Source: Terrimonas sp. (GTDB lineage: Bacteria > Bacteroidota > Bacteroidia > Chitinophagales > Chitinophagaceae). From it: a DNA stretch of 64,000 nt. The stretch lies in contig NZ_QCZJ01000001.1 in assembly GCF_003075435.1 (NCBI RefSeq), positions 186,001 through 250,000 of the forward strand, written 5' to 3'. How positions within the stretch are numbered: position 1 is the first letter of the stretch; each line of letters begins with the position of its first letter. This document shows positions 1 to 64,000 of this stretch, in pieces. A program made the position numbers and the translations under genes. The notes under the pieces were generated by a model that saw only the letters and a program-made list of their open reading frames with translations, did not search any database and was not told the DNA's origin.

Positions 1-216
1 GTTGTATGGACAAATACCAACTACAGAATGATCTATATCAATATGGGACATAATGATATAGACTACGAGCATAAAACAAACAAAGAGCTGTCTTTCCAGT
101 TTGCTAACGAGGTGCAGAACAGGTTAATTATTGATGCGCTGTTATGGCTGGGAAAACTTGCATATTCACCATTCAGGATACAGACCAGTGTTTCATCTAC
201 AGGAAAGCCATTGTGA
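1..216 (+). CDS. ThuA-like domain protein, 3' end only
   Basis: The window opens inside this gene; 71 codons are readable up to the TGA at 214-216. The residues VVWTNTNYRMIYINMGHND followed by an NRLIIDALLWLG segment match the C-terminal end of ThuA-like (trehalose-utilisation) proteins, a class I glutamine-amidotransferase-like fold that Bacteroidota often encode next to secreted sugar oxidoreductases. In characterised sugar pathways ThuA proteins act on keto-sugar intermediates; the substrate here cannot be told. The last 20 or so residues (after LLWLGK) look less conserved and may be a lineage-specific tail. The N-terminus, and therefore any signal peptide, lies outside the window. The family assignment rests on the C-terminal motif alone. 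Confidence 0.75.
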   Translation, partial: VVWTNTNYRMIYINMGHNDIDYEHKTNKELSFQFANEVQNRLIIDALLWLGKLAYSPFRIQTSVSSTGKPL

Positions 217-259
217 AAATAAAACCTGCTGCATCACCGGTATCCTGCTTTCTTTATTT

Positions 260-2392
260 TTGCTGATAAAGAAAAACGGTATAACAAAAGACAATTCCAT
301 ATTATCTAACCCCATTGAATATCTTAAAGGTGTGGGGCCATTAAGAGCTGATCTGTTGAAAAAAGAATTAAACATCTTCATCTTCAAAGATCTGCTGGAA
401 CATTTTCCCTATCGTCACATTGATAAAACTGAAATAAAAAAAATAAGGCAGATAACGCCTGATATGGAATATATACAGGTAGTCGGAAAAATTATTTCAT
501 GCGAAATGCTGGGAGAAAAAAGGGGGAAACGCCTGGTTGCCGAATTAAGAGATGAAACAGGCTCGCTTGAGCTCACCTGGTTCCAGGGCATCAGCTGGAT
601 ACAAAAAAATATACAGGTTGGTCAGTCGTATATTGTTTTTGGCAAACTGTCTTTCTTTATGGGTAACCCACAGATAACACATCCTGAAATGGATGTACTT
701 ACTATGGAGAAAACAGAAGGAAGGCCTTTTCTTGAACCCATCTACCCTGCCACAGAAAAATTAAAAGCAAGAGGATTGAATGGCAGACAGATAGGCAGGC
801 TGGTATATACACTTGTTGGTTTATTAAGCGAAAAAGATCTGCCGGAAAATATTCCTGATAATATTGTCGCGGAGCTGCAGCTCCTGCCAAGGTATAATGC
901 GTATCTGAATATTCATTTCCCCACCGGCCCTGCTATTCATGAAAAAGCATTGGAGCGGCTGAAATTTGAAGAGCTTTTTTTAGCGCAGGTAAGATTAGGG
1001 CTTATACGCTCCAACAGGCATCGCTTTACAAAGGGTATTACATTTGAAACAGTAGGCGATCTTTTCAATACTTTCTACAAACAATATTTACCCTTTGAGC
1101 TTACCGGCGCTCAAAAAAGAGTATTGAAAGAAATACGGCAGGATACAGCAAGAGGCATACAGATGAACCGCCTGCTGCAGGGAGATGTGGGTAGCGGCAA
1201 GACTATTGTTGCATTACTCAGCATGTTGCTTGCAGCAGATAATGGCTACCAAAGCTGCATGATGGCGCCTACGGAAATTCTTGCGCAGCAGCATTACACA
1301 GCATTAAGCGAATTACTGAAAGATATGCCGGTACAGATAGCAATACTTACCGGTTCAACACCTAAAGCCGAGCGGAGAAAGCTGCTTGCTAAAACATTAT
1401 CAGGAGAAATACATATACTAACGGGAACGCATGCCCTGATTGAAGATACTGTTCAGTTTAAAAATCTTGGACTGGCAGTGGTAGATGAGCAACACAGGTT
1501 TGGTGTGGCACAACGCGCCAAATTATGGGAGAAAAATCATGTACCCCCGCATGTGCTGGTTATGACAGCAACGCCTATACCAAGAACGCTTGCCATGACA
1601 GCTTATGGTGATCTTGATTATAGCATAATGGATGAGCTTCCTCCCGGCAGGCAGCCTATCACTACCGTGCATCGCTATGAAAATGCACGACCACAGGTGA
1701 TGGATTTTATAAAAGCGGAAATAGCAAAAGGCAGGCAGGTATATATTATATTTCCATTGATTGAAGAAAGTGAGAAAGTGAATTATGAAAACCTTATGAA
1801 AGGGTATGAAAATGTGAAAGCTTATTTCCCTGAACCTGCTTACTGGATCAGCATGGTGCATGGCAAAATGAATGCAGAACAAAAAGAAGCCAACATGCAA
1901 CGTTTTGTGCAAAGAGATACTCAGATCATGGTATCTACAACGGTAATTGAAGTTGGTGTAAATGTTCCGAATGCAAGTGTAATGGTTATAGAAAGCGCTG
2001 AAAAATTCGGGCTATCCCAATTGCACCAGTTACGTGGCAGAGTGGGCAGGGGAGCAGAAAAGAGCTATTGCATTTTACTTACCGGAACCAAATTAACTGC
2101 TGATGCGAGAGAACGCTTAAAAATGATGTGCGCCACCAATGATGGTTTTGTTATTGCGGAAAAAGATCTGGAGCTGAGAGGTCCGGGAGATATTGAAGGT
2201 ACACGTCAGAGCGGAATGCTTAACTTTAAGCTGGCAAGCATAGTGCAGGATAAACATTTGGTAGATTTAGCCAGAAAACATGCTGAAATATTATTAAGTG
2301 ATGACCCGGACTTATCTTTTCCAGTTAATTTGAAGTTAAAAGCTTACCTGCAGCACCAAAAAGGACAAACCTCCTGGAGTAAGATATCGTAA
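260..2392 (+). CDS. recG: ATP-dependent DNA helicase RecG
   Basis: RecG is a superfamily 2 translocase that remodels stalled replication forks and Holliday junctions. From the TTG at 260 the product is 710 residues, close to the family norm. An N-terminal wedge/OB-fold region leads into the helicase core: Walker A GDVGSGKT at about residue 307, the DEQH box with HRFG at about 410, TATPIPRT soon after, and the C-terminal LHQLRGRVGRG motif VI. The frame stays open upstream to TTG 131 and ATG 134, but those residues look like out-of-frame readthrough of the preceding ThuA end. Conserved RecG similarity starts near ILSNPIEYLKGVGP (about nt 299), with no ATG close by, so the start is uncertain. 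A TATTTTTG string overlaps the chosen TTG. Function is certain; the start is not. Confidence 0.93.
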   Translation: MLIKKNGITKDNSILSNPIEYLKGVGPLRADLLKKELNIFIFKDLLEHFPYRHIDKTEIKKIRQITPDMEYIQVVGKIISCEMLGEKRGKRLVAELRDETGSLELTWFQGISWIQKNIQVGQSYIVFGKLSFFMGNPQITHPEMDVLTMEKTEGRPFLEPIYPATEKLKARGLNGRQIGRLVYTLVGLLSEKDLPENIPDNIVAELQLLPRYNAYLNIHFPTGPAIHEKALERLKFEELFLAQVRLGLIRSNRHRFTKGITFETVGDLFNTFYKQYLPFELTGAQKRVLKEIRQDTARGIQMNRLLQGDVGSGKTIVALLSMLLAADNGYQSCMMAPTEILAQQHYTALSELLKDMPVQIAILTGSTPKAERRKLLAKTLSGEIHILTGTHALIEDTVQFKNLGLAVVDEQHRFGVAQRAKLWEKNHVPPHVLVMTATPIPRTLAMTAYGDLDYSIMDELPPGRQPITTVHRYENARPQVMDFIKAEIAKGRQVYIIFPLIEESEKVNYENLMKGYENVKAYFPEPAYWISMVHGKMNAEQKEANMQRFVQRDTQIMVSTTVIEVGVNVPNASVMVIESAEKFGLSQLHQLRGRVGRGAEKSYCILLTGTKLTADARERLKMMCATNDGFVIAEKDLELRGPGDIEGTRQSGMLNFKLASIVQDKHLVDLARKHAEILLSDDPDLSFPVNLKLKAYLQHQKGQTSWSKIS

Positions 2393-2441
2393 TTTGTTTA
2401 TTGCAGGGGTAATTTCGCTGTAAAATCCGATTTTTATAATC

Positions 2442-5400
2442 ATGAGTAAAAACCTGAAATCCGCATTTCATATACTTTTCTTTTTCGCTATCCTTTTTAG
2501 TTATCAATTCAGCATGGCACAGCAAGCCGTTGAGTTTACAGAAAACAAGGGGCAGTGGGATAAAGCAGCGTTGTTTAAAGGAGAGATATCAAGCGGCGCT
2601 TTCTTTTTGCGGCAAAATGGTTTTACCGTACTAATGCATAACGAAGAAGACCTGCATGAACTGCTTGAGCAGGGGCATGATCATACAGGAGGCGCTGCCA
2701 CTACTGATAATATCAGCAGCCGTAAGGCTTATCCACGCCCGGCAACAGGCGGGGGTAAAGACTCTTCCGGCATCGTACTTCGCTCTCATGCTTACAGCAT
2801 GACATTTGTTGGCAGCAACCCCAATCCACAAATCGTTGCTGAAAAACCCATAACATCTTACGAAAATTATTTTATTGGAGATGATCAGTCTAAATGGGCA
2901 TCAAACTGTAAAATTTACCAGGCTGTAACATATAAAGATATGTACCCGGGCATAGACGTGCGCTATTATGCGCAGGGCGATCAGTTAAAGTATGATATCA
3001 TCGTTTATCCCGGCGCTGATGCAGGAAAAATAGTAATGAAGTATGACGGAGCTGATCAGTTGCAGATCAAAAACCAGCAGCTTATTATAAAAACTTCTGT
3101 TAACGATGTAAAAGAGCTTTCACCATATTCCTATCAGTTGGATGAAAGCGCGGGAAGAAAAGAAGTTAATGTAAAATATACGCTGGCAAACAATACCGTT
3201 AAATTCAGGATCAAAAATTATGACGCTTCAAAAACATTAATAATAGACCCGACATTAATTTTTGCAACATTTACAGGTAGCAGAGCCAGTCAATGGGGAT
3301 ATACCGCTACTTATGGCGCCGATGGCAGCATGTATACCGGCGGTATTGTTTTTGCTAACGGCTTCCCTGTTTCCACCGGTGCATTTCAAACTACTTATGC
3401 AGGCTCCGGATCCGGCGTGGCGGCAGTTGATATTGGTATCCTGAAGCTGAACGGATCCGGTAAACAGCGGTTATATGCTACTTACATAGGTGGTAGCGGG
3501 GCAGACCAGCCACATAGCCTTATTGAAGACAGCGGAGGTAACCTGGTAATACTTGGCAGAACAAATTCCGTAGTGGATGGCGACAAAAGTTATCCCTTAT
3601 TTCCGGCGGGCAATAAATATGGCGCATGTGGCGGACAGGATATAGTAGTTACAAAACTCAATGCAACAGGAACGGCACTAATAGGATCTAAACGCATTGG
3701 CGGTACAGGCACAGACGGTGTAAATATCAAAACAGACAGGCAGGGCCCTTCCAGCCTTTATGTATTTTATGGAGATGATTCAAGAAGTGAAGTAATTGTT
3801 GACGGCAGTGATAATATTTATATAGCTTCCTGTACCCAGTCAACCGGTTTTCCAACAACTACCGGCGCTTCGCAAGCAGCACTTGCAGGCAAACAGGATG
3901 GCGTATTAATGAAATTAGCGCCGGATGTAAACAATGTTCTTTTCAGCACATTATTTGGCGGTTCAGATGATGATGGAATGTTTGTACTTGCTTTAAACCC
4001 TGTTAACGGAAATATATATGTGGGAGGTTCTACCAAAAGCAGCAACCTGCCCGGAGTGCCGGCATCAGGCGTAATAGCCAGTACTTACCGTGGAGGAAAC
4101 GCGGATGGATTTGTAACCATTTTCAACAGCAGTGGTGTGCTTCAAAAAACCACTTATGTAGGCACCGATAAAATGGATGCTGTTTATGGTTTAAAAATAG
4201 ATTTAAAAGGATTTCCATATATAACAGGGGTCACACTCGGCAGTTGGCCGGTTACGCCTTCAGGCATATACAGCAATCCCGGGTCAAAACAATTTATTGT
4301 GAAGATGCAGCAGGACCTGTCTGCAACGGTATATTCTACGGTATATGGCAGCGGCGCCATAAACTATAATATTTCACCGGTAGCTTTTTCTGTGGATAAA
4401 TGCGAAAACGTGTATGTCTCAGGTTGGGGAGGTTCTCCACGGGCAGGAGCAACGGATGCCTTTTTTACCGCCGGAACCACGGGAATGCCCACTAAAAATT
4501 GTAATGTACTGCCCAATGGCTGCAGAACGGATGGGAGAGATTTTTACTTTTTTGTTTTGAAAAAAGATGCCGCGGATATCCTGTTCGGTTCTTTTTATGG
4601 ATTATACGGCGGCTACCAGGATCATGTAGATGGAGGAACAAGCAGGTTTGATCAAAATGGTATAATATACCAGGCTATATGCGCTGCATGCTTTATCGGT
4701 GGCACAGGGCTTCGCTACCCAACCTCGCCGGGAGTCTGGAGTCCAACATCGGGCGCTCCGGATGAATGTAATCTTGCCGCGGTAAAAATAGATATGGACT
4801 TTTCCGGTGTAACCAATGGCGTAAGACCTGAAGTAGATGGCATACCTTATAAATCATATGGTTGTGTTCCTTTACAGGTTGATTTTCTTGATACCCTGCG
4901 AAAAGGCACCTTATATTTCTGGGATTTTGGAGATGGTAATAAGGACACAACAACCACTGCCTCGAGTACTAATACCTATAACCAGATAGGTGATTATGTA
5001 GTAAGACTTATTTCTGTAGATTCAAGCAAGTGTATTATCAGCGATACATCTTATACCAATATTCGTGTGCGCCAGGACAGGGCTGTACTTGGTGCTACTT
5101 ATACCAAGTTGCCGCCATGTCAAAGTTTAAGATACAGGTTTGCCAACACTTCTGTAGCGCCGGCCGGCAAGCCGTTTAAGGCAGATTCTTTTACCTGGGA
5201 TTTTGGAGACGGATCCACGCCACTCCTTGCAGGAACCGATAGCGTTACCCACGAATTTCCTTCGGCCGGCACATATAATGTAAGCCTTATCCTAACTGAT
5301 ACGAGTTATTGTAACGGGCCGGATACTTTTAAGATCGTAATGCGTGTGGCGCCGAATGTAAAAGCCGCGTTTGAAGCAACAGATGGCTGTGCGCCGCATC

Positions 5401-6113
5401 TCACAACATTTACCAACACATCAGAGGCTGGTCAGCATTTTTACTGGCATTTCGGAGATGGATCGCCTGTGGTTGATGAGTTTGCGCCCACACATGAATA
5501 TACTTCGCCCGGCAATTACACCATTAAGCTGGTAGTTGTTGATTCCATGACTTGTAATATCATTGATTCTGTTTCTCATTCCATTAATGTTTACGACAGT
5601 CCGACGGCAGGGTTTACATTCAGCCCGGTACAACCCCAGGAAAATATACAAACAACGTTTACCAATACTTCGGTTAATGCTATACGTTACCGTTGGAATT
5701 TTGGCGATGGTGATACTTCAAACCTTGTAAACCCTAGTCACCAGTACAATTCAACCGGGACTTTTGATGTTTCTTTGATTGCATACAATCAATACGGATG
5801 CACTGATACCGCTTACAGTCCTGTATCGGCCATTGTATCGCCGCTGATAGCTGTGCCAACTGCATTTTCACCCAACGGAGATGGCGTGAATGACCGTGCA
5901 TATGTGAGGGGTTACGCTATTGCAAAAATGATGTTCAGGATATACAATCGCTGGGGACAATTGGTATTTCAAACAACAGATAAGAACCAGGGATGGGATG
6001 GAAAATTTAACGGAGCTTTACAACCAATGGATGCTTATGCGTATACCCTGGAAGTGGAATATACAGATGGAACAAAAGCAACCAAAAAAGGAGATATAAC
6101 GTTGCTCAGATAA
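2442..6113 (+). CDS. Secreted PKD-repeat protein with T9SS type-B sorting domain
   Basis: A 1223-residue exported protein. A signal peptide (about 1-26, ending SMAQ) is followed by an N-terminal domain starting VEFTENKGQWDKAALF, as in Bacteroidota proteins with SBBP-like beta-propeller repeats, which continue to about residue 640. Four PKD domains follow, each with a W-x-FGDG core at about residues 826, 919, 1001 and 1084. The last 90 residues hold AVPTAFSPNGDGVND, FRIYNRWGQLVF and WDGKFNG, the gliding-motility-associated C-terminal (type B) sorting domain of the type IX secretion system. It is therefore predicted to cross the outer membrane by T9SS and be displayed or released. The next gene is a PorP/SprF protein, the usual partner of type-B cargo. 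Its ligand is unknown; an adhesin-like role is inference. Confidence 0.9.
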   Translation: MSKNLKSAFHILFFFAILFSYQFSMAQQAVEFTENKGQWDKAALFKGEISSGAFFLRQNGFTVLMHNEEDLHELLEQGHDHTGGAATTDNISSRKAYPRPATGGGKDSSGIVLRSHAYSMTFVGSNPNPQIVAEKPITSYENYFIGDDQSKWASNCKIYQAVTYKDMYPGIDVRYYAQGDQLKYDIIVYPGADAGKIVMKYDGADQLQIKNQQLIIKTSVNDVKELSPYSYQLDESAGRKEVNVKYTLANNTVKFRIKNYDASKTLIIDPTLIFATFTGSRASQWGYTATYGADGSMYTGGIVFANGFPVSTGAFQTTYAGSGSGVAAVDIGILKLNGSGKQRLYATYIGGSGADQPHSLIEDSGGNLVILGRTNSVVDGDKSYPLFPAGNKYGACGGQDIVVTKLNATGTALIGSKRIGGTGTDGVNIKTDRQGPSSLYVFYGDDSRSEVIVDGSDNIYIASCTQSTGFPTTTGASQAALAGKQDGVLMKLAPDVNNVLFSTLFGGSDDDGMFVLALNPVNGNIYVGGSTKSSNLPGVPASGVIASTYRGGNADGFVTIFNSSGVLQKTTYVGTDKMDAVYGLKIDLKGFPYITGVTLGSWPVTPSGIYSNPGSKQFIVKMQQDLSATVYSTVYGSGAINYNISPVAFSVDKCENVYVSGWGGSPRAGATDAFFTAGTTGMPTKNCNVLPNGCRTDGRDFYFFVLKKDAADILFGSFYGLYGGYQDHVDGGTSRFDQNGIIYQAICAACFIGGTGLRYPTSPGVWSPTSGAPDECNLAAVKIDMDFSGVTNGVRPEVDGIPYKSYGCVPLQVDFLDTLRKGTLYFWDFGDGNKDTTTTASSTNTYNQIGDYVVRLISVDSSKCIISDTSYTNIRVRQDRAVLGATYTKLPPCQSLRYRFANTSVAPAGKPFKADSFTWDFGDGSTPLLAGTDSVTHEFPSAGTYNVSLILTDTSYCNGPDTFKIVMRVAPNVKAAFEATDGCAPHLTTFTNTSEAGQHFYWHFGDGSPVVDEFAPTHEYTSPGNYTIKLVVVDSMTCNIIDSVSHSINVYDSPTAGFTFSPVQPQENIQTTFTNTSVNAIRYRWNFGDGDTSNLVNPSHQYNSTGTFDVSLIAYNQYGCTDTAYSPVSAIVSPLIAVPTAFSPNGDGVNDRAYVRGYAIAKMMFRIYNRWGQLVFQTTDKNQGWDGKFNGALQPMDAYAYTLEVEYTDGTKATKKGDITLLR

Positions 6114-6240
6114 TGTAATTTATTAATGCAACCCATAAAAACACATTACCTGTTTTGAAATTAACTGAAATGGGGTACAAAAAATGGAGGATGTGCTTAT
6201 GCTACAGGTCTATACTTCTGAAAATAACAAATCCGCTGTA

Positions 6241-7332
6241 ATGCGCAGAGGCATTTTGCTATATAACCGCAATTATCAGAATACTGTGCTGCGCAGGTGC
6301 GTGGCAACAGTATTATTCCTGTTTTTTATGATAATGATGGTTAACGCACAGGATCTTCATTTCTCCCAGTTTTTTAATTCACCGCTTACAACCAATCCTG
6401 CCAATACTGGTTTTTTACCGGAAAATGATTACCGGCTTGGAGCGAACTACAGGCAGCAATGGACAAGCATTCCCGCCCAGTTCAAAACCATAAGTGTGTT
6501 TGGAGATGCACAGGCATTCCGCGACAGGTTTGAATCAGGTTGGGTTGGCTTAGGCGGCGCTATTCTCCGCGATGTTGCCGGAAGCGGAAACCTCACTTCA
6601 ACAAAAGTATATGGCTCCGCGGCATATCACCAAATGCTGGGCAGCACAGGACTGCTTTCTGCCGGTTTTAATATCGGATGGGCAAATAAAAGAGTGGATG
6701 TAACAAAATTTACTTACGACAATCAATGGAACGGGAAATTTTTTGATGCAGGCGCACCAAGTGGTGAAAACTTCGCGGCCACCAGCATTAATTATCTTGA
6801 TATGCAGGTTGGGTTGAATTATGCATACTTTCCATCAGATAATGTTTATATGCATGCAGGCGTATCTGTGCATCACGTAAATTCTCCAAAGGAATCTTTT
6901 TTTTCAACAAGCTTTGATCCCAATACCGGTGAAGTATACGACAATACAATAGCCAGGCGGTATATTGCTTTTGCCGATGCCATGATAAAAATAAACGACA
7001 GGGTTATTGTTAGCCCCGGTGCGTATTTCACAACCCAGGCAAAAGCAAGAGAGCTTACGCTGGGCTTACATGCTAATTACAATTTATCCGGCGATGGGGA
7101 AACACAGTTAATAGCAGGGTTGTACTACCGTTATGGTGATGCCGCTGTTCCGATGCTGGGCTTTCAATGGAAATCAGTAAGGCTGATGTTCAGCTACGAT
7201 GCTACAACTTCTTCGCTGAAGAACTACAACAATATGTATGGAGCGTCTGAGTTCGCATTATTGTATAATGGGTTTTATAACCAGTACAATCAGAATTTGC
7301 GGTCTACACAATGCCCTGTACCCAGATTCTAA
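6241..7332 (+). CDS. PorP/SprF family type IX secretion outer-membrane protein
   Basis: PorP/SprF proteins are outer-membrane beta-barrels that help T9SS cargo, especially type-B cargo, reach the surface. The mature part begins AQDLHFSQFFNSPLTTNPA, the family signature, and continues with barrel strands such as DYRLGANYRQQW and the glycine/aromatic pattern to the C-terminus. The frame opens at ATG 6184, but the ATG at 6241 is preferred because a signal peptide (LFLFFMIMMVNAQ) then lies in normal position; that gives 363 residues. It lies 127 bp downstream of the large T9SS cargo gene on the same strand and is probably co-expressed with it. The assignment is firm at family level; whether it serves only that cargo is unknown. 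Confidence 0.9.
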   Translation: MRRGILLYNRNYQNTVLRRCVATVLFLFFMIMMVNAQDLHFSQFFNSPLTTNPANTGFLPENDYRLGANYRQQWTSIPAQFKTISVFGDAQAFRDRFESGWVGLGGAILRDVAGSGNLTSTKVYGSAAYHQMLGSTGLLSAGFNIGWANKRVDVTKFTYDNQWNGKFFDAGAPSGENFAATSINYLDMQVGLNYAYFPSDNVYMHAGVSVHHVNSPKESFFSTSFDPNTGEVYDNTIARRYIAFADAMIKINDRVIVSPGAYFTTQAKARELTLGLHANYNLSGDGETQLIAGLYYRYGDAAVPMLGFQWKSVRLMFSYDATTSSLKNYNNMYGASEFALLYNGFYNQYNQNLRSTQCPVPRF

Positions 7333-7350
7333 AAACGAGATTACAATACA

Positions 7351-7776
7351 TTATTTCTTTCCGTATTTGCTTTGTAAAAAGGCTATATGCTGTTTCATCA
7401 GTGCCGTTAAAGCTTTTGTATCAATATCCGGTAGCTTCTTTATATAAATACAGGCTTTGCCCATTTTAAATTTTCCTAAACCCTCCAGCAAATGCGCATG
7501 TTCTTTTGCGCCAGTGAATACATATAAGGAAATAGCCGCTTTTCGCGGAGAAAACCCTATCAGCGGTGCATCTCCCTCGTGACCACTATCATATTTGTAA
7601 TGATAGCTGCCAAAACCAACAATAGAAGGTCCCCACATTTTAGGTTTAAACCCCGAAACACTTTCCATCAGTTCCAATAGCTCAAAGCTGTCTTTTCTTT
7701 TTTGATCGGTATCGGCAGCTTTGGATATAAAATCAATTATGCTTTCGCCTGTTTGGGTAGTCTTATTTTTAGCCAT
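7351..7776 (-). CDS. DUF1801 domain protein
   Basis: A 141-residue soluble protein with the DUF1801 (YdhG-like) pattern: an N-terminal helical part, then SGFKPKMWGPSIVGFG, YHYKYDSGHEGD, IGFSPRKAAISLYV and a C-terminal YIKKLPDID block. DUF1801 proteins are common cytoplasmic proteins with no settled biochemical role. The gene ends 18 bp from the convergent PorP/SprF gene and is divergent from the LysR-type regulator gene. The short intergenic space could carry promoters for both and makes autoregulation by the LysR protein conceivable, but no operator was identified. Confidence 0.85.
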   Translation of the reverse strand: MAKNKTTQTGESIIDFISKAADTDQKRKDSFELLELMESVSGFKPKMWGPSIVGFGSYHYKYDSGHEGDAPLIGFSPRKAAISLYVFTGAKEHAHLLEGLGKFKMGKACIYIKKLPDIDTKALTALMKQHIAFLQSKYGKK

Positions 7777-7871
7777 ATAAATTATATTATTTAAAGATGT
7801 ACAGTTATTATTTCATATCAGTCTTGATTTATTCTTATAGCTTTACCGGCGTATTCAAAACACACCAGCGC

Positions 7872-8765
7872 ATGTTCGATTTTCGGCTCAAGGTTTTTCA
7901 TACTGCTGCCCGCCGGCTTAACTTTACAAAAACCGCTGAAGAATTATTTATTACCCAACCCGCTGTTACCAAGCACATACACGAAATAGAAAGTTATTTT
8001 AAAATAAAACTTTTTGAGCGAAACGGCACTAAAATAAAATTAACACAGGCAGGAGAAATACTGTTTCAATATACCGGGCAGATTTTCGGCATATACCGTA
8101 ATCTTGAATTTGAACTGAATACCATTACGCAAAAACAATCCGGAACTATAAGGATTGGCGCCAGCACCACGGTTGCACAATATGTGCTGCCACCCGTACT
8201 GGCCGCCTTTCATAAAAAGTTCAGCGATACAAAAGTTACACTTACCACCGGCAATACAGAGCAAATTGAGCATGACCTGCAAAATAAAAAAATTGATCTC
8301 GGTATAATAGAAGGCAGATCAAAGCGTAATCTTTTCAGGTATACCGCCTTTGTAAAAGATGAGCTGGTGCTTATTGCCAACAGTCATCACCCGCTTGCCA
8401 AAAAGGGAATGATCAGGCCGGAGGAATTGCTCAATATTCCTTTATTACTGAGGGAACCCGGCTCCGGTACCCTTGAAGTGATAGCACATGCATTAAAGCC
8501 TTTAGGAATAAAAATATCGCAGTTGACAGTGGAGATGCAATTGGGCAGCACGGAAAGCATAAAACGCTACCTGCTGAATTCCGGCACGATGGCATTCCTT
8601 TCTATTCACTCGATCTTAAACGAATTGAACAATAAATTGTGTTCAGTAGTAGAAGTAAAAAACCTTACCATAGAACGCGATTTTTATTTTATACAGCAGC
8701 AGGGCCAACCGGAATCGCTGGCAGACCTGTTTATGAAATTTGCACGTCATTATAACTTCAGGTAA
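7872..8765 (+). CDS. LysR-family transcriptional regulator
   Basis: A DNA-binding regulator of the LysR type. Starting at ATG 7872 the product is 297 residues, the usual size; the frame runs 25 codons further upstream but those residues are not LysR-like. The N-terminal winged helix-turn-helix (about residues 5-60, with NFTKTAEELFITQPAVTKHI) is followed by the effector-binding domain from about residue 90 (GTIRIGASTTVAQYVLP). The effector is not evident. CysL/CbbR-like regulators share this layout, but specificity cannot be assigned. It is transcribed away from the DUF1801 gene, the only neighbour sharing an intergenic region with it. Confidence 0.92.
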   Translation: MFDFRLKVFHTAARRLNFTKTAEELFITQPAVTKHIHEIESYFKIKLFERNGTKIKLTQAGEILFQYTGQIFGIYRNLEFELNTITQKQSGTIRIGASTTVAQYVLPPVLAAFHKKFSDTKVTLTTGNTEQIEHDLQNKKIDLGIIEGRSKRNLFRYTAFVKDELVLIANSHHPLAKKGMIRPEELLNIPLLLREPGSGTLEVIAHALKPLGIKISQLTVEMQLGSTESIKRYLLNSGTMAFLSIHSILNELNNKLCSVVEVKNLTIERDFYFIQQQGQPESLADLFMKFARHYNFR

Positions 8766-8838
8766 TGGAAGATTACTATTAGCAATTTCTTCCGGGAGAT
8801 ATCATACAGCAACTTTACATCACAAATAAAGCATTTGT

Positions 8839-9069
8839 ATGAAGAATGGCATTATACTCCCGGCACAACGCAATCACCTTAAAGGTATGCTGACCATACT
8901 CAAAAGCCTGGGAATGCTTATTTTTTTACTCTTCCTGATTTTTTGCCTGTCGTTATTTGTTTCACTCAGCTTAATGGAATTAAGATTATTAATGGTTATC
9001 AGTTTTGCAGTTTGTTTTTATCGGTATCTGGTTCATAATGCGGTTTATATTCAGGCAGAAACAAATTAG
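8839..9069 (+). CDS. Small hypothetical membrane protein
   Basis: An ATG-initiated ORF of 76 codons downstream of the LysR gene. It has a hydrophobic segment rich in Leu, Phe and Ile (roughly residues 22-47) and a second, weaker one ending at RYLVHNAVY. No family was recognised. Codon use resembles that of the neighbours, but ORFs this short can arise by chance. Its stop codon (9067-9069) lies only 6 bp before the left end of the MITE-like element at 9076, so an originally longer or different 3' region cannot be excluded. Confidence 0.4.
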   Translation: MKNGIILPAQRNHLKGMLTILKSLGMLIFLLFLIFCLSLFVSLSLMELRLLMVISFAVCFYRYLVHNAVYIQAETN

Positions 9070-9075
9070 GCTATA

Positions 9076-9410
9076 ATTAGGGCTTGCTGTTTAACTCCAT
9101 TTTGGTGATATGCTGATAAAGATCATTGTATATTCATGCTTTGGTTATTAAATTGTTGTAAGGGTTTTGAATCAAATTTTTCGAAAACCATGCAGCTGTT
9201 TCGCCATAATTAAATTTTACGAACCTTTTTTACCTCCGCAGCCGGCGGGCTGCGTAACCGGAACGCCGCTGCTTTTTGTCTTTTGAAAAAATATGCTTCG
9301 CATTTTTTCAATTTCGCCTTCGGCGAAACCTGACAAAAAGAGGCGGCTAACCCGGTTACTGGTAAAAACTTAAAAAAATAAATGCCGGGAGTTAAACAGC
9401 AAGCCCTAAT
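9076..9410. mobile_element. MITE-like element, copy 1 (335 bp)
   Basis: A 335-bp non-coding element with perfect 23-bp terminal inverted repeats (ATTAGGGCTTGCTGTTTAAC plus TCC) flanked on both sides by TATA, consistent with TA target duplication as used by IS630/Tc1-mariner-type transposases. A second copy of exactly the same length lies at 33021-33355 with 10 base differences. The interior holds nested inverted repeats: a GCAGCC/GGCTGC hairpin, a long-range pairing of TTTTTGTC with GACAAAAA, GAAAAAAT/ATTTTTTC, and TTTCGCC/GGCGAAA. No transposase is encoded, so movement would need one supplied in trans. An antisense ORF across it is a by-product of the structure. Confidence 0.85.
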
Positions 9411-9558
9411 TATAATAATGAAAGCACACTGATTCCCGGTATTGCTGCTTGTTATGGTGTGCATTGTAATATAATAGCGTACAATAATATTACAGGCAAT
9501 AAAAAAAGATATAGGTATGAATTGTATTGAAGAACCATCAATTTAAAAAAACGCATTT

Positions 9559-9760
9559 TTAATATCCCGGGTTCTGTGTCAGATTCGGATCAGCATCAAT
9601 TTCAACCTGTGGTATAGGCAATATCCAACGCTGTTGTGTACAATTGGAATAATCCATTTTTACCGGATCGCTCTGTACACCATCTCTGCAGGTATACGTA
9701 TATTCATTCAATGCCTGCATAACGGTGGTGGAGCTGCCAGTGAGCCACCGATTGCAGCAC
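9559..9760 (-). pseudogene. 3' remnant of a susD/ragB-family gene
   Basis: On the minus strand, ending in TAA at 9559-9561, about 60 codons read ...MQALNEYTYTCRDG... then RWILPIPQVEIDADPN and finally LTQNPGY. This is the characteristic C-terminus of SusD/RagB outer-membrane glycan-binding lipoproteins. Upstream the similarity fades and no SusD body or SusC gene is present, so this is the tail of a deleted or decayed gene. The intact SusD in this window (23393-24925) ends differently, so the remnant is not a recent duplicate of it. The MITE-like element lies 150 bp away on the 3' side. Confidence 0.75.
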
Positions 9761-9972
9761 CCGCCTGCAACGGCTGAGCCAGGGTTACAACCATTAAGGA
9801 GTTAAGAAACATTAAGGCTAATTATCCGGCATCCCTGATTTTTCATGGTTATACAGCATATCCGAATAAATTCCATACATCATATTTGTGCATTCATGGC
9901 GACATTTTTTTTCAAATTTCCTATCTTTAGCCAGATTCAAATTAAAATAAATCTTAAAATAAATTTTTCATT
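9761..9972. other. Intergenic DNA upstream of the antiporter gene
   Basis: Between the SusD remnant and the antiporter no convincing gene is seen. A plus-strand TATCTTTA string at about 9931-9938 resembles a Bacteroidota -7 element (TAnnTTTG) for the antiporter, but no TTG was found 19-21 bp upstream, so the promoter call is weak. Confidence 0.3.
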
Positions 9973-11577
9973 TTGATCCATCACACGCTCCTGCTTATAC
10001 TGGCTTTGTTTTTTTTAATGGCTTTACTGTACATGTTAAGCCAGCGTTTAAAAATCTCTTACCCCATATTTTTAGTTATCGGCGGACTGCTCATCAGTTT
10101 TATTCCGGGCATGCCGGAGGTAAAAATTGATCCTGATCTTGTGTTCCTGATTTTCCTGCCGCCACTCTTATTTGAAGCGGCATGGTATTCTTCATGGAGC
10201 CAGCTATTAAAATGGCGGCGCTCCATATTATTATTAGGATTTGGGCTCGTAATAGCCACCTCTGCGGCAATAGCTTATTTTTCCATACACATTATTCCGG
10301 GTTTTACGCTTGCGCTGGGCTTTTTACTGGGCGGGATTATTTCACCTCCCGACGCGGTTGCAGCAACTTCTGTATTAAAAGGTATGCAGGTGCCTAAACG
10401 CGGACTTACTATACTGGAAGGAGAAAGCCTGGTAAACGATGCCGCTTCACTTACTATTTTCCGCTTTGCTATTGCAGCGGTGCTTACGGGTGAGTTTGTA
10501 TTTCAAAAAGCCGCGGTTGAGTTTATGGTATTATCCGTAATGGGCGTTTTTGTGGGGTTGGTAATAGCGCATATCCTTTACCTGGTGATGCGCTATTGGG
10601 TTAAAGCATCAAGTATTACAACGCCGATGACGCTCATTGCGCCTTACCTGATGTATGTGGTGGCAGAGCAGTTTGAATGGTCTGGTGTGTTATCTGTAGT
10701 AAGCGGCGGTTTGTTTCTCTCTTTCCGTTCAAGCGACTTCCTGAACTTTAATACCAGGATGCAAACCAAAGAAGTATGGGCGACCGTTGGCTTTCTGCTG
10801 AACGGTTTTGTATTTATATTAATAGGACTGGAACTGCCTGTAATCATTAATGGATTGGGAGAATACTCTTTAAAGCAAGCTATATACTATGCACTGCTGA
10901 TCAGTTTAATGGTAATTGTAATAAGGATTGTTCTGGTATATATTTCCGCTTTTTTACCCAGGTGGCTGAGCCCCACCCTTCGTGAAAAAGAAAAAAGCCC
11001 TGGTACAAAACTTCCGTTCATTATTGGCTGGGCAGGAATGCGTGGGGTGGTTTCTCTTGCGTCGGCCCTGGCTATTCCATTAGTATTAAATAACGGCGAT
11101 GAGTTTCCGCACCGTAACCTTATACTATTTATTACGTTTGTCGTAATACTGGTAACGCTCGTTTTCCAGGGGCTTACCCTGCCATTATTTATTAAGCTGC
11201 TGAAAGTGGAAGAAATTGATGAGCATATACCGGAAGAAGAGCAAATGGAAGCCATAAGGCTTGCGCTGAGTAAAAAACAGATAGAATACCTCGACTCGAA
11301 GTATATATATGAAATGGAGCAATACGAAACCATCGCGCATATAAAAGAATTGCTGGTAAGCAATATTACAGCTGTTGAAGACAGCCTGAGTGGGGAAGGC
11401 AAAAAAGAAAACTTAAGCACACTCCGGGGGTTACAACGTAAAATAATGCTTGAACTGGTAGCATTGCGCAGGGAAGGCTTAAACCGTTTCAGGCTGGAAC
11501 ACAAATATGATGATGAAGTGATCAGGATCATGGAGAACAACCTTGATCTTGAAGAAGCGAGATTGCATAAGTATTAG
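9973..11577 (+). CDS. CPA1-family Na+/H+ antiporter
   Basis: A 534-residue inner-membrane cation/proton antiporter of the CPA1 (NhaP/NHE-like) group, expected to exchange cytoplasmic Na+ (or K+) for protons. About 11-12 hydrophobic segments fill residues 1-400. Conserved motifs include SPPDAVAATSV at about residue 124, EGESLVNDAASL at about 148 (the ND pair is the ion-binding motif) and GWAGMRGVVSLASALAIP at about 350. A charged cytoplasmic tail (about 410-534) is rich in Glu, Lys and Arg and probably helical. Translation appears to start at TTG 9973, as no ATG gives a full first membrane helix. It stands alone, flanked by decayed genes. Confidence 0.92.
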   Translation: MIHHTLLLILALFFLMALLYMLSQRLKISYPIFLVIGGLLISFIPGMPEVKIDPDLVFLIFLPPLLFEAAWYSSWSQLLKWRRSILLLGFGLVIATSAAIAYFSIHIIPGFTLALGFLLGGIISPPDAVAATSVLKGMQVPKRGLTILEGESLVNDAASLTIFRFAIAAVLTGEFVFQKAAVEFMVLSVMGVFVGLVIAHILYLVMRYWVKASSITTPMTLIAPYLMYVVAEQFEWSGVLSVVSGGLFLSFRSSDFLNFNTRMQTKEVWATVGFLLNGFVFILIGLELPVIINGLGEYSLKQAIYYALLISLMVIVIRIVLVYISAFLPRWLSPTLREKEKSPGTKLPFIIGWAGMRGVVSLASALAIPLVLNNGDEFPHRNLILFITFVVILVTLVFQGLTLPLFIKLLKVEEIDEHIPEEEQMEAIRLALSKKQIEYLDSKYIYEMEQYETIAHIKELLVSNITAVEDSLSGEGKKENLSTLRGLQRKIMLELVALRREGLNRFRLEHKYDDEVIRIMENNLDLEEARLHKY

Positions 11578-11596
11578 TGATAAATATTGGACCAGA

Positions 11597-12268
11597 CTAT
11601 TGAAATCTGCAGTTAATGAAAGGAATAACACGACGGCCGATACGGTTAAACAAACCTATCTGAACTACGTTTCCCTGCCGGCAATTATTGATTAATGCAA
11701 TCATAAGACCATTTCCTCTTTGAACATTGTTAGAAAAACCTCCAATTAAAATACCATTAAATTTATACAGAGAATTGATCAGCCCGCTAAGATGTACACC
11801 ATTTGAAATATAGTTTGCAGATGATAGCCCATTTATAAAGACACCATTATTCACGCTTTCTACGGCAATGCCGCCAATACTCACAGATAAACCATTTATA
11901 ATAGTACTATACTTCGTATAATCAGTTTCGTTTTTATCACTTTCGTTAGAAAAAAAAGTTGATCACTGACCTGAACTATCTTTAACTCCAACCAGTCCGT
12001 ACATCATTCCCCAAAGTCCTCCAATGATCCCCAATGGACTGACTTCAAGGTTAATGCCATTTATATTAATATATCCTTCTTTCTCAAAGTCAAATGCAGG
12101 AGTAATTCCTACAGCAAGCGCTTTTATTTTTGTGTGTTTATTTACCGGGGCAAGTCCAATCCATTTCTTTACAACAGTATCCGGCACTTTTTCATATTGG
12201 GCACAGGCAGAAGAAAAAATAAGTAGTGATATGAGCAAAAGGCAGAAACATAAATAAATTTCTTTCAT
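11597..12268 (-). pseudogene. LA_2272-like surface-repeat protein, interrupted by in-frame TGA
   Basis: Two minus-strand ORFs (12268-11963 and, downstream, 11884-11597) lie in the same reading frame, separated only by TGA at 11963-11965; no frameshift is needed. Read through, the product is about 223 residues: signal peptide ending SSACAQ, then YININGINLEVSPLGIIGG, and after the stop a run of glycine-rich units (INGLSVSIGG, NGVFINGLS, SNGVHLSGLIN, NGILIGGFSNN, GNVVQIGLFN) ending RRVIPFINC. The N-G-x-x-I/L-x-G rhythm recalls LA_2272-type surface-repeat proteins of Bacteroidota and Leptospira. A nonsense mutation is the simplest reading; readthrough is possible but unsupported. Downstream codons remain in frame with no further stops, so the loss is recent or the part is still used. 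Confidence 0.7.
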
Positions 12269-12296
12269 GAGGTCAAATTTACTCGTAATTATATAA

Positions 12297-12314
12297 AGCT
12301 GCTTTAAAGCAGCT
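12297..12314. promoter_or_regulatory. Perfect 18-bp palindrome (AGCTGCTTTAAAGCAGCT)
   Basis: A perfect dyad lies between the divergent surface-repeat gene and the methyltransferase stump. On the minus strand it sits where a -33 element would be relative to a TAAATTTG string at 12274-12281. It could be an operator, or a short cruciform with no role. The TAAATTTG string is only about 6 bp from the ATG at 12268, so the promoter reading would imply a near-leaderless mRNA. Confidence 0.4.
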
Positions 12315-12321
12315 CCCGAAA

Positions 12322-12540
12322 ATGATTATACATTTTTTGCCGCAGGTTTTTGAACTGCTTGGCAAAGGCATTGACTGGAAAACAGCGCATGAAGCTTATT
12401 TTAATGATAAGTATATTCCTATTCACCCTGCGCAGGGCGCATTTATTTATTTGCAGGCAAGAGCGTTAAATGCCAGGCATATTCTGGAATTTGGGACTTC
12501 TTATGGCGTTTCAACTACTATTATGTCACTAAGGTTTTAA
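12322..12540 (+). pseudogene. 5' stump of a class I SAM-dependent methyltransferase
   Basis: The 72 codons from ATG 12322 give an N-terminal helical region (FELLGKGIDWKTAHEAYF) and then ARHILEFGTSYGVSTTIMS, a recognisable methyltransferase motif I (E/D-x-G-x-x-x-G), before a TAA at 12538-12540. The rest of the Rossmann domain is missing: the 95 bp to the next gene show no continuation in any frame. The gene therefore appears truncated by a 3' deletion, like its decayed neighbour upstream. A substrate cannot be assigned. Confidence 0.65.
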
Positions 12541-12635
12541 AAACGGGTTTCTGTAATTTTATCCGGATAAGTTTCCATAAAAGCTATATAATGCCGAAAA
12601 GATATACCTGACTTAAAGGGAAAACATCATTATTT

Positions 12636-13091
12636 ATGACAACTTTTAAAAGAACCAATTCAGGCGATATTGATTTTCAAAACCTGGTTGTATTGCTGGA
12701 TAAAGATCTTGCAATAAGAGATGGAGCTGATCATGCATTTTATAACCAGTTTAATAAAATTGATATGATCCGCAATGTCATCGTTTACTATGCAAAAGAT
12801 AAGCCGGTTGGCTGCGGAGCATTTAAGCAATACGATGACACCTCTGTTGAAATAAAGAGAATGTATGTATTACCGGAATATCGCGGGCAATCTGTTGGGC
12901 TGTATATTGTAAATGAACTTGAACAATGGGCAAAGGAACTGCATTACACTGCATGTGTGCTTGAAACGGGTAAGCGGCAGCCGGAAGCAATCCGTTTATA
13001 CCAAAAAGCAGGATATATACAGATAGAAAACTTTGGACAGTATAAAAACGTAGAGAACAGTGTATGCATGAAAAAAATATTACCATATTAA
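12636..13091 (+). CDS. GNAT-family N-acetyltransferase
   Basis: A 151-residue acetyltransferase of the GNAT superfamily, transferring an acetyl group from acetyl-CoA to an amine. The acetyl-CoA-binding motif A is seen as KRMYVLPEYRGQSVGLYIVN (about residues 74-93), followed by ELEQWAKEL and the C-terminal ETGKRQPEAIRLYQKAGY block typical of small bacterial members. The acceptor substrate cannot be predicted. The gene precedes the pentapeptide-repeat gene by 16 bp on the same strand, so the two are likely co-transcribed. Confidence 0.9.
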   Translation: MTTFKRTNSGDIDFQNLVVLLDKDLAIRDGADHAFYNQFNKIDMIRNVIVYYAKDKPVGCGAFKQYDDTSVEIKRMYVLPEYRGQSVGLYIVNELEQWAKELHYTACVLETGKRQPEAIRLYQKAGYIQIENFGQYKNVENSVCMKKILPY

Positions 13092-13107
13092 AAACACCGT
13101 AACCATT

Positions 13108-13683
13108 ATGGAAAGAATTTTTATAGAAGACCAGGATTTTGACAGCAGGAATATGGCTGACTTTAAATGGGGTTATATTACTTATGATCATTGCGCTTTT
13201 ACAGACTGCGACCTTTCAAATACTGATTTATCCTCCATCCATTTTATGGATTGCCGGTTTACCGCCTGTAATATCAGCAATGCGAAGCTTCAAAAAACCG
13301 CATTCAGAAATGTCTACTTTAAAGATTGCAAAATGATGGGTTTGCTCTTTGATGATTGTGATGATTTTCTTTTTGAGGCAGGTTTCGAAGGTTGCGTCTT
13401 AAATTTCTCGTCATTTGCCAGGCGCAAAATGAAAAACACAAGATTTGATAACTGCACGCTTAGCGAGGTAAATTTTACGCTGGCTGATCTTACCAGCGCT
13501 ATTTTCGAAAAATGTGACCTTACAGGAGCAAGGTTTGAAAACACCAGCCTGGAAAAAGCAGATTTCAGGACAGCATACAATTATAGCATTAACCCGGAAG
13601 CAAATAAATTGAAAAAGGCGAAGTTTTCCCTGGAGGGTTTACCGGGCTTGCTTGAGAAATATGGTATAGTAATAGAAATATAG
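13108..13683 (+). CDS. Pentapeptide-repeat protein
   Basis: 191 residues made largely of five-residue repeats with the A/C-(D/N)-(L/F)-x-x rhythm (CDLSNTDLSS, CRFTACNISNAKL, CDLTGARFENTSLEKADF), which fold as a right-handed quadrilateral beta-helix. Some family members mimic DNA and protect gyrase (Qnr/MfpA type), many have no known role. The N-terminal MERIFIEDQDFD and the loop-poor repeats resemble Qnr-like proteins in outline only, so no resistance function is claimed. It follows the GNAT gene closely. The repeat assignment is clear; the role is unknown. Confidence 0.88.
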   Translation: MERIFIEDQDFDSRNMADFKWGYITYDHCAFTDCDLSNTDLSSIHFMDCRFTACNISNAKLQKTAFRNVYFKDCKMMGLLFDDCDDFLFEAGFEGCVLNFSSFARRKMKNTRFDNCTLSEVNFTLADLTSAIFEKCDLTGARFENTSLEKADFRTAYNYSINPEANKLKKAKFSLEGLPGLLEKYGIVIEI

Positions 13684-14038
13684 TCTTCCTTCCCTGGTAT
13701 TTTTTCGGGGCTTGTAGTATTATCCATTACAAAACAATAATAACACGTACTATTTTCCAGAATGTAATAGCATCGTTTCTTTGTATCGCTGATTTGATCG
13801 ACACCGCCCCCCGATCTCTGATCCCAAACCCTGAAAGTAGATTATTTGTGTGTTTGAATAAAGAAACAGCAAAAGCCCCTGAACTTTTTTAACCTTAAAC
13901 CCATTTTGCTGTTTCTTTTTTTTAAGCTATGAGCAGTCAGCTATCAGCAACTGCAAACCTATAAGGTTTTTCTGAAACCTGTAACCAGTAACTCTTACTA
14001 CTTACCACTCATTACTTATCCCCTTCTCTCTTTTCCTC
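13684..14038. other. Gene-free region with hairpin and word-like repeats
   Basis: About 355 bp without an ORF of interest. It contains the inverted repeat at 13861-13923 and, from about 13926 to 14025, a low-complexity string of permuted short words (AGCTATCAGC, AACCTGTAACCAGTAAC, ACTTACCACTCATTACTT) of a kind that recurs in other gaps of this window (about 16312, 41790 and 61445). Confidence 0.6.
13861..13923 (+). terminator. Probable intrinsic terminator after the pentapeptide gene
   Basis: AAGAAACAGCAAAA (13861-13874) pairs perfectly with TTTTGCTGTTTCTT (13904-13917), giving a 14-bp stem with a 29-nt loop, and is followed by a T-run to 13923. The long loop is unusual for a terminator, so a structured small RNA is an alternative. 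Confidence 0.5.
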
Positions 14039-14046
14039 TACCTTTG
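14039..14046 (+). promoter_or_regulatory. Bacteroidota-type -7 element before map
   Basis: TACCTTTG matches TAnnTTTG and lies 17 bp before the map ATG. No TTG is visible 19-21 bp upstream, so only the -7 half is supported. Confidence 0.4.
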
Positions 14047-14063
14047 CGCACAAATACAAAAAC

Positions 14064-14822
14064 ATGTCAATTACCACAGCGGCAGAACTTGATGGAATGA
14101 AAAAAATAAGTGAAGTTGTTGCAAACACACTTAAAGCAATGCGGGAATATGCAAAACCCGGTATGAGCACACTGGAGCTGGATGAATTTGGCGGCAGGCT
14201 TCTTCAGCAAAATGGCGCTAAGTCAGCACCCAGGTCTACTTACAATTTTCCCGGATGGACATGCATAAGCATTAATAATGAAATCGCCCATGGCGTACCT
14301 TCCGCTGAAAAAATTTTAAAAGAGGGCGACCTCATTAATATTGATGTATCGGCGGAATTAAATGGCTTCTGGTCTGATAATGGCGGCTCATTCATTATTG
14401 GAAATGATATTAACGGATTTCAAAAGCTGATCAATACTTCCAAACAGATTTTGCAATCTTCCATCAACAGGATCAAAGGTGGCGTTCGCATATCAGAAAT
14501 AGGCTTATTCATCGAAACACAGGCTAAAAAATCAGGATTCAGGGTTATTAAAAACCTCACAGGGCATGGCATTGGCAGAAGCCTTCATGAAGCGCCTGAA
14601 GAAATAGCTAATTTTTGTGACCGCTTCAATCATACAAGATTCAGGAAAAATTCGGTGGTGGCCATTGAAACATTTATCTCCACGAGCTCTACCATGGCAG
14701 AAACCGGCGCTGACGGATGGACACTCACCGGCAACAGGGGTGGCTTTGTAGCCCAGCACGAGCATACTATTGTTATAACAGATGATAAGCCCATCATCCT
14801 TACCATAGAGAATGGTATTTGA
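14064..14822 (+). CDS. map: Type I methionine aminopeptidase
   Basis: Removes the initiator methionine from nascent proteins in the cytoplasm, using two divalent metal ions. At 252 residues it is the normal type I length. All five metal ligands are present: Asp94 (INIDV), Asp105 (WSDNGG), His168 (TGHGIG), Glu202 (AIETF) and Glu233 (AQHEHTI), plus His76 in the EIAHGVPS substrate loop. There is no N-terminal zinc-finger extension. It stands apart from the ribosomal-protein operon where the housekeeping map usually lies, so this may be a second copy; the window cannot show that. A TACCTTTG -7 box precedes it. Confidence 0.93.
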   Translation: MSITTAAELDGMKKISEVVANTLKAMREYAKPGMSTLELDEFGGRLLQQNGAKSAPRSTYNFPGWTCISINNEIAHGVPSAEKILKEGDLINIDVSAELNGFWSDNGGSFIIGNDINGFQKLINTSKQILQSSINRIKGGVRISEIGLFIETQAKKSGFRVIKNLTGHGIGRSLHEAPEEIANFCDRFNHTRFRKNSVVAIETFISTSSTMAETGADGWTLTGNRGGFVAQHEHTIVITDDKPIILTIENGI

Positions 14823-14921
14823 AATTAGGAATTTGAGATTTGACAGAACCATTACCTGGTGCAGGGATGCAGTTTCTCCGGAACGTTTTATCCAATCTCA
14901 AATTTCAAATCCTCCGGTTTA

Positions 14922-15539
14922 TTATTTCTTGCTTTTCACATTCGGCGCATTATCCTTCCACCTCCATAAATGCAGGCAGGCATAGGTTCTGTAAGGGCTC
15001 CAGCGGTTTGATATTTTCAATAATGATTCCCTGAATTTCTTTTTATCCGTTCTGTCTAATTTATACAGGTTGATCATCGCGTTCTGTATGCCCAGGTCGT
15101 CAATAGAAAATATATCTTCCCTGCCCAAAGCAAACATCAAAAGCATTTCCACCGTCCACCTCCCAACACCTTTTATCTGTGTAAGATATGTGATCACTGC
15201 TTCGTTATCCATCTTATTTAACTTCTTAAAATCCATGCCCTGCTCCAGCTCAAACTGCGCCACGTTTTTTACATAGCTCACTTTAGCATTCGAAAGCCCA
15301 ATGCTGCGCAATGTTTCAGATGCTGTATCCAGTATTTGCTGAGCAGTTGGCGCTTCCCCGTTATACAGGTTAAGAAACCGTTGATATATTACATCAGCCA
15401 CTTTGGTTGATAATTGCTGGCTCATGATAGAAGCACAGAGATAGATACAGATATTTTTCCGTTTTACTAATTTATGCGACTTACCTTCTAATAACTTATT
15501 TAATTTTTTATCCTTCGAGAGATGATTGATATAGTGCAT
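14922..15539 (-). CDS. DNA-3-methyladenine glycosylase II (AlkA-like, HhH-GPD)
   Basis: A base-excision repair glycosylase that removes alkylated purines. The 205-residue protein lacks the N-terminal beta domain of E. coli AlkA and consists of the HhH-GPD core: ICIYLCASIMSQQLSTKVA at about 30-48, the hairpin-helix-hairpin LTQIKGVGRWTVEM at about 119-132, and FSIDDLGIQ at about 144-152, which holds the catalytic Asp (147 or 148). No iron-sulfur cysteine cluster follows, unlike the Nth/MutY branch. It converges with map and is divergent from mnmD, with 41 bp between the two starts. Confidence 0.9.
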   Translation of the reverse strand: MHYINHLSKDKKLNKLLEGKSHKLVKRKNICIYLCASIMSQQLSTKVADVIYQRFLNLYNGEAPTAQQILDTASETLRSIGLSNAKVSYVKNVAQFELEQGMDFKKLNKMDNEAVITYLTQIKGVGRWTVEMLLMFALGREDIFSIDDLGIQNAMINLYKLDRTDKKKFRESLLKISNRWSPYRTYACLHLWRWKDNAPNVKSKK

Positions 15540-15580
15540 AAAACTTAGCTTAGTAATCGCTAAAATAGGTATTGATTTTG

Positions 15581-16237
15581 ATGAAGCGGAAAATCATTAT
15601 TACCAAAGATGGCTCACATACCATTGCCATTCCGGAGATGGATGTTACTTATCATTCTGTACATGGCGCCATACAGGAATCAAAACATATATTTATTCAG
15701 GCAGGGCTTCTTGCTACGCATCAATCAACCATTAATATCCTCGAAATAGGTTTTGGGAGCGGGTTAAACGCGATACTTACATTTGCGGAAGCCGGAGAAA
15801 AAAACATATACTATACTGCCATAGAACCATATCCATTATCTGTTGAAGAAGCAGCCGCATTAAACTATTGCAAACAATCAGGCAAACCCGGGTTAGAAAA
15901 ATATTTTATGCAAATGCATTCCTGCACCTGGGAGCAGCCGGTTGCTGTTTCTCCCCTGTTTACCTTACTTAAAATAAAACAGCCCTTACAGCAATTTCAA
16001 TCTGCAACAAGGTTTCACCTGGTATATTTTGACCCCTTTGCACCGGCAGCCCAACCTGAATTATGGACAGAAGAAATATTCCGGAAAATATTTATATACA
16101 TGTCACCGCAGGGCAGATTGCTTACCTATTGCAGCAAGGGGGATGTGAGGAGGGCAATGATCTCAGCTGGATTTGCAGTAAAAAAACTGCCCGGGCCACC
16201 GGGAAAAAGAGAAATTTTATCAGCAGAAAAAGTATAA
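15581..16237 (+). CDS. mnmD: tRNA 5-methylaminomethyl-2-thiouridine methyltransferase MnmD
   Basis: Predicted to catalyse the last SAM-dependent methylation of the wobble uridine 34 modification (nm5s2U to mnm5s2U). It is the stand-alone MnmD domain: E. coli MnmC fuses it to an FAD oxidase domain, absent here as is usual in Bacteroidota. Motif I is EIGFGSGLNA at about residue 55; FDPFAPAAQPELWTEEIF at about 149 is the family signature; the C-terminus ends GPPGKREIL. ATG 15581 is chosen over TTG 15572, giving 218 residues. Divergent from the glycosylase gene. Confidence 0.88.
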   Translation: MKRKIIITKDGSHTIAIPEMDVTYHSVHGAIQESKHIFIQAGLLATHQSTINILEIGFGSGLNAILTFAEAGEKNIYYTAIEPYPLSVEEAAALNYCKQSGKPGLEKYFMQMHSCTWEQPVAVSPLFTLLKIKQPLQQFQSATRFHLVYFDPFAPAAQPELWTEEIFRKIFIYMSPQGRLLTYCSKGDVRRAMISAGFAVKKLPGPPGKREILSAEKV

Positions 16238-16361
16238 TAAGATGCCTTCCTTCTCATAGATATCATTAACTTTAGCCGTATAAGCTATTGCTGTAATGCT
16301 ATTTCTTTAAATATTCACCATTGACTATTCACTATTCACACAATTCACAAGAACCAGCCAT

Positions 16362-17237
16362 ATGAATCAATTATCCCGTCGTAATTTTTTACAACAGCTC
16401 ACTTTAGCCGGAATAGGCATATCAACATCAGGAATATTAAGCAGCTATTCAGCAGCGCCTGCAGGTATGCGCCTTGGTTTGGTAACCTACCAATGGGGCA
16501 AAGACTGGGATTTACCAACGCTTATAGCCAATTGCGAAAAAACAGGATTGCTTGCAGTTGAGCTGCGCACGCAACATGCACATAAAGTAGAAAGTAATTT
16601 ATCGAAGAAAGAAAGAGAAGAAGTGAAGAAGCGGTTTGCAGACAGCAAAGTTACCTGCCTGGGTTATGGTTCTAATTTCGAATATCATAGTCCTGACACG
16701 GCTATACTGAAGAAAAATATTGAAGACACCAAAACATATATTCAGCTTTGCAAAGATATTGGTGCTACAGGCATTAAAATAAAACCAAACGACCTGCCGG
16801 ATGCTGTGCCCAGGGAAAAAACGATCGCCCAGATAGCGGCTTCCTTTAATGAAGTAGGAAAATTTGCCCGGAACCTCGGGCAACTGGTTAGAGTTGAAGT
16901 GCATGGCAGGCATACACAGGAATTACCAAATATGAAAGCTATATTTGACCAGGTAACCGAGCCGAATGTAAAAATTTGCTGGAACTGTAATGATGAAGAT
17001 CTGCTGGCGCCGGGGCTGGAAGCGAATTTCGATTCCGTAAAAAAATGGTTTGGAGATACGGTGCATGTTCGTGAGTTGAATGTAGGCAATTACCCTTACC
17101 AGCAACTGATGAATTTATTTAAAGACATTAATTATAAAGGCTGGATTTTACTGGAAGCCAGAACCGAACCCACAGACAGGGTAGCCGCTATGAAAGAGCA
17201 GTTAGAAGTGTTTAATAAGATGATTTCGGATATTTAG
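16362..17237 (+). CDS. Tat-exported sugar phosphate isomerase/epimerase-like TIM-barrel protein
   Basis: A 291-residue protein with a twin-arginine signal (SRRNFLQQLTLAGIG, residues 5-19) and an AP-endonuclease-2/xylose-isomerase-like TIM barrel: MRLGLVTYQWGKDW, LLAVELRTQHAH, GATGIKIKPNDLP, VRVEVHGRH, VKICWNCNDED and a C-terminal GWILLEARTEP. Metal-binding Glu, His and Asp residues at the strand ends fit the fold. Periplasmic members in Bacteroidota are found with Gfo/Idh/MocA oxidoreductases and are proposed to process oxidised sugars (epimerase, isomerase or 3-keto-glycoside lyase). It is followed by a Tat-exported Gfo/Idh/MocA gene on the same strand. The exact reaction is unknown. Confidence 0.88.
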   Translation: MNQLSRRNFLQQLTLAGIGISTSGILSSYSAAPAGMRLGLVTYQWGKDWDLPTLIANCEKTGLLAVELRTQHAHKVESNLSKKEREEVKKRFADSKVTCLGYGSNFEYHSPDTAILKKNIEDTKTYIQLCKDIGATGIKIKPNDLPDAVPREKTIAQIAASFNEVGKFARNLGQLVRVEVHGRHTQELPNMKAIFDQVTEPNVKICWNCNDEDLLAPGLEANFDSVKKWFGDTVHVRELNVGNYPYQQLMNLFKDINYKGWILLEARTEPTDRVAAMKEQLEVFNKMISDI

Positions 17238-17238
17238 T

Positions 17239-17296
17239 TTGTTGTTTGTAGTTTGAAAACCATAAACAACAAACCACAAACTATAAACCATATATA
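17239..17296. repeat. Short hairpin-forming intergenic repeat (TATAGTTTG family)
   Basis: Words such as GTTTGTAGTTTG and AAACCACAAACTATAAACC form an imperfect inverted repeat. A related string with the same words lies at 36225-36328. Its place after a stop codon suggests a 3'-UTR structure, but there is no T-run to support a terminator. Confidence 0.5.
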
Positions 17297-17338
17297 TTAA
17301 TAACGATTTTTTTGCACACAAAAAACATACATTAACAT

Positions 17339-18727
17339 ATGGAAGATCAAAACAATTCACGGAGAGACTTTATAAAGAAAACCACACTGGCCGGCGCCGG
17401 TATTGCTATTGGCGGACTGGGCTTCAGCGCTAAATCTTACGGCAATATCATGGGCGCTAATGAACGTGTTACACTTGCTGTATTAGGTATTCATGGCCAG
17501 GGGCAAACGCATATTGATAAATGGTGCGCTTTAAAAACAAGCAGGAATGTAAAATTAAAAACGCTTTGCGATGCTGATGAGCAATGGTTTGAATCGAGAG
17601 CTAAAACTGTTTTTGACAAAACAGGAGAAAAGCCGGTAACGGAATGGGATATGCGCAAAGTTTTTGATGATAAAGAAATTGATGCTGTATCTATTGCAAT
17701 GCCAAACCACTGGCATGCGCTTGGTACGATATGGGCCTGCCAGGCAGGCAAGCACGTGTACTGCGAAAAACCTGCTTCCCACGACTATTGGGAAGGCAAA
17801 AAAATGATTGAGGCGGCGCGCAAATACAACAGGCGTGTGCAGGTAGGTTTCCAAAATCGCTCTATAGCCAACGTAATGGAAGCAATGAAGTTTCTGCATG
17901 ACGGCGGTATCGGCGATGTATTTATGGCCAGAGGGCTTTGTATTAAACCACGCGATTCATTTGGTATTGCGCCCGATGGCACACCTCCAGCAAGCCTGCA
18001 TTTTGATCGCTGGGTTGGCCCCGCGGCTATGTTCCCTTATAATGAAAAGAAAGTGCATTATAACTGGCACTGGTTCTGGAATACAGGCAATGGTGATACC
18101 GGCAACCAGGGTCCTCACCAGTTTGATATTGCTCGTTGGGGACTGAATAAAAATGATCACCCTGTATCAGTGTATTCAAACGGAAATATTTTTGGTATTG
18201 ACCCCAAAGAATGCGCACAGGAAACGCCTAATACTCAAACTTCAGTATTCAAATACGATGATGGAAAAATATTGGAATTTGAAACCAGGGGACGCTATTC
18301 CAATGGAGAATCAAGCCTGGATATAAGAATAGGAAATATGTTTTATGGCACCGAAGGTTACCTGGAACTGGATGGTGACAAATGGAAAGCTTTCCGTAAA
18401 AGAGAAAAAGAACCATTTGCCGGATCTAAAACAGGACCAAGCCAGAATGTAGATAACCCGCTTACCCCTCCCGGAGGCAGTGAGCATTATGCCAACTTCA
18501 TAGATGCTATCCGCGCAGGCAACAGTGATGGTTTGCATTGCGATATTAAAGAGGGATTTTATTCTTCAGCGCTTCCTTTGCTGGCAAATATTTCTTACAA
18601 GCTTAACCGCGCCCTTACCTTTGGCGGCGGAAAGAACGGCGACGAAAAATTTGTAAACGATAAAGAAGCGAATGCTATGCTTACAAGAACATATCGTAAA
18701 GAATATACCGTCCCTGATAAAGTATAA
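17339..18727 (+). CDS. Tat-exported Gfo/Idh/MocA family oxidoreductase
   Basis: A nicotinamide-dependent oxidoreductase predicted to act in the periplasm with tightly bound cofactor, as for other Tat-exported members. The twin-arginine signal NSRRDFIKKTTLAGAG covers residues 6-21. The Rossmann domain starts VTLAVLGIHGQGQ at about 43, the active-site motif CEKPASHDYWEGKKM lies at about 141, and the C-terminal alpha/beta domain holds YNWHWFWNTGNGDTGNQG and HQFDIARWGLNKND. 462 residues is normal for the exported branch. It sits 101 bp after the TIM-barrel gene and before a cytochrome-containing lipoprotein gene, which suggests a sugar-oxidation chain. Substrate unknown. Confidence 0.9.
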   Translation: MEDQNNSRRDFIKKTTLAGAGIAIGGLGFSAKSYGNIMGANERVTLAVLGIHGQGQTHIDKWCALKTSRNVKLKTLCDADEQWFESRAKTVFDKTGEKPVTEWDMRKVFDDKEIDAVSIAMPNHWHALGTIWACQAGKHVYCEKPASHDYWEGKKMIEAARKYNRRVQVGFQNRSIANVMEAMKFLHDGGIGDVFMARGLCIKPRDSFGIAPDGTPPASLHFDRWVGPAAMFPYNEKKVHYNWHWFWNTGNGDTGNQGPHQFDIARWGLNKNDHPVSVYSNGNIFGIDPKECAQETPNTQTSVFKYDDGKILEFETRGRYSNGESSLDIRIGNMFYGTEGYLELDGDKWKAFRKREKEPFAGSKTGPSQNVDNPLTPPGGSEHYANFIDAIRAGNSDGLHCDIKEGFYSSALPLLANISYKLNRALTFGGGKNGDEKFVNDKEANAMLTRTYRKEYTVPDKV

Positions 18728-18749
18728 TATCTTTTCAATAACAAAAAAG

Positions 18750-18778
18750 TCCGGCAGATAACATTGCCGGATTTTTTT
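18750..18778 (+). terminator. Intrinsic terminator after the Gfo/Idh/MocA gene
   Basis: TCCGGCA (18750-18756) pairs with TGCCGGA (18765-18771) around an 8-nt loop, followed by seven Ts. An A-run before the stem makes it potentially bidirectional. It separates the oxidoreductase from the cytochrome lipoprotein gene. Confidence 0.8.
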
Positions 18779-18838
18779 CATTTATATATTCGTACAAATT
18801 ACCTTTCAGAAAATTATCACAAAAGGATCATCATAATA

Positions 18839-21136
18839 ATGAAACCAGTATTTTATCTTGCCATTGCAGCTATAGTATCTTGCTTATGGATCAGTTGCGG
18901 CAACCGTGAAAACAAAAACCAGGCGGGCGCAAATATCAGCGAAGAAAGGCGTAAAGAAATAATGGAGAAAGCTCCGGTACTTACTCCTGAAGAATCTATA
19001 CAGGCAATGGCACTTGAAGAAGGGTTCAGTATACAAACTGTAGCGGCAGAACCAATGATAAGCACTCCGGTTGTATTACAATTTGACGATAAAGGCAGAA
19101 TGTGGGTGATAGAAATGCAGGGATATATGCCGGATACAGTAGGAACAGGAGAAGACAAACCTGATGGTAAGATTGTAATACTTGAAGATAAGGATGGCAA
19201 CGGCACTGCCGATACCAGGACTGTTTTTATGGATTCTCTCGTGTTGCCAAGAGCAATGTGCTTAATTGAAAATGGGATTCTCATTGCCGAACCGCCAAAT
19301 CTCTGGTATGCAGAAATACAAAATGGTAAGCCCGGCAAAAAAATACTGGTTGATTCAACCTATGCAGCCGGGGGTAATGTGGAACACCAGGCCAATGGCC
19401 TGATAAGAGGATTGGATAACTGGATATACAGTAGTGATACAGATAAACGCTACCGCAAAAAGGGCAATCAATGGCTGGTTGAAAAAACACATCGCCGCGG
19501 ACAATGGGGAATTGTACAGGATAATTACGGCAGGTTGTTTTACAATAATAATTCACAAAACTTGTTGGGTGATTATTTTATGCCCGGGCTTGGTGCAGAT
19601 AATACCAATCAGCGCAATGTAAGTGGCTTTAATGTAAAAATTGTTGAGAGCAACAGGGTATATGCTGCCAGGCCAAATACGGGTGTAAACAGGGGATACC
19701 TCGATAAATTTTTAGACGACAGCCTGCGGCTTATGGAATTTACAGCAGCCTGCGGCCCGGTTATATACCGTGGCGGCTTATTTAGCGATGTGTATGATAA
19801 TAACGCGTTTGTGGCTGAACCTTCAGCCAATCTTATTAAAAGAAATATACTTACTGATAGTGGTTACAGGGTAACAGGAAAACAGGCCTATGAGAAAAAA
19901 GAATTTCTTGCGAGTATTGATGAACGCTTTCGCCCGGTTAGCTTATACAATAGTCCCGATGGCGCTATGTATATCGTTGATATGTACAGGGGTATCATTC
20001 AGCATAAAACCTACCTCACGGATTACCTGAAAAAAGAAATTGTAAAAAGAGCGCTCTCCCAACCATTGAACTGCGGGCGTATTTATAAAATATATGCTGC
20101 AGGCAAAACACCTGTTCCGGTAATTATGCCACAAAAACCTGCAGAGCTGGTAAACCTGTTCAAAACACACAATGGCTGGATCAGGGATAAAGCTCAACAG
20201 ATGCTGGTTGATAAAAAAGACACCACTATAGCAGATTTGTTAAGAAATAATTTACAACAACCAGATAATGAGCTGGCCGCTATTCACTCTTTATGGACGC
20301 TGGAAGGATTAGGTATATTAACAGATAAAGAAGTGCTGGCATTACTCACAGGCAGCAACCGGAAGATAGCTGCCCAGGCTATTACAGCAGTATCATCTGT
20401 CATCAGTAAAAAAAACCACGCTGCTTTTGAAAAAGCTTTTAATGAAATTCTTGCCGGTGGAGATACTGTATTAGCACCATATATTGCTTTCCAGGCAAAA
20501 GCAATTCAGCCTTTTAACGCAACCTATAGCGAACAACTACTTATAGCGCTTGCAAAAAAATATCCAGGCAATATATATGTTGCTGATGCTGTTATCAGTA
20601 ATCTTAAAGGGAAGGAAGCTGCGTTTCAAAAGGTGGTTTCAACTGTTGTTCCTGATACTTCGCTTACAATAAACAAACAAATACAAAAAGTGTTGTTATA
20701 CATTAAGAACAACGAATTAAAGAAAAATACAGAGTTGCTGAAAAAACAATTTCCGAAAGGTGTTAATGTTTATCAAACCATTTGTAAAACCTGCCATGGA
20801 GAAGATGGTAATGGAATTGCTTCTCTTGCGCCACCATTAAACCGGTCTGAGTGGGTAAATGGCAATAAGGAAAAACTCATTTCAATTGTATTACAGGGGT
20901 TAACGGGCCCTATAAAAGTTAACAACAAAATATACAAAACACCTGAAATTAGTGGTGAAATGCCCGGGCTTATCAGTAATAAAGAAATATCTGACCAGGA
21001 TATTGCCGAAGTATTAAGCTTTGTAAGAAAAAACTGGAGCAATAACGCAGGTGTGATTACAGAAAGCGAAGTAGCTAAAGAGAGGAAGAAGTTAAGTGGA
21101 AGACAACAGCCATTTACAATGGAGGAGTTGAAGTAG
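18839..21136 (+). CDS. PVC-type haem-binding CxxCH lipoprotein (membrane-bound dehydrogenase-like)
   Basis: A predicted periplasm-facing lipoprotein of 765 residues. The start at ATG 18839 gives a lipobox ending Cys20 (LWISC); the frame is open 25 codons further upstream but overlaps the terminator. Residues about 60-420 form the beta-propeller of PVC-type dehydrogenase-like proteins (GFSIQTVAAEPMI, DDKGRMWVIEMQGY, DGKIVILEDKDGNG, YIVDMYRGIIQHKTY). A helical HEAT-like stretch follows (about 440-620), then a cytochrome c domain with CKTCH at about residue 648 and a later Met-containing segment as possible axial ligand. It could accept electrons from the Tat oxidoreductase upstream; that is inference from context. 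Confidence 0.87.
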   Translation: MKPVFYLAIAAIVSCLWISCGNRENKNQAGANISEERRKEIMEKAPVLTPEESIQAMALEEGFSIQTVAAEPMISTPVVLQFDDKGRMWVIEMQGYMPDTVGTGEDKPDGKIVILEDKDGNGTADTRTVFMDSLVLPRAMCLIENGILIAEPPNLWYAEIQNGKPGKKILVDSTYAAGGNVEHQANGLIRGLDNWIYSSDTDKRYRKKGNQWLVEKTHRRGQWGIVQDNYGRLFYNNNSQNLLGDYFMPGLGADNTNQRNVSGFNVKIVESNRVYAARPNTGVNRGYLDKFLDDSLRLMEFTAACGPVIYRGGLFSDVYDNNAFVAEPSANLIKRNILTDSGYRVTGKQAYEKKEFLASIDERFRPVSLYNSPDGAMYIVDMYRGIIQHKTYLTDYLKKEIVKRALSQPLNCGRIYKIYAAGKTPVPVIMPQKPAELVNLFKTHNGWIRDKAQQMLVDKKDTTIADLLRNNLQQPDNELAAIHSLWTLEGLGILTDKEVLALLTGSNRKIAAQAITAVSSVISKKNHAAFEKAFNEILAGGDTVLAPYIAFQAKAIQPFNATYSEQLLIALAKKYPGNIYVADAVISNLKGKEAAFQKVVSTVVPDTSLTINKQIQKVLLYIKNNELKKNTELLKKQFPKGVNVYQTICKTCHGEDGNGIASLAPPLNRSEWVNGNKEKLISIVLQGLTGPIKVNNKIYKTPEISGEMPGLISNKEISDQDIAEVLSFVRKNWSNNAGVITESEVAKERKKLSGRQQPFTMEELK

Positions 21137-21192
21137 GCATGAGTGGTAAGCTTTGGGCTATCGGTTTTTAAATCCTTAGGTTTTGTAACTCC

Positions 21193-21756
21193 TTAAAACT
21201 GTAATGAAACACCAGCCTTAAGTATTCCTTCATAACCATAGCCCAATTCTGCAAAGGCGCCGAACTTTGCGCCAAATCGTGCGCCTAATAATCTTACCTG
21301 GTAAGCAATTGCCTTGTTATTCCCTTCTGCAGCACCGATTATATTATTAAATGAACAACCTACAGACAACCCGGAGTACATATGAAATAATGGATCGTGA
21401 ACATAATTATATTTTGCATTAACCAGTGCTGTTAGTATTGCCCAATCAAATTTAGCAGAGGGAACACGATAAGTAACAGTAGCTTTGGTATAAACGCCTG
21501 TAACTCCCAGCGAAAACCGTTTTGATATATACCGGTTATATGCCAATGAAAACCCGCCAATACCGGAAATATTATCTACCCGTGTATGGTTATGATCAGT
21601 ATCAAAAAAATTGCCTGTTGCATCAGGAATTTCAGGAGCCGTTGCTATACCATAAGCCAGTTCAATTTCATTTTTTATAAAATTGCTTTGAGCAAAAGAA
21701 GATTTTGCAAAGAAAACAAGAAAAAACAGTACCGGGATTTTTCTAAGGATATACAC
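21193..21756 (-). CDS. Hypothetical outer-membrane beta-barrel protein
   Basis: About 187 residues with a clear signal peptide (VLFFLVFFAKSSFAQS) and alternating hydrophobic/aromatic strands ending GYEGILKAGVSLQF, the C-terminal Phe being typical of outer-membrane barrels. Segments such as GGFSLAYNRYISKRFSLGVTGVYTKA resemble small OmpW/PorT-like barrels, but no named family is assured. No ATG lies near the start; GTG 21756 places the signal peptide correctly, and TTG 21786 is the alternative. The 169-bp hairpin repeat lies just upstream. Confidence 0.7.
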   Translation of the reverse strand: MYILRKIPVLFFLVFFAKSSFAQSNFIKNEIELAYGIATAPEIPDATGNFFDTDHNHTRVDNISGIGGFSLAYNRYISKRFSLGVTGVYTKATVTYRVPSAKFDWAILTALVNAKYNYVHDPLFHMYSGLSVGCSFNNIIGAAEGNNKAIAYQVRLLGARFGAKFGAFAELGYGYEGILKAGVSLQF

Positions 21757-21794
21757 CGTTATATTATTTATTGCAAAACTATACAATAATTAGT

Positions 21795-21963
21795 TTTTTA
21801 AATAACCCCTGATATATTTCCTGCCGGGAATTCCGGTGTTCGCAGCGGCGGAACAGGATTTGCTACACAAAGAGCCACAAAGCATACACAGAGTTACACA
21901 GAGCATTTTATTATTCTTTGTGGCGCATTGTGTATCCTTCGTGTACCTCTGTGAAATAACCAG
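21795..21963. repeat. 169-bp hairpin-forming intergenic repeat, copy 1
   Basis: A near-identical sequence of the same 169-bp length occurs at 37530-37698 (12 differences). The interior forms an inverted repeat: ACACAAAGAGCCACAAAG pairs with CTTTGTGGCGCATTGTGT around a loop of about 30 nt. It fills the gap between the beta-barrel gene and the M20 gene. There is no ORF and no flanking direct repeat was recognised. Confidence 0.8.
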
Positions 21964-21985
21964 GCTGTTAATTTTCCGCCATTAT

Positions 21986-23290
21986 TTATTTACTGCGCTT
22001 CAGTTTTGCATAATCAAATACAATATTGCAAAAAGCCCTTACGCCTGCATCAAGCATACTATCATCAATAAAAAAATCTGGTGTATGATGTGGTGCAGCT
22101 TTTGAGGGTTCCTGGTTAGCAGGCATTCCTCCGAGAAAGAAAAAAAATGCAGGGGCTTTCTCTCCAAAAAAAGAAAAATCTTCAGCACCTGTAGTCCACT
22201 CCGTTTCAATTACTTTATTATGTCCCACCGCTGTTTGAAGTGAAGGAAGCATCATTTGCACCAGTTCAGGATTATTATAAGTGACTAATGTTTTATTATC
22301 TATAGAAACTTCTACGGTTGCATTACTTGCCGCAGCAATATTTTCCGCGGTATGTTTTATACGTTCATGCACTTCTTGATGCATTTTTTCATCCAGGGTT
22401 CTTATCGTTCCTTCCATAATAAGCTCTTCAGGAATGATATTACTACGCACGCCGGCATTTATTTTGCCAACGGTAATTACCACAGGCGCTTTGGTAAGTT
22501 CAGACTGGCGGCTTACTATGGTTTGCAGTCCGTTAATAATTTGCGTAGCTACTACTATAGGGTCTATGCCACCCCATGGCTGCGAACCATGCGACTGTTT
22601 TCCTTTTACTTTAATAGTGAACCAGTCGCTGGCAGCCATCACCGGGCCTGATTTATATTTAATAACGCCAACAGGTGTTTGCGAATTAATATGTAATCCA
22701 AAAATCGCTTCAACTTTTGGGTTCTCCATCACACCTTCTTTGATCATTAAAGGCGCACCACCTTCCTCATCGCCGGGCGGGCCTTCTTCAGCCGGTTGAA
22801 AAATAAATTTGATGGTGCCTGATATATCTTTTTTCATACCACTCAAAACAGAAGCCGTGCCCATTAAAATTGCCATATGCGTGTCGTGCCCGCAGGCATG
22901 CATAACCGAAACTTCTTTACCCAGGTATTCACCCACTGCTTTGGAAGTAAAAGGTATATCCACACGTTCCTTAACAGGCAGCGCGTCAATATCAGCTCTT
23001 AATGCAATTACAGGCCCGGGCTTACCTCCTTTCAATATTCCTACTACCCCGGTTTTTGCAATACCGGTTTGCACTTCCAGTCCTAATGATTTGAGATGAG
23101 CCGCAATATATTCAGCCGTTTTAAACTCCCTGTTGGATAATTCAGGATTTTGGTGCAGGTATCTGCGCCATTCTATTACAGCAGGTAATATTGCTGTAGA
23201 TTTATCTGCAATTACTTTTTGCAATTGTTGCGCAGCCATTGGCTGCACACAACCGATAAACGCAATAATGATAAAAGAAAATTTCCTCAT
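21986..23290 (-). CDS. Secreted M20-family amidohydrolase
   Basis: A zinc-dependent amidohydrolase of the M20D type (IAA-amino-acid hydrolase, hippurate hydrolase, N-acyl-amino-acid deacylase group), 434 residues. A signal peptide (FSFIIIAFIGCVQPMAAQQ) predicts a periplasmic location. Metal-binding motifs: IALRADIDALP at about 95-105, HACGHDTH at about 129-136, QPAEEGPPGDEEGG at about 164-177, GLHIN at about 198 and a late TTGAEDFSFF. The dimerisation domain KGKQSHGSQPW lies between the catalytic halves. The substrate cannot be inferred. It follows the susCD block on the same strand but is separated from it by a terminator. Confidence 0.9.
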   Translation of the reverse strand: MRKFSFIIIAFIGCVQPMAAQQLQKVIADKSTAILPAVIEWRRYLHQNPELSNREFKTAEYIAAHLKSLGLEVQTGIAKTGVVGILKGGKPGPVIALRADIDALPVKERVDIPFTSKAVGEYLGKEVSVMHACGHDTHMAILMGTASVLSGMKKDISGTIKFIFQPAEEGPPGDEEGGAPLMIKEGVMENPKVEAIFGLHINSQTPVGVIKYKSGPVMAASDWFTIKVKGKQSHGSQPWGGIDPIVVATQIINGLQTIVSRQSELTKAPVVITVGKINAGVRSNIIPEELIMEGTIRTLDEKMHQEVHERIKHTAENIAAASNATVEVSIDNKTLVTYNNPELVQMMLPSLQTAVGHNKVIETEWTTGAEDFSFFGEKAPAFFFFLGGMPANQEPSKAAPHHTPDFFIDDSMLDAGVRAFCNIVFDYAKLKRSK

Positions 23291-23330
23291 AGTATTAATT
23301 ATAGCATACTAAGCTAATCAATAATTATTC

Positions 23331-23367
23331 TCAAAAAACAAAAGGGCCGCCTTTTACAGCAGCCCTT
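23331..23367 (-). terminator. Intrinsic terminator after susD
   Basis: On the minus strand AAGGGCTGC pairs with GCGGCCCTT (one mismatch) around an 8-nt loop and is followed by TTGTTTTTTG. It lies between the SusD stop and the M20 start, so it ends the SusCD transcript. Confidence 0.75.
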
Positions 23368-23392
23368 ATCTTATAGCCCCAAACAAACAAAC

Positions 23393-24925
23393 TTAAAATC
23401 CTGTGTTGTTAGGCAGGAGATTAGGATTTACATCTATCTCCTGTTTTGGCACAGGGAAAAGTAATTGCTTTTCAGTAAATGTGCCGTTAAATACAGTTTT
23501 GTGACCAACAAAATCATCCCAGTTGCCGGTAATATCATTTCTCACTTTGCGTGTACGTAACATATCAAACCACATTTTATTTTCATAACACAATTCGAAA
23601 TAACGTTGAGACCATACCTCCTTCTCAAAAGCATCCTGGCTCATCGAACCAATAGGAGCAAGATCAGCACGATCCCTGATCTGGTTTACATATCCTATAG
23701 CAGTTGAATTAGGTGCTCCTTCTGCACGGTTAGATGCTTCTGCATACATCAGCATAACATCGGGCAGGCGATATAATGCATAGTTAAGATCGGATCTTAA
23801 TGTGCTTAACGCAGCAGTTGAATCGAACCATTTGAAAATGTAATGATGTGCGAAATTTACAGGTACACCTGTGCTCGCATTAGGATAGGTAGAATAAAAG
23901 TATTGCTGTTCCTTTACACGCTTATCGCCTGCAGGGAATGAAGCAATAAACTCATCTGTGGGTACTACTGAACCGTATTCATCAGAATACTTTGAAACAC
24001 GGGAATAGTTAGGAATATTTAAAGGAGTAAGCGGATTGTTTGAAGGGATACTCGCCGCATACTGAACCTGGAAAATAAATTCTCCTTTATTCTTGTTGGC
24101 AGGCAACCTCATATCTCTATACTCCGGGAAGAGCGTGTATCCTCCGTTTTGTACCACAGCCAGCGAACGCTGGGCAGATTCAGCATAATATTGATTGCCG
24201 CCATTAATTGCCGCCCCGGCATAAGTAAGATATACATCTGCCAGAATTGATTTCACTGCGCCCATTGAAATAAGCCCGGTATTATCCTGCCATGGTAATG
24301 TTGATTGTTCTGCAAGCAACAGATCCGGGATAATGATATTATCATAAATTTCCTTTGCCGGAGTGCGGGATAAATTTAAACCGCCCACTGTTTTAGGTAC
24401 TTCTGTTACTGAAGGTACGGCGCCATACATTCGTACCAGATAGAAGTAGAACAACGCTCTCATGGTGTGTGCCTCTGCCAGCATATTTGTTTTTTCTTCT
24501 TCTGTTAAGCCAAGAGCTGTAATGGTAGGAATCTGCTCAATAGCCTGGTTACACGTACCAACGCCCTTGTAAAGATTCTGCCACCATGTATCTACATAAA
24601 AAGAAGTAGCGTTATAACTAAGATTCTGGAAATTTACATAGCCTGTCTGTCCTAAATCACTATCTGCTTTTCCTGTCATAAACTCCATCAGGTTCCAGGT
24701 ATTTCCGCCATAAGAAGATGCCTGACCACCAAGCATAGATGCCTGGAGATATTGATAGCACGCATTGGTTAATGCGCGGGCTACTTTTTCACTAGACAAT
24801 TGTGAGTCAGGTGTAATGAAGTTAGTAGGTTCTTCTTCCAGAAACTTTTTACACGAAGTGGTTAGAACAACTACAGCTCCAACCAATATTGTTATATGAT
24901 ATTTTAATTTTTTCATGATTCTCAT
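23393..24925 (-). CDS. SusD/RagB-family nutrient-binding outer-membrane lipoprotein
   Basis: The surface lid of a SusCD glycan (or peptide) importer. It has 510 residues with a lipoprotein signal (VVVLTTSCKKFLEE) and the SusD helical TPR scaffold: LTNACYQYLQ, MLAEAHTMRALFYFYLVRMYG (the conserved A-x-x-x-R-A-x-x-Y/F motif), VKSILADVYLTYAGAA, MLMYAEASNRAEG, and FELCYENKMWFDMLRTRK. The C-terminus KQLLFPVPKQEIDVNPNL ends NNTGF. It sits 9 bp after susC in the same direction and is plainly co-transcribed. The ligand is not evident; no glycoside hydrolase is linked, which is unusual for a classical polysaccharide locus. Confidence 0.93.
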   Translation of the reverse strand: MRIMKKLKYHITILVGAVVVLTTSCKKFLEEEPTNFITPDSQLSSEKVARALTNACYQYLQASMLGGQASSYGGNTWNLMEFMTGKADSDLGQTGYVNFQNLSYNATSFYVDTWWQNLYKGVGTCNQAIEQIPTITALGLTEEEKTNMLAEAHTMRALFYFYLVRMYGAVPSVTEVPKTVGGLNLSRTPAKEIYDNIIIPDLLLAEQSTLPWQDNTGLISMGAVKSILADVYLTYAGAAINGGNQYYAESAQRSLAVVQNGGYTLFPEYRDMRLPANKNKGEFIFQVQYAASIPSNNPLTPLNIPNYSRVSKYSDEYGSVVPTDEFIASFPAGDKRVKEQQYFYSTYPNASTGVPVNFAHHYIFKWFDSTAALSTLRSDLNYALYRLPDVMLMYAEASNRAEGAPNSTAIGYVNQIRDRADLAPIGSMSQDAFEKEVWSQRYFELCYENKMWFDMLRTRKVRNDITGNWDDFVGHKTVFNGTFTEKQLLFPVPKQEIDVNPNLLPNNTGF

Positions 24926-24934
24926 TTTTTTACA

Positions 24935-27900
24935 TTAGAAACTAAGTGTAGCACCTAAATTCCATACTCTCGGACGAGGATAGGAGAAGAAATCCAGGTT
25001 TTGGGAGAATGACCCGTTTGCACCATAGCTACTGTTGTAAGTATCCACCTCAGGATCATACCCTGTATACTTGGTAATGATAAACAGGTTTTGCACACTC
25101 ACATAAAAACGCAGCTTGCTTATCTTCATTCTGTCGAGTGTTGAAGATGGCAAAGAATAACCGAGGATAAAATTCTGTCCCCTGATGAAAGACCCATCTT
25201 CTACCCACCATGTATCAAATTTTGAATCCTGCGCAAAACGGTAGTTCCTAACCTCAGAGATCATTGTATTCTGGTTAGAAGGCGTCCATGCATCAAGCAC
25301 TGTTTTAATGCTGTTGGCTATAGTTTGCCTGTCTTCTGCAGAGTGTTTAAATGTAGCGGCGGTATTTACGCCCTGTACAAAACGAATATCAAATGAGAAA
25401 TCCCAGTTTTTGTAATTCAGGGTACTTGAAAAAGTACCGGTCCATTTAGGATAAGCACGGCCGATAATACTGTAGTTTTCTGTACCATCATCATTATACA
25501 AATACTTTCTGTCGCCGGGTTTAAGGTTGCGGCTGGCAGCAAGATCTGCTTCATGTTCGCCATATGTTCCCAGGCGGGTTCTGCCCCAGAAGGAACCGAT
25601 TGACTCTCCTACACGCAGAATATTTGTTTGTCCCAAAAAGTTAGGTCCGGGGAATATATCAGCATTTCCATCTTTCAACTTTAAAATTTTGTTTTTGTTT
25701 GTTGAGAAAATGAAATTGGTTGACCATGTAAAATTTCTTGACTGCACATTTACCGTATTAAGATTTACCTCAAAACCGGCATTTCTTACAGAACCAACAT
25801 TAATGTAAACAAAGTTGTTGTTTAGCCCTGCAGACCAGGGAATGGGCGCCTGCAATAATAAATCTTTGGTTACACGGTTGTAATAATCTGCTGTTAAGTT
25901 AACACGATTATTGAACAATCCCAGTTCAATACCCACATCAGCCTGCATAGATACTTCCCATTTTAAATCAGGGTTACCGAGATAACTGGGAATCAATGTT
26001 GCACTTGCTGCACCATTCAATACGCCACTGCTTGGCAATATCTGGGCAATAGACTGGTACTGACCAATTTCCTGGTTACCGGAGCCACCATAGCTTGCAC
26101 GTATTTTCAGATCGCTGATAGCAGAGCTGTTGTCCTTCATGAAATTTTCCTCAGATACTCTCCATGCTGCACCCACTGAAGGGAAGAACGCGTACTTGTT
26201 ATTCTTACCGAATTTAGAAGAACCATCATAACGGCCGGTAGCAGTAAACAAATATTTATCGGCAATATTATAAGTAACACGGGCAAAGTATGAGTTCATC
26301 GCCCACTTATAATCCTGTGATTGAGACTGGCTTCTTAAAGTACCGGCCTGCAGGTAATGCCATTGAAATATATCATCAATAAAATTTTGCGTTTCTGCCC
26401 TTACCCTTTCCTGGTTATACTGCTGCCATGAAGCACCCAACAAGGCTGTTAATTTATGCCCGTTTGATAACTCAGTATTGTAGGTAAGATAATTTTCTGA
26501 CTGCCAGTAAGCATTCTGATAAGTATTCAGGTTGGCAACACCGCCCTGATCTTTTGAGAGGTTATGCAAATCGCCGGCAGAATAGAAATTGCTTTTGTAA
26601 TCATTAAGATTAAAGCCAAAATCAGTCTTGAACTCTAAGCCTTTAGCCAGCTTAAACAACATATATGTATTACCTAAAGTCTGGAAGGTATTATTCAGCG
26701 AATACCTGTTATTGGCAATATGCACAGGATTAGCACCTCCTTCCAAGCCTGCAATATCACTATTGCCAGCCCATGTGCCGTCAGGATATTTTATTGGGAT
26801 AATAGGTACAGCTTCTGCCACCATACGGGGTACATTCAAACCACCATTACCATCAGAAACCATGCGCTGCAGGGATTTTATTACAGATAAATTTCCTCCT
26901 ATTTTTAACCAGCTTTTTACGTCAGAATCCAATGTAAATCTTGCTGAATACCGGTTAAAGTTAGAGGTAGTCATAATACCATCCTGGTTGAGATAACCTA
27001 AAGAAACACTATATAAGGTTTTATCGTTACCACCCTGCACATTTACCTGGTGATTATGCGATAAAGCCGGTTTATATACCTCTGCTTCCCAATTAGTGTT
27101 ATAGAGCGGCTTATCGTTATTGTCGAATAGTAAAGGATAATTGGCATGAGTTAATGCTTTGGTTGGAGCCCATACTGCGCCATTAGGATCATACTTCTGA
27201 CCATTAGCAAACGACTCATTAAATACCTTTATAAACTCTTCGGAATTAAGTGCAGGTATATGCCTGTACAACTGCGCAACATTCACGTTACCATCATAGG
27301 TAACTCTTGCTCCGCCACTTCTTCCGCGCTTGGTTGTGATCATTATTACACCATTTGCACCTCTTGCACCATATATGGCCGTTGAAGAAGCGTCTTTTAA
27401 AACTTCTATGGAAGCAATATCATTCGGATTTAAGCTATTGCCATCAACGCCGGCAACACCATCCACAACATATAAAGGGTCAAGGCTTGAGTTAATAGAA
27501 CCCAGACCGCGTACCCTTACTTTTGCTCCTGCACCAGGCGCATTGCTGTTTACGCTCACTTCAACACCGGCAACTTTACCCTGCAATGCCTGCGTAATAT
27601 TCGGCACCGGCATATCCATTAATTTATCTGCTTTTACCACCGCTACAGATCCGGTTAAATCTGATTTTTTTGCGGTACCATAACCTATCACTACTATATC
27701 GGTAAGGCTGTTATCGTCTGACAATAATATTACGTTTGATAATCCATTAGCGTCGTTCGCAGCCACTTCAACTTTCTTAAACCCTACATAACTGAATACA
27801 AGGGTTGCATTCGCACTACTTACATCCAGAGTAAAACTTCCGTCGGCCCTGGTAGTAGTACCATTGTTTGTGCCTTTTTCCAAAACACTAACACCAGGAA

Positions 27901-28336
27901 GCGGTTCTCCCTTTTCGTTGATAACCTTTCCTGAAACAGGCACAGCTTTGGGAGCAAGGATGGTTTCTCCTAACTTATCGCCAACAATCACAATTAATTG
28001 ATCGCTTAACCTGCGGTAGGTAAGATTCGTATTCTGTAGTATTTTCTCCATTACTTCATTAAGGCTGGCATTCGTTACATCAATACTTACAGACCTGGCT
28101 TGTTTTAAAAGCTGGTCTTTATAAACAAAGCGAAAATCACCTTGTTCTTCAATGGACTGCAACGCTTTCTTTAGCTTAACATTTTCAAGTTTGAGGCTTA
28201 TGCCCTGCCCATAACTGTGGGCATAAGTTTGAGTGGAAAAAGCGAGAATCAGCAAGATCGCCATTTTCGTCATAAGCAGACTTTTGATTAATAAACGACG
28301 CAGGCCAGATGTTGCGCCGCATTCATTTTTTTTCAT
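24935..28336 (-). CDS. SusC/RagA-family TonB-linked outer-membrane protein with STN domain
   Basis: The TonB-dependent transporter of the pair, 1133 residues. Domain order: signal peptide; secretin/TonB short N-terminal (STN) domain at about 45-110 (KLENVKLKKALQSIEEQGDF); carboxypeptidase D-like beta-sandwich at about 132-210 (VSGKVINEKGEPLPGVSV); plug at about 215-330 (DIVVIGYGTAKKSDLTGSV and the SusC marker LYVVDGVAG); then the 22-strand barrel ending PRVWNLGATLSF. The STN domain marks it as a signal-transducing receptor that would act through the adjacent FecR anti-sigma factor. It leads susD by 9 bp. Substrate unknown. Confidence 0.94.
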   Translation of the reverse strand: MKKNECGATSGLRRLLIKSLLMTKMAILLILAFSTQTYAHSYGQGISLKLENVKLKKALQSIEEQGDFRFVYKDQLLKQARSVSIDVTNASLNEVMEKILQNTNLTYRRLSDQLIVIVGDKLGETILAPKAVPVSGKVINEKGEPLPGVSVLEKGTNNGTTTRADGSFTLDVSSANATLVFSYVGFKKVEVAANDANGLSNVILLSDDNSLTDIVVIGYGTAKKSDLTGSVAVVKADKLMDMPVPNITQALQGKVAGVEVSVNSNAPGAGAKVRVRGLGSINSSLDPLYVVDGVAGVDGNSLNPNDIASIEVLKDASSTAIYGARGANGVIMITTKRGRSGGARVTYDGNVNVAQLYRHIPALNSEEFIKVFNESFANGQKYDPNGAVWAPTKALTHANYPLLFDNNDKPLYNTNWEAEVYKPALSHNHQVNVQGGNDKTLYSVSLGYLNQDGIMTTSNFNRYSARFTLDSDVKSWLKIGGNLSVIKSLQRMVSDGNGGLNVPRMVAEAVPIIPIKYPDGTWAGNSDIAGLEGGANPVHIANNRYSLNNTFQTLGNTYMLFKLAKGLEFKTDFGFNLNDYKSNFYSAGDLHNLSKDQGGVANLNTYQNAYWQSENYLTYNTELSNGHKLTALLGASWQQYNQERVRAETQNFIDDIFQWHYLQAGTLRSQSQSQDYKWAMNSYFARVTYNIADKYLFTATGRYDGSSKFGKNNKYAFFPSVGAAWRVSEENFMKDNSSAISDLKIRASYGGSGNQEIGQYQSIAQILPSSGVLNGAASATLIPSYLGNPDLKWEVSMQADVGIELGLFNNRVNLTADYYNRVTKDLLLQAPIPWSAGLNNNFVYINVGSVRNAGFEVNLNTVNVQSRNFTWSTNFIFSTNKNKILKLKDGNADIFPGPNFLGQTNILRVGESIGSFWGRTRLGTYGEHEADLAASRNLKPGDRKYLYNDDGTENYSIIGRAYPKWTGTFSSTLNYKNWDFSFDIRFVQGVNTAATFKHSAEDRQTIANSIKTVLDAWTPSNQNTMISEVRNYRFAQDSKFDTWWVEDGSFIRGQNFILGYSLPSSTLDRMKISKLRFYVSVQNLFIITKYTGYDPEVDTYNSSYGANGSFSQNLDFFSYPRPRVWNLGATLSF

Positions 28337-28395
28337 ACCTTGGTTTTGATTTAAATGATGATGAACCGCCTGGCAGGGCAGTTTGTCTTAAATTG

Positions 28396-28420
28396 CGGAG
28401 AATGTTGCAAGCATTCTCCG
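28396..28420. other. 9-bp hairpin between FecR and susC genes
   Basis: CGGAGAATG (28396-28404) pairs perfectly with CATTCTCCG (28412-28420) around a 7-nt loop. No T-run follows on the minus strand; on the plus strand a T-rich stretch follows. It could partly terminate FecR transcription or mark the susC leader. Confidence 0.45.
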
Positions 28421-28498
28421 TTTCTATTTAAAATTTTTACTTGGGGGGCATATGCAATCAGTTTTGAGGTTTAAAAATTCAGATCGGGTTTCCAATAA

Positions 28499-29608
28499 TT
28501 ACTTAATGGTTACGATATCTTTATTTACCGAATAGGAAAAACTTCCCGTGATCTTTAATGCTTCCATTACCTGCGACAGGTTTTCATTATCAAAAATGGC
28601 GCTGTATTGAGTAGACTTCATGTTATCATCCACATCAATCTCCACCTTTACATTATACCACCGTTCTATTTTCCGCATAACCTCCTCCAATGACTCTGCA
28701 TCAAATACCAGTTTATTCCTTATCCACAACGCATCCAATGCCATGCTGTCTTTTTTCTGATAATGAATTTTGCCAACAACAATATTCATATCTTCAGCCG
28801 CTTTTAGCTTTTCGGCATCAGCGCTTGTAGTGTACTCAAAGTTTTTGTTGTTTACACGCAGTTTTTCGTTAGGCTTCAATATTATTTTCTTCTCCGGGCT
28901 GTTGTGGAGTGTAACCTCTACTGACCCTTTTATTAAAGACGTTTCGGTGCTGGCTTCGGCATCATAAGCTTTTACATTAAATATAGTGCCCAGTACACGT
29001 ATATCTATTGTTTTTGTATGAATGATAAAAGGTCTGTTTTCGTCTCTCATTACTTCAAAATAACCTTCTCCCTCAAGATGAATCTCACGAAAGTTTCCAC
29101 CAAAATTTTCGTCATAGGTAAGCTTGCTGTCTGCATTTAACCACACCATACTGCCGTCTGGCAGTTGTATATTGGATTTTGATCCCTTTCGGGTTGTTAC
29201 AGTGTTGCTGGCAACTTGTTGCTTTGCATTGGCATTTACAGGCGAGCGATTATTATAATAAAAGAAAAAAACGATGACCATAGCAGCTACTCCCGACAAC
29301 AATAGTAACCAACGGAGCGGTTTATGCTTTTCATGATCTTCTCCCGGTATTTCAGGGTTTTGTATATCTTCCCGGGGTGGAATTATCTGCATATCCGGCT
29401 GATTACTCAACCGCTGCAAATGCCTGTTAAAAAAATCTTCTGTTGAAGAAGCTTCAGGCTCAGGTCGCCACATCTGCAGCATCAATTGCGCCTGCCAACT
29501 TAATTCAGGATGATGCTTTATTATTTCATCAAAATCTTCAAGCTCTTCGGGTGTTGCTTCACCAGAGAGTTTAACACTTAACAACAACCAGAATTTCTCT
29601 TCATGCAT
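28499..29608 (-). CDS. FecR-family anti-sigma factor
   Basis: An inner-membrane regulator that holds an ECF sigma factor and releases it on a signal from the STN domain of the outer-membrane receptor. The 369-residue protein has an N-terminal cytoplasmic ASD-like region (about 1-95), one membrane span at about 99-117 (WLLLLSGVAAMVIVFFFYY), the periplasmic FecR domain at about 140-245 (GSKSNIQLPDGSMVWLNADS, GEGYFEVMRDENRPFIIHT) and a C-terminal DUF4974/STN-like domain at about 285-369. It is upstream of susC in the same direction and divergent from the sigma-factor gene, whereas most such loci place sigma and FecR in tandem. Confidence 0.92.
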   Translation of the reverse strand: MHEEKFWLLLSVKLSGEATPEELEDFDEIIKHHPELSWQAQLMLQMWRPEPEASSTEDFFNRHLQRLSNQPDMQIIPPREDIQNPEIPGEDHEKHKPLRWLLLLSGVAAMVIVFFFYYNNRSPVNANAKQQVASNTVTTRKGSKSNIQLPDGSMVWLNADSKLTYDENFGGNFREIHLEGEGYFEVMRDENRPFIIHTKTIDIRVLGTIFNVKAYDAEASTETSLIKGSVEVTLHNSPEKKIILKPNEKLRVNNKNFEYTTSADAEKLKAAEDMNIVVGKIHYQKKDSMALDALWIRNKLVFDAESLEEVMRKIERWYNVKVEIDVDDNMKSTQYSAIFDNENLSQVMEALKITGSFSYSVNKDIVTIK

Positions 29609-29729
29609 ATTTTGGAACTAAATAAGAAAGGATACCTGTTTGAATGTATTTGTACCAAAAGAAAAAAAAGTTTTTTTAAAACCCATTTTACCGTCAACTT
29701 TACAATGAGAACTAAATATACTACCTCTA

Positions 29730-30320
29730 TTGGATCAGCTTGCTTGTATACCAGAACTACAACAAAAGATTGCATTGTACGACGATATGAAGGCGTACAG
29801 AAATTTATGTGATCTTTTTTATAACCGGTTGTACCGCACTGCATTCACATTCATTAAATCAAAAGAATCTGCCGAAGAAATTGTTTCCGATGTTTTTATC
29901 AAGGTTTGGCAAATGAGGGTTAAGCTGGCAGAGATAGAAAACCTGAGCGTTTACCTGTACACCGTTACCAAAAATCTTTGCCTCAAGTATATTACGCGGC
30001 AGTATAAAAATCCTGTTATCAATCTTGATGAAATAGCTTTTGAAACAACCATTGATTTTAAAACACCTGAAGAAATATGCATTTCATCTGATATCACAAA
30101 AAAAATAAGAGAAGCGCTCAACGAACTTCCTCCAAAATGCCGGCTGATTTTGCAATTGGTTAAAGAAGATGGCTTGCGTTATAAGGAAGTAGCAGCTATC
30201 CTCAACATTTCTGAGCTGACCGTTCGCAACCAGTTAGCTATTGCTGTTAAAAAGTTAGGTAAAGTTTTGCCTGTTTATCTCGAATCTTATGACCATATAG
30301 CTGTGGATTGTAAAACATGA
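29730..30320 (+). CDS. ECF-type RNA polymerase sigma-70 factor
   Basis: An extracytoplasmic-function sigma factor of about 196 residues. Region 2 reads YRTAFTFIKSKESAEEIVSD then VFIKVWQM (about residues 36-68), and region 4 is LPPKCRLILQLVKEDGLRYK with EVAAILNISELTVRNQL (about 130-170), the HTH that reads the -35 element. TTG 29730 is chosen because conserved residues (ELQQKIALYDDMKAY) lie before the first ATG at 29787. It is divergent from the FecR anti-sigma gene with about 120 bp between, so one control region could drive both. It presumably activates the susCD genes. Confidence 0.9.
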   Translation: MDQLACIPELQQKIALYDDMKAYRNLCDLFYNRLYRTAFTFIKSKESAEEIVSDVFIKVWQMRVKLAEIENLSVYLYTVTKNLCLKYITRQYKNPVINLDEIAFETTIDFKTPEEICISSDITKKIREALNELPPKCRLILQLVKEDGLRYKEVAAILNISELTVRNQLAIAVKKLGKVLPVYLESYDHIAVDCKT

Positions 30321-30547
30321 GCCATCAGCTTTAGCAGGTATAATAAAACCCGAACTTCAAACTATTCATTCAGGCGTAAAAGAATCAAAGATATTTTGAG
30401 AGCTACGGGATATCCTGCATAAAGGTCTGAGATATTCCCTGTACTTTCACACGCTTACATTTAAGCCTGGAGGATTGAAGATCAACTCAATTTATCTGAT
30501 ACAAAAGGCCCTTTATTAAAATATCTGAACTTATAATGCTTCATATA

Positions 30548-32638
30548 ATGACACCACACCTGAAACGATTGCCCGGCTACTTCTTACTCGCGTTCTTCAG
30601 CGCCTGCTCACCCGGCAAACAAAGTGATACTTCTGCCTGGCCAACCTTCGGTCATGATGTTTCTAATAACAAATTTGCTGCTCTTGCAGATATAAACACT
30701 ACTAATGTTTCACAACTTAGAGAAGCCTGGCGACTTGAAGATACCACGGAGGGAGGTGGGGTTTATTTCAATCCGGTGATGATGAACAAACGTGTAATCG
30801 GTCTGATGCCTTCCAACAAACTGGTTGCAATGGATGCCGTTACCGGGAAGCGTTTGTGGGAGTTTACGCCCGATTCATCAGCCATTCCTAACTGGTCAAA
30901 GGGAATGACCTACCATCCAGGTAAGCCCGATCGTATCTTCCTTATTTCTGGAGGCACACTATATGCCATTAACGCCGAAGATGGGAATATTATCAAAGAC
31001 TTTGGCAGCAATGGCCGGGTTGATTTCTATGAGGGTCTGGAGGTAGCGGATTCCATGCGTGCACGTGTGCCTGTTTCAAGCAACGCACCAGGAGTAGTGT
31101 ATAACAACCTCTTTATTGTGGGATGCAAAGTACCGGATGAGCTTCCTTCGACCCCCGGCGATATACGCGCCTTCAATATCAATACCGGCAGGTTAGAATG
31201 GATTTTTCATGTTATCCCGAAGCCAGGTGAGTTCGGCGCTGATACCTGGGGTGAAAACGCCCGCCAGCGCAACGGCGGGGCAAACTGCTGGGGTGGCATG
31301 GCGCTCGACAAAGAACGGGGCATCGTATTTGTTCCCACAGCCTCCCCATCTTTTGATTTTTACGGAGCTGACCGCCCCGGTCAAAACCTTTTTGCCAACT
31401 GCCTGCTGGCCCTCGATGCAAAAACAGGGAAACGCCTCTGGCATTTTCAAACCACGCACCACGATCTTTGGGACCGCGACAATGGTTCGCCGCCCAACCT
31501 TGTTACGATAAAACGCAACGGAAAGGACATTGATGCCGTTGCGCTCGTTACAAAGATGGGGTACCTGTTTATGTTTGATCGCGACACAGGCGAATCACTA
31601 TTTGATGTGGATGAAGTGCCTGTAGATACAGTAAGCAGCATGCCGGGGGAAAAGCCCTGGCCTACACAGCCTGTTCCCGTAAATCCACCATTTGCGCGCC
31701 AGGGTTACCAGGAAGCATTCTTTGGCCATTCTTCTGCATGGATTAAAGAGGAGATCGTTAAAAACAAATACAAAACAGGTGTGTATGAGCCGCCATCTAT
31801 GGAAGGCCTGATTATGCTGCCTACAGCGCATGGAGGGGCAAACTGGGGTGGCGCATCGGTAAACCCGGAAACCAATAAGCTATTTGTAAACGCCACAGAC
31901 ATACCGATGATCCTGAAACTTACGGACTTAAAAAAAATCCGTGCGGCCAACCAGCTCAACCCCGAAATATTGTTCAGAACCTACTGCAGCAACTGCCACG
32001 GCGCCGACAAAAAAGGTACAGGTGTTGGCCCTGATCTTACAGGGCGTGCAAAAAAATATAAGAATGAGCAGATTGCCGGCATTGTGCAGAAAGGCGCTCC
32101 GCCCATGCCGTCGTTCGGATTTCTGTCCCAGGAACAAATCGCATCAATTGTCGCCTATGTTAAAGATACGCTGGTACAACAATCATTTGAAACAGCAGGC
32201 ATTCCCCAGAACAATGAACCTTATGGTTTTAACGGATACAGTTTTTATCTCGACCCTGAAAATAACCCTGCCATCGCGCCTCCTTTCGGAACAATGACTG
32301 CCATCGACCTGAATACGGGCAATATTGACTGGCAGGTGCCGCTTGGCGAGGACCCGAAATTCAAAAAAATGGGTATAGCTAACTCTGGCATGTTCAACCG
32401 TGGCGGAGGGATCGCAACATCAGGAGGATTGATCTTCATAGGTGCTACCGGCGACAACATGTTCCGTGCGTTTGACCAGAAAACAGGAAAAGTATTGTGG
32501 GAATACCAACTGCCCGGTATGGCAAGTTCGATCCCTTCCACTTACGCTGTTGACAATAAGCAGTACGTTGTGATTGCGGTAAATGGCCAGCAGGAAAACA
32601 ATTTCAAAGGTGGCTATATTGCTTTCTCTATTCCGTAA
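30548..32638 (+). CDS. PQQ-type quinoprotein dehydrogenase with internal cytochrome c domain (lipoprotein)
   Basis: A periplasm-facing quinoprotein of 696 residues from ATG 30548 (ATG 30536 is also possible). The lipobox LAFFSAC precedes a mature start at SAWPTFGHDVSNNKFAAL. PQQ beta-propeller blades recur (LVAMDAVTGKRLWEF, LLALDAKTGKRLWHF, MFRAFDQKTGKVLWEY), with QTTHHDLWDRDNGSPP as a family marker. A cytochrome c insertion carries CSNCH at about residue 480, with a PPMPSFGF segment as likely axial Met. It should oxidise a sugar or alcohol and pass electrons to haem. The gene is visibly more GC-rich than its neighbours, a hint of acquisition from elsewhere. It is co-directional with the sigma gene but 227 bp away. 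Confidence 0.88.
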   Translation: MTPHLKRLPGYFLLAFFSACSPGKQSDTSAWPTFGHDVSNNKFAALADINTTNVSQLREAWRLEDTTEGGGVYFNPVMMNKRVIGLMPSNKLVAMDAVTGKRLWEFTPDSSAIPNWSKGMTYHPGKPDRIFLISGGTLYAINAEDGNIIKDFGSNGRVDFYEGLEVADSMRARVPVSSNAPGVVYNNLFIVGCKVPDELPSTPGDIRAFNINTGRLEWIFHVIPKPGEFGADTWGENARQRNGGANCWGGMALDKERGIVFVPTASPSFDFYGADRPGQNLFANCLLALDAKTGKRLWHFQTTHHDLWDRDNGSPPNLVTIKRNGKDIDAVALVTKMGYLFMFDRDTGESLFDVDEVPVDTVSSMPGEKPWPTQPVPVNPPFARQGYQEAFFGHSSAWIKEEIVKNKYKTGVYEPPSMEGLIMLPTAHGGANWGGASVNPETNKLFVNATDIPMILKLTDLKKIRAANQLNPEILFRTYCSNCHGADKKGTGVGPDLTGRAKKYKNEQIAGIVQKGAPPMPSFGFLSQEQIASIVAYVKDTLVQQSFETAGIPQNNEPYGFNGYSFYLDPENNPAIAPPFGTMTAIDLNTGNIDWQVPLGEDPKFKKMGIANSGMFNRGGGIATSGGLIFIGATGDNMFRAFDQKTGKVLWEYQLPGMASSIPSTYAVDNKQYVVIAVNGQQENNFKGGYIAFSIP

Positions 32639-33020
32639 GTCATTTTAAATTTATATCTGAAAAATGTTCTTTTATGATGGTTGATGTTGTGCACATATAG
32701 GGGTGGTATATCCACACCCTGGCGCAGGGTTGGTAGTATTGCCTTGTGCTTAGCCTGACCTGTTGACTTTGGTTCTGCATAGTCTCAACTCATAGCCTTT
32801 TGTGCGATAGCTGGGTTCTGCGATACATACTCATCGTCTCTCTTTGGTTAACTTATTTCTTTTATATATGGTAGCAGTTTTAATTACAACGCTTGATTCT
32901 CCGCTTAAAAATTGCATATTCCAGTTTTAACCATAACTATTGTTTGAGAAACCAACCCTTTTCATCCTCTGCAGTATGAACGTTAAGCCATTTATATTCA
33001 TCTACCCCCTGTAATGCATA
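32639..33020. other. Gene-free region with a possible coding remnant
   Basis: About 380 bp between the quinoprotein gene and the MITE copy 2. No complete gene was found. The last 80 bp before the element (32937-33017, minus strand) read as about 26 codons, GVDEYKWLNVHTAEDEKGWF then LKQ and TAG, which looks coding and may be the C-terminal end of a lost gene. The rest shows no signal I can name. Confidence 0.4.
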
Positions 33021-33355
33021 ATTAGGGCTTGCTGTTTAACTCCATTTTGGTGATATTCTGATAAAGATCATTGTATATTCATGCTTTGGTTATTAAATTG
33101 CTGCAAGGGTTTTGAATCAAATTTTTCAAAAACCATGCAGTTGTTTCGCCATAATTAAATTTTACGAACCTTTTTTGCCTCCACAGCCGGCGGGCTGCGT
33201 AACCGGAACGCCGCTGCTTTTTGTCTTTTGAAAAAATATGCTTCGCATTTTTTCAATTTCGCCTTCGGCGAAACCATACAAAAAGAGGCGGCTGACCCGG
33301 TTACTGGTAAAAACTTAAAAAAATAAATGCCGGGAGTTAAACAGCAAGCCCTAAT
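33021..33355. mobile_element. MITE-like element, copy 2 (335 bp)
   Basis: Same length as copy 1 at 9076-9410, with 10 substitutions and no indels, and the same perfect 23-bp terminal inverted repeats. TA lies directly on each side (33019-33020 and 33356-33357), consistent with TA target-site duplication; the wider flanks differ from those of copy 1. It has no ORF of its own. It lies between two converging quinoprotein genes, so it may also act as a structured 3' region for both. Confidence 0.85.
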
Positions 33356-33400
33356 TATCGTCTCTGTTTTCCAAAATCTACAATATGTAAAAATCTCAAA

Positions 33401-35341
33401 CTATTCCAGCGCAAAAGCCACAACGCTATCCCCTTGTTTCGTACCTAATTTTCCATGCCCGCCTGCGGCAATCACTATATATTGTTTTCCTTTCCATTCA
33501 TAAGTCATAGGCGTTGCCTGTGCGGAAGCAGGGAGTTCAGCCTGCCATAGAAGCCTGCCTGTTTGCGTGTTAAAAGCACGCAGGTGGTTATCAAATGTTG
33601 CAGCAACAAATGTAAGATTGCCCGCTGTTGTAATAGCGCCACCAAAATTCAATGAGCCCCAGTTTTCTGCGCCCGGATATTTTGAAGGATCCATCATATA
33701 ACCCAACGGCACTTCCCATTTTTTTTCTCCGGTACGCAAATCAATGGCAAGAATGGTTCCCCAGGGTGGCCGGGTTTGCATGATCATTCCCGTATTTGTT
33801 GCATTAAAGAGATAAGTACGCTTCATTATATATGGCGTTCCGCGCTGGCGCCCGGTCTCTGTTCGCAGCAATGTTGAATCTGCTTTCTCCAACTCCCCCA
33901 ATTGCTCTCTTGGTATCAGCCTGATAACAGCCGCAAGGCGGTTAATATTCGTTATCAACAACCGGTTCTTTTCATCATAGGTCATGCCACCCCAGTGAAT
34001 GCCGCCCACATTACCCGGCGTTATGATAGTGCCTTTGAAACTTGGCGGAGTAAAATTGCCTTCATTGCGGTATTGTGCTATACGCTTTGCTGCTTCAGCT
34101 TTATCTTCAGGAGTAATGCCCCAGGCATCAGCTTCGGTTATGTGTTGCAGTCCTACCGGCACGGGCAGCACAGGGAATGGTTGTGTTTTCCATGCTTCTT
34201 CACCGGCAATATCAGATGCAGGCACAGGTCTTTCTTCTACAGGAAACAACGGCTTGCCCGTTTCACGGTTAAGGATAAATATATGCCCCATTTTTGTGCC
34301 TACAGCAACCGCGGGAATTTTTTTGTTTCCTTTTTCAATATCCAGCAATACCGGTTGCGCGGCAATATCATAATCCCACAAATCATGATGCACCACCTGG
34401 TAATACCACAGCATTTTACCTGTTGAGGCCTTAAGTGCAACAATAGAGTTCCCGTATAAATTTTGTCCTTGTCTTTCACCTCCATAATAATCCGGGCTGG
34501 GAGAAGAGGTTGGAATAAAAACCATATCCCGTTCCGCATCTGCAGCAATAACCGACCACGCATTAGCTGCACCCGTAATAGTTGCGCTATTATTTTTCCA
34601 GGTTTGCCAGGCCTTATCCGTACTATCTTTCGGCACAGGATCCCAGCTCCATTTTAATGCGCCACTTAAAACGTCGTATGCCCTTACAGTACCCTTTGGA
34701 TAATCTATTTTTTGATTATCGCCCATTGATGAACCTACAACTATGGTATTACCAATTATAGCGGGAGGGGAAGTAACGCTCCATTCACTGCCAAAACCTT
34801 CGCGAAGATTAACGGTGCCCTCATTGCCAAATGCATAAATGGGTTTACCATTTGCTGCATTCAATGCAATCAGCCTTCCATCAATAGTTGCAGTAAAAAT
34901 CCTTGTTTCCTTTTTGTCTGCTTTTGCACCAGATGTCCAGGCGGATACGCCACGAGACGTGATCTCAGAATAATCAGCTTTAAGATTAACTCCGGGATTG
35001 TACATCCACTTTTCTTTACCAGTGCCGGCATCAATAGCAAATACCCTGCACGTTGCCGTGCTGAAATAAAGTGTACCATCTATCATCAGCGGCGTTGCTT
35101 CAAACGCTGCTTTTTCTATAACCTTTGTTCCTTCATAAGTTTGCAGCTCACCCGTATGGAATACCCATGCCGGTTTTAATTGTTTAACATTGGCATCGTT
35201 TATTTGTTTTACCGGAGAGAATCTTTTACCTCCGGCATCATTACCGTAGTTATGCCATTCCTTACCTGCTGCCCCTGCTGATTGAGCTGATGCAGCATTC
35301 ATATATATCAGCCCTGCAATAATGACATAGCACAAACGCAT
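33401..35341 (-). CDS. PQQ-type quinoprotein dehydrogenase (periplasmic)
   Basis: A quinoprotein of the glucose-dehydrogenase-like type, 646 residues from ATG 35341 (ATG 35350 is the alternative), with a signal peptide ending MNAASAQ. Blades include RVFAIDAGTGKEKWMY, LIALNAANGKPIYAF, IVALKASTGKMLWYY and LRAFNTQTGRLLWQ; the VVHHDLWDYDIAAQP marker matches the other quinoprotein here. Unlike that protein it carries no CxxCH haem motif, so it would need a separate electron acceptor. Similar layout but many differences show the two are not recent duplicates. It is divergent from the DUF1080 gene. Confidence 0.9.
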   Translation of the reverse strand: MRLCYVIIAGLIYMNAASAQSAGAAGKEWHNYGNDAGGKRFSPVKQINDANVKQLKPAWVFHTGELQTYEGTKVIEKAAFEATPLMIDGTLYFSTATCRVFAIDAGTGKEKWMYNPGVNLKADYSEITSRGVSAWTSGAKADKKETRIFTATIDGRLIALNAANGKPIYAFGNEGTVNLREGFGSEWSVTSPPAIIGNTIVVGSSMGDNQKIDYPKGTVRAYDVLSGALKWSWDPVPKDSTDKAWQTWKNNSATITGAANAWSVIAADAERDMVFIPTSSPSPDYYGGERQGQNLYGNSIVALKASTGKMLWYYQVVHHDLWDYDIAAQPVLLDIEKGNKKIPAVAVGTKMGHIFILNRETGKPLFPVEERPVPASDIAGEEAWKTQPFPVLPVPVGLQHITEADAWGITPEDKAEAAKRIAQYRNEGNFTPPSFKGTIITPGNVGGIHWGGMTYDEKNRLLITNINRLAAVIRLIPREQLGELEKADSTLLRTETGRQRGTPYIMKRTYLFNATNTGMIMQTRPPWGTILAIDLRTGEKKWEVPLGYMMDPSKYPGAENWGSLNFGGAITTAGNLTFVAATFDNHLRAFNTQTGRLLWQAELPASAQATPMTYEWKGKQYIVIAAGGHGKLGTKQGDSVVAFALE

Positions 35342-35421
35342 ATTATACATAGATAAATCAAGTTGAATTAACGATTACAATTGTTGAAAAACATTACATT
35401 TACCCCACTAAAAAAGAATAA

Positions 35422-36222
35422 ATGAAATATGGCTTCGCTCTTTTTGCTTTTATATTGATTACGGTAACTGCTGATGCCCAAAGAAAGGTACATAAAAAAT
35501 GGAAGCAACTTTTCAATGGCAAAGATCTTTCAGGATGGACGCCCAAAATTACAGGCCATGCATATGGAGAAAACTATGGCAATACTTTTCGTGTAGAGGA
35601 TGGTGTTATAAAAGTTTCTTATGACCAATACGATGAGTTTAAAGAGCAATTTGGTCACCTCTTTTATAAAACACCCTATTCGCATTATATTATTGCTGTT
35701 GAATATCGTTTTGTTGGCGACCAGGTAAAAGGCGGACCAGGCTGGGCATACCGGAACAGCGGCATTATGATACACTGCCAACCACCGGAAACCATGCATA
35801 AAAACCAGGATTTTCCTATTTCAATAGAAGTACAATTATTAGGCGGAGATTCAACCGGGGAAAGAACAACCTGTAATTTATGTACGCCCGGCACTAATGT
35901 GGAAATGGATGGCAAACTGGTAACGCAGCATTGTGTTAACTCTGCTTCTAAAACTTTCCGCGGCGATCAATGGGTAAGAGCTGAAGTGATGGTATTGGGA
36001 GATTCTGTAGTTAAACATATAGCCAACGGCGACACTGTACTCGTATATCAAAAGCCCCAGATTGGCGGGGGCAGTGTGACAGATTATGACCCGTCAGTAA
36101 AAAAAGACGGACAATTATTATCATCCGGGTATATATCACTGCAAAGTGAAAGCCATCCGGTTGAATTCAGAAAAGTGGAAATTATTGATTTGGAGAAAGA
36201 GTACAGGAGAAAGAAAAGGTAG
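35422..36222 (+). CDS. Secreted DUF1080 (3-keto-disaccharide hydrolase family) protein
   Basis: A secreted 266-residue protein with a signal peptide (ALFAFILITVTADAQ) and the DUF1080 concanavalin-like fold: WKQLFNGKDLSGWTPK, FRVEDGVIKVSYDQY, YIIAVEYRFVGDQV, NSGIMIHCQPPETM, and a C-terminal GYISLQSESHPVEFRKVEI. The Pfam family is named for 3-keto-disaccharide hydrolases, and related proteins cleave oxidised glycosides. Together with the quinoproteins and the Tat-exported oxidoreductase elsewhere in the window it fits periplasmic sugar oxidation followed by hydrolysis. It is divergent from the PQQ dehydrogenase gene (80 bp apart). Activity not proven. Confidence 0.88.
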   Translation: MKYGFALFAFILITVTADAQRKVHKKWKQLFNGKDLSGWTPKITGHAYGENYGNTFRVEDGVIKVSYDQYDEFKEQFGHLFYKTPYSHYIIAVEYRFVGDQVKGGPGWAYRNSGIMIHCQPPETMHKNQDFPISIEVQLLGGDSTGERTTCNLCTPGTNVEMDGKLVTQHCVNSASKTFRGDQWVRAEVMVLGDSVVKHIANGDTVLVYQKPQIGGGSVTDYDPSVKKDGQLLSSGYISLQSESHPVEFRKVEIIDLEKEYRRKKR

Positions 36223-36224
36223 TC

Positions 36225-36328
36225 GGTTTGAGGTTTGCTGTTTATAGTTTGTGGCTGATACAATAACCAGGCAGCAGGATACCAACAGTTTATTATAACT
36301 ACAAACCATAAATCATAAACTATAAACT
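36225..36328. repeat. Short hairpin-forming intergenic repeat (TATAGTTTG family)
   Basis: GTTTATAGTTTGTGG at the left and CATAAACTATAAAC at the right form an inverted repeat between two converging genes; the same words occur at 17239-17296. The end of the SGNH hydrolase gene lies within its right edge. Confidence 0.5.
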
Positions 36329-37048
36329 TCCCGGAAACAATTTCACTATTTCTTCCAATACAACTTCATGTCCTGCTTTCCCGGGATGATTTACCTGCGA
36401 CATATATTTTTTAAGCTCATTGCCGCCTGCTATTAACTGCCTGAAAGCATTATAGCTGTCAACCAAACCAATCTTATATTTATTGGCAAGCTGAATAATT
36501 TGTTGAGTATGCTTATACAATGCGGTTGTTGTATCAAGTATATTCTCAGACTGGTCAGGCGTTGGCGTACATAATACAACTTTAATATTTACAGCCAACG
36601 CCTTTTCAATCATTGATATCCATGCTTCTTTTGCTTTTTCCAAACCGATACCACGATCATTTAATGCGTAATCAATAAAAAGTATATCAGGGCGATGATT
36701 TAACACAGTCGAGTCGAATCTTGCCGCGCCTGACACCGAATTTTCCCCGCCTATGCATGTTTTAATGACATTAACCACCGCATTCGGATAAAGCGCAGAA
36801 ACATATTGCAAAGTCAGTTCGGGATAAGCCTCCAATGTTTTTATATCCGGCGTTTTAAAATAACCTGCCGGCACACTATGCCCATGAAAGACTATATTGA
36901 TGGTTCTGTTATTGGGCCATTGTGCTTTAAACAACTGATGCAATGAAGAAAGATAGGTCGTATCTGAAGTATATACTTTTACAGATTGCGCATTAACAAA
37001 GCCGGCTGTAAAACAAAAAAACACTGCTGTAATAAAAAAAGATTTCAT
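36320..37048 (-). CDS. Secreted SGNH/GDSL hydrolase
   Basis: A 242-residue hydrolase of the SGNH superfamily with a signal peptide (SFFITAVFFCFTAGFVNAQ). Block I is FHGHSVPAGYF, carrying the nucleophile Ser; block II/III residues are seen in IKTCIGGENSVSG and YALNDRG; block V is VNHPGKAGHEVV, where the His follows the usual D-x-x-H position but with Asn before it. Such enzymes remove acetyl or acyl groups from carbohydrates or lipids. It converges with DUF1080, with which it may share a carbohydrate theme. The exact substrate is unknown. Confidence 0.85.
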   Translation of the reverse strand: MKSFFITAVFFCFTAGFVNAQSVKVYTSDTTYLSSLHQLFKAQWPNNRTINIVFHGHSVPAGYFKTPDIKTLEAYPELTLQYVSALYPNAVVNVIKTCIGGENSVSGAARFDSTVLNHRPDILFIDYALNDRGIGLEKAKEAWISMIEKALAVNIKVVLCTPTPDQSENILDTTTALYKHTQQIIQLANKYKIGLVDSYNAFRQLIAGGNELKKYMSQVNHPGKAGHEVVLEEIVKLFPGSL

Positions 37049-37416
37049 ACTGCTAATCTAACATTATAAAATAATTGGTGCGTAACATGGGGTGTATTTT
37101 AAATTTCCATTTGTTTAGGCGGAATCGCAAAGAGCGAGAGGTTGAATAGTTATACACTTTGATTCACGATAATAGTAAAATATAAAGACCCGCCGTCATA
37201 AAGATTGAATTAGAAGCATCTTGCAGTGGGAGAGAACTTTTCTCACCGAAGGTAAACCTGCCTGCCGGCAGCTATCTCACTCGCATAAAGGTGATGATAC
37301 GACAATCCCAGTGTTACTCATTTATAATGACATCATTACGGATGAATTGAAAATCAGGTTTCCTGCGTTCCGCCGTGTGTATAATGATTTAGCATTACAA
37401 CAAATACTTTTTATAA

Positions 37417-37505
37417 AATAGCACACGGAATACACGGATGATACTGATAAACACCGATACATTCCGTAAATATCCGCCATATCCGTTTTATCCGTGTTCC
37501 ATTCT
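37417..37505. repeat. ACACGGA-type intergenic repeat, copy 1
   Basis: Words such as GCACACGGAATACACGGATG, ATCCGCCATATCCG and TTTTATCCGTGTTCC. The reverse complement matches 44897-44982 over almost its full length, so the two copies are in inverted orientation. No ORF of interest is present. Confidence 0.75.
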
Positions 37506-37529
37506 GCGTATTGGGCATGCCCGAAGTTA

Positions 37530-37698
37530 TTTTTAAATAACCCCTGATATATTTCCTGCCAAGAATTCCGGTGTTCGCATCGGCGAAACAGGATTTGCTA
37601 CACAAAGCGCCACAAAGCATACACAAAGTTACACAGAGTGATTTATTATTCTTTGTGGCTCTTTGTGTAGCCTTCGTGTACCTCTGTGAAATAACCAG
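37530..37698. repeat. 169-bp hairpin-forming intergenic repeat, copy 2
   Basis: Same length and orientation as the copy at 21795-21963, with 12 substitutions. The stem survives: AAAGCGCCACAAAG pairs with CTTTGTGGCTCTTT, several differences falling in paired positions. Confidence 0.8.
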
Positions 37699-38047
37699 TG
37701 AATAATGCAACAGGTAAGCCGGGAACTTATAAGCTGTAACCGGCATCCTGCCGCATAGCGGTTACCTGTTTGTAGCTAAATGCTACCTGTGTTTAAAACG
37801 AAATAGCTTTCCTAAATGATATAGCTCTTAATAATGCTGTTTTTACAACAAGCCATTGTAATGTCATCTTTATATTTTTCCTGAATCAGGTTTGGTACTC
37901 GAAATAACGATGCCTTCAACCGAACCCGCCGGCACAAAGATTTGAGCTGAAGGTATCCTGGAGCAGGTAAAGCAATCTCCCGCAGCTTCCGGAAATTGAG
38001 ATTGCCTTACATTTTTCCAAAAGAAAATCCCTCCCCGCGCCACCTGT

Positions 38048-40213
38048 TTACGATGCTGCATTATAAAAATGAATACCTTCCATAACACCTTTTGATAAAC
38101 GATGCTTTGTAAAATAAATAAATTTACTTTCTTTCAACTCTTCCATTTCAGGGCTGTAATTAGCCACAACAATGCCTTTTATTTTACCCGTAAGCATATC
38201 CTTGTCATTGCCGCTGTTACCTGCTGTAATAAATTGATCCAGCGGCACTTTCCATTTGTAGCTAAGATATCTGATAGCATTTCCTTTTCCTGAACGGAAC
38301 GGAAGCAGGTCCAGGAATTTATTTTCCGTGAGCAGTATTTTTGCCCTTAGTTTTTTGTCATCAAGAAATTTATAGAGATCAGCTAAATTATCATCGTTAA
38401 ATGAAGACGATACATAATAACTCAGCTTAAATCGCCGCTGCGCTGCTTCTTCCTGCAGTTGAATACCGGGAAAATATTTTAATGCTTCCAGCAATTCCTT
38501 TCTCTTCCATTTAAAATCAATATGACTTTCCCACCCATGATCAGGAATGAATTTATCAGTATAATAAATCTCTGAACCTGCAGAGCATATTATAATATCC
38601 GGATAAGGCAGATCATATTTTTTAAATGCTTCTTCTGTTAACTCACGGTTACGCCCACTCGCAATACCAAACACGACTTCGTCTTTCTGCGCAACTATCC
38701 ATTGCTTCAATTCTTTCAGGCCTTCTGTTTCATTACCTTCAACCAATGTGCCGTCAAGATCGGAAATGATAAACTGCTTTGCTTTTACCAGCTTCTTTCC
38801 AAAAGGAAGTTTTGGCACTACTTCTTTTACATCAACCTCGAATAAATGTTTAACCACTTCAATATACCTGTTACAGTGCGCCTCCCATGAATATAGCTGG
38901 TTAACCGCACTTATACCATTCTCTGAATATTTTTCCCAAAGCGCCTGATCTGAAACAATCTTTTTTAAAGCCCCGGAAATAGCTGCCGGGTCTTCTACAT
39001 CTACAAGTATACCATTATTTCCTTTCTCCAGTATTTCTTTAGGCCCGCCTGTTGGCGAAGCTACTACCGGTAAACCACAGGCAGCAGCTTCCACTATGGT
39101 TAACCCGAAATTTTCTCCGGGCGTGGCATTTACAAACACACCTTTTCTTCTTGCAGCCAGCCTGTATATCTCGGGCACATCAAGTGTAGGGTCGTTCTTT
39201 TTGGGAATAGCCATTTTGCCATACAGGTCAAACTTATCCAGCAGCAGCAAAAGATTGGTAAGAATATCTTTCTCATCATCCGGCATTTGCGAAATATCCT
39301 TTCGTACTCCTGCAAATATGGCCAGGTTTGCCATTGCCTGCAATTCTTTATCCTGTCCGTAGCTTTGAATAATGTTCTCAAAATTCTTGCGCTTGTCTGC
39401 ACGGCCAATAGATAGTATCAACGGCTTTGCGGGATTAAACAAAAAACGTTCTATATCTGAATTCACCCTGTACACAGCATGTTCCTGCTCAAATGACATT
39501 TTATATGCCGGCAGATCATACCGGTAAAATGGAAAAAACAAATCCGTATTTACTCCCGGAGGTATTACTTCAAAATGCGCCTTGCTTTTATTATCGTATA
39601 AGCTGTAATGATTTTCAATTTCATGACTTGTACTGACAATTACCGCACCTGCATTTTTTAATGTATTTTCTTCAGTTTGAATGCGGCGCTGCATATTGAA
39701 CTTATCGTTTATCTTCTCTTCACTCATTCCGTTGCTCAGCAATATATTTTTTTTATTACGCCCAAGCGAATGACCTGTAGCAACAAACGGAATACCGAAT
39801 ACCTGGCTGATCTGCCCTGCTATATAACTACCATCAGCATAATGACCATGTACCACATCCGGAAAATCATCCTGCTTTTCAATAAAGCGTATTGTTTTAT
39901 CAACAAACTCATCCAAATGATCCCACAAAGATTCTTTTTGTATATAAGCATTGCCTCCGCAACTCATCCGTACTATCCTTGCTTTATCATTTACTATTTC
40001 AATTTCTTTATCATAAGAAGAGGAGACCCTTTTATCAGCTATGCGGCGTGTAAATAAATCTACTTTTCTTACCTGCGGATGTTTAGAAAGATTTTCTAAA
40101 AGTTCCAGTACATATTTCACCTGCCCTCCCGTATCCCTGTCCCTGCCTGTCTCAGGATTTTGATACCGGATAAGTCCATGCGGACTGAACAACTGAATAT
40201 AAAATTCACCCAT
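38048..40213 (-). CDS. Bidomain sucrose-phosphate synthase/phosphatase-like protein
   Basis: Predicted to make sucrose 6-phosphate from UDP-glucose (or another NDP-glucose) and fructose 6-phosphate, with a fused phosphatase-like domain. The 721-residue protein has a GT-B glycosyltransferase region (about 1-460) with FSPHGLIRYQNPETGRD, DTGGQVKYVLEL, HGHYADGSYIAG, SIGRADKRKNFENII and ATPGENFGLTIVEAAACGLP. The HAD domain (about 478-721) keeps ISDLDGTLVEG at about 483, GIASGRN, and AGNSGNDKDML, so it looks catalytically intact, unlike the degenerate phosphatase domain of some SPS proteins. It is cytosolic, with no signal peptide, and divergent from a GH32-like gene. Confidence 0.88.
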   Translation of the reverse strand: MGEFYIQLFSPHGLIRYQNPETGRDRDTGGQVKYVLELLENLSKHPQVRKVDLFTRRIADKRVSSSYDKEIEIVNDKARIVRMSCGGNAYIQKESLWDHLDEFVDKTIRFIEKQDDFPDVVHGHYADGSYIAGQISQVFGIPFVATGHSLGRNKKNILLSNGMSEEKINDKFNMQRRIQTEENTLKNAGAVIVSTSHEIENHYSLYDNKSKAHFEVIPPGVNTDLFFPFYRYDLPAYKMSFEQEHAVYRVNSDIERFLFNPAKPLILSIGRADKRKNFENIIQSYGQDKELQAMANLAIFAGVRKDISQMPDDEKDILTNLLLLLDKFDLYGKMAIPKKNDPTLDVPEIYRLAARRKGVFVNATPGENFGLTIVEAAACGLPVVASPTGGPKEILEKGNNGILVDVEDPAAISGALKKIVSDQALWEKYSENGISAVNQLYSWEAHCNRYIEVVKHLFEVDVKEVVPKLPFGKKLVKAKQFIISDLDGTLVEGNETEGLKELKQWIVAQKDEVVFGIASGRNRELTEEAFKKYDLPYPDIIICSAGSEIYYTDKFIPDHGWESHIDFKWKRKELLEALKYFPGIQLQEEAAQRRFKLSYYVSSSFNDDNLADLYKFLDDKKLRAKILLTENKFLDLLPFRSGKGNAIRYLSYKWKVPLDQFITAGNSGNDKDMLTGKIKGIVVANYSPEMEELKESKFIYFTKHRLSKGVMEGIHFYNAAS

Positions 40214-40304
40214 AACAAATCTTTAAAAAGCAAACTGCAAATTTAAACAATTACGCACAAGTGGTGTTTTCGTAACTTTATTCAACAACAAGGCAGTATA
40301 AAAT

Positions 40305-41780
40305 ATGTATACAGGATCAGGATTCAGCGACTGGGAAATTGGCGACATCACCATTATTCTTCATGAAGGTGTATATCATTTATTTCACCTCATTATACCT
40401 AATCATGACTATATAGCACATGCGGTGTCTGCAGATTGCTTGTCGTGGAAGAGAGTAAAGAATGCATTATTTGTGGGAGATCCCGGTGAATGGGATGATG
40501 ATATGCTATGGACAATGCACGTAAGTAAAGTTAACGACAGGTTTTATATGTATTATACAGGACTGCAACGCAGGGATCGTGGCGTGGTTTCAAGGATAGG
40601 ATTAGCAGTATCTGATGATTTAATGAGCTGGGAGAAAGCAAGCAGAAAGGGATACCCGATTGAGCCCAAAGGAATATATTATGAAACCGCCATAAGCAAC
40701 CCGCGTACCTGGGCAAGCTTCAGAGATCCTTTCCGGTTTGAGCATAACGGTGAAGCATACCTGCTTTTAGCAGCAAGGAATATAAAAGGACCTGTATCAA
40801 GAAGAGGTTGTATCGGGTTGGTTAATATCACCAATGGCGAACCACAGCTTTTACCACCATTGATGAGCCCCCTGGTATATGATGACATTGAATGTCCCTG
40901 TGTATTTACATTAAATGGCAAATACTATATACTTGGATCAATAAGAGAAGATATAAAAATACGGTATTGGTTTGCCCCCGATTTTTTGGGTGAGTATCAC
41001 TCCTTTCATGCTGACGTGATATTACCACAGGGTAATTATGCTGCACGTATAGAACAAGACGGAGAGCACCTGCTTATTTATAACTTTTTTTATGTAGGCA
41101 AAATTGATGCACTGCGTGTTTTGCCACCGCCCAAGCAATTAGATACAGATGCAAGAGGAAGACTATTGCTGAAAAGCTATTACAGGTGGGATATGATGGC
41201 AGTAAAGATAATACTGCAAAAAAATATTATCGATGTTTTTTCTTTATTCAATAACCCAACTGCATCTTTTGAAATACAGGATGATAAATGGATCTGCAGT
41301 TCGCGCAGCGGGTATGAAATATTCTGTTTTAAAAAACCCGCACAAAATTATATATGGGAAGGCTTACTCACTGTTGAAGGCATGGGCAAGCTGGGACTGG
41401 TAACCGAAATGGACAAGGATGGCTATGGTTATTTTATTTCCTTTGATGTAATGAATGGATTTGTGCAGATAAGAAGCTGGGGATTTAATCCTCAGAACGT
41501 AAAACAAAACTTTATTTTCTCCGATATACAATCCGGATTTTTTACACCTCCTAAAGAAAAGGAACCCATTCATTTCCGCTTGATATCTTATGGAAATTAT
41601 ATTGAGCTTTCTATTAATGGCGTAGTAAAGCTTACGCTGATGGATTATACTTATTCAGGTGATTATATTGGTTTGTATTCAGCATCATCTGTTATTTCTT
41701 TACAAAACACTTTGCTAAAAACATTACCTGCTTTGCAGGAAGAATATGCCAGCCAGGAAGAAGCGAAGAAGCTGGAGTAG
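40305..41780 (+). CDS. GH32-like five-bladed beta-propeller glycosidase
   Basis: A 491-residue protein of the GH32/GH68 (invertase, fructanase) type with no signal peptide, hence probably cytosolic. Blade I reads FSDWEIGDITII with GVYHLFHLI and HAVSADCLSWKRV: the usual WMNDPNG is altered but Asp14 is kept as a possible nucleophile. The RDP motif is FRDPFRF at about 139 and the ECP motif is DDIECPCVF at about 193, whose Glu is the usual acid/base. A C-terminal beta-sandwich follows (about 350-480). Divergence from the sucrose-phosphate synthase gene suggests action on sucrose or sucrose phosphate. The altered first motif leaves open a phosphorylase or transferase role. Confidence 0.8.
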   Translation: MYTGSGFSDWEIGDITIILHEGVYHLFHLIIPNHDYIAHAVSADCLSWKRVKNALFVGDPGEWDDDMLWTMHVSKVNDRFYMYYTGLQRRDRGVVSRIGLAVSDDLMSWEKASRKGYPIEPKGIYYETAISNPRTWASFRDPFRFEHNGEAYLLLAARNIKGPVSRRGCIGLVNITNGEPQLLPPLMSPLVYDDIECPCVFTLNGKYYILGSIREDIKIRYWFAPDFLGEYHSFHADVILPQGNYAARIEQDGEHLLIYNFFYVGKIDALRVLPPPKQLDTDARGRLLLKSYYRWDMMAVKIILQKNIIDVFSLFNNPTASFEIQDDKWICSSRSGYEIFCFKKPAQNYIWEGLLTVEGMGKLGLVTEMDKDGYGYFISFDVMNGFVQIRSWGFNPQNVKQNFIFSDIQSGFFTPPKEKEPIHFRLISYGNYIELSINGVVKLTLMDYTYSGDYIGLYSASSVISLQNTLLKTLPALQEEYASQEEAKKLE

Positions 41781-41784
41781 GGGT

Positions 41785-41874
41785 GTGGGCTATCAGTTGT
41801 CAGCTATCAGCATTCAGCAGGTTACAAGTTTCAGGTTTCACGTCTCACGTTCACCATTGCCCATTCATTATTGC
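41785..41874. repeat. Word-like low-complexity intergenic repeat
   Basis: Permuted short words (CTATCAGTTGTCAGCTATCA, TTCAGGTTTCACGTCTCACG, CATTGCCCATTCATTATTGC) fill the gap between two converging genes. Related strings occur around 13930, 16312 and 61445. Confidence 0.5.
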
Positions 41875-42345
41875 CTATTCACCCATATATTTCGCCTCAT
41901 GCCTTACCGGGAAATTGCAGGATGATGCAATAAAACATTTTTTGTTTGCCTCATGTTGCAGTGCATCCAATTTTTCTTTATCTATTTTTCCTTCAATAGT
42001 TACAACGGGATATAATACTACCTCAGTAAAATGCCCGCCGCCATCGGCTGTTTCTATCATTGTTCCTTTTGCTTCATCTTTATAATCAACTACAACAATA
42101 CCTGCTTCCGTACATAAATGCAAAAACCAAAGCATGTGGCAGGATGATAAAGACGCTACCAGCAACTCCTCGGGATTATACCTCGATTTATCACCTCTGA
42201 ATGCAGGATCTGATGAACCGGCTATATCATTTTTACCATCTGCAGAAATAATGTGATTCCTGCTGTAAGAGGAGTAGGTTTTCGTGCCCTGCCCGGCGTT
42301 GCCCGTCCATGTTAAGAAGATTTTATAATGATGCGATTTCGACAT
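41875..42345 (-). CDS. OsmC-family protein
   Basis: A cytoplasmic peroxide-reductase-type protein. ATG 42345 (MSKSHHYKIFLTW) gives 156 residues; the frame is open 19 codons further upstream but those look non-coding. Two conserved cysteines are visible: LVASLSSCHMLWFLHLC near residue 70 and ANKKCFIASSCNFPV near the C-terminus, the pair that reduces organic hydroperoxides in Ohr/OsmC enzymes. The SRYNPEELLVASLSSCHM arrangement matches the YhfA/OsmC subgroup. The gene ends against the word-like repeat and the GH32-like gene. Confidence 0.9.
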   Translation of the reverse strand: MSKSHHYKIFLTWTGNAGQGTKTYSSYSRNHIISADGKNDIAGSSDPAFRGDKSRYNPEELLVASLSSCHMLWFLHLCTEAGIVVVDYKDEAKGTMIETADGGGHFTEVVLYPVVTIEGKIDKEKLDALQHEANKKCFIASSCNFPVRHEAKYMGE

Positions 42346-42446
42346 GGCAAAAGTTGGTATTGAATAAAAATTGCAGTAGAAAGATATGAAATATATGAAC
42401 AATGCTATCTGGTGCTACCGCCTGTTAAAAGGCTGTGTTGTGCAGT

Positions 42447-42475
42447 GGTTCCGAACCTTTAAAAGATTCGGAACC
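42447..42475. other. 9-bp hairpin between osmC-like and atpC genes
   Basis: GGTTCCGAA (42447-42455) and TTCGGAACC (42467-42475) pair perfectly around an 11-nt loop. No T-run follows on either strand, so it is not a standard terminator. Confidence 0.4.
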
Positions 42476-42494
42476 CATGTAAAATAAAATAAAA

Positions 42495-42525
42495 AATCCC
42501 CGGCAACCTTTAAGCGTCGGGGATT
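42495..42525 (-). terminator. Intrinsic terminator after atpC
   Basis: On the minus strand AATCCCCG pairs with CGGGGATT around a 15-nt loop that can extend the stem, followed by TTTTATTTTATTTT. It lies 24 bp past the atpC stop. Confidence 0.85.
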
Positions 42526-42548
42526 AAATATCTGTTTTATACTTTCAA

Positions 42549-42803
42549 TTATGATTCTGTAGCGCCTTCTACCAGCACAGCAACTTTATTGTTGAGCACT
42601 TCTGCAAAACCACCATTGATATTGTATACTACATTGGCACCTGATTTATCTTTCAGCACTTTTACTTTTCCCGCACCCAATGCGCTAACCAATGGAGCAT
42701 GCTTATCCAACACTTCAAAAGAACCTTCTATACCAGGTAACTGAACCCCGTATACATGGCCGCTGAACAGTTTTTTTTCCGGCGTTAATATTTCTAATTC
42801 CAT
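42549..42803 (-). CDS. atpC: F1F0 ATP synthase epsilon subunit
   Basis: The 84-residue subunit of the central stalk. Only the N-terminal beta-sandwich is present (MELEILTPEKKLFSGHVYGV, LPGIEGSFEVLDKHAPLVSA); the C-terminal two-helix domain that inhibits ATP hydrolysis in E. coli is missing, a common state in Bacteroidota. It follows atpD by 15 bp on the same strand. Confidence 0.93.
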   Translation of the reverse strand: MELEILTPEKKLFSGHVYGVQLPGIEGSFEVLDKHAPLVSALGAGKVKVLKDKSGANVVYNINGGFAEVLNNKVAVLVEGATES

Positions 42804-42818
42804 TGCGCTTTATATTAA

Positions 42819-44321
<1,503 letters not shown>

Positions 44322-44356
44322 TTAAAATATTTTAAGGTATATGGGCAAATGTGCGG

Positions 44357-44387
44357 CAAAGGTAAGGTTCGGGTGATAATTGTCCAA
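44357..44387 (-). promoter_or_regulatory. Bacteroidota-type promoter of atpDC
   Basis: On the minus strand a TTG (44385-44387) is followed after exactly 20 bp by TACCTTTG (44357-44364), matching TTG-N19-21-TAnnTTTG. The -7 box ends 38 bp before the atpD ATG. Confidence 0.7.
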
Positions 44388-44446
44388 TTTGAATCGGGAA
44401 TATTTTAGAATTAAAAGCGCTGATGTGGATATTATTATAACAAAAA

Positions 44447-44467
44447 GCCGTGCGGTTAACACGGCTC
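44447..44467 (-). terminator. Terminator-like hairpin upstream of the atpD promoter
   Basis: AGCCGTG and CACGGCT pair perfectly around a 7-nt loop; on the minus strand the stem is followed by TTTTTG. It would stop transcripts coming from the lipoprotein gene and the repeat array before they reach atpD. Confidence 0.6.
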
Positions 44468-44512
44468 AATAATTTGAAATCTGTCAGAGGCTAACGAATG
44501 ATCTGTAATCTT

Positions 44513-44769
44513 TGGTTTTTCTAAAGGGTACTGACGGATTTCCGGTTCTTGGGGGTTTAGTGTTTCACAGATTAAGGTTGATTCGGTTTTTTAAGGTTTC
44601 TGGACTTGTTTTCTAAGGATCTGGATTGAATTTGGATTTTTCAGGATCAGATTGGTTTTCAAAAGATCGGATTTGGGTTTTTCAGGGATTGGGTTTCAAA
44701 GGATCTGGATGCTTTCTCTAAGGGTTGGGTTTTTCTAAAGGGACGCTGTTTTCAAAGGATCGGATTGCG
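44513..44769. repeat. Irregular T/G-rich tandem array (about 11 degenerate units)
   Basis: On the plus strand, units of 15-28 bp begin TTTTC or TTTCT and continue to a GGAT-x-GGATTGGG-like end, for example TTTTCAAAGGATCGGATTG, TTTCAAAGGATCTGGATG, TTTTCAGGGATTGGG and TTTTTCTAAAGGGACGCTG. Cytosine is scarce on this strand. Unit lengths vary and no unit is an exact copy of another. No ORF of interest crosses it. It lies between the lipoprotein gene's 3' end and the terminator-like hairpin before atpD, so on the minus strand it could be transcribed as a 3' UTR or separate RNA. Confidence 0.65.
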
Positions 44770-44896
44770 TTGTTATTATTAACAATACAAAGATGCTGCA
44801 CAATTTACCGTTGCTGAACTTAATTCGGCAAAGGGTCGATTTGCTTCGATTTTGGGGAGAATTTGTTCGATAAGGAGGAAGGGTTAGGGCATAAAA
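44770..44896. other. Intergenic DNA with no recognised content
   Basis: About 125 bp between the T/G-rich array and the ACACGGA-type repeat. I see no gene or regulatory signal apart from a short imperfect palindrome TTGTTATTATTAACAA at about 44769-44784. Confidence 0.4.
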
Positions 44897-44982
44897 ATAG
44901 AACACGGATAAAACAGAGATGACGGATATTCACGGAATGTACCCGTGTGGATCAGTATCATCCGTATATTCCGTGTGCTATT
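44897..44982. repeat. ACACGGA-type intergenic repeat, copy 2 (inverted)
   Basis: Matches the reverse complement of 37417-37505. Its right edge supplies the stop codon of the lipoprotein gene that ends at 44978. Confidence 0.75.
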
Positions 44983-45412
44983 CTTTAAAAAAACATTCAC
45001 ATTCTGCAGAATTGTCTGATAGCTCTGGCGGGATTGATTTCCAAATTGTTTTAATATCCTTTTCCTGTTTTGTCAGAACAAATAAAGTATCTCCCTCCTT
45101 CATCCCCTCATCAAATCCTTCAATCAAATCTTTGAGTATAATTGCAATTTCAGTTGAATCACCTTTAATATCAACATCCCATTTTATCAGGGTTTGCTGT
45201 CCATTTATTTCCAGAAGACCGGTATAAGTATCGTTGTCTTTTTTAATTGCAAGTTGCCATTTCATTACCATAGAATATCCGGCATTTGCCTTAACCGGTT
45301 CTTCTTCATACTGGTAGTTTCCCATCCAATCATCAAGATGCTCAATACGAGGGGCATTACTACAATTATCAAACATCAAAATAATAATGAGTCCCGAGAA
45401 TATCCTTTTCAA
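44978..45412 (-). CDS. Hypothetical lipoprotein (DUF5991-like)
   Basis: A 144-residue protein with a lipoprotein-type signal (SGLIIILMFDNCSNAP). The mature part begins with WMGNYQYEEEPVKANAGYS and continues with beta-strand-like segments (KWQLAIKKDNDTYTGLLEI, IKWDVDIKGDSTEIAIIL) and ends AECECFFKE. The W-x-G-x-Y-x-Y-E-E start recalls DUF5991 proteins of Bacteroidota, recalled rather than checked. No function is known. Its last codon and stop overlap the ACACGGA-type repeat. It is 14 bp downstream of the aquaglyceroporin gene on the same strand. Confidence 0.75.
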   Translation of the reverse strand: MKRIFSGLIIILMFDNCSNAPRIEHLDDWMGNYQYEEEPVKANAGYSMVMKWQLAIKKDNDTYTGLLEINGQQTLIKWDVDIKGDSTEIAIILKDLIEGFDEGMKEGDTLFVLTKQEKDIKTIWKSIPPELSDNSAECECFFKE

Positions 45413-45426
45413 AAATGTATGCTGAT

Positions 45427-46137
45427 TTATTTTATAACAAACTTAAACACCAATCCTGCTAAAATACCGCCTATAACCGGACCCACAACCGGCACCCAGG
45501 CATATCCCCAGTTGCTGTCTCTTTTATTTTTTATAGGTAAGATGGCATGCATGATACGCGGGCCCAGGTCTCTTGCAGGGTTGATAGCGTAACCTGTAGG
45601 TCCGCCTAAACTTACTCCTATACCTAATACCAGTAAGGCAATTGGTAATGCATCTAATGCGCCCAGCTTCATTTCCGGCTTTGCCATTAATAATGCACCA
45701 AGCACAAGAACGAATGTGCCAACTATTTCGGTTATTACATTGTAAAGAGGATTTGGTATTGCGGGCGCCGTACAAAAAACGGCCAGCTTTGCATTGCCGT
45801 CTTCTGTAGCGTCAAAATGTTTTTTATATGCCAGCCATGCCACAAAAGCGCCGGTCATCGCGCCGATCATCTGCGCTAAAATATACGAAGGCACTTTATC
45901 CCAGTCAAAACTCCCTTCCACGGCCAGCCCAATGGTTACTGCTGGGTTAAGATGAGCGCCGCTGGCAGCTGCTGATGCATATACGCCGGTGAATACACCT
46001 ATAGCCCAGCCGAAAGCAATTACAATTAAACCGCTGTTGTTGCCATAGGTTTTTGATAATACTACATTGGCTACCACGCCGGCGCCGAGGGTAATTAATA
46101 TAGCTGTTCCTATAAGTTCTGCTAAAAAAGGAGACAT
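45427..46137 (-). CDS. MIP-family aquaporin / glycerol facilitator
   Basis: An inner-membrane channel of 236 residues from ATG 46137 (MSPFLAELIGTAILITLG); a longer frame exists upstream but adds non-conserved residues. Six membrane spans and two NPA-type half-helices are visible: GAHLNPAVTIGLAV and GYAINPARDLGPR. The Asp after NPAR is typical of glycerol-conducting GlpF-type channels rather than strict water channels. LGVSL-like and GGPTG stretches fit the fold. No glycerol kinase gene is nearby, so the physiological solute is not settled. Confidence 0.92.
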   Translation of the reverse strand: MSPFLAELIGTAILITLGAGVVANVVLSKTYGNNSGLIVIAFGWAIGVFTGVYASAAASGAHLNPAVTIGLAVEGSFDWDKVPSYILAQMIGAMTGAFVAWLAYKKHFDATEDGNAKLAVFCTAPAIPNPLYNVITEIVGTFVLVLGALLMAKPEMKLGALDALPIALLVLGIGVSLGGPTGYAINPARDLGPRIMHAILPIKNKRDSNWGYAWVPVVGPVIGGILAGLVFKFVIK

Positions 46138-46209
46138 ATGCAAGCTTATTATTGGATAAATAATGATGGAAAATAAAGAAGAATTTCCGCATTTCAATAA
46201 TAAATAGTC

Positions 46210-46259
46210 AACGTGCAATCAATATCATTTTCTAAAAGAAGCGGTATTGATTGCACGTT
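46210..46259. other. 15-bp perfect inverted repeat between DUF5009 and aquaporin genes
   Basis: AACGTGCAATCAATA (46210-46224) pairs perfectly with TATTGATTGCACGTT (46245-46259) around a 20-nt loop. No T-run follows on the minus strand. It lies 8 bp past the NagX-like gene's stop and 73 bp before the aquaporin start, so it could be a 3' structure or an operator. Confidence 0.5.
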
Positions 46260-46266
46260 ACTTCTC

Positions 46267-47364
46267 TTACACTTTAATAAATATCTTCTTCCTGTACAGT
46301 ATATATACCGGTATAAAATTGAAAGCCACAAAGACCAAAGCGTATACAAGGCTTGCCAGTTCCGGTTTAAATCCGGCATTGATCATACCATTTACCGCTA
46401 TTTCATTTAGCGGAGCTCCTCCAAACTTCAACCTGTAAAAAATAAGCGCCCAAACGTCTGCCAGGAAATAAGCGGCAATAGCATTAGCGCCAAATACCAA
46501 ACCGAATAAAATTCCTTTTGTTCTGCCTTTTATATCAATCAAAAAATACAATGCGCCGAGTAGCAAAGCGCCAAACCCTGAGGTAACCAGCACAAAAGAG
46601 CTTGTCCAGAGATTTTCATTTACCGGAAAAGCTAATCCCCAAAAAAAGCCGGCAATGCATGATATTACTCCTGCCGTCATAAGGTAGTTTACTTTTTCCG
46701 CCGCGGGTTTACTGCTGATCATCAAATGCCCCGCCAGCATACCGGTTAATGTGCTGGCGCAGGATGGTATTATACTGAGTATGCTCTCCGGGTCCCAGGT
46801 ACCCTGCCACATTTTGCCGGGCAAAAACTTTGAATCAAACCAGGCTACGATATTTTTTCCCGGCTCCAGCATTACTTCTCCATAACCGGGTGTTGGTACC
46901 TGTGTAAGCAGCAGCCAATACCCCACCAGCAAAATTGCGGTTATCCATGCCTGTTGTTTCCAGGTAGTATTAATAAAAATAAACCCGCATATTAAAAACA
47001 CAAAGGCAATACGATGAAGTGTACCTGTCCACCGGGCGTCTGCAATATTAAAATCAGGCATCAGGTTCAGGAACATACCTACAGCATATATCTTCAGTGC
47101 CCTCACAAAAATCTTTTTATAGATACCACCCTTGTCCGCCTTTTCCCTTAAGCGCTTTGTATAGGCAATGGTTATAGACATACCTATTACAAATAAAAAG
47201 ACAGGAGCTATATTATCCGTAAAAGAAAGCCCGTTCCATTTGGTATGCCGGAGCGTAAAGTATACATACTCCTCGCTGCCGGGATAATTCACCATTATCA
47301 TGGCGGCCATGGTAAAACCGCGAAGCACATCAAGTGAAATAAGCCGGCCGGGTTGACTTTGCAT
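46267..47364 (-). CDS. NagX-like (DUF5009) membrane acyltransferase family protein
   Basis: A polytopic membrane protein, 365 residues from ATG 47364 (SQPGRLISLDVLRGFTMA). It starts with the family hallmark RLISLDVLRGF, has about 10 hydrophobic segments, and ends FIPVYILYRKKIFIKV. The family includes bacterial NagX of N-acetylglucosamine loci and resembles human heparan-alpha-glucosaminide N-acetyltransferase, so acetylation of glucosamine at the membrane is proposed but unproven. A paralogue lies at 50125-51240, and a NagP-like permease and NagB are nearby. An upstream ATG 47493 is possible but its residues are non-conserved. Confidence 0.85.
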   Translation of the reverse strand: MQSQPGRLISLDVLRGFTMAAMIMVNYPGSEEYVYFTLRHTKWNGLSFTDNIAPVFLFVIGMSITIAYTKRLREKADKGGIYKKIFVRALKIYAVGMFLNLMPDFNIADARWTGTLHRIAFVFLICGFIFINTTWKQQAWITAILLVGYWLLLTQVPTPGYGEVMLEPGKNIVAWFDSKFLPGKMWQGTWDPESILSIIPSCASTLTGMLAGHLMISSKPAAEKVNYLMTAGVISCIAGFFWGLAFPVNENLWTSSFVLVTSGFGALLLGALYFLIDIKGRTKGILFGLVFGANAIAAYFLADVWALIFYRLKFGGAPLNEIAVNGMINAGFKPELASLVYALVFVAFNFIPVYILYRKKIFIKV

Positions 47365-47530
47365 AAATCTGTGTTTATACTTTAGAGAAGCCGGTTTATT
47401 AAGTATACCTACAATACGATTAAAAACACTAAAAATCCGGGGATGAATCGCGCTGTCCTTCAGGACAGTTACAAAAAAAGGCTGCTCCATCATTACCTGG
47501 AACAGCCCCTCTCTCTACAACACATAAAAC

Positions 47531-47974
47531 CTATTGAACCAAAGCAGTTTGCTTTTTTAACTGCAATATTTCCATTTTAAGCTTTTCAATTTCTGCCTGT
47601 TGCTCCTTAATTGAGGCTACCAGTACAGGAATCAGGCTCGCTTCATCTATTGTTTTAATAGTTGAATTACGGTATACGTTTTTACCAAACATATAGTTTA
47701 CTGATTTCTCTTTTACGAGGTCAGGAAATACAGATTGAAGATCTTCTGCAATAAATCCATATTGAGAACCCGCTTGCAATTTCAGGTGCTTAAAATCGCT
47801 CACATTATATTCATATTTCTTTGGCTCCAGTTGCATAAGTCGCTGCAAAGGATTATCTATTGGCTCAATATTCTTTTTGATTTTAGTATCAGGAAGATCC
47901 TGTGCAAACAAAACAGCAGAAACCAAAACAAATGAGCAGAAGAGAACAGCTTTTTTTATGTTGATAGTATTCAT
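47531..47974 (-). CDS. Secreted protein with peptidase S74 intramolecular chaperone domain
   Basis: 147 residues with a signal peptide (AVLFCSFVLVSAVLFAQD). The main part, SDTKIKKNI-like DTKIKKNIEPIDNPLQRLMQ, KYEYNVSDF and YGFIAEDLQSVFPDLV, is the S74/tail-fibre chaperone domain (YGFIAQE-type motif with Asp following), normally at the end of a trimeric adhesin and self-cleaving. A C-terminal coiled coil (EQQAEIEKLKMEILQLKKQ) would drive trimerisation. Here the domain stands nearly alone, without the long fibre it usually matures. Function unknown. Confidence 0.85.
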   Translation of the reverse strand: MNTINIKKAVLFCSFVLVSAVLFAQDLPDTKIKKNIEPIDNPLQRLMQLEPKKYEYNVSDFKHLKLQAGSQYGFIAEDLQSVFPDLVKEKSVNYMFGKNVYRNSTIKTIDEASLIPVLVASIKEQQAEIEKLKMEILQLKKQTALVQ

Positions 47975-48059
47975 AATCGAAATAATTTTTTATTGATAAT
48001 TAGATAACAGGTACCAGCCCATGGAGGTCTGGTAAAAAAAGAAAAATGTAAAAATTCGA

Positions 48060-48383
48060 TTATGCCTGTTCGGGAGGCGGTGTGAATACTGCGAGCTCTG
48101 TAAGATGTGTAATATCAGCAGACATATAATGCCCGTGAGATACTCTTGGAACAGGAATGATTACAGGTAAAGCTATATCGGCAAATTCTTCGGGAACAAA
48201 TTCTTTCTCACCGGATTTCTGCTCACTCTCTTGTTCTGAATTTTCAGATTCAGCGGGGCCAGATTGAGCAATAACGTCTATGCATTTATGCTGGTAAACA
48301 GCGGCAACCACAGAAAACAAACCTTTAGATACCATTATAAAAACAAACATGGCAGCAATGATATGTTTAACTGTTCTCGTCAT
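48060..48383 (-). CDS. Hypothetical exported protein
   Basis: 107 residues with an N-terminal hydrophobic segment (HIIAAMFVFIMVSKGLFSVVAAV) and a low-complexity acidic stretch rich in Ser, Glu and Gln (ESENSEQESEQKSGEKE), then a Pro-rich tail ending TPPPEQA. No family was recognised. The single cysteine follows the hydrophobic segment too late for a lipobox. It lies between the S74 gene and the permease gene, on the same strand. Confidence 0.65.
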   Translation of the reverse strand: MTRTVKHIIAAMFVFIMVSKGLFSVVAAVYQHKCIDVIAQSGPAESENSEQESEQKSGEKEFVPEEFADIALPVIIPVPRVSHGHYMSADITHLTELAVFTPPPEQA

Positions 48384-48584
48384 TAATGCAAAAATATGTG
48401 AATTGTGAAATTGAATTGATAACCAAACAACATTTTTTCATAATTATTAACGCTTTGAAAAACATTTTCTTATACACAGATTTTTCAATTCCTACTACAA
48501 AATCTTCACTCAAAAAAATTATAATTTTATATAGCACTTAAGCAACATTTTATCGGTCTGCTCCAAATATTTCCCGGTTTTTTA

Positions 48585-49904
48585 TTACAAACTCCATCGT
48601 TTTAAGCGGTATCCCCTAAAAGAATAAAACATTAAATAAAGATAACATGGGACGAGTACCCAATAGGCGGAACGAAGATTAAACACATCGGCAAAATAAC
48701 CGTATACCAAAGGCAAAAGCGCATTACCACAAAGTCCCATGATCATTACAGAAGCACCAAGTTTTGTGAACCGGCCTAATCCATCAAGCGCCAGGGGCCA
48801 TATTCCTGCCCACACCATTGAATTTGCTAAGCCTAATAAAACCAAAAACCAAATGGATACATCAGCCTGGTGACCTAATACCTGTATACTACCTTTTGCA
48901 TAGATAGTGAGGAGTGAAAAACATAAACCTAATATCACACATATGCGCAATACCGTTAGCTGGCTTAATATTTTAGGAATAAGGGCTATGCCCGTTAAAT
49001 AACCACAAATAGTAGCCGCAAGCGTATATGAAGGAAATGTTTTTGCCTCAAGCAGCGATATGCCAAAAGAGCCTGCATAATTTATAATGGTATCAATAGC
49101 GATTACCTGTGTGCCTACATGCAGAAAAATGGCTATAGCGCCTAATATCAGGTGAGGGAACTGAAAAATATTTTTCCTGGCTGATTCACCATGTACCGCT
49201 TTATCATCTTCATCTGTATTTATTTCAGGCAAAGGAGAATAACGAACAAAAAGCCCCAGCCCGGTTAAGACAATGCCTACAATAAAATAAGGCCAAATCA
49301 CCCTGCGGATCAGTTCATCAAGCGCCGCGTTCTTTTCTATCTCATTCATTAATGGCAGGCTCTTGAATAATTCCGTATCTGTAGGGCGTAATATAATTGC
49401 CGCAAATATTAATGGCGCTAATATACCTGCGCCTTTATTACATATACCCATTATGCCTATACGCCTTGCGGCGCTTTCTTTAGGTCCCAGGATGGTTACA
49501 AATGGGTTGGCAGCGGTTTGTAATATGGCAAGCCCGGTTCCAAGAGAAAATAATCCTAATAAAAACACTTCATACATTCGTACATATGCTGCCGGTATAA
49601 ATATAAAGGCGCCGATGGCCATCGTAAAAAAGCCGAACATTATTCCCTTTTTAAATCCAACCGCTTTAAGCAGATAAGACGCGGGCACGGAAACAATAAA
49701 ATAAGAAATATAAAACGCGAATGCTACCAGGTAAGATTGAAAATTAGTGAGCTCACAGGCTATCTTAAAATAGGGGATCAAAATGGCATTTACCCAACTC
49801 ACAAAACCGAAAATAAAAAACAGCATACCGATTATAAACAGCGAAATGGAAGTATCCCTGCCGGTGAGTGATGATACGGTTACAGCAGCAGCTTTTTTAT
49901 TCAT
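48585..49904 (-). CDS. Sugar MFS permease (FucP/NagP type)
   Basis: A 439-residue major-facilitator transporter of the fucose/N-acetylglucosamine:H+ symporter group. ATG 49904 is preferred over the upstream TTG 49952. Twelve hydrophobic segments and the family motifs FIFGFVSWVNAILIPYFK, YFIVSVPASYLLKAVGFKKG, GLFSLGTGLAILQTAANPFV and IGIMGICNKGAGILAP are present. Neighbouring NagX-like and NagB genes point to N-acetylglucosamine or glucosamine as substrate. It is divergent from the second NagX-like gene, with a LacI-type palindrome in the shared intergenic region. Confidence 0.9.
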   Translation of the reverse strand: MNKKAAAVTVSSLTGRDTSISLFIIGMLFFIFGFVSWVNAILIPYFKIACELTNFQSYLVAFAFYISYFIVSVPASYLLKAVGFKKGIMFGFFTMAIGAFIFIPAAYVRMYEVFLLGLFSLGTGLAILQTAANPFVTILGPKESAARRIGIMGICNKGAGILAPLIFAAIILRPTDTELFKSLPLMNEIEKNAALDELIRRVIWPYFIVGIVLTGLGLFVRYSPLPEINTDEDDKAVHGESARKNIFQFPHLILGAIAIFLHVGTQVIAIDTIINYAGSFGISLLEAKTFPSYTLAATICGYLTGIALIPKILSQLTVLRICVILGLCFSLLTIYAKGSIQVLGHQADVSIWFLVLLGLANSMVWAGIWPLALDGLGRFTKLGASVMIMGLCGNALLPLVYGYFADVFNLRSAYWVLVPCYLYLMFYSFRGYRLKRWSL

Positions 49905-49988
49905 ACTAATAATGCAGTTTGATTTTGTATATAGTATTAAATCCTGTTTCAAAAATATAAGCCTATAAGATACAACAGTAAATATCTA

Positions 49989-50002
49989 CGGAAACGTTTA
50001 CG
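49989..50002. promoter_or_regulatory. LacI-type operator-like palindrome
   Basis: CGGAAACGTTTACG is nearly dyad-symmetric around a central CG with the AAACGTTT core usual for LacI-family operators. It lies between the divergent permease and NagX-like genes, where a sugar-responsive repressor could control both. No LacI gene is in the window. Confidence 0.45.
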
Positions 50003-50124
50003 GTAATTTTATTTCTTTTCACTGAAGAAATAAGTTAATTTGATGCTGTAACCGGGTATATATTTCATAATCCATACTCATTTGGAGAACAACTATTACT
50101 AATCATACTATTTTCCTGACAAAA

Positions 50125-51240
50125 ATGAATCCAGCAGGCAATTTAAAAGAACCTTCAACCCGCTTGGTTTCTATTGACGCCTTAAGAGGCTTTGATATGT
50201 TATTGATAGCTGGTGGCGGCGCATTTATTGAAGCGCTGAAAGGACAAACAAGCTGGCAGTGGATTGATGTGATCGCCAGCCAGTTAACCCATCCCAAATG
50301 GTTTGGATTTACCTTTTACGATTTCATTTTCCCATTGTTCCTGTTCATTGCGGGCATCACTATTCCGTTTTCTGTTTACAAATCAATTGCCGCAGGCGCA
50401 GATAAACAGGTGATACTGAAAAAAGCATTCCGCAGAATGATCATTTTAATCTTACTTGGTATTGTTGATAAGAATACGCCAATTACTTTTTTTGAACCGC
50501 ACAATATAAGAGTAGCAAGTGTATTAGGCAGGATAGGCATTGCCGGCTTTTTTGCAACATTGTTATACATCAATACTTCATCTGCATTAAAAAGAATCTA
50601 CTGGATAGCAGGCATCCTGTTATTTTATTACGCGATAGTTTACCTGCCCGGCTTAGGTGGTGGTGATCTTTCAAAAGAAGGGAATATTGTGGGGCGCTTT
50701 GACCGTAGTTTTTTGCCAGGGCGGCTGTTAGAAAAAATATATGATGAGAATGGATTACTGACACAACTTCCGGCAATGTGTTTAACAATGCTCGGTACTT
50801 TAGCAGGAGATATTTTACGCTCCGGAAAAACAACCGGCTGGCAATTAAAAAACCTTGCCCTGAGCGGAGTTGCCTGTATAGCACTTGCCTTTATCTGGAA
50901 TATGCATTTCCCCATCTTCAAAAAAATGTGGACAAGCTCTTTTATATTACTTACCGGCGGTATGGGCTTCCTGATTTTTACTGTATTTTACCTGGTCATA
51001 GATATATGGCATTTTAAAAAGTGGGCTTTCTTTTTTTATGTGATCGGGCTAAATTCTCTCACTATTTATTTATTGTATAGATTCGTAGACTTTGAAAAAA
51101 GCGCACGCCTGTTATTCTCAGGCTTATATGCACCGGTTTATCCAAAATTTCATCCTGCATTACAGGCACTGGGCGGGCTTTTACTGGTATGGCTGATGCT
51201 ATACTTTCTTTACAGGAAAAAAATATTTATTAAAATATAA
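50125..51240 (+). CDS. NagX-like (DUF5009) membrane acyltransferase family protein, second copy
   Basis: A 371-residue polytopic membrane protein starting MNPAGNLKEPSTRLVSIDALRGFDM; it shares RLVSIDALRGF, the FYDFIFPLFLFIAGI span and the same end (YFLYRKKIFIKI) with the paralogue at 46267-47364, but differs over much of its length. It matches the NagX/heparan-glucosaminide acetyltransferase-like family more closely in context, since NagB follows 33 bp downstream on the same strand and the NagP-like permease is divergent. A role in handling glucosamine or N-acetylglucosamine is inferred. Confidence 0.85.
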   Translation: MNPAGNLKEPSTRLVSIDALRGFDMLLIAGGGAFIEALKGQTSWQWIDVIASQLTHPKWFGFTFYDFIFPLFLFIAGITIPFSVYKSIAAGADKQVILKKAFRRMIILILLGIVDKNTPITFFEPHNIRVASVLGRIGIAGFFATLLYINTSSALKRIYWIAGILLFYYAIVYLPGLGGGDLSKEGNIVGRFDRSFLPGRLLEKIYDENGLLTQLPAMCLTMLGTLAGDILRSGKTTGWQLKNLALSGVACIALAFIWNMHFPIFKKMWTSSFILLTGGMGFLIFTVFYLVIDIWHFKKWAFFFYVIGLNSLTIYLLYRFVDFEKSARLLFSGLYAPVYPKFHPALQALGGLLLVWLMLYFLYRKKIFIKI

Positions 51241-51273
51241 GCGCAAAGAGCACTTCTGAAATTATAATGACGT

Positions 51274-52023
51274 ATGAAAATTGATATCTCAGGCAATGCA
51301 CAGGAATTAGGGCAAAAATCCGGCAGGAAGGCAGCAGAATGTATTAAAGCGGCTATAGCAAGTAAAGGCACAGCTAATATTATTTTAGCAACCGGCGCAA
51401 GCCAGTTTGAAACTTTACACCAACTGATTAGCGATAAAGCCATTGACTGGAGCAAGGTTGTAATGTTTCACTTAGATGAATATATTGATCTGCCTGAGTC
51501 ATCTCCTGCAAGCTTCAGAAAATACCTGAAGGAACGTTTCATCAATAAAGTGCCTGCGCTTAAAGCCTGCTATCTTATTAATGGCGAAACAGACCCTTTG
51601 GCTGAATGTGAAAAGCTGAACGCTATCATTCAAAAGCATCCGATAGACGTTGCGCTGGTTGGCATTGGCGAAAACGGGCATTTAGCTTTTAATGATCCTC
51701 CTGCAGATTTTGATATAACTAACCCCTATATCATTGTTAATCTTGATGAACCATGCCGCGCACAACAGTTTAATGAAGGCTGGTTTAAAACTATTGATGA
51801 TGTGCCGAAGCAGGCTATCAGCATGTCAATAAAACAGATCATGCTTTCATCGGTTATTATTTGCTCTGTGCCTGATAAAAGAAAAGCGGCGGCGGTAAAA
51901 AACTGTTTATCGGGAGAAATAAGCAATATACATCCTGCAAGTATCTTGCAATCGCACAGCAATTGTATTTGTTACCTGGATGAAGCCTCTGCTTCTCTTC
52001 TGCCGGCGGATGTCATAAAATAA
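51274..52023 (+). CDS. nagB: Glucosamine-6-phosphate deaminase
   Basis: Converts glucosamine 6-phosphate to fructose 6-phosphate and ammonia. The 249-residue protein has the family motifs ILATGASQFETLHQL at about 37, VMFHLDEYIDLPESSPASFR at about 63 and VALVGIGENGHLAFNDPPAD at about 127; the His and Asp/Glu residues of the active site are present. It is a short NagB without the allosteric C-terminal extension seen in enteric enzymes. It follows the NagX-like gene by 33 bp and is probably in one transcript with it. Confidence 0.9.
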   Translation: MKIDISGNAQELGQKSGRKAAECIKAAIASKGTANIILATGASQFETLHQLISDKAIDWSKVVMFHLDEYIDLPESSPASFRKYLKERFINKVPALKACYLINGETDPLAECEKLNAIIQKHPIDVALVGIGENGHLAFNDPPADFDITNPYIIVNLDEPCRAQQFNEGWFKTIDDVPKQAISMSIKQIMLSSVIICSVPDKRKAAAVKNCLSGEISNIHPASILQSHSNCICYLDEASASLLPADVIK

Positions 52024-52093
52024 AAACTCAGCGTTTAGCAAATGCATTAACGATCCCTAATGCTTAAGCAGAAGCGCATAATAAATTAGTCTT

Positions 52094-53830
52094 TTATCTC
52101 TTTTTGACATTGGCCTCAGCATTAGTTAATTTATAAATCTTTCCATCCGCCTTGGTGAGCACATATAATACGCCTTTGGCATCTTCTCCTAATCTTACTT
52201 CTACCCTTTCGTTGCCACATGCTTTGGCTAACGTAGTTGAGTCACCATCTATCATGATTTGCAATGCTTTAATGGGAGCAAGTTTACCCTTTTGTATTTC
52301 TTTATTCTCAATGTAAAAAATTCTGCCGGTTGGTATATCGCCAAATATTATTTTCCCATTTAACGATGATATAGAGCCGGTGTATTCAAACCCACCTGAT
52401 ATTGCCTTGCCTTCATCATGATCGTAAGCTGCAACCGGGTACGTAATATGGTATATGCTATCATCCGGCGGCAATGCATAAACCTTGTTAATATCGCCAT
52501 AGGGGTTAATAGAAAAATCTCCTTCACGCAATGGCCATCCATAATCCCCCCCCGGTTTTACACTATATATTGATTCTATATCATGTTGCCCAATATTGAA
52601 CACAAGCATTTTTCCATCTTTAGTCCAGGTGATCCTGTGCGGATTACGGAAGCCATAACAGTATATTTCTTTCAGTAAAGCGGTGTCGGCAGCCTGCACA
52701 AACGGATTATCTTCGGGTATGCCGTATTGTTTGTTCCTGCTGTTATTGCCGCGGGGATCAATGCGTATTACCGTTCCCCAAATGTTTTTGGTATTATGCG
52801 GCAGCATCGGAAATCCATTCTCAACACTTCCGCCATCTCCTACACCAATATATAATATTCCATAATCTTTATCTGCCGGTTTAGCGAGAGGATTGAATAA
52901 TATTTCCTGCACACCATGTATATCCTTCACCATATTCACTCTTAACATTTCCCTGCCTGTTCCTGAAAAAACCAGCGCCTTCGGATCGGTTACTTTCCAT
53001 TCGGTTAATACCCATTGTAAAGTAACTTTTATAGAATCGTGGTATTTAAAGTCAGCAATTCCTGATCCCGGCGCCTCTGTGTGCGTAGTATACAACAACC
53101 CATTTTGCATAAATTCAGGATGAAAAGCAAAGCTCCCGAAACCAGATGCCAATCCCGGTTTTGATATAAAATGAGGTTTAAGCTTCTCCATGTCCATATA
53201 TACCTCGGGTTTATCCTTCACTATCCTGTATAGTTTACCACGGAGGTCTACAACAAATAAATCATTGGTACCGGGCTGATAAGTAAGCTTGGTTATTCTT
53301 GCCAATGGCGCAGTTGAAGCAGATGCGGGTATTTGTATAAAAGGATGAAGAGTGATTGCTATTTCCGAAGATGGAATTACATCCGGGTAAGGATTAGTGA
53401 TGGCCGCTGTATCTGCATTGCCCGAAACCGCAACGGCCGGCTTTGTATCTAAAAAGGCAATAATAGCATCTATCTCTTCATCACCTAATGCAATGAACGG
53501 CGGCATCATAGCTTTGTATTTCTGATGAAGTTGTACAGCGTATTTGTCACCGGAAGCAATCACACCTGCCGGATCTTTTATAAATGTTTGAAGCCAGCTG
53601 GCAGATACTTTCCCTGTAATACCACCCAGTTGCGGACCTATACCATCCTGCCTGAAGCCGTGACAGGTAGCGCAATTTTTTTCAAAAGAGATTTCTCCTT
53701 TTGCTACCAGGGCAGAATCAATTTTCTTTGTTTTGCCTGTACTGTCACTTTCGGTTCCTGTATTACATGCTCCTGCGAAAAGTATTAGTAAGACAGCAGG
53801 AAAAATCAAGCGAACGTTTATGCGTTTCAT
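52094..53830 (-). CDS. Cytochrome c / PQQ-dependent sugar dehydrogenase-type lipoprotein
   Basis: A 578-residue periplasm-facing lipoprotein. ATG 53830 gives MKRINVRLIFPAVLLIL and the lipobox FAGAC; the frame is open 48 codons upstream but those residues overlap the gltD terminator region. A cytochrome c domain with CATCH at about residue 53 and MMPPF near 110 (likely axial Met) precedes a six-bladed propeller of the soluble glucose/sorbosone dehydrogenase type: LTYQPGTNDLFVVDLRGKLY, GFGSFAFHPEF, ILYIGVGDGGS, YGFRNPHRITW, GGDYGWPLREGD. It should oxidise a sugar and pass electrons to its own haem. Substrate unknown. Convergent with nagB. Confidence 0.88.
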   Translation of the reverse strand: MKRINVRLIFPAVLLILFAGACNTGTESDSTGKTKKIDSALVAKGEISFEKNCATCHGFRQDGIGPQLGGITGKVSASWLQTFIKDPAGVIASGDKYAVQLHQKYKAMMPPFIALGDEEIDAIIAFLDTKPAVAVSGNADTAAITNPYPDVIPSSEIAITLHPFIQIPASASTAPLARITKLTYQPGTNDLFVVDLRGKLYRIVKDKPEVYMDMEKLKPHFISKPGLASGFGSFAFHPEFMQNGLLYTTHTEAPGSGIADFKYHDSIKVTLQWVLTEWKVTDPKALVFSGTGREMLRVNMVKDIHGVQEILFNPLAKPADKDYGILYIGVGDGGSVENGFPMLPHNTKNIWGTVIRIDPRGNNSRNKQYGIPEDNPFVQAADTALLKEIYCYGFRNPHRITWTKDGKMLVFNIGQHDIESIYSVKPGGDYGWPLREGDFSINPYGDINKVYALPPDDSIYHITYPVAAYDHDEGKAISGGFEYTGSISSLNGKIIFGDIPTGRIFYIENKEIQKGKLAPIKALQIMIDGDSTTLAKACGNERVEVRLGEDAKGVLYVLTKADGKIYKLTNAEANVKKR

Positions 53831-53886
53831 GAAAACACTTCTTTGCAATAAATATAATTTATGCAGACCAAAAATTACAAACAAAA

Positions 53887-53909
53887 AAAGCTGCCTGTGC
53901 GACAGCTTT
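53887..53909 (-). terminator. Intrinsic terminator after gltD
   Basis: On the minus strand AAAGCTG pairs with CAGCTTT around a 9-nt loop and is followed by TTTTGTTTGT. It lies 33 bp past the gltD stop. Confidence 0.75.
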
Positions 53910-53942
53910 AGATTTTTATTCAACAATCTTATAAAACTTACC

Positions 53943-55457
53943 TCAATCCACCGCCAGTGAAACCAGTGATGCATCTTTAGTCTCCAGTAATGAGCTACCC
54001 ATCAAAAACTCATCTACCTTGCGTGCGCATTCCCGGCCTTCACTGATTGCCCAAACTACCAGCGATTGCCCCCGGCGCATATCACCTGCGGTAAATATTT
54101 TGGATATATTGGTTTGATAGGATCTTTCTGCGGCTTTTACATTTCCTCTTTCATCATATTCAATATCTAACTCATTAAGCATGCCTTCATGTTGCGGATG
54201 CACAAAGCCCATTGCAAGCAGCGCCAACTCACAGGGTATCTCTCTTTCTGAGCCAGGCACTTCTTCAAAACGCGAAGGCCTCTGGTCGTCAGAATATTTC
54301 CATTCAAGATCAACAATCTTCAATGCTTTGAGATTGCCTTTATCATCGCCCATAAACGCTTTGGTAGCTATAGCCCAATAACGTTCGCAACCTTCATCAT
54401 GAGATGAAGATGTTTTCAACACCATCGGGTATGTGGGCCAGGGCATGAATTCCGTTCTTGCACCAGGCGGCTTAGGCATCAGCTCAAACTGTGTAACAGT
54501 TATGGCGCCGTGTCTGTTGGATGTACCTACGCAGTCGCTGCCGGTATCACCACCACCAATCACCACCACATTTTTTCCGGTAGCCAGAATTTCCTCCGGA
54601 AGTATATTGCTTTCAATATTCGGATTAGCAAGCGGATCTTTTTTAGCGTTGCGCTTATTTTGCTGTTTTAAAAACTGCATAGCAAAATACACACCTTTTA
54701 AATTGCGCCCGGGTATCGGTAGATCACGGGGCTTGGTAGAACCACCTGATAACACTATAGCATTGTATTCACGCAGCAGATCGTTTATGCTTACATTCAC
54801 CCCAACATTGGCGTTGCATTTAAATTCAATGCCTTCCTGCTGCATAATATCAATCCTCCTGTCTATCACCCATTTTTCCAGCTTAAAATCAGGAATACCA
54901 TAACGCAGCAAACCGCCGGGAACATCATCTCTTTCAAAAACAGTTACGCTATGCCCTGCATAATTTAACTGTGCCGCTGCTGCAAGACCAGCAGGACCGG
55001 CGCCCACTACTGCCACTTTTTTTCCGGTTTGCAAATTTGGCTTGCGTGGCTGTACAAATCCTTTTTCAAAAGCAATCTCAATGATATGCTTTTCTATTTC
55101 TTCAATAGTTACGGGCGGCTGGTTTATACCCAGCACACAGGCGCTCTCACAGGGCGCCGGGCAAATACGTCCCGTAAACTCAGGAAAATTATTGGTAGAT
55201 GTTAAAATATCGTACGCTTCTTTCCAGCTCTTGCGGTAAACCGCATCGTTAAATTCAGGAATAACATTACCTAACGGACATCCATTATTACTGTGGCAAA
55301 AAGGAACGCCGCAATTCATACACCGGGATGCCTGGTTGGTTAATTCTTTTTCAGAGAAACGATTTACGAACTCATTATAGTTTTTTAATCTTTCTGCCAC
55401 AGGTTTCTTTGTTGGCAGCTCACGTGTAAATTCAATAAAACCCGTTGGTTTACCCAT
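53943..55457 (-). CDS. gltD: Glutamate synthase small subunit
   Basis: The NADPH-oxidising subunit that feeds electrons to GltB for glutamate formation from 2-oxoglutarate and glutamine. The 504-residue protein has N-terminal Fe-S cysteine clusters (CMNCGVPFCHSNNGCPLGN and CPAPCESACVLG), the FAD-binding motif VAVVGAGPAGLAAAAQL at about 149, and the NADPH motif VVVIGGGDTGSDCVGT at about 299. A late FTAGDMRRGQSLVVWAI closes the FAD site. It follows gltB by 38 bp on the same strand and is terminated by a hairpin. Confidence 0.95.
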   Translation of the reverse strand: MGKPTGFIEFTRELPTKKPVAERLKNYNEFVNRFSEKELTNQASRCMNCGVPFCHSNNGCPLGNVIPEFNDAVYRKSWKEAYDILTSTNNFPEFTGRICPAPCESACVLGINQPPVTIEEIEKHIIEIAFEKGFVQPRKPNLQTGKKVAVVGAGPAGLAAAAQLNYAGHSVTVFERDDVPGGLLRYGIPDFKLEKWVIDRRIDIMQQEGIEFKCNANVGVNVSINDLLREYNAIVLSGGSTKPRDLPIPGRNLKGVYFAMQFLKQQNKRNAKKDPLANPNIESNILPEEILATGKNVVVIGGGDTGSDCVGTSNRHGAITVTQFELMPKPPGARTEFMPWPTYPMVLKTSSSHDEGCERYWAIATKAFMGDDKGNLKALKIVDLEWKYSDDQRPSRFEEVPGSEREIPCELALLAMGFVHPQHEGMLNELDIEYDERGNVKAAERSYQTNISKIFTAGDMRRGQSLVVWAISEGRECARKVDEFLMGSSLLETKDASLVSLAVD

Positions 55458-55495
55458 TCTCTTTACTCAATTGAATTAATAATAAATAGTTTTGG

Positions 55496-58400
55496 TTATC
55501 TGCCTTCAACAGCAAGTTTTGCTTTTTGTACAGCCTTTTTATAATCTTTCGGAAATACCTTCACAAAATTCTTTAACTGGTTTTCAAAATCATCCAATAT
55601 GAATTTTGCAACTGAACTTGCCGTATACGCATAATGCCTGGTGATCATATCATGCAATTCTTCCGCCTCTCCATTCACCACGGGATCAAGATCAATCATC
55701 TCCATATTGCAATTCTCAGGAAACTGCCCTTTCACATCGTATACATAAGCTATACCGCCACTCATACCTGCCGCGAAATTCCTTCCGGTATCGCCGAGAA
55801 TAACCACGCGTCCGCCGGTCATATATTCACAACCATGGTCGCCCACACCTTCTACCACCGCTTTTGCACCGGAATTTCTTACGCAAAAACGTTCACCTGC
55901 TTTACCCCTGATGAATGCTTCACCTGAAGTAGCACCATAAAACGCCACGTTACCGATAATGCTGTTTTCTTCAGGCACAAATCCTGCTTCTTTTGAAGGA
56001 TAGATGATCAGCCTTGCACCACTCAATCCTTTTCCAAAATAGTCGTTGGCATCACCTTCAAGCTCAAGTGTAACACCATTGGTATTAAATGCACCAAAGC
56101 TTTGCCCCGCAGTACCTGTTAGTTTAAAATGTATGGTATCTTCAGGCAACCCTGCAGCTTTATAGCGTTTGGTTATTTCGTTTGAAAGAATAGTACCTGC
56201 TGTTCTGTCTGTGTTCTTTATTTTAAATTCAGCATATACCCTCTGTTTATTGTCAAGCGCAGGTTTTGCTTTATCAAGGAACTGCCAATCCAATACCGTT
56301 GCCAGCCCGTGGTCCTGGTTTTCCTGGTTGTATAATCCTGTATACTCTGATGCCGGTTCTTTATATAATACAGGTGAGAGATTGAGTTTACTGTATTTCC
56401 AGTGTGTTATGTCGTCCCTTCTTTCTAAACAATCTGCCTGTCCAACCATTTCATTAATGGTGCGGAAGCCGAGATCAGCCATAATTTCACGTAGATCCTG
56501 CGTAATGAATTTGAAGAAGTTCACCACATGATCAGGATCGCCGGTAAATCTTTTACGCAATTCAGGGTCTTGTGTGGCAACACCCACAGGGCAGGTATTC
56601 ATGTGGCATTTACGCATCATGATACAGCCTTCAACCACCAGTGCCGCTGTTGCAACGCCCCACTCTTCTGCACCCAGCAAGGTAGCGATAGCAATATCAC
56701 GGGCTGTTTTCATTTGCCCGTCAGCCTGTAATACAATCCTGCTCCTGAGTTTATTTCTTACCAGTGTTTGATGGCTTTCTGCCAGGCCAAGTTCCCAGGG
56801 CAACCCGGCATGTTTAATAGAGCTTACAGGAGATGCACCTGTTCCGCCATCAAAGCCTGCGATCAGTATTACATCCGCTTTTGCTTTTGCAACACCTGCA
56901 GCAATTGTACCTACGCCTGCTTTTGATACCAGCTTAACGTTGATACGTGCCGCACGATTTGCATTTTTAAGATCATATATTAACTGCGCAAGATCTTCAA
57001 TAGAATAAATATCGTGGTGCGGTGGAGGAGATATCAAACCAACACCTGGTGTAGAGTGCCTTACTCTTCCGATCCAGTCATCCACTTTATCACCAGGCAA
57101 CTGACCACCTTCTCCGGGTTTTGCACCCTGCGCCATTTTAATCTGCAATTCATCTGCTTCAGTAAGATACTGGCTGGTAACGCCAAATCTTGCAGAAGCT
57201 ACCTGTTTAATAGCAGAACGCATTGAATCGCCGTTAGGCAATAATTCATAACGCTTTTCATCTTCACCACCTTCGCCGGTATTGCTTTTACCACCAAGAC
57301 GGTTCATAGCAATTGCTAAAGTAGTATGCGCCTCCCATGAAATTGAACCGAAGGACATTGCCCCTGTTGCAAAACGTTTGTATATATTTTCTGCGGGTTC
57401 TACCTCTTCAATGGGTATAGAAGGGCGATTCTTTTTGAAACGGAATAAACTGCGCAGCGTACAGGCTTTTTCTCCCTGGTCGTTAACCGTTTTACTATAC
57501 TTTTTGAAAGTATTGTAATCATTCATTTTTGTAGCATATTGCAACAGGTGAATGGTTTGCGGGTTGAACAGGTGCTGCTCTCCTTTACGTTTCCATTGGT
57601 ATATGCCGCCAACGGATAAACGATCTACAGGTATATTTTTACGGTTGAATGCCAGTGTATGTTTAGCCAGGGCTTCTTTCGCAATTTCATCTAATCCCAT
57701 TCCTTCTATCCTGCTTACCGCACCGGTGAAATATTTGCTTACCACATCACTGTTCAAACCTAATATTTCAAAAATCTGCGCTCCCTGGTATGATTGTAAA
57801 GTAGAGATACCCATTTTAGAGAATACCTTCAGCAAGCCGTCGCAAACAGCTTTCACATAATTCTTGCGCATATATTCCCATTCCAGCTCGGTATCCCATT
57901 TACCGGTAGCCTTCATCGTGCGTATAGTTGCTAAAGCGAGATATGGATTGATGGCTGTTGCGCCAAAACCTATCAAACATGCAAAATGGTGCACTTCCCA
58001 CACGTCGCCTGCTTCAACCACTATACCCACTTGCCCACGCAAACCTTTACGAATAAGATGGTGGTGAACTGCAGCAACAGCCAGTAAAGAAGGTATTGCA
58101 GCGTGATCGGAATCTATAGCCCTGTCTGAAAGAATGATCACTTCAAAGCCATCTTCAACAGCATCAACCGCATAACGGCACAAACGATCTAATGCAGCTT
58201 TTAATGAACCTGGTTTACCATCAGACCTGAAATAACATTGCAATGTTTTTGCCTGGAAAATACCGGTATCTATACTGCGGAGCTTTTCTAATTCAGTGCT
58301 GGTTAATATGGGTTGCTTTAAAGCTACGGCATGACAATGCCCTGGATCTTCTTCCAGCAAATTACCATTATTGCCTACATAAGAAGCCAGGCTCATTACC

Positions 58401-60007
58401 AATCTTTCCCTGATAGGATCAATAGGCGGGTTAGTTACCTGCGCGAATAATTGCTTAAAGTAACTGCTCAGGTGTTGCGGCTGATCAGACAATACTGCCA
58501 GTGGCACATCTGTTCCCATAGAACCAACAGGCTCTTTACCATCTACTGCCATTGGCCTGATAATGGTTTCCACATCTTCTGTGCTATAGCCAAATGCTTT
58601 CTGATATTTGAATACAGAGTCTTCTGAAAGGTGTGTAAAGGTTACACGGGGCGGAGCCAGTTCTTCCAAACGTATTTTATATTGATTCAGCCAGTCGCTG
58701 TAAGGTTTTTGTGTGCAGATATCTCTCTTCAGTTCTTCATCGCTGATAATCCTTCCCTGCTCCATATCTACCACAAACATTTTACCGGGCTGAAGCCTTC
58801 CGTAACTTTTTACAATGCGGGGGTCAACCGGCAACGCGCCTGTTTCAGATGCCATGATAACCCGGTCATCATGTGTTACACAAAATCTTGAAGGGCGAAG
58901 ACCGTTCCTGTCAAGTGTTGCACCAATTATTTTTCCATCGGTAAATGAAATAGAAGCCGGACCATCCCAGGGTTCCATTATTGCCGCATGGTATTCATAA
59001 AATGCTTTCTTAACCGGGTCCATTTTGTCATTGCCATCCCATGCCTCAGGTATCAGCATCATCATTACGTGTGGCAATGATCTGCCGGTCATGGTGAGCA
59101 ACTCTACCATATTATCCAAACAAGCAGAGTCAGACATGCCGGGCGTAACAATAGGCAGCAGCATATCCATTTCTTCATCAGTAAAATATGGAGAAGAGAA
59201 ACCATTTTCACTGGTTTTAAGCCAGTTCAGATTTCCCTGCAAAGTATTGATCTCACCATTGTGCGCTATATAGCGGAATGGTTGTGCCAGTTTCCATGAG
59301 GGGAAGGTATTGGTAGCAAACCTTGAGTGCACCAATCCAAAAGCGCTTACTACTCTTTTATTGGTAAGATCAGTAAAATAGGTACGCACCTGGTGGCTGG
59401 TTAACTGGCCTTTATATGATACGGTTTTATATGACAGCGAAGCGATATAAAAACCAATCGCGTCTTTCTTAACTGTATTGTTAATGGTATGCGTAGCATA
59501 ATTGCGCAATACAAAAAGCTTGCGCTCAAATTCTTCAGGATTATCGATATGATCAGGACAGGCTATAAATACTTGTTCCATTTCCGGCTCTACAGAAAGG
59601 GCGGTAGGGCCAATATCAAAAGTATTTACCGGCACCTTACGGTAAGTAAGTATTTCCAGTCCGAGCTTTTCGGCAGCACGGGCAAATATTTCACGGCATT
59701 CTTCCCTAAGCCTGAGTTCTTTTGGGAAAAAAATCACACCGACACCATAACGACCAAAAGCCGGTAAATGCACACCCAGCTTAACACATTCCGCAAAGAA
59801 AAACTCATGAGGAACCTGTATCATGATACCTGCGCCGTCACCGGTATTGCTTTCACTACCACAAGCACCGCGATGTTCCATATTTTCAAGAATCGTCAGT
59901 GCGTCAGAAATGATTTGATGAGATTTATTGCCCTTAATATTTGCAACAAATCCAACACCACAGGAATCGTGCTCAAACTCAGGTTTGTACAAGCCATTAC
60001 TAACCAT
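55496..60007 (-). CDS. gltB: Glutamate synthase large subunit
   Basis: The 1503-residue large subunit that takes ammonia from glutamine and makes glutamate. A 15-residue propeptide precedes the catalytic Cys16 (HDSCGVGF) of the class II glutamine amidotransferase domain, which also holds EHRGACGSESNTGDGAG and AHNGEINT. The FMN-binding synthase barrel includes KPGEGGQLPGDKV and DVILIAGFDGGTGASP; the [3Fe-4S] motif is CIMMRKCHMNTCPVGVATQ. The C-terminal beta-helix (GXGXG) domain completes the family length. Its promoter should lie between 60008 and 60154. Confidence 0.96.
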   Translation of the reverse strand: MVSNGLYKPEFEHDSCGVGFVANIKGNKSHQIISDALTILENMEHRGACGSESNTGDGAGIMIQVPHEFFFAECVKLGVHLPAFGRYGVGVIFFPKELRLREECREIFARAAEKLGLEILTYRKVPVNTFDIGPTALSVEPEMEQVFIACPDHIDNPEEFERKLFVLRNYATHTINNTVKKDAIGFYIASLSYKTVSYKGQLTSHQVRTYFTDLTNKRVVSAFGLVHSRFATNTFPSWKLAQPFRYIAHNGEINTLQGNLNWLKTSENGFSSPYFTDEEMDMLLPIVTPGMSDSACLDNMVELLTMTGRSLPHVMMMLIPEAWDGNDKMDPVKKAFYEYHAAIMEPWDGPASISFTDGKIIGATLDRNGLRPSRFCVTHDDRVIMASETGALPVDPRIVKSYGRLQPGKMFVVDMEQGRIISDEELKRDICTQKPYSDWLNQYKIRLEELAPPRVTFTHLSEDSVFKYQKAFGYSTEDVETIIRPMAVDGKEPVGSMGTDVPLAVLSDQPQHLSSYFKQLFAQVTNPPIDPIRERLVMSLASYVGNNGNLLEEDPGHCHAVALKQPILTSTELEKLRSIDTGIFQAKTLQCYFRSDGKPGSLKAALDRLCRYAVDAVEDGFEVIILSDRAIDSDHAAIPSLLAVAAVHHHLIRKGLRGQVGIVVEAGDVWEVHHFACLIGFGATAINPYLALATIRTMKATGKWDTELEWEYMRKNYVKAVCDGLLKVFSKMGISTLQSYQGAQIFEILGLNSDVVSKYFTGAVSRIEGMGLDEIAKEALAKHTLAFNRKNIPVDRLSVGGIYQWKRKGEQHLFNPQTIHLLQYATKMNDYNTFKKYSKTVNDQGEKACTLRSLFRFKKNRPSIPIEEVEPAENIYKRFATGAMSFGSISWEAHTTLAIAMNRLGGKSNTGEGGEDEKRYELLPNGDSMRSAIKQVASARFGVTSQYLTEADELQIKMAQGAKPGEGGQLPGDKVDDWIGRVRHSTPGVGLISPPPHHDIYSIEDLAQLIYDLKNANRAARINVKLVSKAGVGTIAAGVAKAKADVILIAGFDGGTGASPVSSIKHAGLPWELGLAESHQTLVRNKLRSRIVLQADGQMKTARDIAIATLLGAEEWGVATAALVVEGCIMMRKCHMNTCPVGVATQDPELRKRFTGDPDHVVNFFKFITQDLREIMADLGFRTINEMVGQADCLERRDDITHWKYSKLNLSPVLYKEPASEYTGLYNQENQDHGLATVLDWQFLDKAKPALDNKQRVYAEFKIKNTDRTAGTILSNEITKRYKAAGLPEDTIHFKLTGTAGQSFGAFNTNGVTLELEGDANDYFGKGLSGARLIIYPSKEAGFVPEENSIIGNVAFYGATSGEAFIRGKAGERFCVRNSGAKAVVEGVGDHGCEYMTGGRVVILGDTGRNFAAGMSGGIAYVYDVKGQFPENCNMEMIDLDPVVNGEAEELHDMITRHYAYTASSVAKFILDDFENQLKNFVKVFPKDYKKAVQKAKLAVEGR

Positions 60008-60038
60008 AAAAAGGAATATTTAAATAAAAATCAAAAAA

Positions 60039-60065
60039 ATTAGAAAAAGCTAAAGTTTTTCTAAT
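60039..60065 (-). terminator. Intrinsic terminator between ilvA and gltB
   Basis: ATTAGAAAAA (60039-60048) and TTTTTCTAAT (60056-60065) pair perfectly around a 7-nt loop; on the minus strand TTTTTTGATTTTTATTT follows. It should end the ilvA transcript before gltB. Confidence 0.7.
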
Positions 60066-60153
60066 CACATGGCAGGCAAGAGGATAAAAATACTAAAAAA
60101 AGAGAAAAAAAATACACTTTGTTTAAAAATTGAAGGAGAGTGTGAATATCATT

Positions 60154-61440
60154 CTATACCAGGTAAGACAACAAACTGTCATCTTTATTGATTTCTGAAA
60201 AATTCACCTGGTATTGTTTCATATTTTCAATAAGCTTAATATAATCTTTTTTGTGCTGAAGTTCTATTCCTACAAGCGCAGGGCCTGCTTCTTTATTGGT
60301 CTTTTGCATGAATTCGAACCTGGTAATATCGTCATTAGGTCCTAAAACATTATTTACAAATTCTTTTAATGCACCGGGCCGCTGGGCAAAATTGATAAGA
60401 AAGTAGTGTTTAAGCCCTTCAAACTGGAGGGATCTTTCTTTTATTTCGGGCATCCTGTCGATATCATTATTGCCGCCGCTTACTATGCTAACTACTTTTT
60501 TGCCCTTAATTTCATCTGCACACTGCTCCAGCGCGGCTATAGATAAGGCCCCGGCAGGCTCAACCACAATCGCATCTTCATTATACAATCTTAATATAGT
60601 GGTACAGATTCTCCCTTCGGGAACAAGTACTATCTCGTCTATTACCTTACTGCAAATGTCGTAAGTGAGGTCACCGATGCGCTTAACTGCTGCTCCGTCT
60701 ACAAAGCGGTCAATCTCGGCAAGCATTACCGGGTGTCCGGCATCAAGCGCAGCCTTCATTGAAGGAGCTCCTGCCGGCTCAACACCTATGATTTTTGTAT
60801 CGGCGCTGAACGTTTTAAAATATGCGCCTATACCCGCACACAAACCACCGCCGCCTACGGGAATAAAAACATAATCAATATCGGATGCATCTTCCAGTAT
60901 TTCTACAGCAACGGTCCCCTGTCCTTCTATAATACTATAATCATCAAAAGGAGGAATAAAAACCATATTATGCTCAACAGTATACGATTTAGCGGCTGCC
61001 GCACAATCATCAAAAGTATCGCCCACTAATTTTATTTCAATAAAATCTTCACCAAACATTTTTGTCTGGTTAATTTTTTGTTTTGGAGTGATAACAGGCA
61101 TAAAGATGACACCTTTAATACCTAACTTTTTGCAGCTGTATGCAAAGCCCTGCGCATGATTTCCGGCACTTGCGCAAACAACACCACGTTTTTTCTGATC
61201 TGCATTGAGGCTGGAGATCATATTATATGCGCCGCGCAATTTATAGGAACGGGCAATCTGCAGATCTTCTCTTTTCAGGTAAACTTCACAACCATACCTG
61301 CGGGAAAGATTCTGGTTGTACATTAAAGGCGTACGGTTTACAATTTTTTTGAGGCGATAAACCGCATCATGAAAGTTAAGCCTCCCCGACCATGCGGGAA
61401 GGCTTTGCTTTATCGTTTCGTTTTTGTTTCCTTCTTTCAT
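60154..61440 (-). CDS. ilvA: Threonine ammonia-lyase (threonine deaminase)
   Basis: PLP-dependent deamination of threonine to 2-oxobutanoate, the entry step of isoleucine synthesis. The 428-residue protein carries the PLP lysine at 67 (ARSYKLRGAYNMI), a Ser/Gly-rich loop (VCASAGNHAQGFAYS), PVGGGGLCAGIG binding the phosphate, and a C-terminal ACT-like domain (about 340-428, HYFLINFAQRPGALKEFV) for feedback control. It lies downstream of ilvC on the same strand, separated by a 129-bp gap of word-like repeat, and a terminator follows it. Confidence 0.93.
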   Translation of the reverse strand: MKEGNKNETIKQSLPAWSGRLNFHDAVYRLKKIVNRTPLMYNQNLSRRYGCEVYLKREDLQIARSYKLRGAYNMISSLNADQKKRGVVCASAGNHAQGFAYSCKKLGIKGVIFMPVITPKQKINQTKMFGEDFIEIKLVGDTFDDCAAAAKSYTVEHNMVFIPPFDDYSIIEGQGTVAVEILEDASDIDYVFIPVGGGGLCAGIGAYFKTFSADTKIIGVEPAGAPSMKAALDAGHPVMLAEIDRFVDGAAVKRIGDLTYDICSKVIDEIVLVPEGRICTTILRLYNEDAIVVEPAGALSIAALEQCADEIKGKKVVSIVSGGNNDIDRMPEIKERSLQFEGLKHYFLINFAQRPGALKEFVNNVLGPNDDITRFEFMQKTNKEAGPALVGIELQHKKDYIKLIENMKQYQVNFSEINKDDSLLSYLV

Positions 61441-61569
61441 CTTTACAGGTTACAAGTTCCGGGTTGCCTGCGCAGGTTGCACGTTTCATATCTCACCATT
61501 CACCATAACACTATATACAACATTTAACCAGGTGACTCACCTTACACCCCACACCATTTACCCTACACC
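61441..61569. repeat. Word-like low-complexity intergenic repeat
   Basis: Permuted words (TTACAGGTTACAAGTTCCGG, CACGTTTCATATCTCACC, ATTCACCATAACAC, TTACACCCCACACC) between ilvC and ilvA. Related strings occur at about 13930, 16312 and 41790. Confidence 0.5.
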
Positions 61570-62619
61570 CTATTTCTGATTTTCAGGTCTCAGGCTTCTA
61601 ACAGTTTTACCAGCCTGCCACATTTCACTTTCACGCAACTCTTTTAATTCTTCTTCGAGCTTTTCGCGGTAATCTGTTTTGCTGTTGCTGTCAATAGAAC
61701 GCTGAGATTCTTTACCGGTAGCTACGCTCTCATACAATTCTTTGAATACAGGAGCAGTAGCGTCACGGAACTTTTTCCACCAATCCAATGCACCACGCTG
61801 AGCGGTTGTAGAGCAGTTGGCATACATCCAGTCCATACCATTTTCTGCTACCAGTGGCATTAATGATTGTGTAAGTTCTTCCACGGTTTCATTAAATGCT
61901 TCAGAAGGCGAATGTCCTTTATCGCGCAATACCTGGTATTGTGCAGCAAAAATACCCTGGATGGCCCCCATCAAAGTACCACGCTCACCAGTTAAATCGC
62001 TGTATACTTCTTTTTTGAAATTGGTTTCAAAAAGATAACCGCTACCCACAGCAATACCTAATGCAATTACCCTGTCTTTTGCTTTACCGGTAGCATCCTG
62101 GTAAATAGCATAGCTGCTGTTTAAACCGCGCCCCTGTAAAAACATGCGGCGCAATGATGTACCGGATCCTTTTGGTGCAACCAGGAATACGTCCACATCT
62201 TTGGGAGGAACAATGCCTGTTTGCTCGTTGAATGTTATACCAAAGCCATGAGAGAAATACAATGCTTTACCGGCAGTAAGATGCTTTTTAACAGTTGGCC
62301 ATAACTCAATTTGTGCAGCATCGCTTAAAAGGTAGCAGATAATAGTGCCTTTCTCTAAGGCCTCTTCAATTTCAAACAAAGTCTCACCAGGAACAAAACC
62401 ATCTTTCACAGCCTTATCCCAGGTTTTAGAGTTTTTACGCTGGCCAACAATTACATTAATACCGTTGTCTCTCTGGTTCAACGCCTGGCCAGGACCCTGA
62501 ACACCGTATCCTATTACTGCAATCGTTTCGTTTTTTAATACTTCCTGGGCTTTGCTTAGCGGAAATTCGTCACGTGTTACTACGTTTTCCTCAACGCCGC
62601 CGAAATTTAATTTTGCCAT
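61570..62619 (-). CDS. ilvC: Ketol-acid reductoisomerase
   Basis: NADPH- and Mg2+-dependent isomerisation and reduction of acetolactate or acetohydroxybutyrate in valine, leucine and isoleucine synthesis. The 349-residue class I enzyme has the Rossmann motif VIGYGVQGPGQALNQRDNG at about 35-53, the substrate/metal region VFLVAPKGSGTSLRR, and ERGTLMGAIQGIFAAQYQVL with the metal-binding Glu and Asp residues. DinB lies only 4 bp upstream and ilvN before that, all on one strand. Confidence 0.95.
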   Translation of the reverse strand: MAKLNFGGVEENVVTRDEFPLSKAQEVLKNETIAVIGYGVQGPGQALNQRDNGINVIVGQRKNSKTWDKAVKDGFVPGETLFEIEEALEKGTIICYLLSDAAQIELWPTVKKHLTAGKALYFSHGFGITFNEQTGIVPPKDVDVFLVAPKGSGTSLRRMFLQGRGLNSSYAIYQDATGKAKDRVIALGIAVGSGYLFETNFKKEVYSDLTGERGTLMGAIQGIFAAQYQVLRDKGHSPSEAFNETVEELTQSLMPLVAENGMDWMYANCSTTAQRGALDWWKKFRDATAPVFKELYESVATGKESQRSIDSNSKTDYREKLEEELKELRESEMWQAGKTVRSLRPENQK

Positions 62620-62623
62620 GTTG

Positions 62624-63127
62624 TTAGTTTGAAAATTTGATATGTTGAAAATTGGAAAATTGCTTTGTTATTGAAAGGTGTTTTGCTATAGCCATTGCAT
62701 AACCCAGATGCAATGTATCATGCGTAGCAAAATATGGAATTGCATCCCGGATGCTGGTAAGCTCAACACCAAATTGGGTCGCAAAAGTAGTATATCCTTT
62801 AAACTTATCGTTGTTCAGGTCTTCTTTTAATTGGTCTACCAGTGAAAAAGCATATGTTTTTAAGACAGCTATTTCACTTTGAAGGATAAAACTTTCCGGT
62901 TTTGTGCCTTTCTGGTATTTTTTTATGAGATGATCATCCATATGCGCGGTAAACCCCGGGCGTACATAGCAAAGCATTTGCTGGCTTACTACTATATGCC
63001 CGAAATTCCAGGCGATATTATTATTAAACCCTTCCGGAATTTCATTCAACTGCTCAACAGATAAGCTGTCAACCAGTTCTGTGAACTTTTTTCTGCCTGC
63101 GTATATGATGTCGAATAATTTGGTCAT
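62624..63127 (-). CDS. DinB-family putative metal-dependent hydrolase
   Basis: A 167-residue four-helix-bundle protein of the DinB/YfiT type, named for a damage-inducible gene; members bind a metal with three His and often act as thiol-dependent S-transferases. His candidates are NFGHIVVSQ near residue 43 and ATHDTLHLGYAM near residue 140. It lies between ilvN and ilvC and ends 4 bp before the ilvC start, so it is probably translated from the ilv transcript. The last 12 or so codons (KQFSNFQHIKFSN) are encoded by a TTTTCCAATTTTCAAC-type low-complexity string like those in gaps between genes, so its C-terminus may be a recent extension. Confidence 0.85.
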   Translation of the reverse strand: MTKLFDIIYAGRKKFTELVDSLSVEQLNEIPEGFNNNIAWNFGHIVVSQQMLCYVRPGFTAHMDDHLIKKYQKGTKPESFILQSEIAVLKTYAFSLVDQLKEDLNNDKFKGYTTFATQFGVELTSIRDAIPYFATHDTLHLGYAMAIAKHLSITKQFSNFQHIKFSN

Positions 63128-63128
63128 G

Positions 63129-63246
63129 ATTCTCTATATACATTTTTTCACCACATAGTAACAGAGGAAAAATAGAACCACATAGTTGAAATCATATTCT
63201 ATGCTTCCCTATACTCCTATTGTGCCTATGTGGTTAAACTGCCCGT
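63129..63246. repeat. Inverted word repeat (CACCACATAG / CTATGTGGT)
   Basis: CACCACATAGT and CCTATGTGGTTA form an inverted pair about 80 bp apart between ilvN and dinB. It could fold in the operon mRNA. No T-run follows. Confidence 0.45.
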
Positions 63247-63249
63247 CCC

Positions 63250-63837
63250 CTACATCGAAAATACCTCATCCTGCTTATCCAGAAATTCATTTTCTACTAT
63301 ATCTGTTCCGGGTTTCTCTTCTTCAAATTCCCTCAGCTTTTCGTAGAAGCCGCTGCTGGCATTAATAATAGCCACTCTCGCGCTTCTTACAAATTCTATC
63401 AATCCCAAAGGCCCTAATACTTCAGTGAGTTTATTGATCTCTTCCCTGTGCCCTGATGTTTCAAATACGGTATAGTCCTTACGGATCACTACCGCTCTTG
63501 CACCATACTGGCGTAATAATCTTTCTACTTTAACATCTTCAATAACCTTATCGGTAGACACTTTATACAAAGCCAGTTCCTGCCAAACGATCTCCTCATT
63601 ATTATTATAATATGCTTTCAACACCTCTACCTGCTTTTCTATCTGGCGAACCAGTTTTTTTACTACTTCTTCCACTTCGTTAATAACAATCGTAAAGCGG
63701 TGTATACCTTCAACCTCAGAAGGAGAAGTATTGAGGCTTTCAATATTTATTTTTCTGCGGGAGAACATGATCGCAATGCGATTCAGCAACCCGATATGAT
63801 TTTCAGTATATACTGTTATGGTAAATTCCTGTTTCAT
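63250..63837 (-). CDS. ilvN: Acetolactate synthase small (regulatory) subunit
   Basis: Regulates the acetohydroxyacid synthase catalytic subunit and gives valine feedback. The 195-residue protein has an N-terminal ACT domain (ITVYTENHIGLLNRIAIMFS, INIESLNTSPSEVEGIHRFT) and the C-terminal ALS_ss_C region (IVWQELALYKV, YTVFETSGHREEIN). This longer two-domain form is usual in Bacteroidota (ilvH type). The catalytic ilvB is not adjacent: the next gene upstream is a methyltransferase. Confidence 0.92.
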   Translation of the reverse strand: MKQEFTITVYTENHIGLLNRIAIMFSRRKINIESLNTSPSEVEGIHRFTIVINEVEEVVKKLVRQIEKQVEVLKAYYNNNEEIVWQELALYKVSTDKVIEDVKVERLLRQYGARAVVIRKDYTVFETSGHREEINKLTEVLGPLGLIEFVRSARVAIINASSGFYEKLREFEEEKPGTDIVENEFLDKQDEVFSM

Positions 63838-63855
63838 TTCTTTTTGTTTAATTGT

Positions 63856-64000
63856 TTATTTTATTCCACCAAAAGCAGCAAAGCACATATTCTTATGCAA
63901 TATCTCTGTTGCCCGGAATCCAACTTTTTTCATGAGCTCCATCTGGTAAGTTACAGAACGTGGTGAATCTTCCTTATCAATATACTCCATCACTTTCTCA
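63856..64000 (-). CDS. Class I SAM-dependent methyltransferase, 3' end only
   Basis: The minus-strand frame ends at the stop 63856-63858 and is open to the window edge. The 47 visible residues, KVMEYIDKEDSPRSVTYQME then MKKVGFRATEILHKN and CFAAFGGIK, match the C-terminal end of Bacteroidota SAM-dependent methyltransferases, whose members often end LHKN-x-x-FAAFGGIK. The catalytic domain is outside the window. It lies 18 bp upstream of ilvN on the same strand and could be part of the ilv transcript. Assignment from the C-terminal motif only. Confidence 0.65.
   Translation of the reverse strand, partial: EKVMEYIDKEDSPRSVTYQMELMKKVGFRATEILHKNMCFAAFGGIK

Follow-up and report, generated by a model that had tools for sequence, protein, structure and literature searches.

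The 335-bp repeat present twice in the window (the whole stretch of 64,000 nucleotides of Terrimonas sp. DNA that was analyzed) is a MITE, and we consider it very probable (about 0.87) that an IS5-family transposase acting in trans moves this ~327-bp element via its 19-bp ends, duplicating a TANNTA site. The family assignment of the original prediction is corrected accordingly, from IS630 to IS5 type, and TANNTA is indicated as the target of a group of Chitinophagaceae IS5 elements. In kind, the element is an ordinary MITE; its more interesting part is a folded cargo, a module common to separate MITE families, and this sharing opens to testing the question of why conserved hairpins are carried by MITEs.

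Results

The window copies occupy positions 9076 to 9410 and 33021 to 33355, and both measure 335 bp with apparent 23-bp ends. Realignment bore out the first description of the pair (10 mismatched positions, zero indel, perfect 23-bp inverted ends), and BLAST found no match between the ~1-kb flanks of the two copies. The 25-mer TAATTAGGGCTTGCTGTTTAACTCC occurs at four places in the window at ≤3 mismatches, versus none in 100 shuffles of the window. As predicted, the element carries no transposase gene, the longest open frame within copy 1 being 64 codons. In single-stranded form, copy 1 has a far better fold than shuffled sequence (z of −10.5); a tRNA scan of the whole window found none.

The end conserved across copies is the 19-bp inverted repeat GGGCTTGCTGTTTAACTCC (GGG...CTCC), followed outward by a hexamer, mostly TANNTA, that is directly repeated on both sides; the element proper is therefore a short unit of 327 bp in each window copy, with a 19-bp terminal inverted repeat (TIR) (Table 1). 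Since the window hexamer, TAATTA, is a palindrome, the ends there look like 23-bp TIRs with TA flanks, four of the 23 bp being hexamer bases. The 23-bp TIR first described is thus perfect within the window, whereas the conserved TIR is 19 bp long and the rest is the palindromic hexamer, which varies as TANNTA.

Table 1. Coordinates of the element and its parts in the window, and of second-family elements within their own loci
Feature	Position	Strand	Remark
MITE copy 1, element proper (327 bp)	9080..9406	+	
Left 19-bp terminal inverted repeat, copy 1	9080..9098	+	
Right 19-bp terminal inverted repeat, copy 1	9388..9406	-	
Left target hexamer TAATTA, copy 1	9074..9079	.	
Right target hexamer TAATTA, copy 1	9407..9412	.	
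Conserved branched hairpin unit in copy 1	9254..9365	+	match to covariance model R1
MITE copy 2, element proper (327 bp)	33025..33351	+	
Left 19-bp terminal inverted repeat, copy 2	33025..33043	+	
Right 19-bp terminal inverted repeat, copy 2	33333..33351	-	
Left target hexamer TAATTA, copy 2	33019..33024	.	
Right target hexamer TAATTA, copy 2	33352..33357	.	
Conserved branched hairpin unit in copy 2	33199..33310	+	match to covariance model R1
Second-family element, L023	1443-1701		
Second-family element, L216	1323-1684		
Second-family element, L232	1421-1796		
Second-family element, L243	1318-1692		

In the 82 contigs of the host assembly, there are 18 complete copies (L001 to L018) at 17 distinct loci, 17 and not 18 because L007 and L008 are identical over 3,341 bp on two contigs (C36 and C31, in reverse orientation), reflecting either a recent duplication or an assembly duplicate. 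The pattern AGGGCTTGCTGTTTAACTCC at ≤3 mismatches occurs at 40 places in the host, versus 0 for the reversed control, and 36 of these pair into 18 elements of 202 to 401 bp. The four unpaired TIR ends all lie at contig edges, with sequence inward of them matching the MITE. A DNA search of the host with the element returned at least 53 matching pieces from the best 40 of 70 first-look candidates, the number scored, so that weaker copies may be missing from this count. Contigs C20, C18, C44, and C62 (L021, L022, L025, and L026) terminate within MITE-like sequence, and the assembly thus breaks on such repeats.

Measured from the GGG to the CCC end, 15 of the 18 copies span 325 to 328 bp; the off-size copies are L016 (200 bp, without most of the left half), L017 (252 bp), and L018 (399 bp). 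The 14 near-full distinct copies diverge by 0.6 to 3.3% from their majority, in an alignment that omits these three (outside 320 to 335 bp) and the duplicate L008. The 17 distinct complete loci are dispersed and have unrelated flanks: beyond the L007/L008 duplicate, BLAST of the flanks of L001 to L018 gave only two matches, one of 85 bp at 78% (L001/L012), located several hundred bases or more from the element, and one of 54 bp (L017/L018), located on the L018 side at the element's own left end. In the rejoined junctions, no frame of ≥100 codons runs across in 16 of the 17 loci, the exception being L017 (101 codons).

Side-to-side agreement of the hexamers was counted over the 17 loci, with the duplicate L008 dropped and L009 shifted by one base by hand. 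Altogether, 92 of 102 bases agree (shuffled mean, 77.4; reached by 0 of 20,000 shuffles), and for NN alone agreement is 28 of 34 (shuffled mean, 15.3; again 0 of 20,000). Positions 1 and 2 carry no side-to-side signal (20,000 of 20,000 shuffles) and positions 5 and 6 a weak one (1,148 of 20,000). The pairs are exact at 9 of the 17 loci, non-palindromic direct repeats among them being TAAATC on both sides of L012 and TACATA at L018; in the other 8 loci, one or two positions mismatch, possibly through simple decay. At L005, L011, and L017, the two hexamers differ in NN, CG standing opposite CT, as TACGTA/TACTTA at L005 and L017 and, swapped, as TACTTA/TACGTA at L011. Exchange between copies, or mutation, could possibly account for the swap; reciprocal exchange of L005 with L011 was entertained and then set aside, as L017 shares the pair of L005 and a point mutation could explain the difference.

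Empty sites were sought with the joined flanks of 6 of the 17 loci in 6 of 11 congeners, with up to 40 first-look candidates scored per genome. The comparison of empty with filled sites, proposed at the outset, yielded a clean empty site at one locus, L009, where the alignment of congener G004 runs through the junction (88%) and contains TAATTA only once, and none at the other five. At L014, G004 (78%) and G005 (70%) align through the region without the element, the hexamer having diverged there. The flanks of L015 align as separate pieces that lie only 75 (G004), 63 (G008), and 170 (G003) bases apart, too close together to accommodate the element, the junction itself being unaligned. For L004, L007, and L011, no junction-crossing match stood among the matches listed for the six congeners. 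The hexamer repeats and the single hexamer at the L009 empty site indicate a target site duplication of 6 or 2 bp, and the empty site fits both lengths alike. With many copies in unrelated flanks, hexamer duplications, and a congener empty site, the claim that the copies arose by insertion and not by segmental duplication is upheld.

Widening the search from the window to the whole genome and its relatives, as had been suggested, gave the 18 host copies and the same 19-bp ends at contig ends of G004. The element's DNA is matched in at least 8 of 97 relatives besides the host (7 candidates scored per genome), in G004 in the ends and in the other seven solely in inner parts. G004 has the exact 19-bp end at four contig ends and a one-base variant at six more, and all 10 of these ends follow TANNTA. 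The exact type leads into an ORF start (MLQGKRKKVVKNPARAP), and the two end types would be the two ends of one collapsed IS. This IS shares 19 of 19 end bases with the MITE, and its transposase is seen solely as a 17-residue start resembling that of G380. Searches of the host, G004, and G008 did not find its interior, sequence past the TIR occurring only at the four G004 contig ends; the related transposase N-terminus had no match in G004.

At ≤1 mismatch, a 20-base end is present in 3 of 394 family genomes (the host included, with G004 and G380). The exact 20-base end was found in 12 stretches of a species-genome scan that may leave out records near the host: 10 from MAG SJ21, a member of the Chitinophagaceae, 1 from SJ334, and 1 from Sphingobacteriales 41-5, in which it follows AAAGTA and not TANNTA and has no partner end in the 8-kb locus (≤4 mismatches). 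One G380 end opens into a reading frame that starts similarly and is broken by one stop; its two pieces match NF033578 (IS5 family) at 5.4e-19 (N-terminus) and 9.8e-9. A protein search found relatives of the first piece at E ≤1e-15 in 11 of the 394 family genomes; the host gave no match at this threshold, nor at E ≤0.001 among the 12 genus genomes, of which G001 and G003 matched. Compared with the first 16 bases of the 19-bp end, the ends near the G001 and G003 matches have 3 and 4 differences. A plasmid search with the G380-type N-terminus returned 49 records, none at ≥60% identity.

Ten stretches contain related elements, five with both ends (L176, L177, L179, L180, and L181), three with the right end only, and two with the left only. 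All five with both ends have identical TANNTA on the two sides; the pattern for these ends itself required TA..TA (≤2 mismatches), so the independent part of this result is the NN identity, 5 of 5. Three of the five (L176, L177, and L179) have interrupted reading frames. The four related transposases scanned (L178, L180, L181, and L182, of which only L180 and L181 belong to the five with both ends) all pass the NF033578 cut-off and contain DUF772 and DDE_Tnp_1_2 domains. The ends of these IS5-typed elements are similar, not identical, to the 19-bp end of the MITE. Ends like the 19-bp TIR also stand after hexamers other than TANNTA (GAATGA, AATTTA, and TACTGA), at L102:1495-1519 (G007), L104, and L112 (G008).

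A distinct MITE is present in congener G008. Its left end is GGGCTTGCTGTTTAAC, its right end is less perfect, its flanks are mostly TANNTA, and its ends are similar to those of the host MITE. Seven of its 12 tabulated hexamer pairs are exact, L189 counting among them once a one-base insertion is allowed for, and NN agrees in 9; the table drops L187, a second chance pairing in L186, and reverse-orientation repeats of loci. There is no overlap between its 36 listed places and the listed matches of the hairpin.

About 112 bp of the host element form a branched hairpin with covariation, and the inner part (approximately positions 150 to 300) matches sequence without the MITE ends in the host and in G008. 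In an 11-sequence alignment, the hairpin has 42 pairs, 10 with pairing-preserving changes on both sides and 11 broken in at least one sequence. With identical rows merged (10 sequences), the 10 double-change pairs compare with a shuffled mean of 3.0 and are reached in 0 of 500 shuffles; slid partners give 0 to 2, in a control that favors the structure, which was derived from the same sequences. "Further pair types" do not stand out from shuffles (145 of 500); of the four helices, one is invariant. A first alignment (A1, hairpin plus flanks) was superseded by a core alignment (A2), from which L027 was dropped and to which L080 was added; L064, L065, L072, L077, and L086 matched too and were omitted from both.

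The covariance model R1, for which the copy 2 hairpin is 1 of the 11 sequences used, was run against 58 genomes and matched in 6 of them: the host (27 matches), G008 (23, of which three duplicate a match on the opposite strand), G005 (6), G018 (2), and G001 and G002 (1 each). We read the host's 27 as 18 in the MITE, 2 at contig edges, 1 opposite-strand duplicate, and 6 elsewhere. Rfam gave no match for four loci (E ≤1) or for the window (gathering thresholds). Four G008 hairpin copies (L222, L235, L238, and L245) are embedded in mosaics of other shared repeats over hundreds of bases.

A second MITE family, with the ends CAATGTCGTTTCCTTAAG, contains the hairpin in the host (L023) and in G008 (L216, L232, and L243), L216 and L080 being the same G008 place. 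Treating L023 and L080 as one orthologous hairpin site was rejected, their surroundings being shared because both lie within this second family. In G005, model matches lie between CAATGTCGTTTCCTTAAG-type ends at L220, L225, and L237, where a stricter motif found no hairpin. L199 has CAATGTCGTTTCCTTAAG-type ends without the hairpin motif, and the same scan gave no CAATGTCGTTTCCTTAAG-type end pair at L019, L020, L227, or L241.

Discussion

We propose that an IS5-family DDE transposase, supplied in trans, would recognize the 19-bp ends of this non-autonomous MITE and insert it at TANNTA sites, the site being duplicated in the process. From the comparison of ends and flanks, an IS5-type transposase appears to be the mover of the element. 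Searches of the host assembly with the N-terminus and at the protein level found no autonomous partner, which fits the predicted mobilization in trans; the partner was presumably lost from the host genome or is missing from the assembly.

Mobilization by an IS630 or Tc1/mariner transposase duplicating TA, as the original prediction had it, would agree with the TA flanks of both window copies and with a hexamer that starts and stops with TA. However, the duplicated information sits in the variable NN between the TAs and not in a 2-bp TA, and the typed elements with the same or similar ends have TANNTA flanks and encode IS5-family, not IS630-type, transposases. The NN match largely refutes an IS630 origin, which we now find scarcely credible. 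How much of the hexamer is duplicated is a separate matter, as the same IS5 parent might duplicate only the 2 bp NN, the inner TA belonging to the element and the outer TA reflecting a target preference. The NN match is indeed the statistically clear part of the signal (28 of 34), positions 1 and 2 giving none and positions 5 and 6 only a weak one, but the rare TAAATC stands on both sides of L012, and we regard a 2-bp event as unlikely, while granting it some weight. The IS5 subgroups usually duplicate 2 to 4 or 8 to 9 bp. We tentatively infer a duplication of 6 bp rather than 2 bp inside the conserved TA-NN-TA.

The hairpin was probably acquired by the element through recombination or nested insertion. 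Its presence in places that lack these TIRs, in both the host and G008, could also suggest that it is the real dispersed repeat, the TIR element being a mere frame spread by recombination. Against this, the copies share ends and hexamer duplications, even L016, from which most of the left half is missing, and the G008 MITE with similar ends has no listed place that coincides with a listed hairpin match; we judge such an origin very improbable. Returning to the hairpin as cargo of a MITE, we tentatively suggest, at rather less than even odds, that it is an independent structured module conserved for its fold, which at least two different MITE families in the genus have acquired and which travels with them, perhaps through protecting the element or its surroundings (e.g., by ending or stabilizing transcripts).

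The NF033578 IS5-family elements resemble the host MITE in their similar ends, same TANNTA-type flanks, and transposases above the NCBIfam cut-off; in contrast, they are ~1.6 to 1.7 kb long with a transposase gene, whereas the MITE is gene-less. Immediately inward of its end, the G004 IS has sequence for which the host gave no match. In the open-licence literature, we found no account of a TANNTA target or of a 6-bp IS5-family duplication in Bacteroidetes and, in the portions available, PMC10969869 and PMC3196728 included, no case closer than BrickBuilt.

As a dispersed palindromic unit, the hairpin of the host MITE is reminiscent of REP sequences and REPINs (PMC2817692 and PMC3116915), but it is longer and branched. 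The closest parallel is BrickBuilt of P. gingivalis, described in the accessible sections of PMC4596501 as MITE-like, with IS5-like ends and a trapped 23-nt repeat, in a species whose ISPg elements duplicate 2 to 9 bp. Both systems belong to Bacteroidota and combine IS5-family-like TIRs and the lack of a transposase with a trapped repeat that spreads with the MITE. BrickBuilt differs by 23-nt tandem repeats and irregular flanking duplications, where the host MITE has a branched hairpin and consistent TANNTA. It is the precedent for a repeat-carrying, IS5-related MITE.
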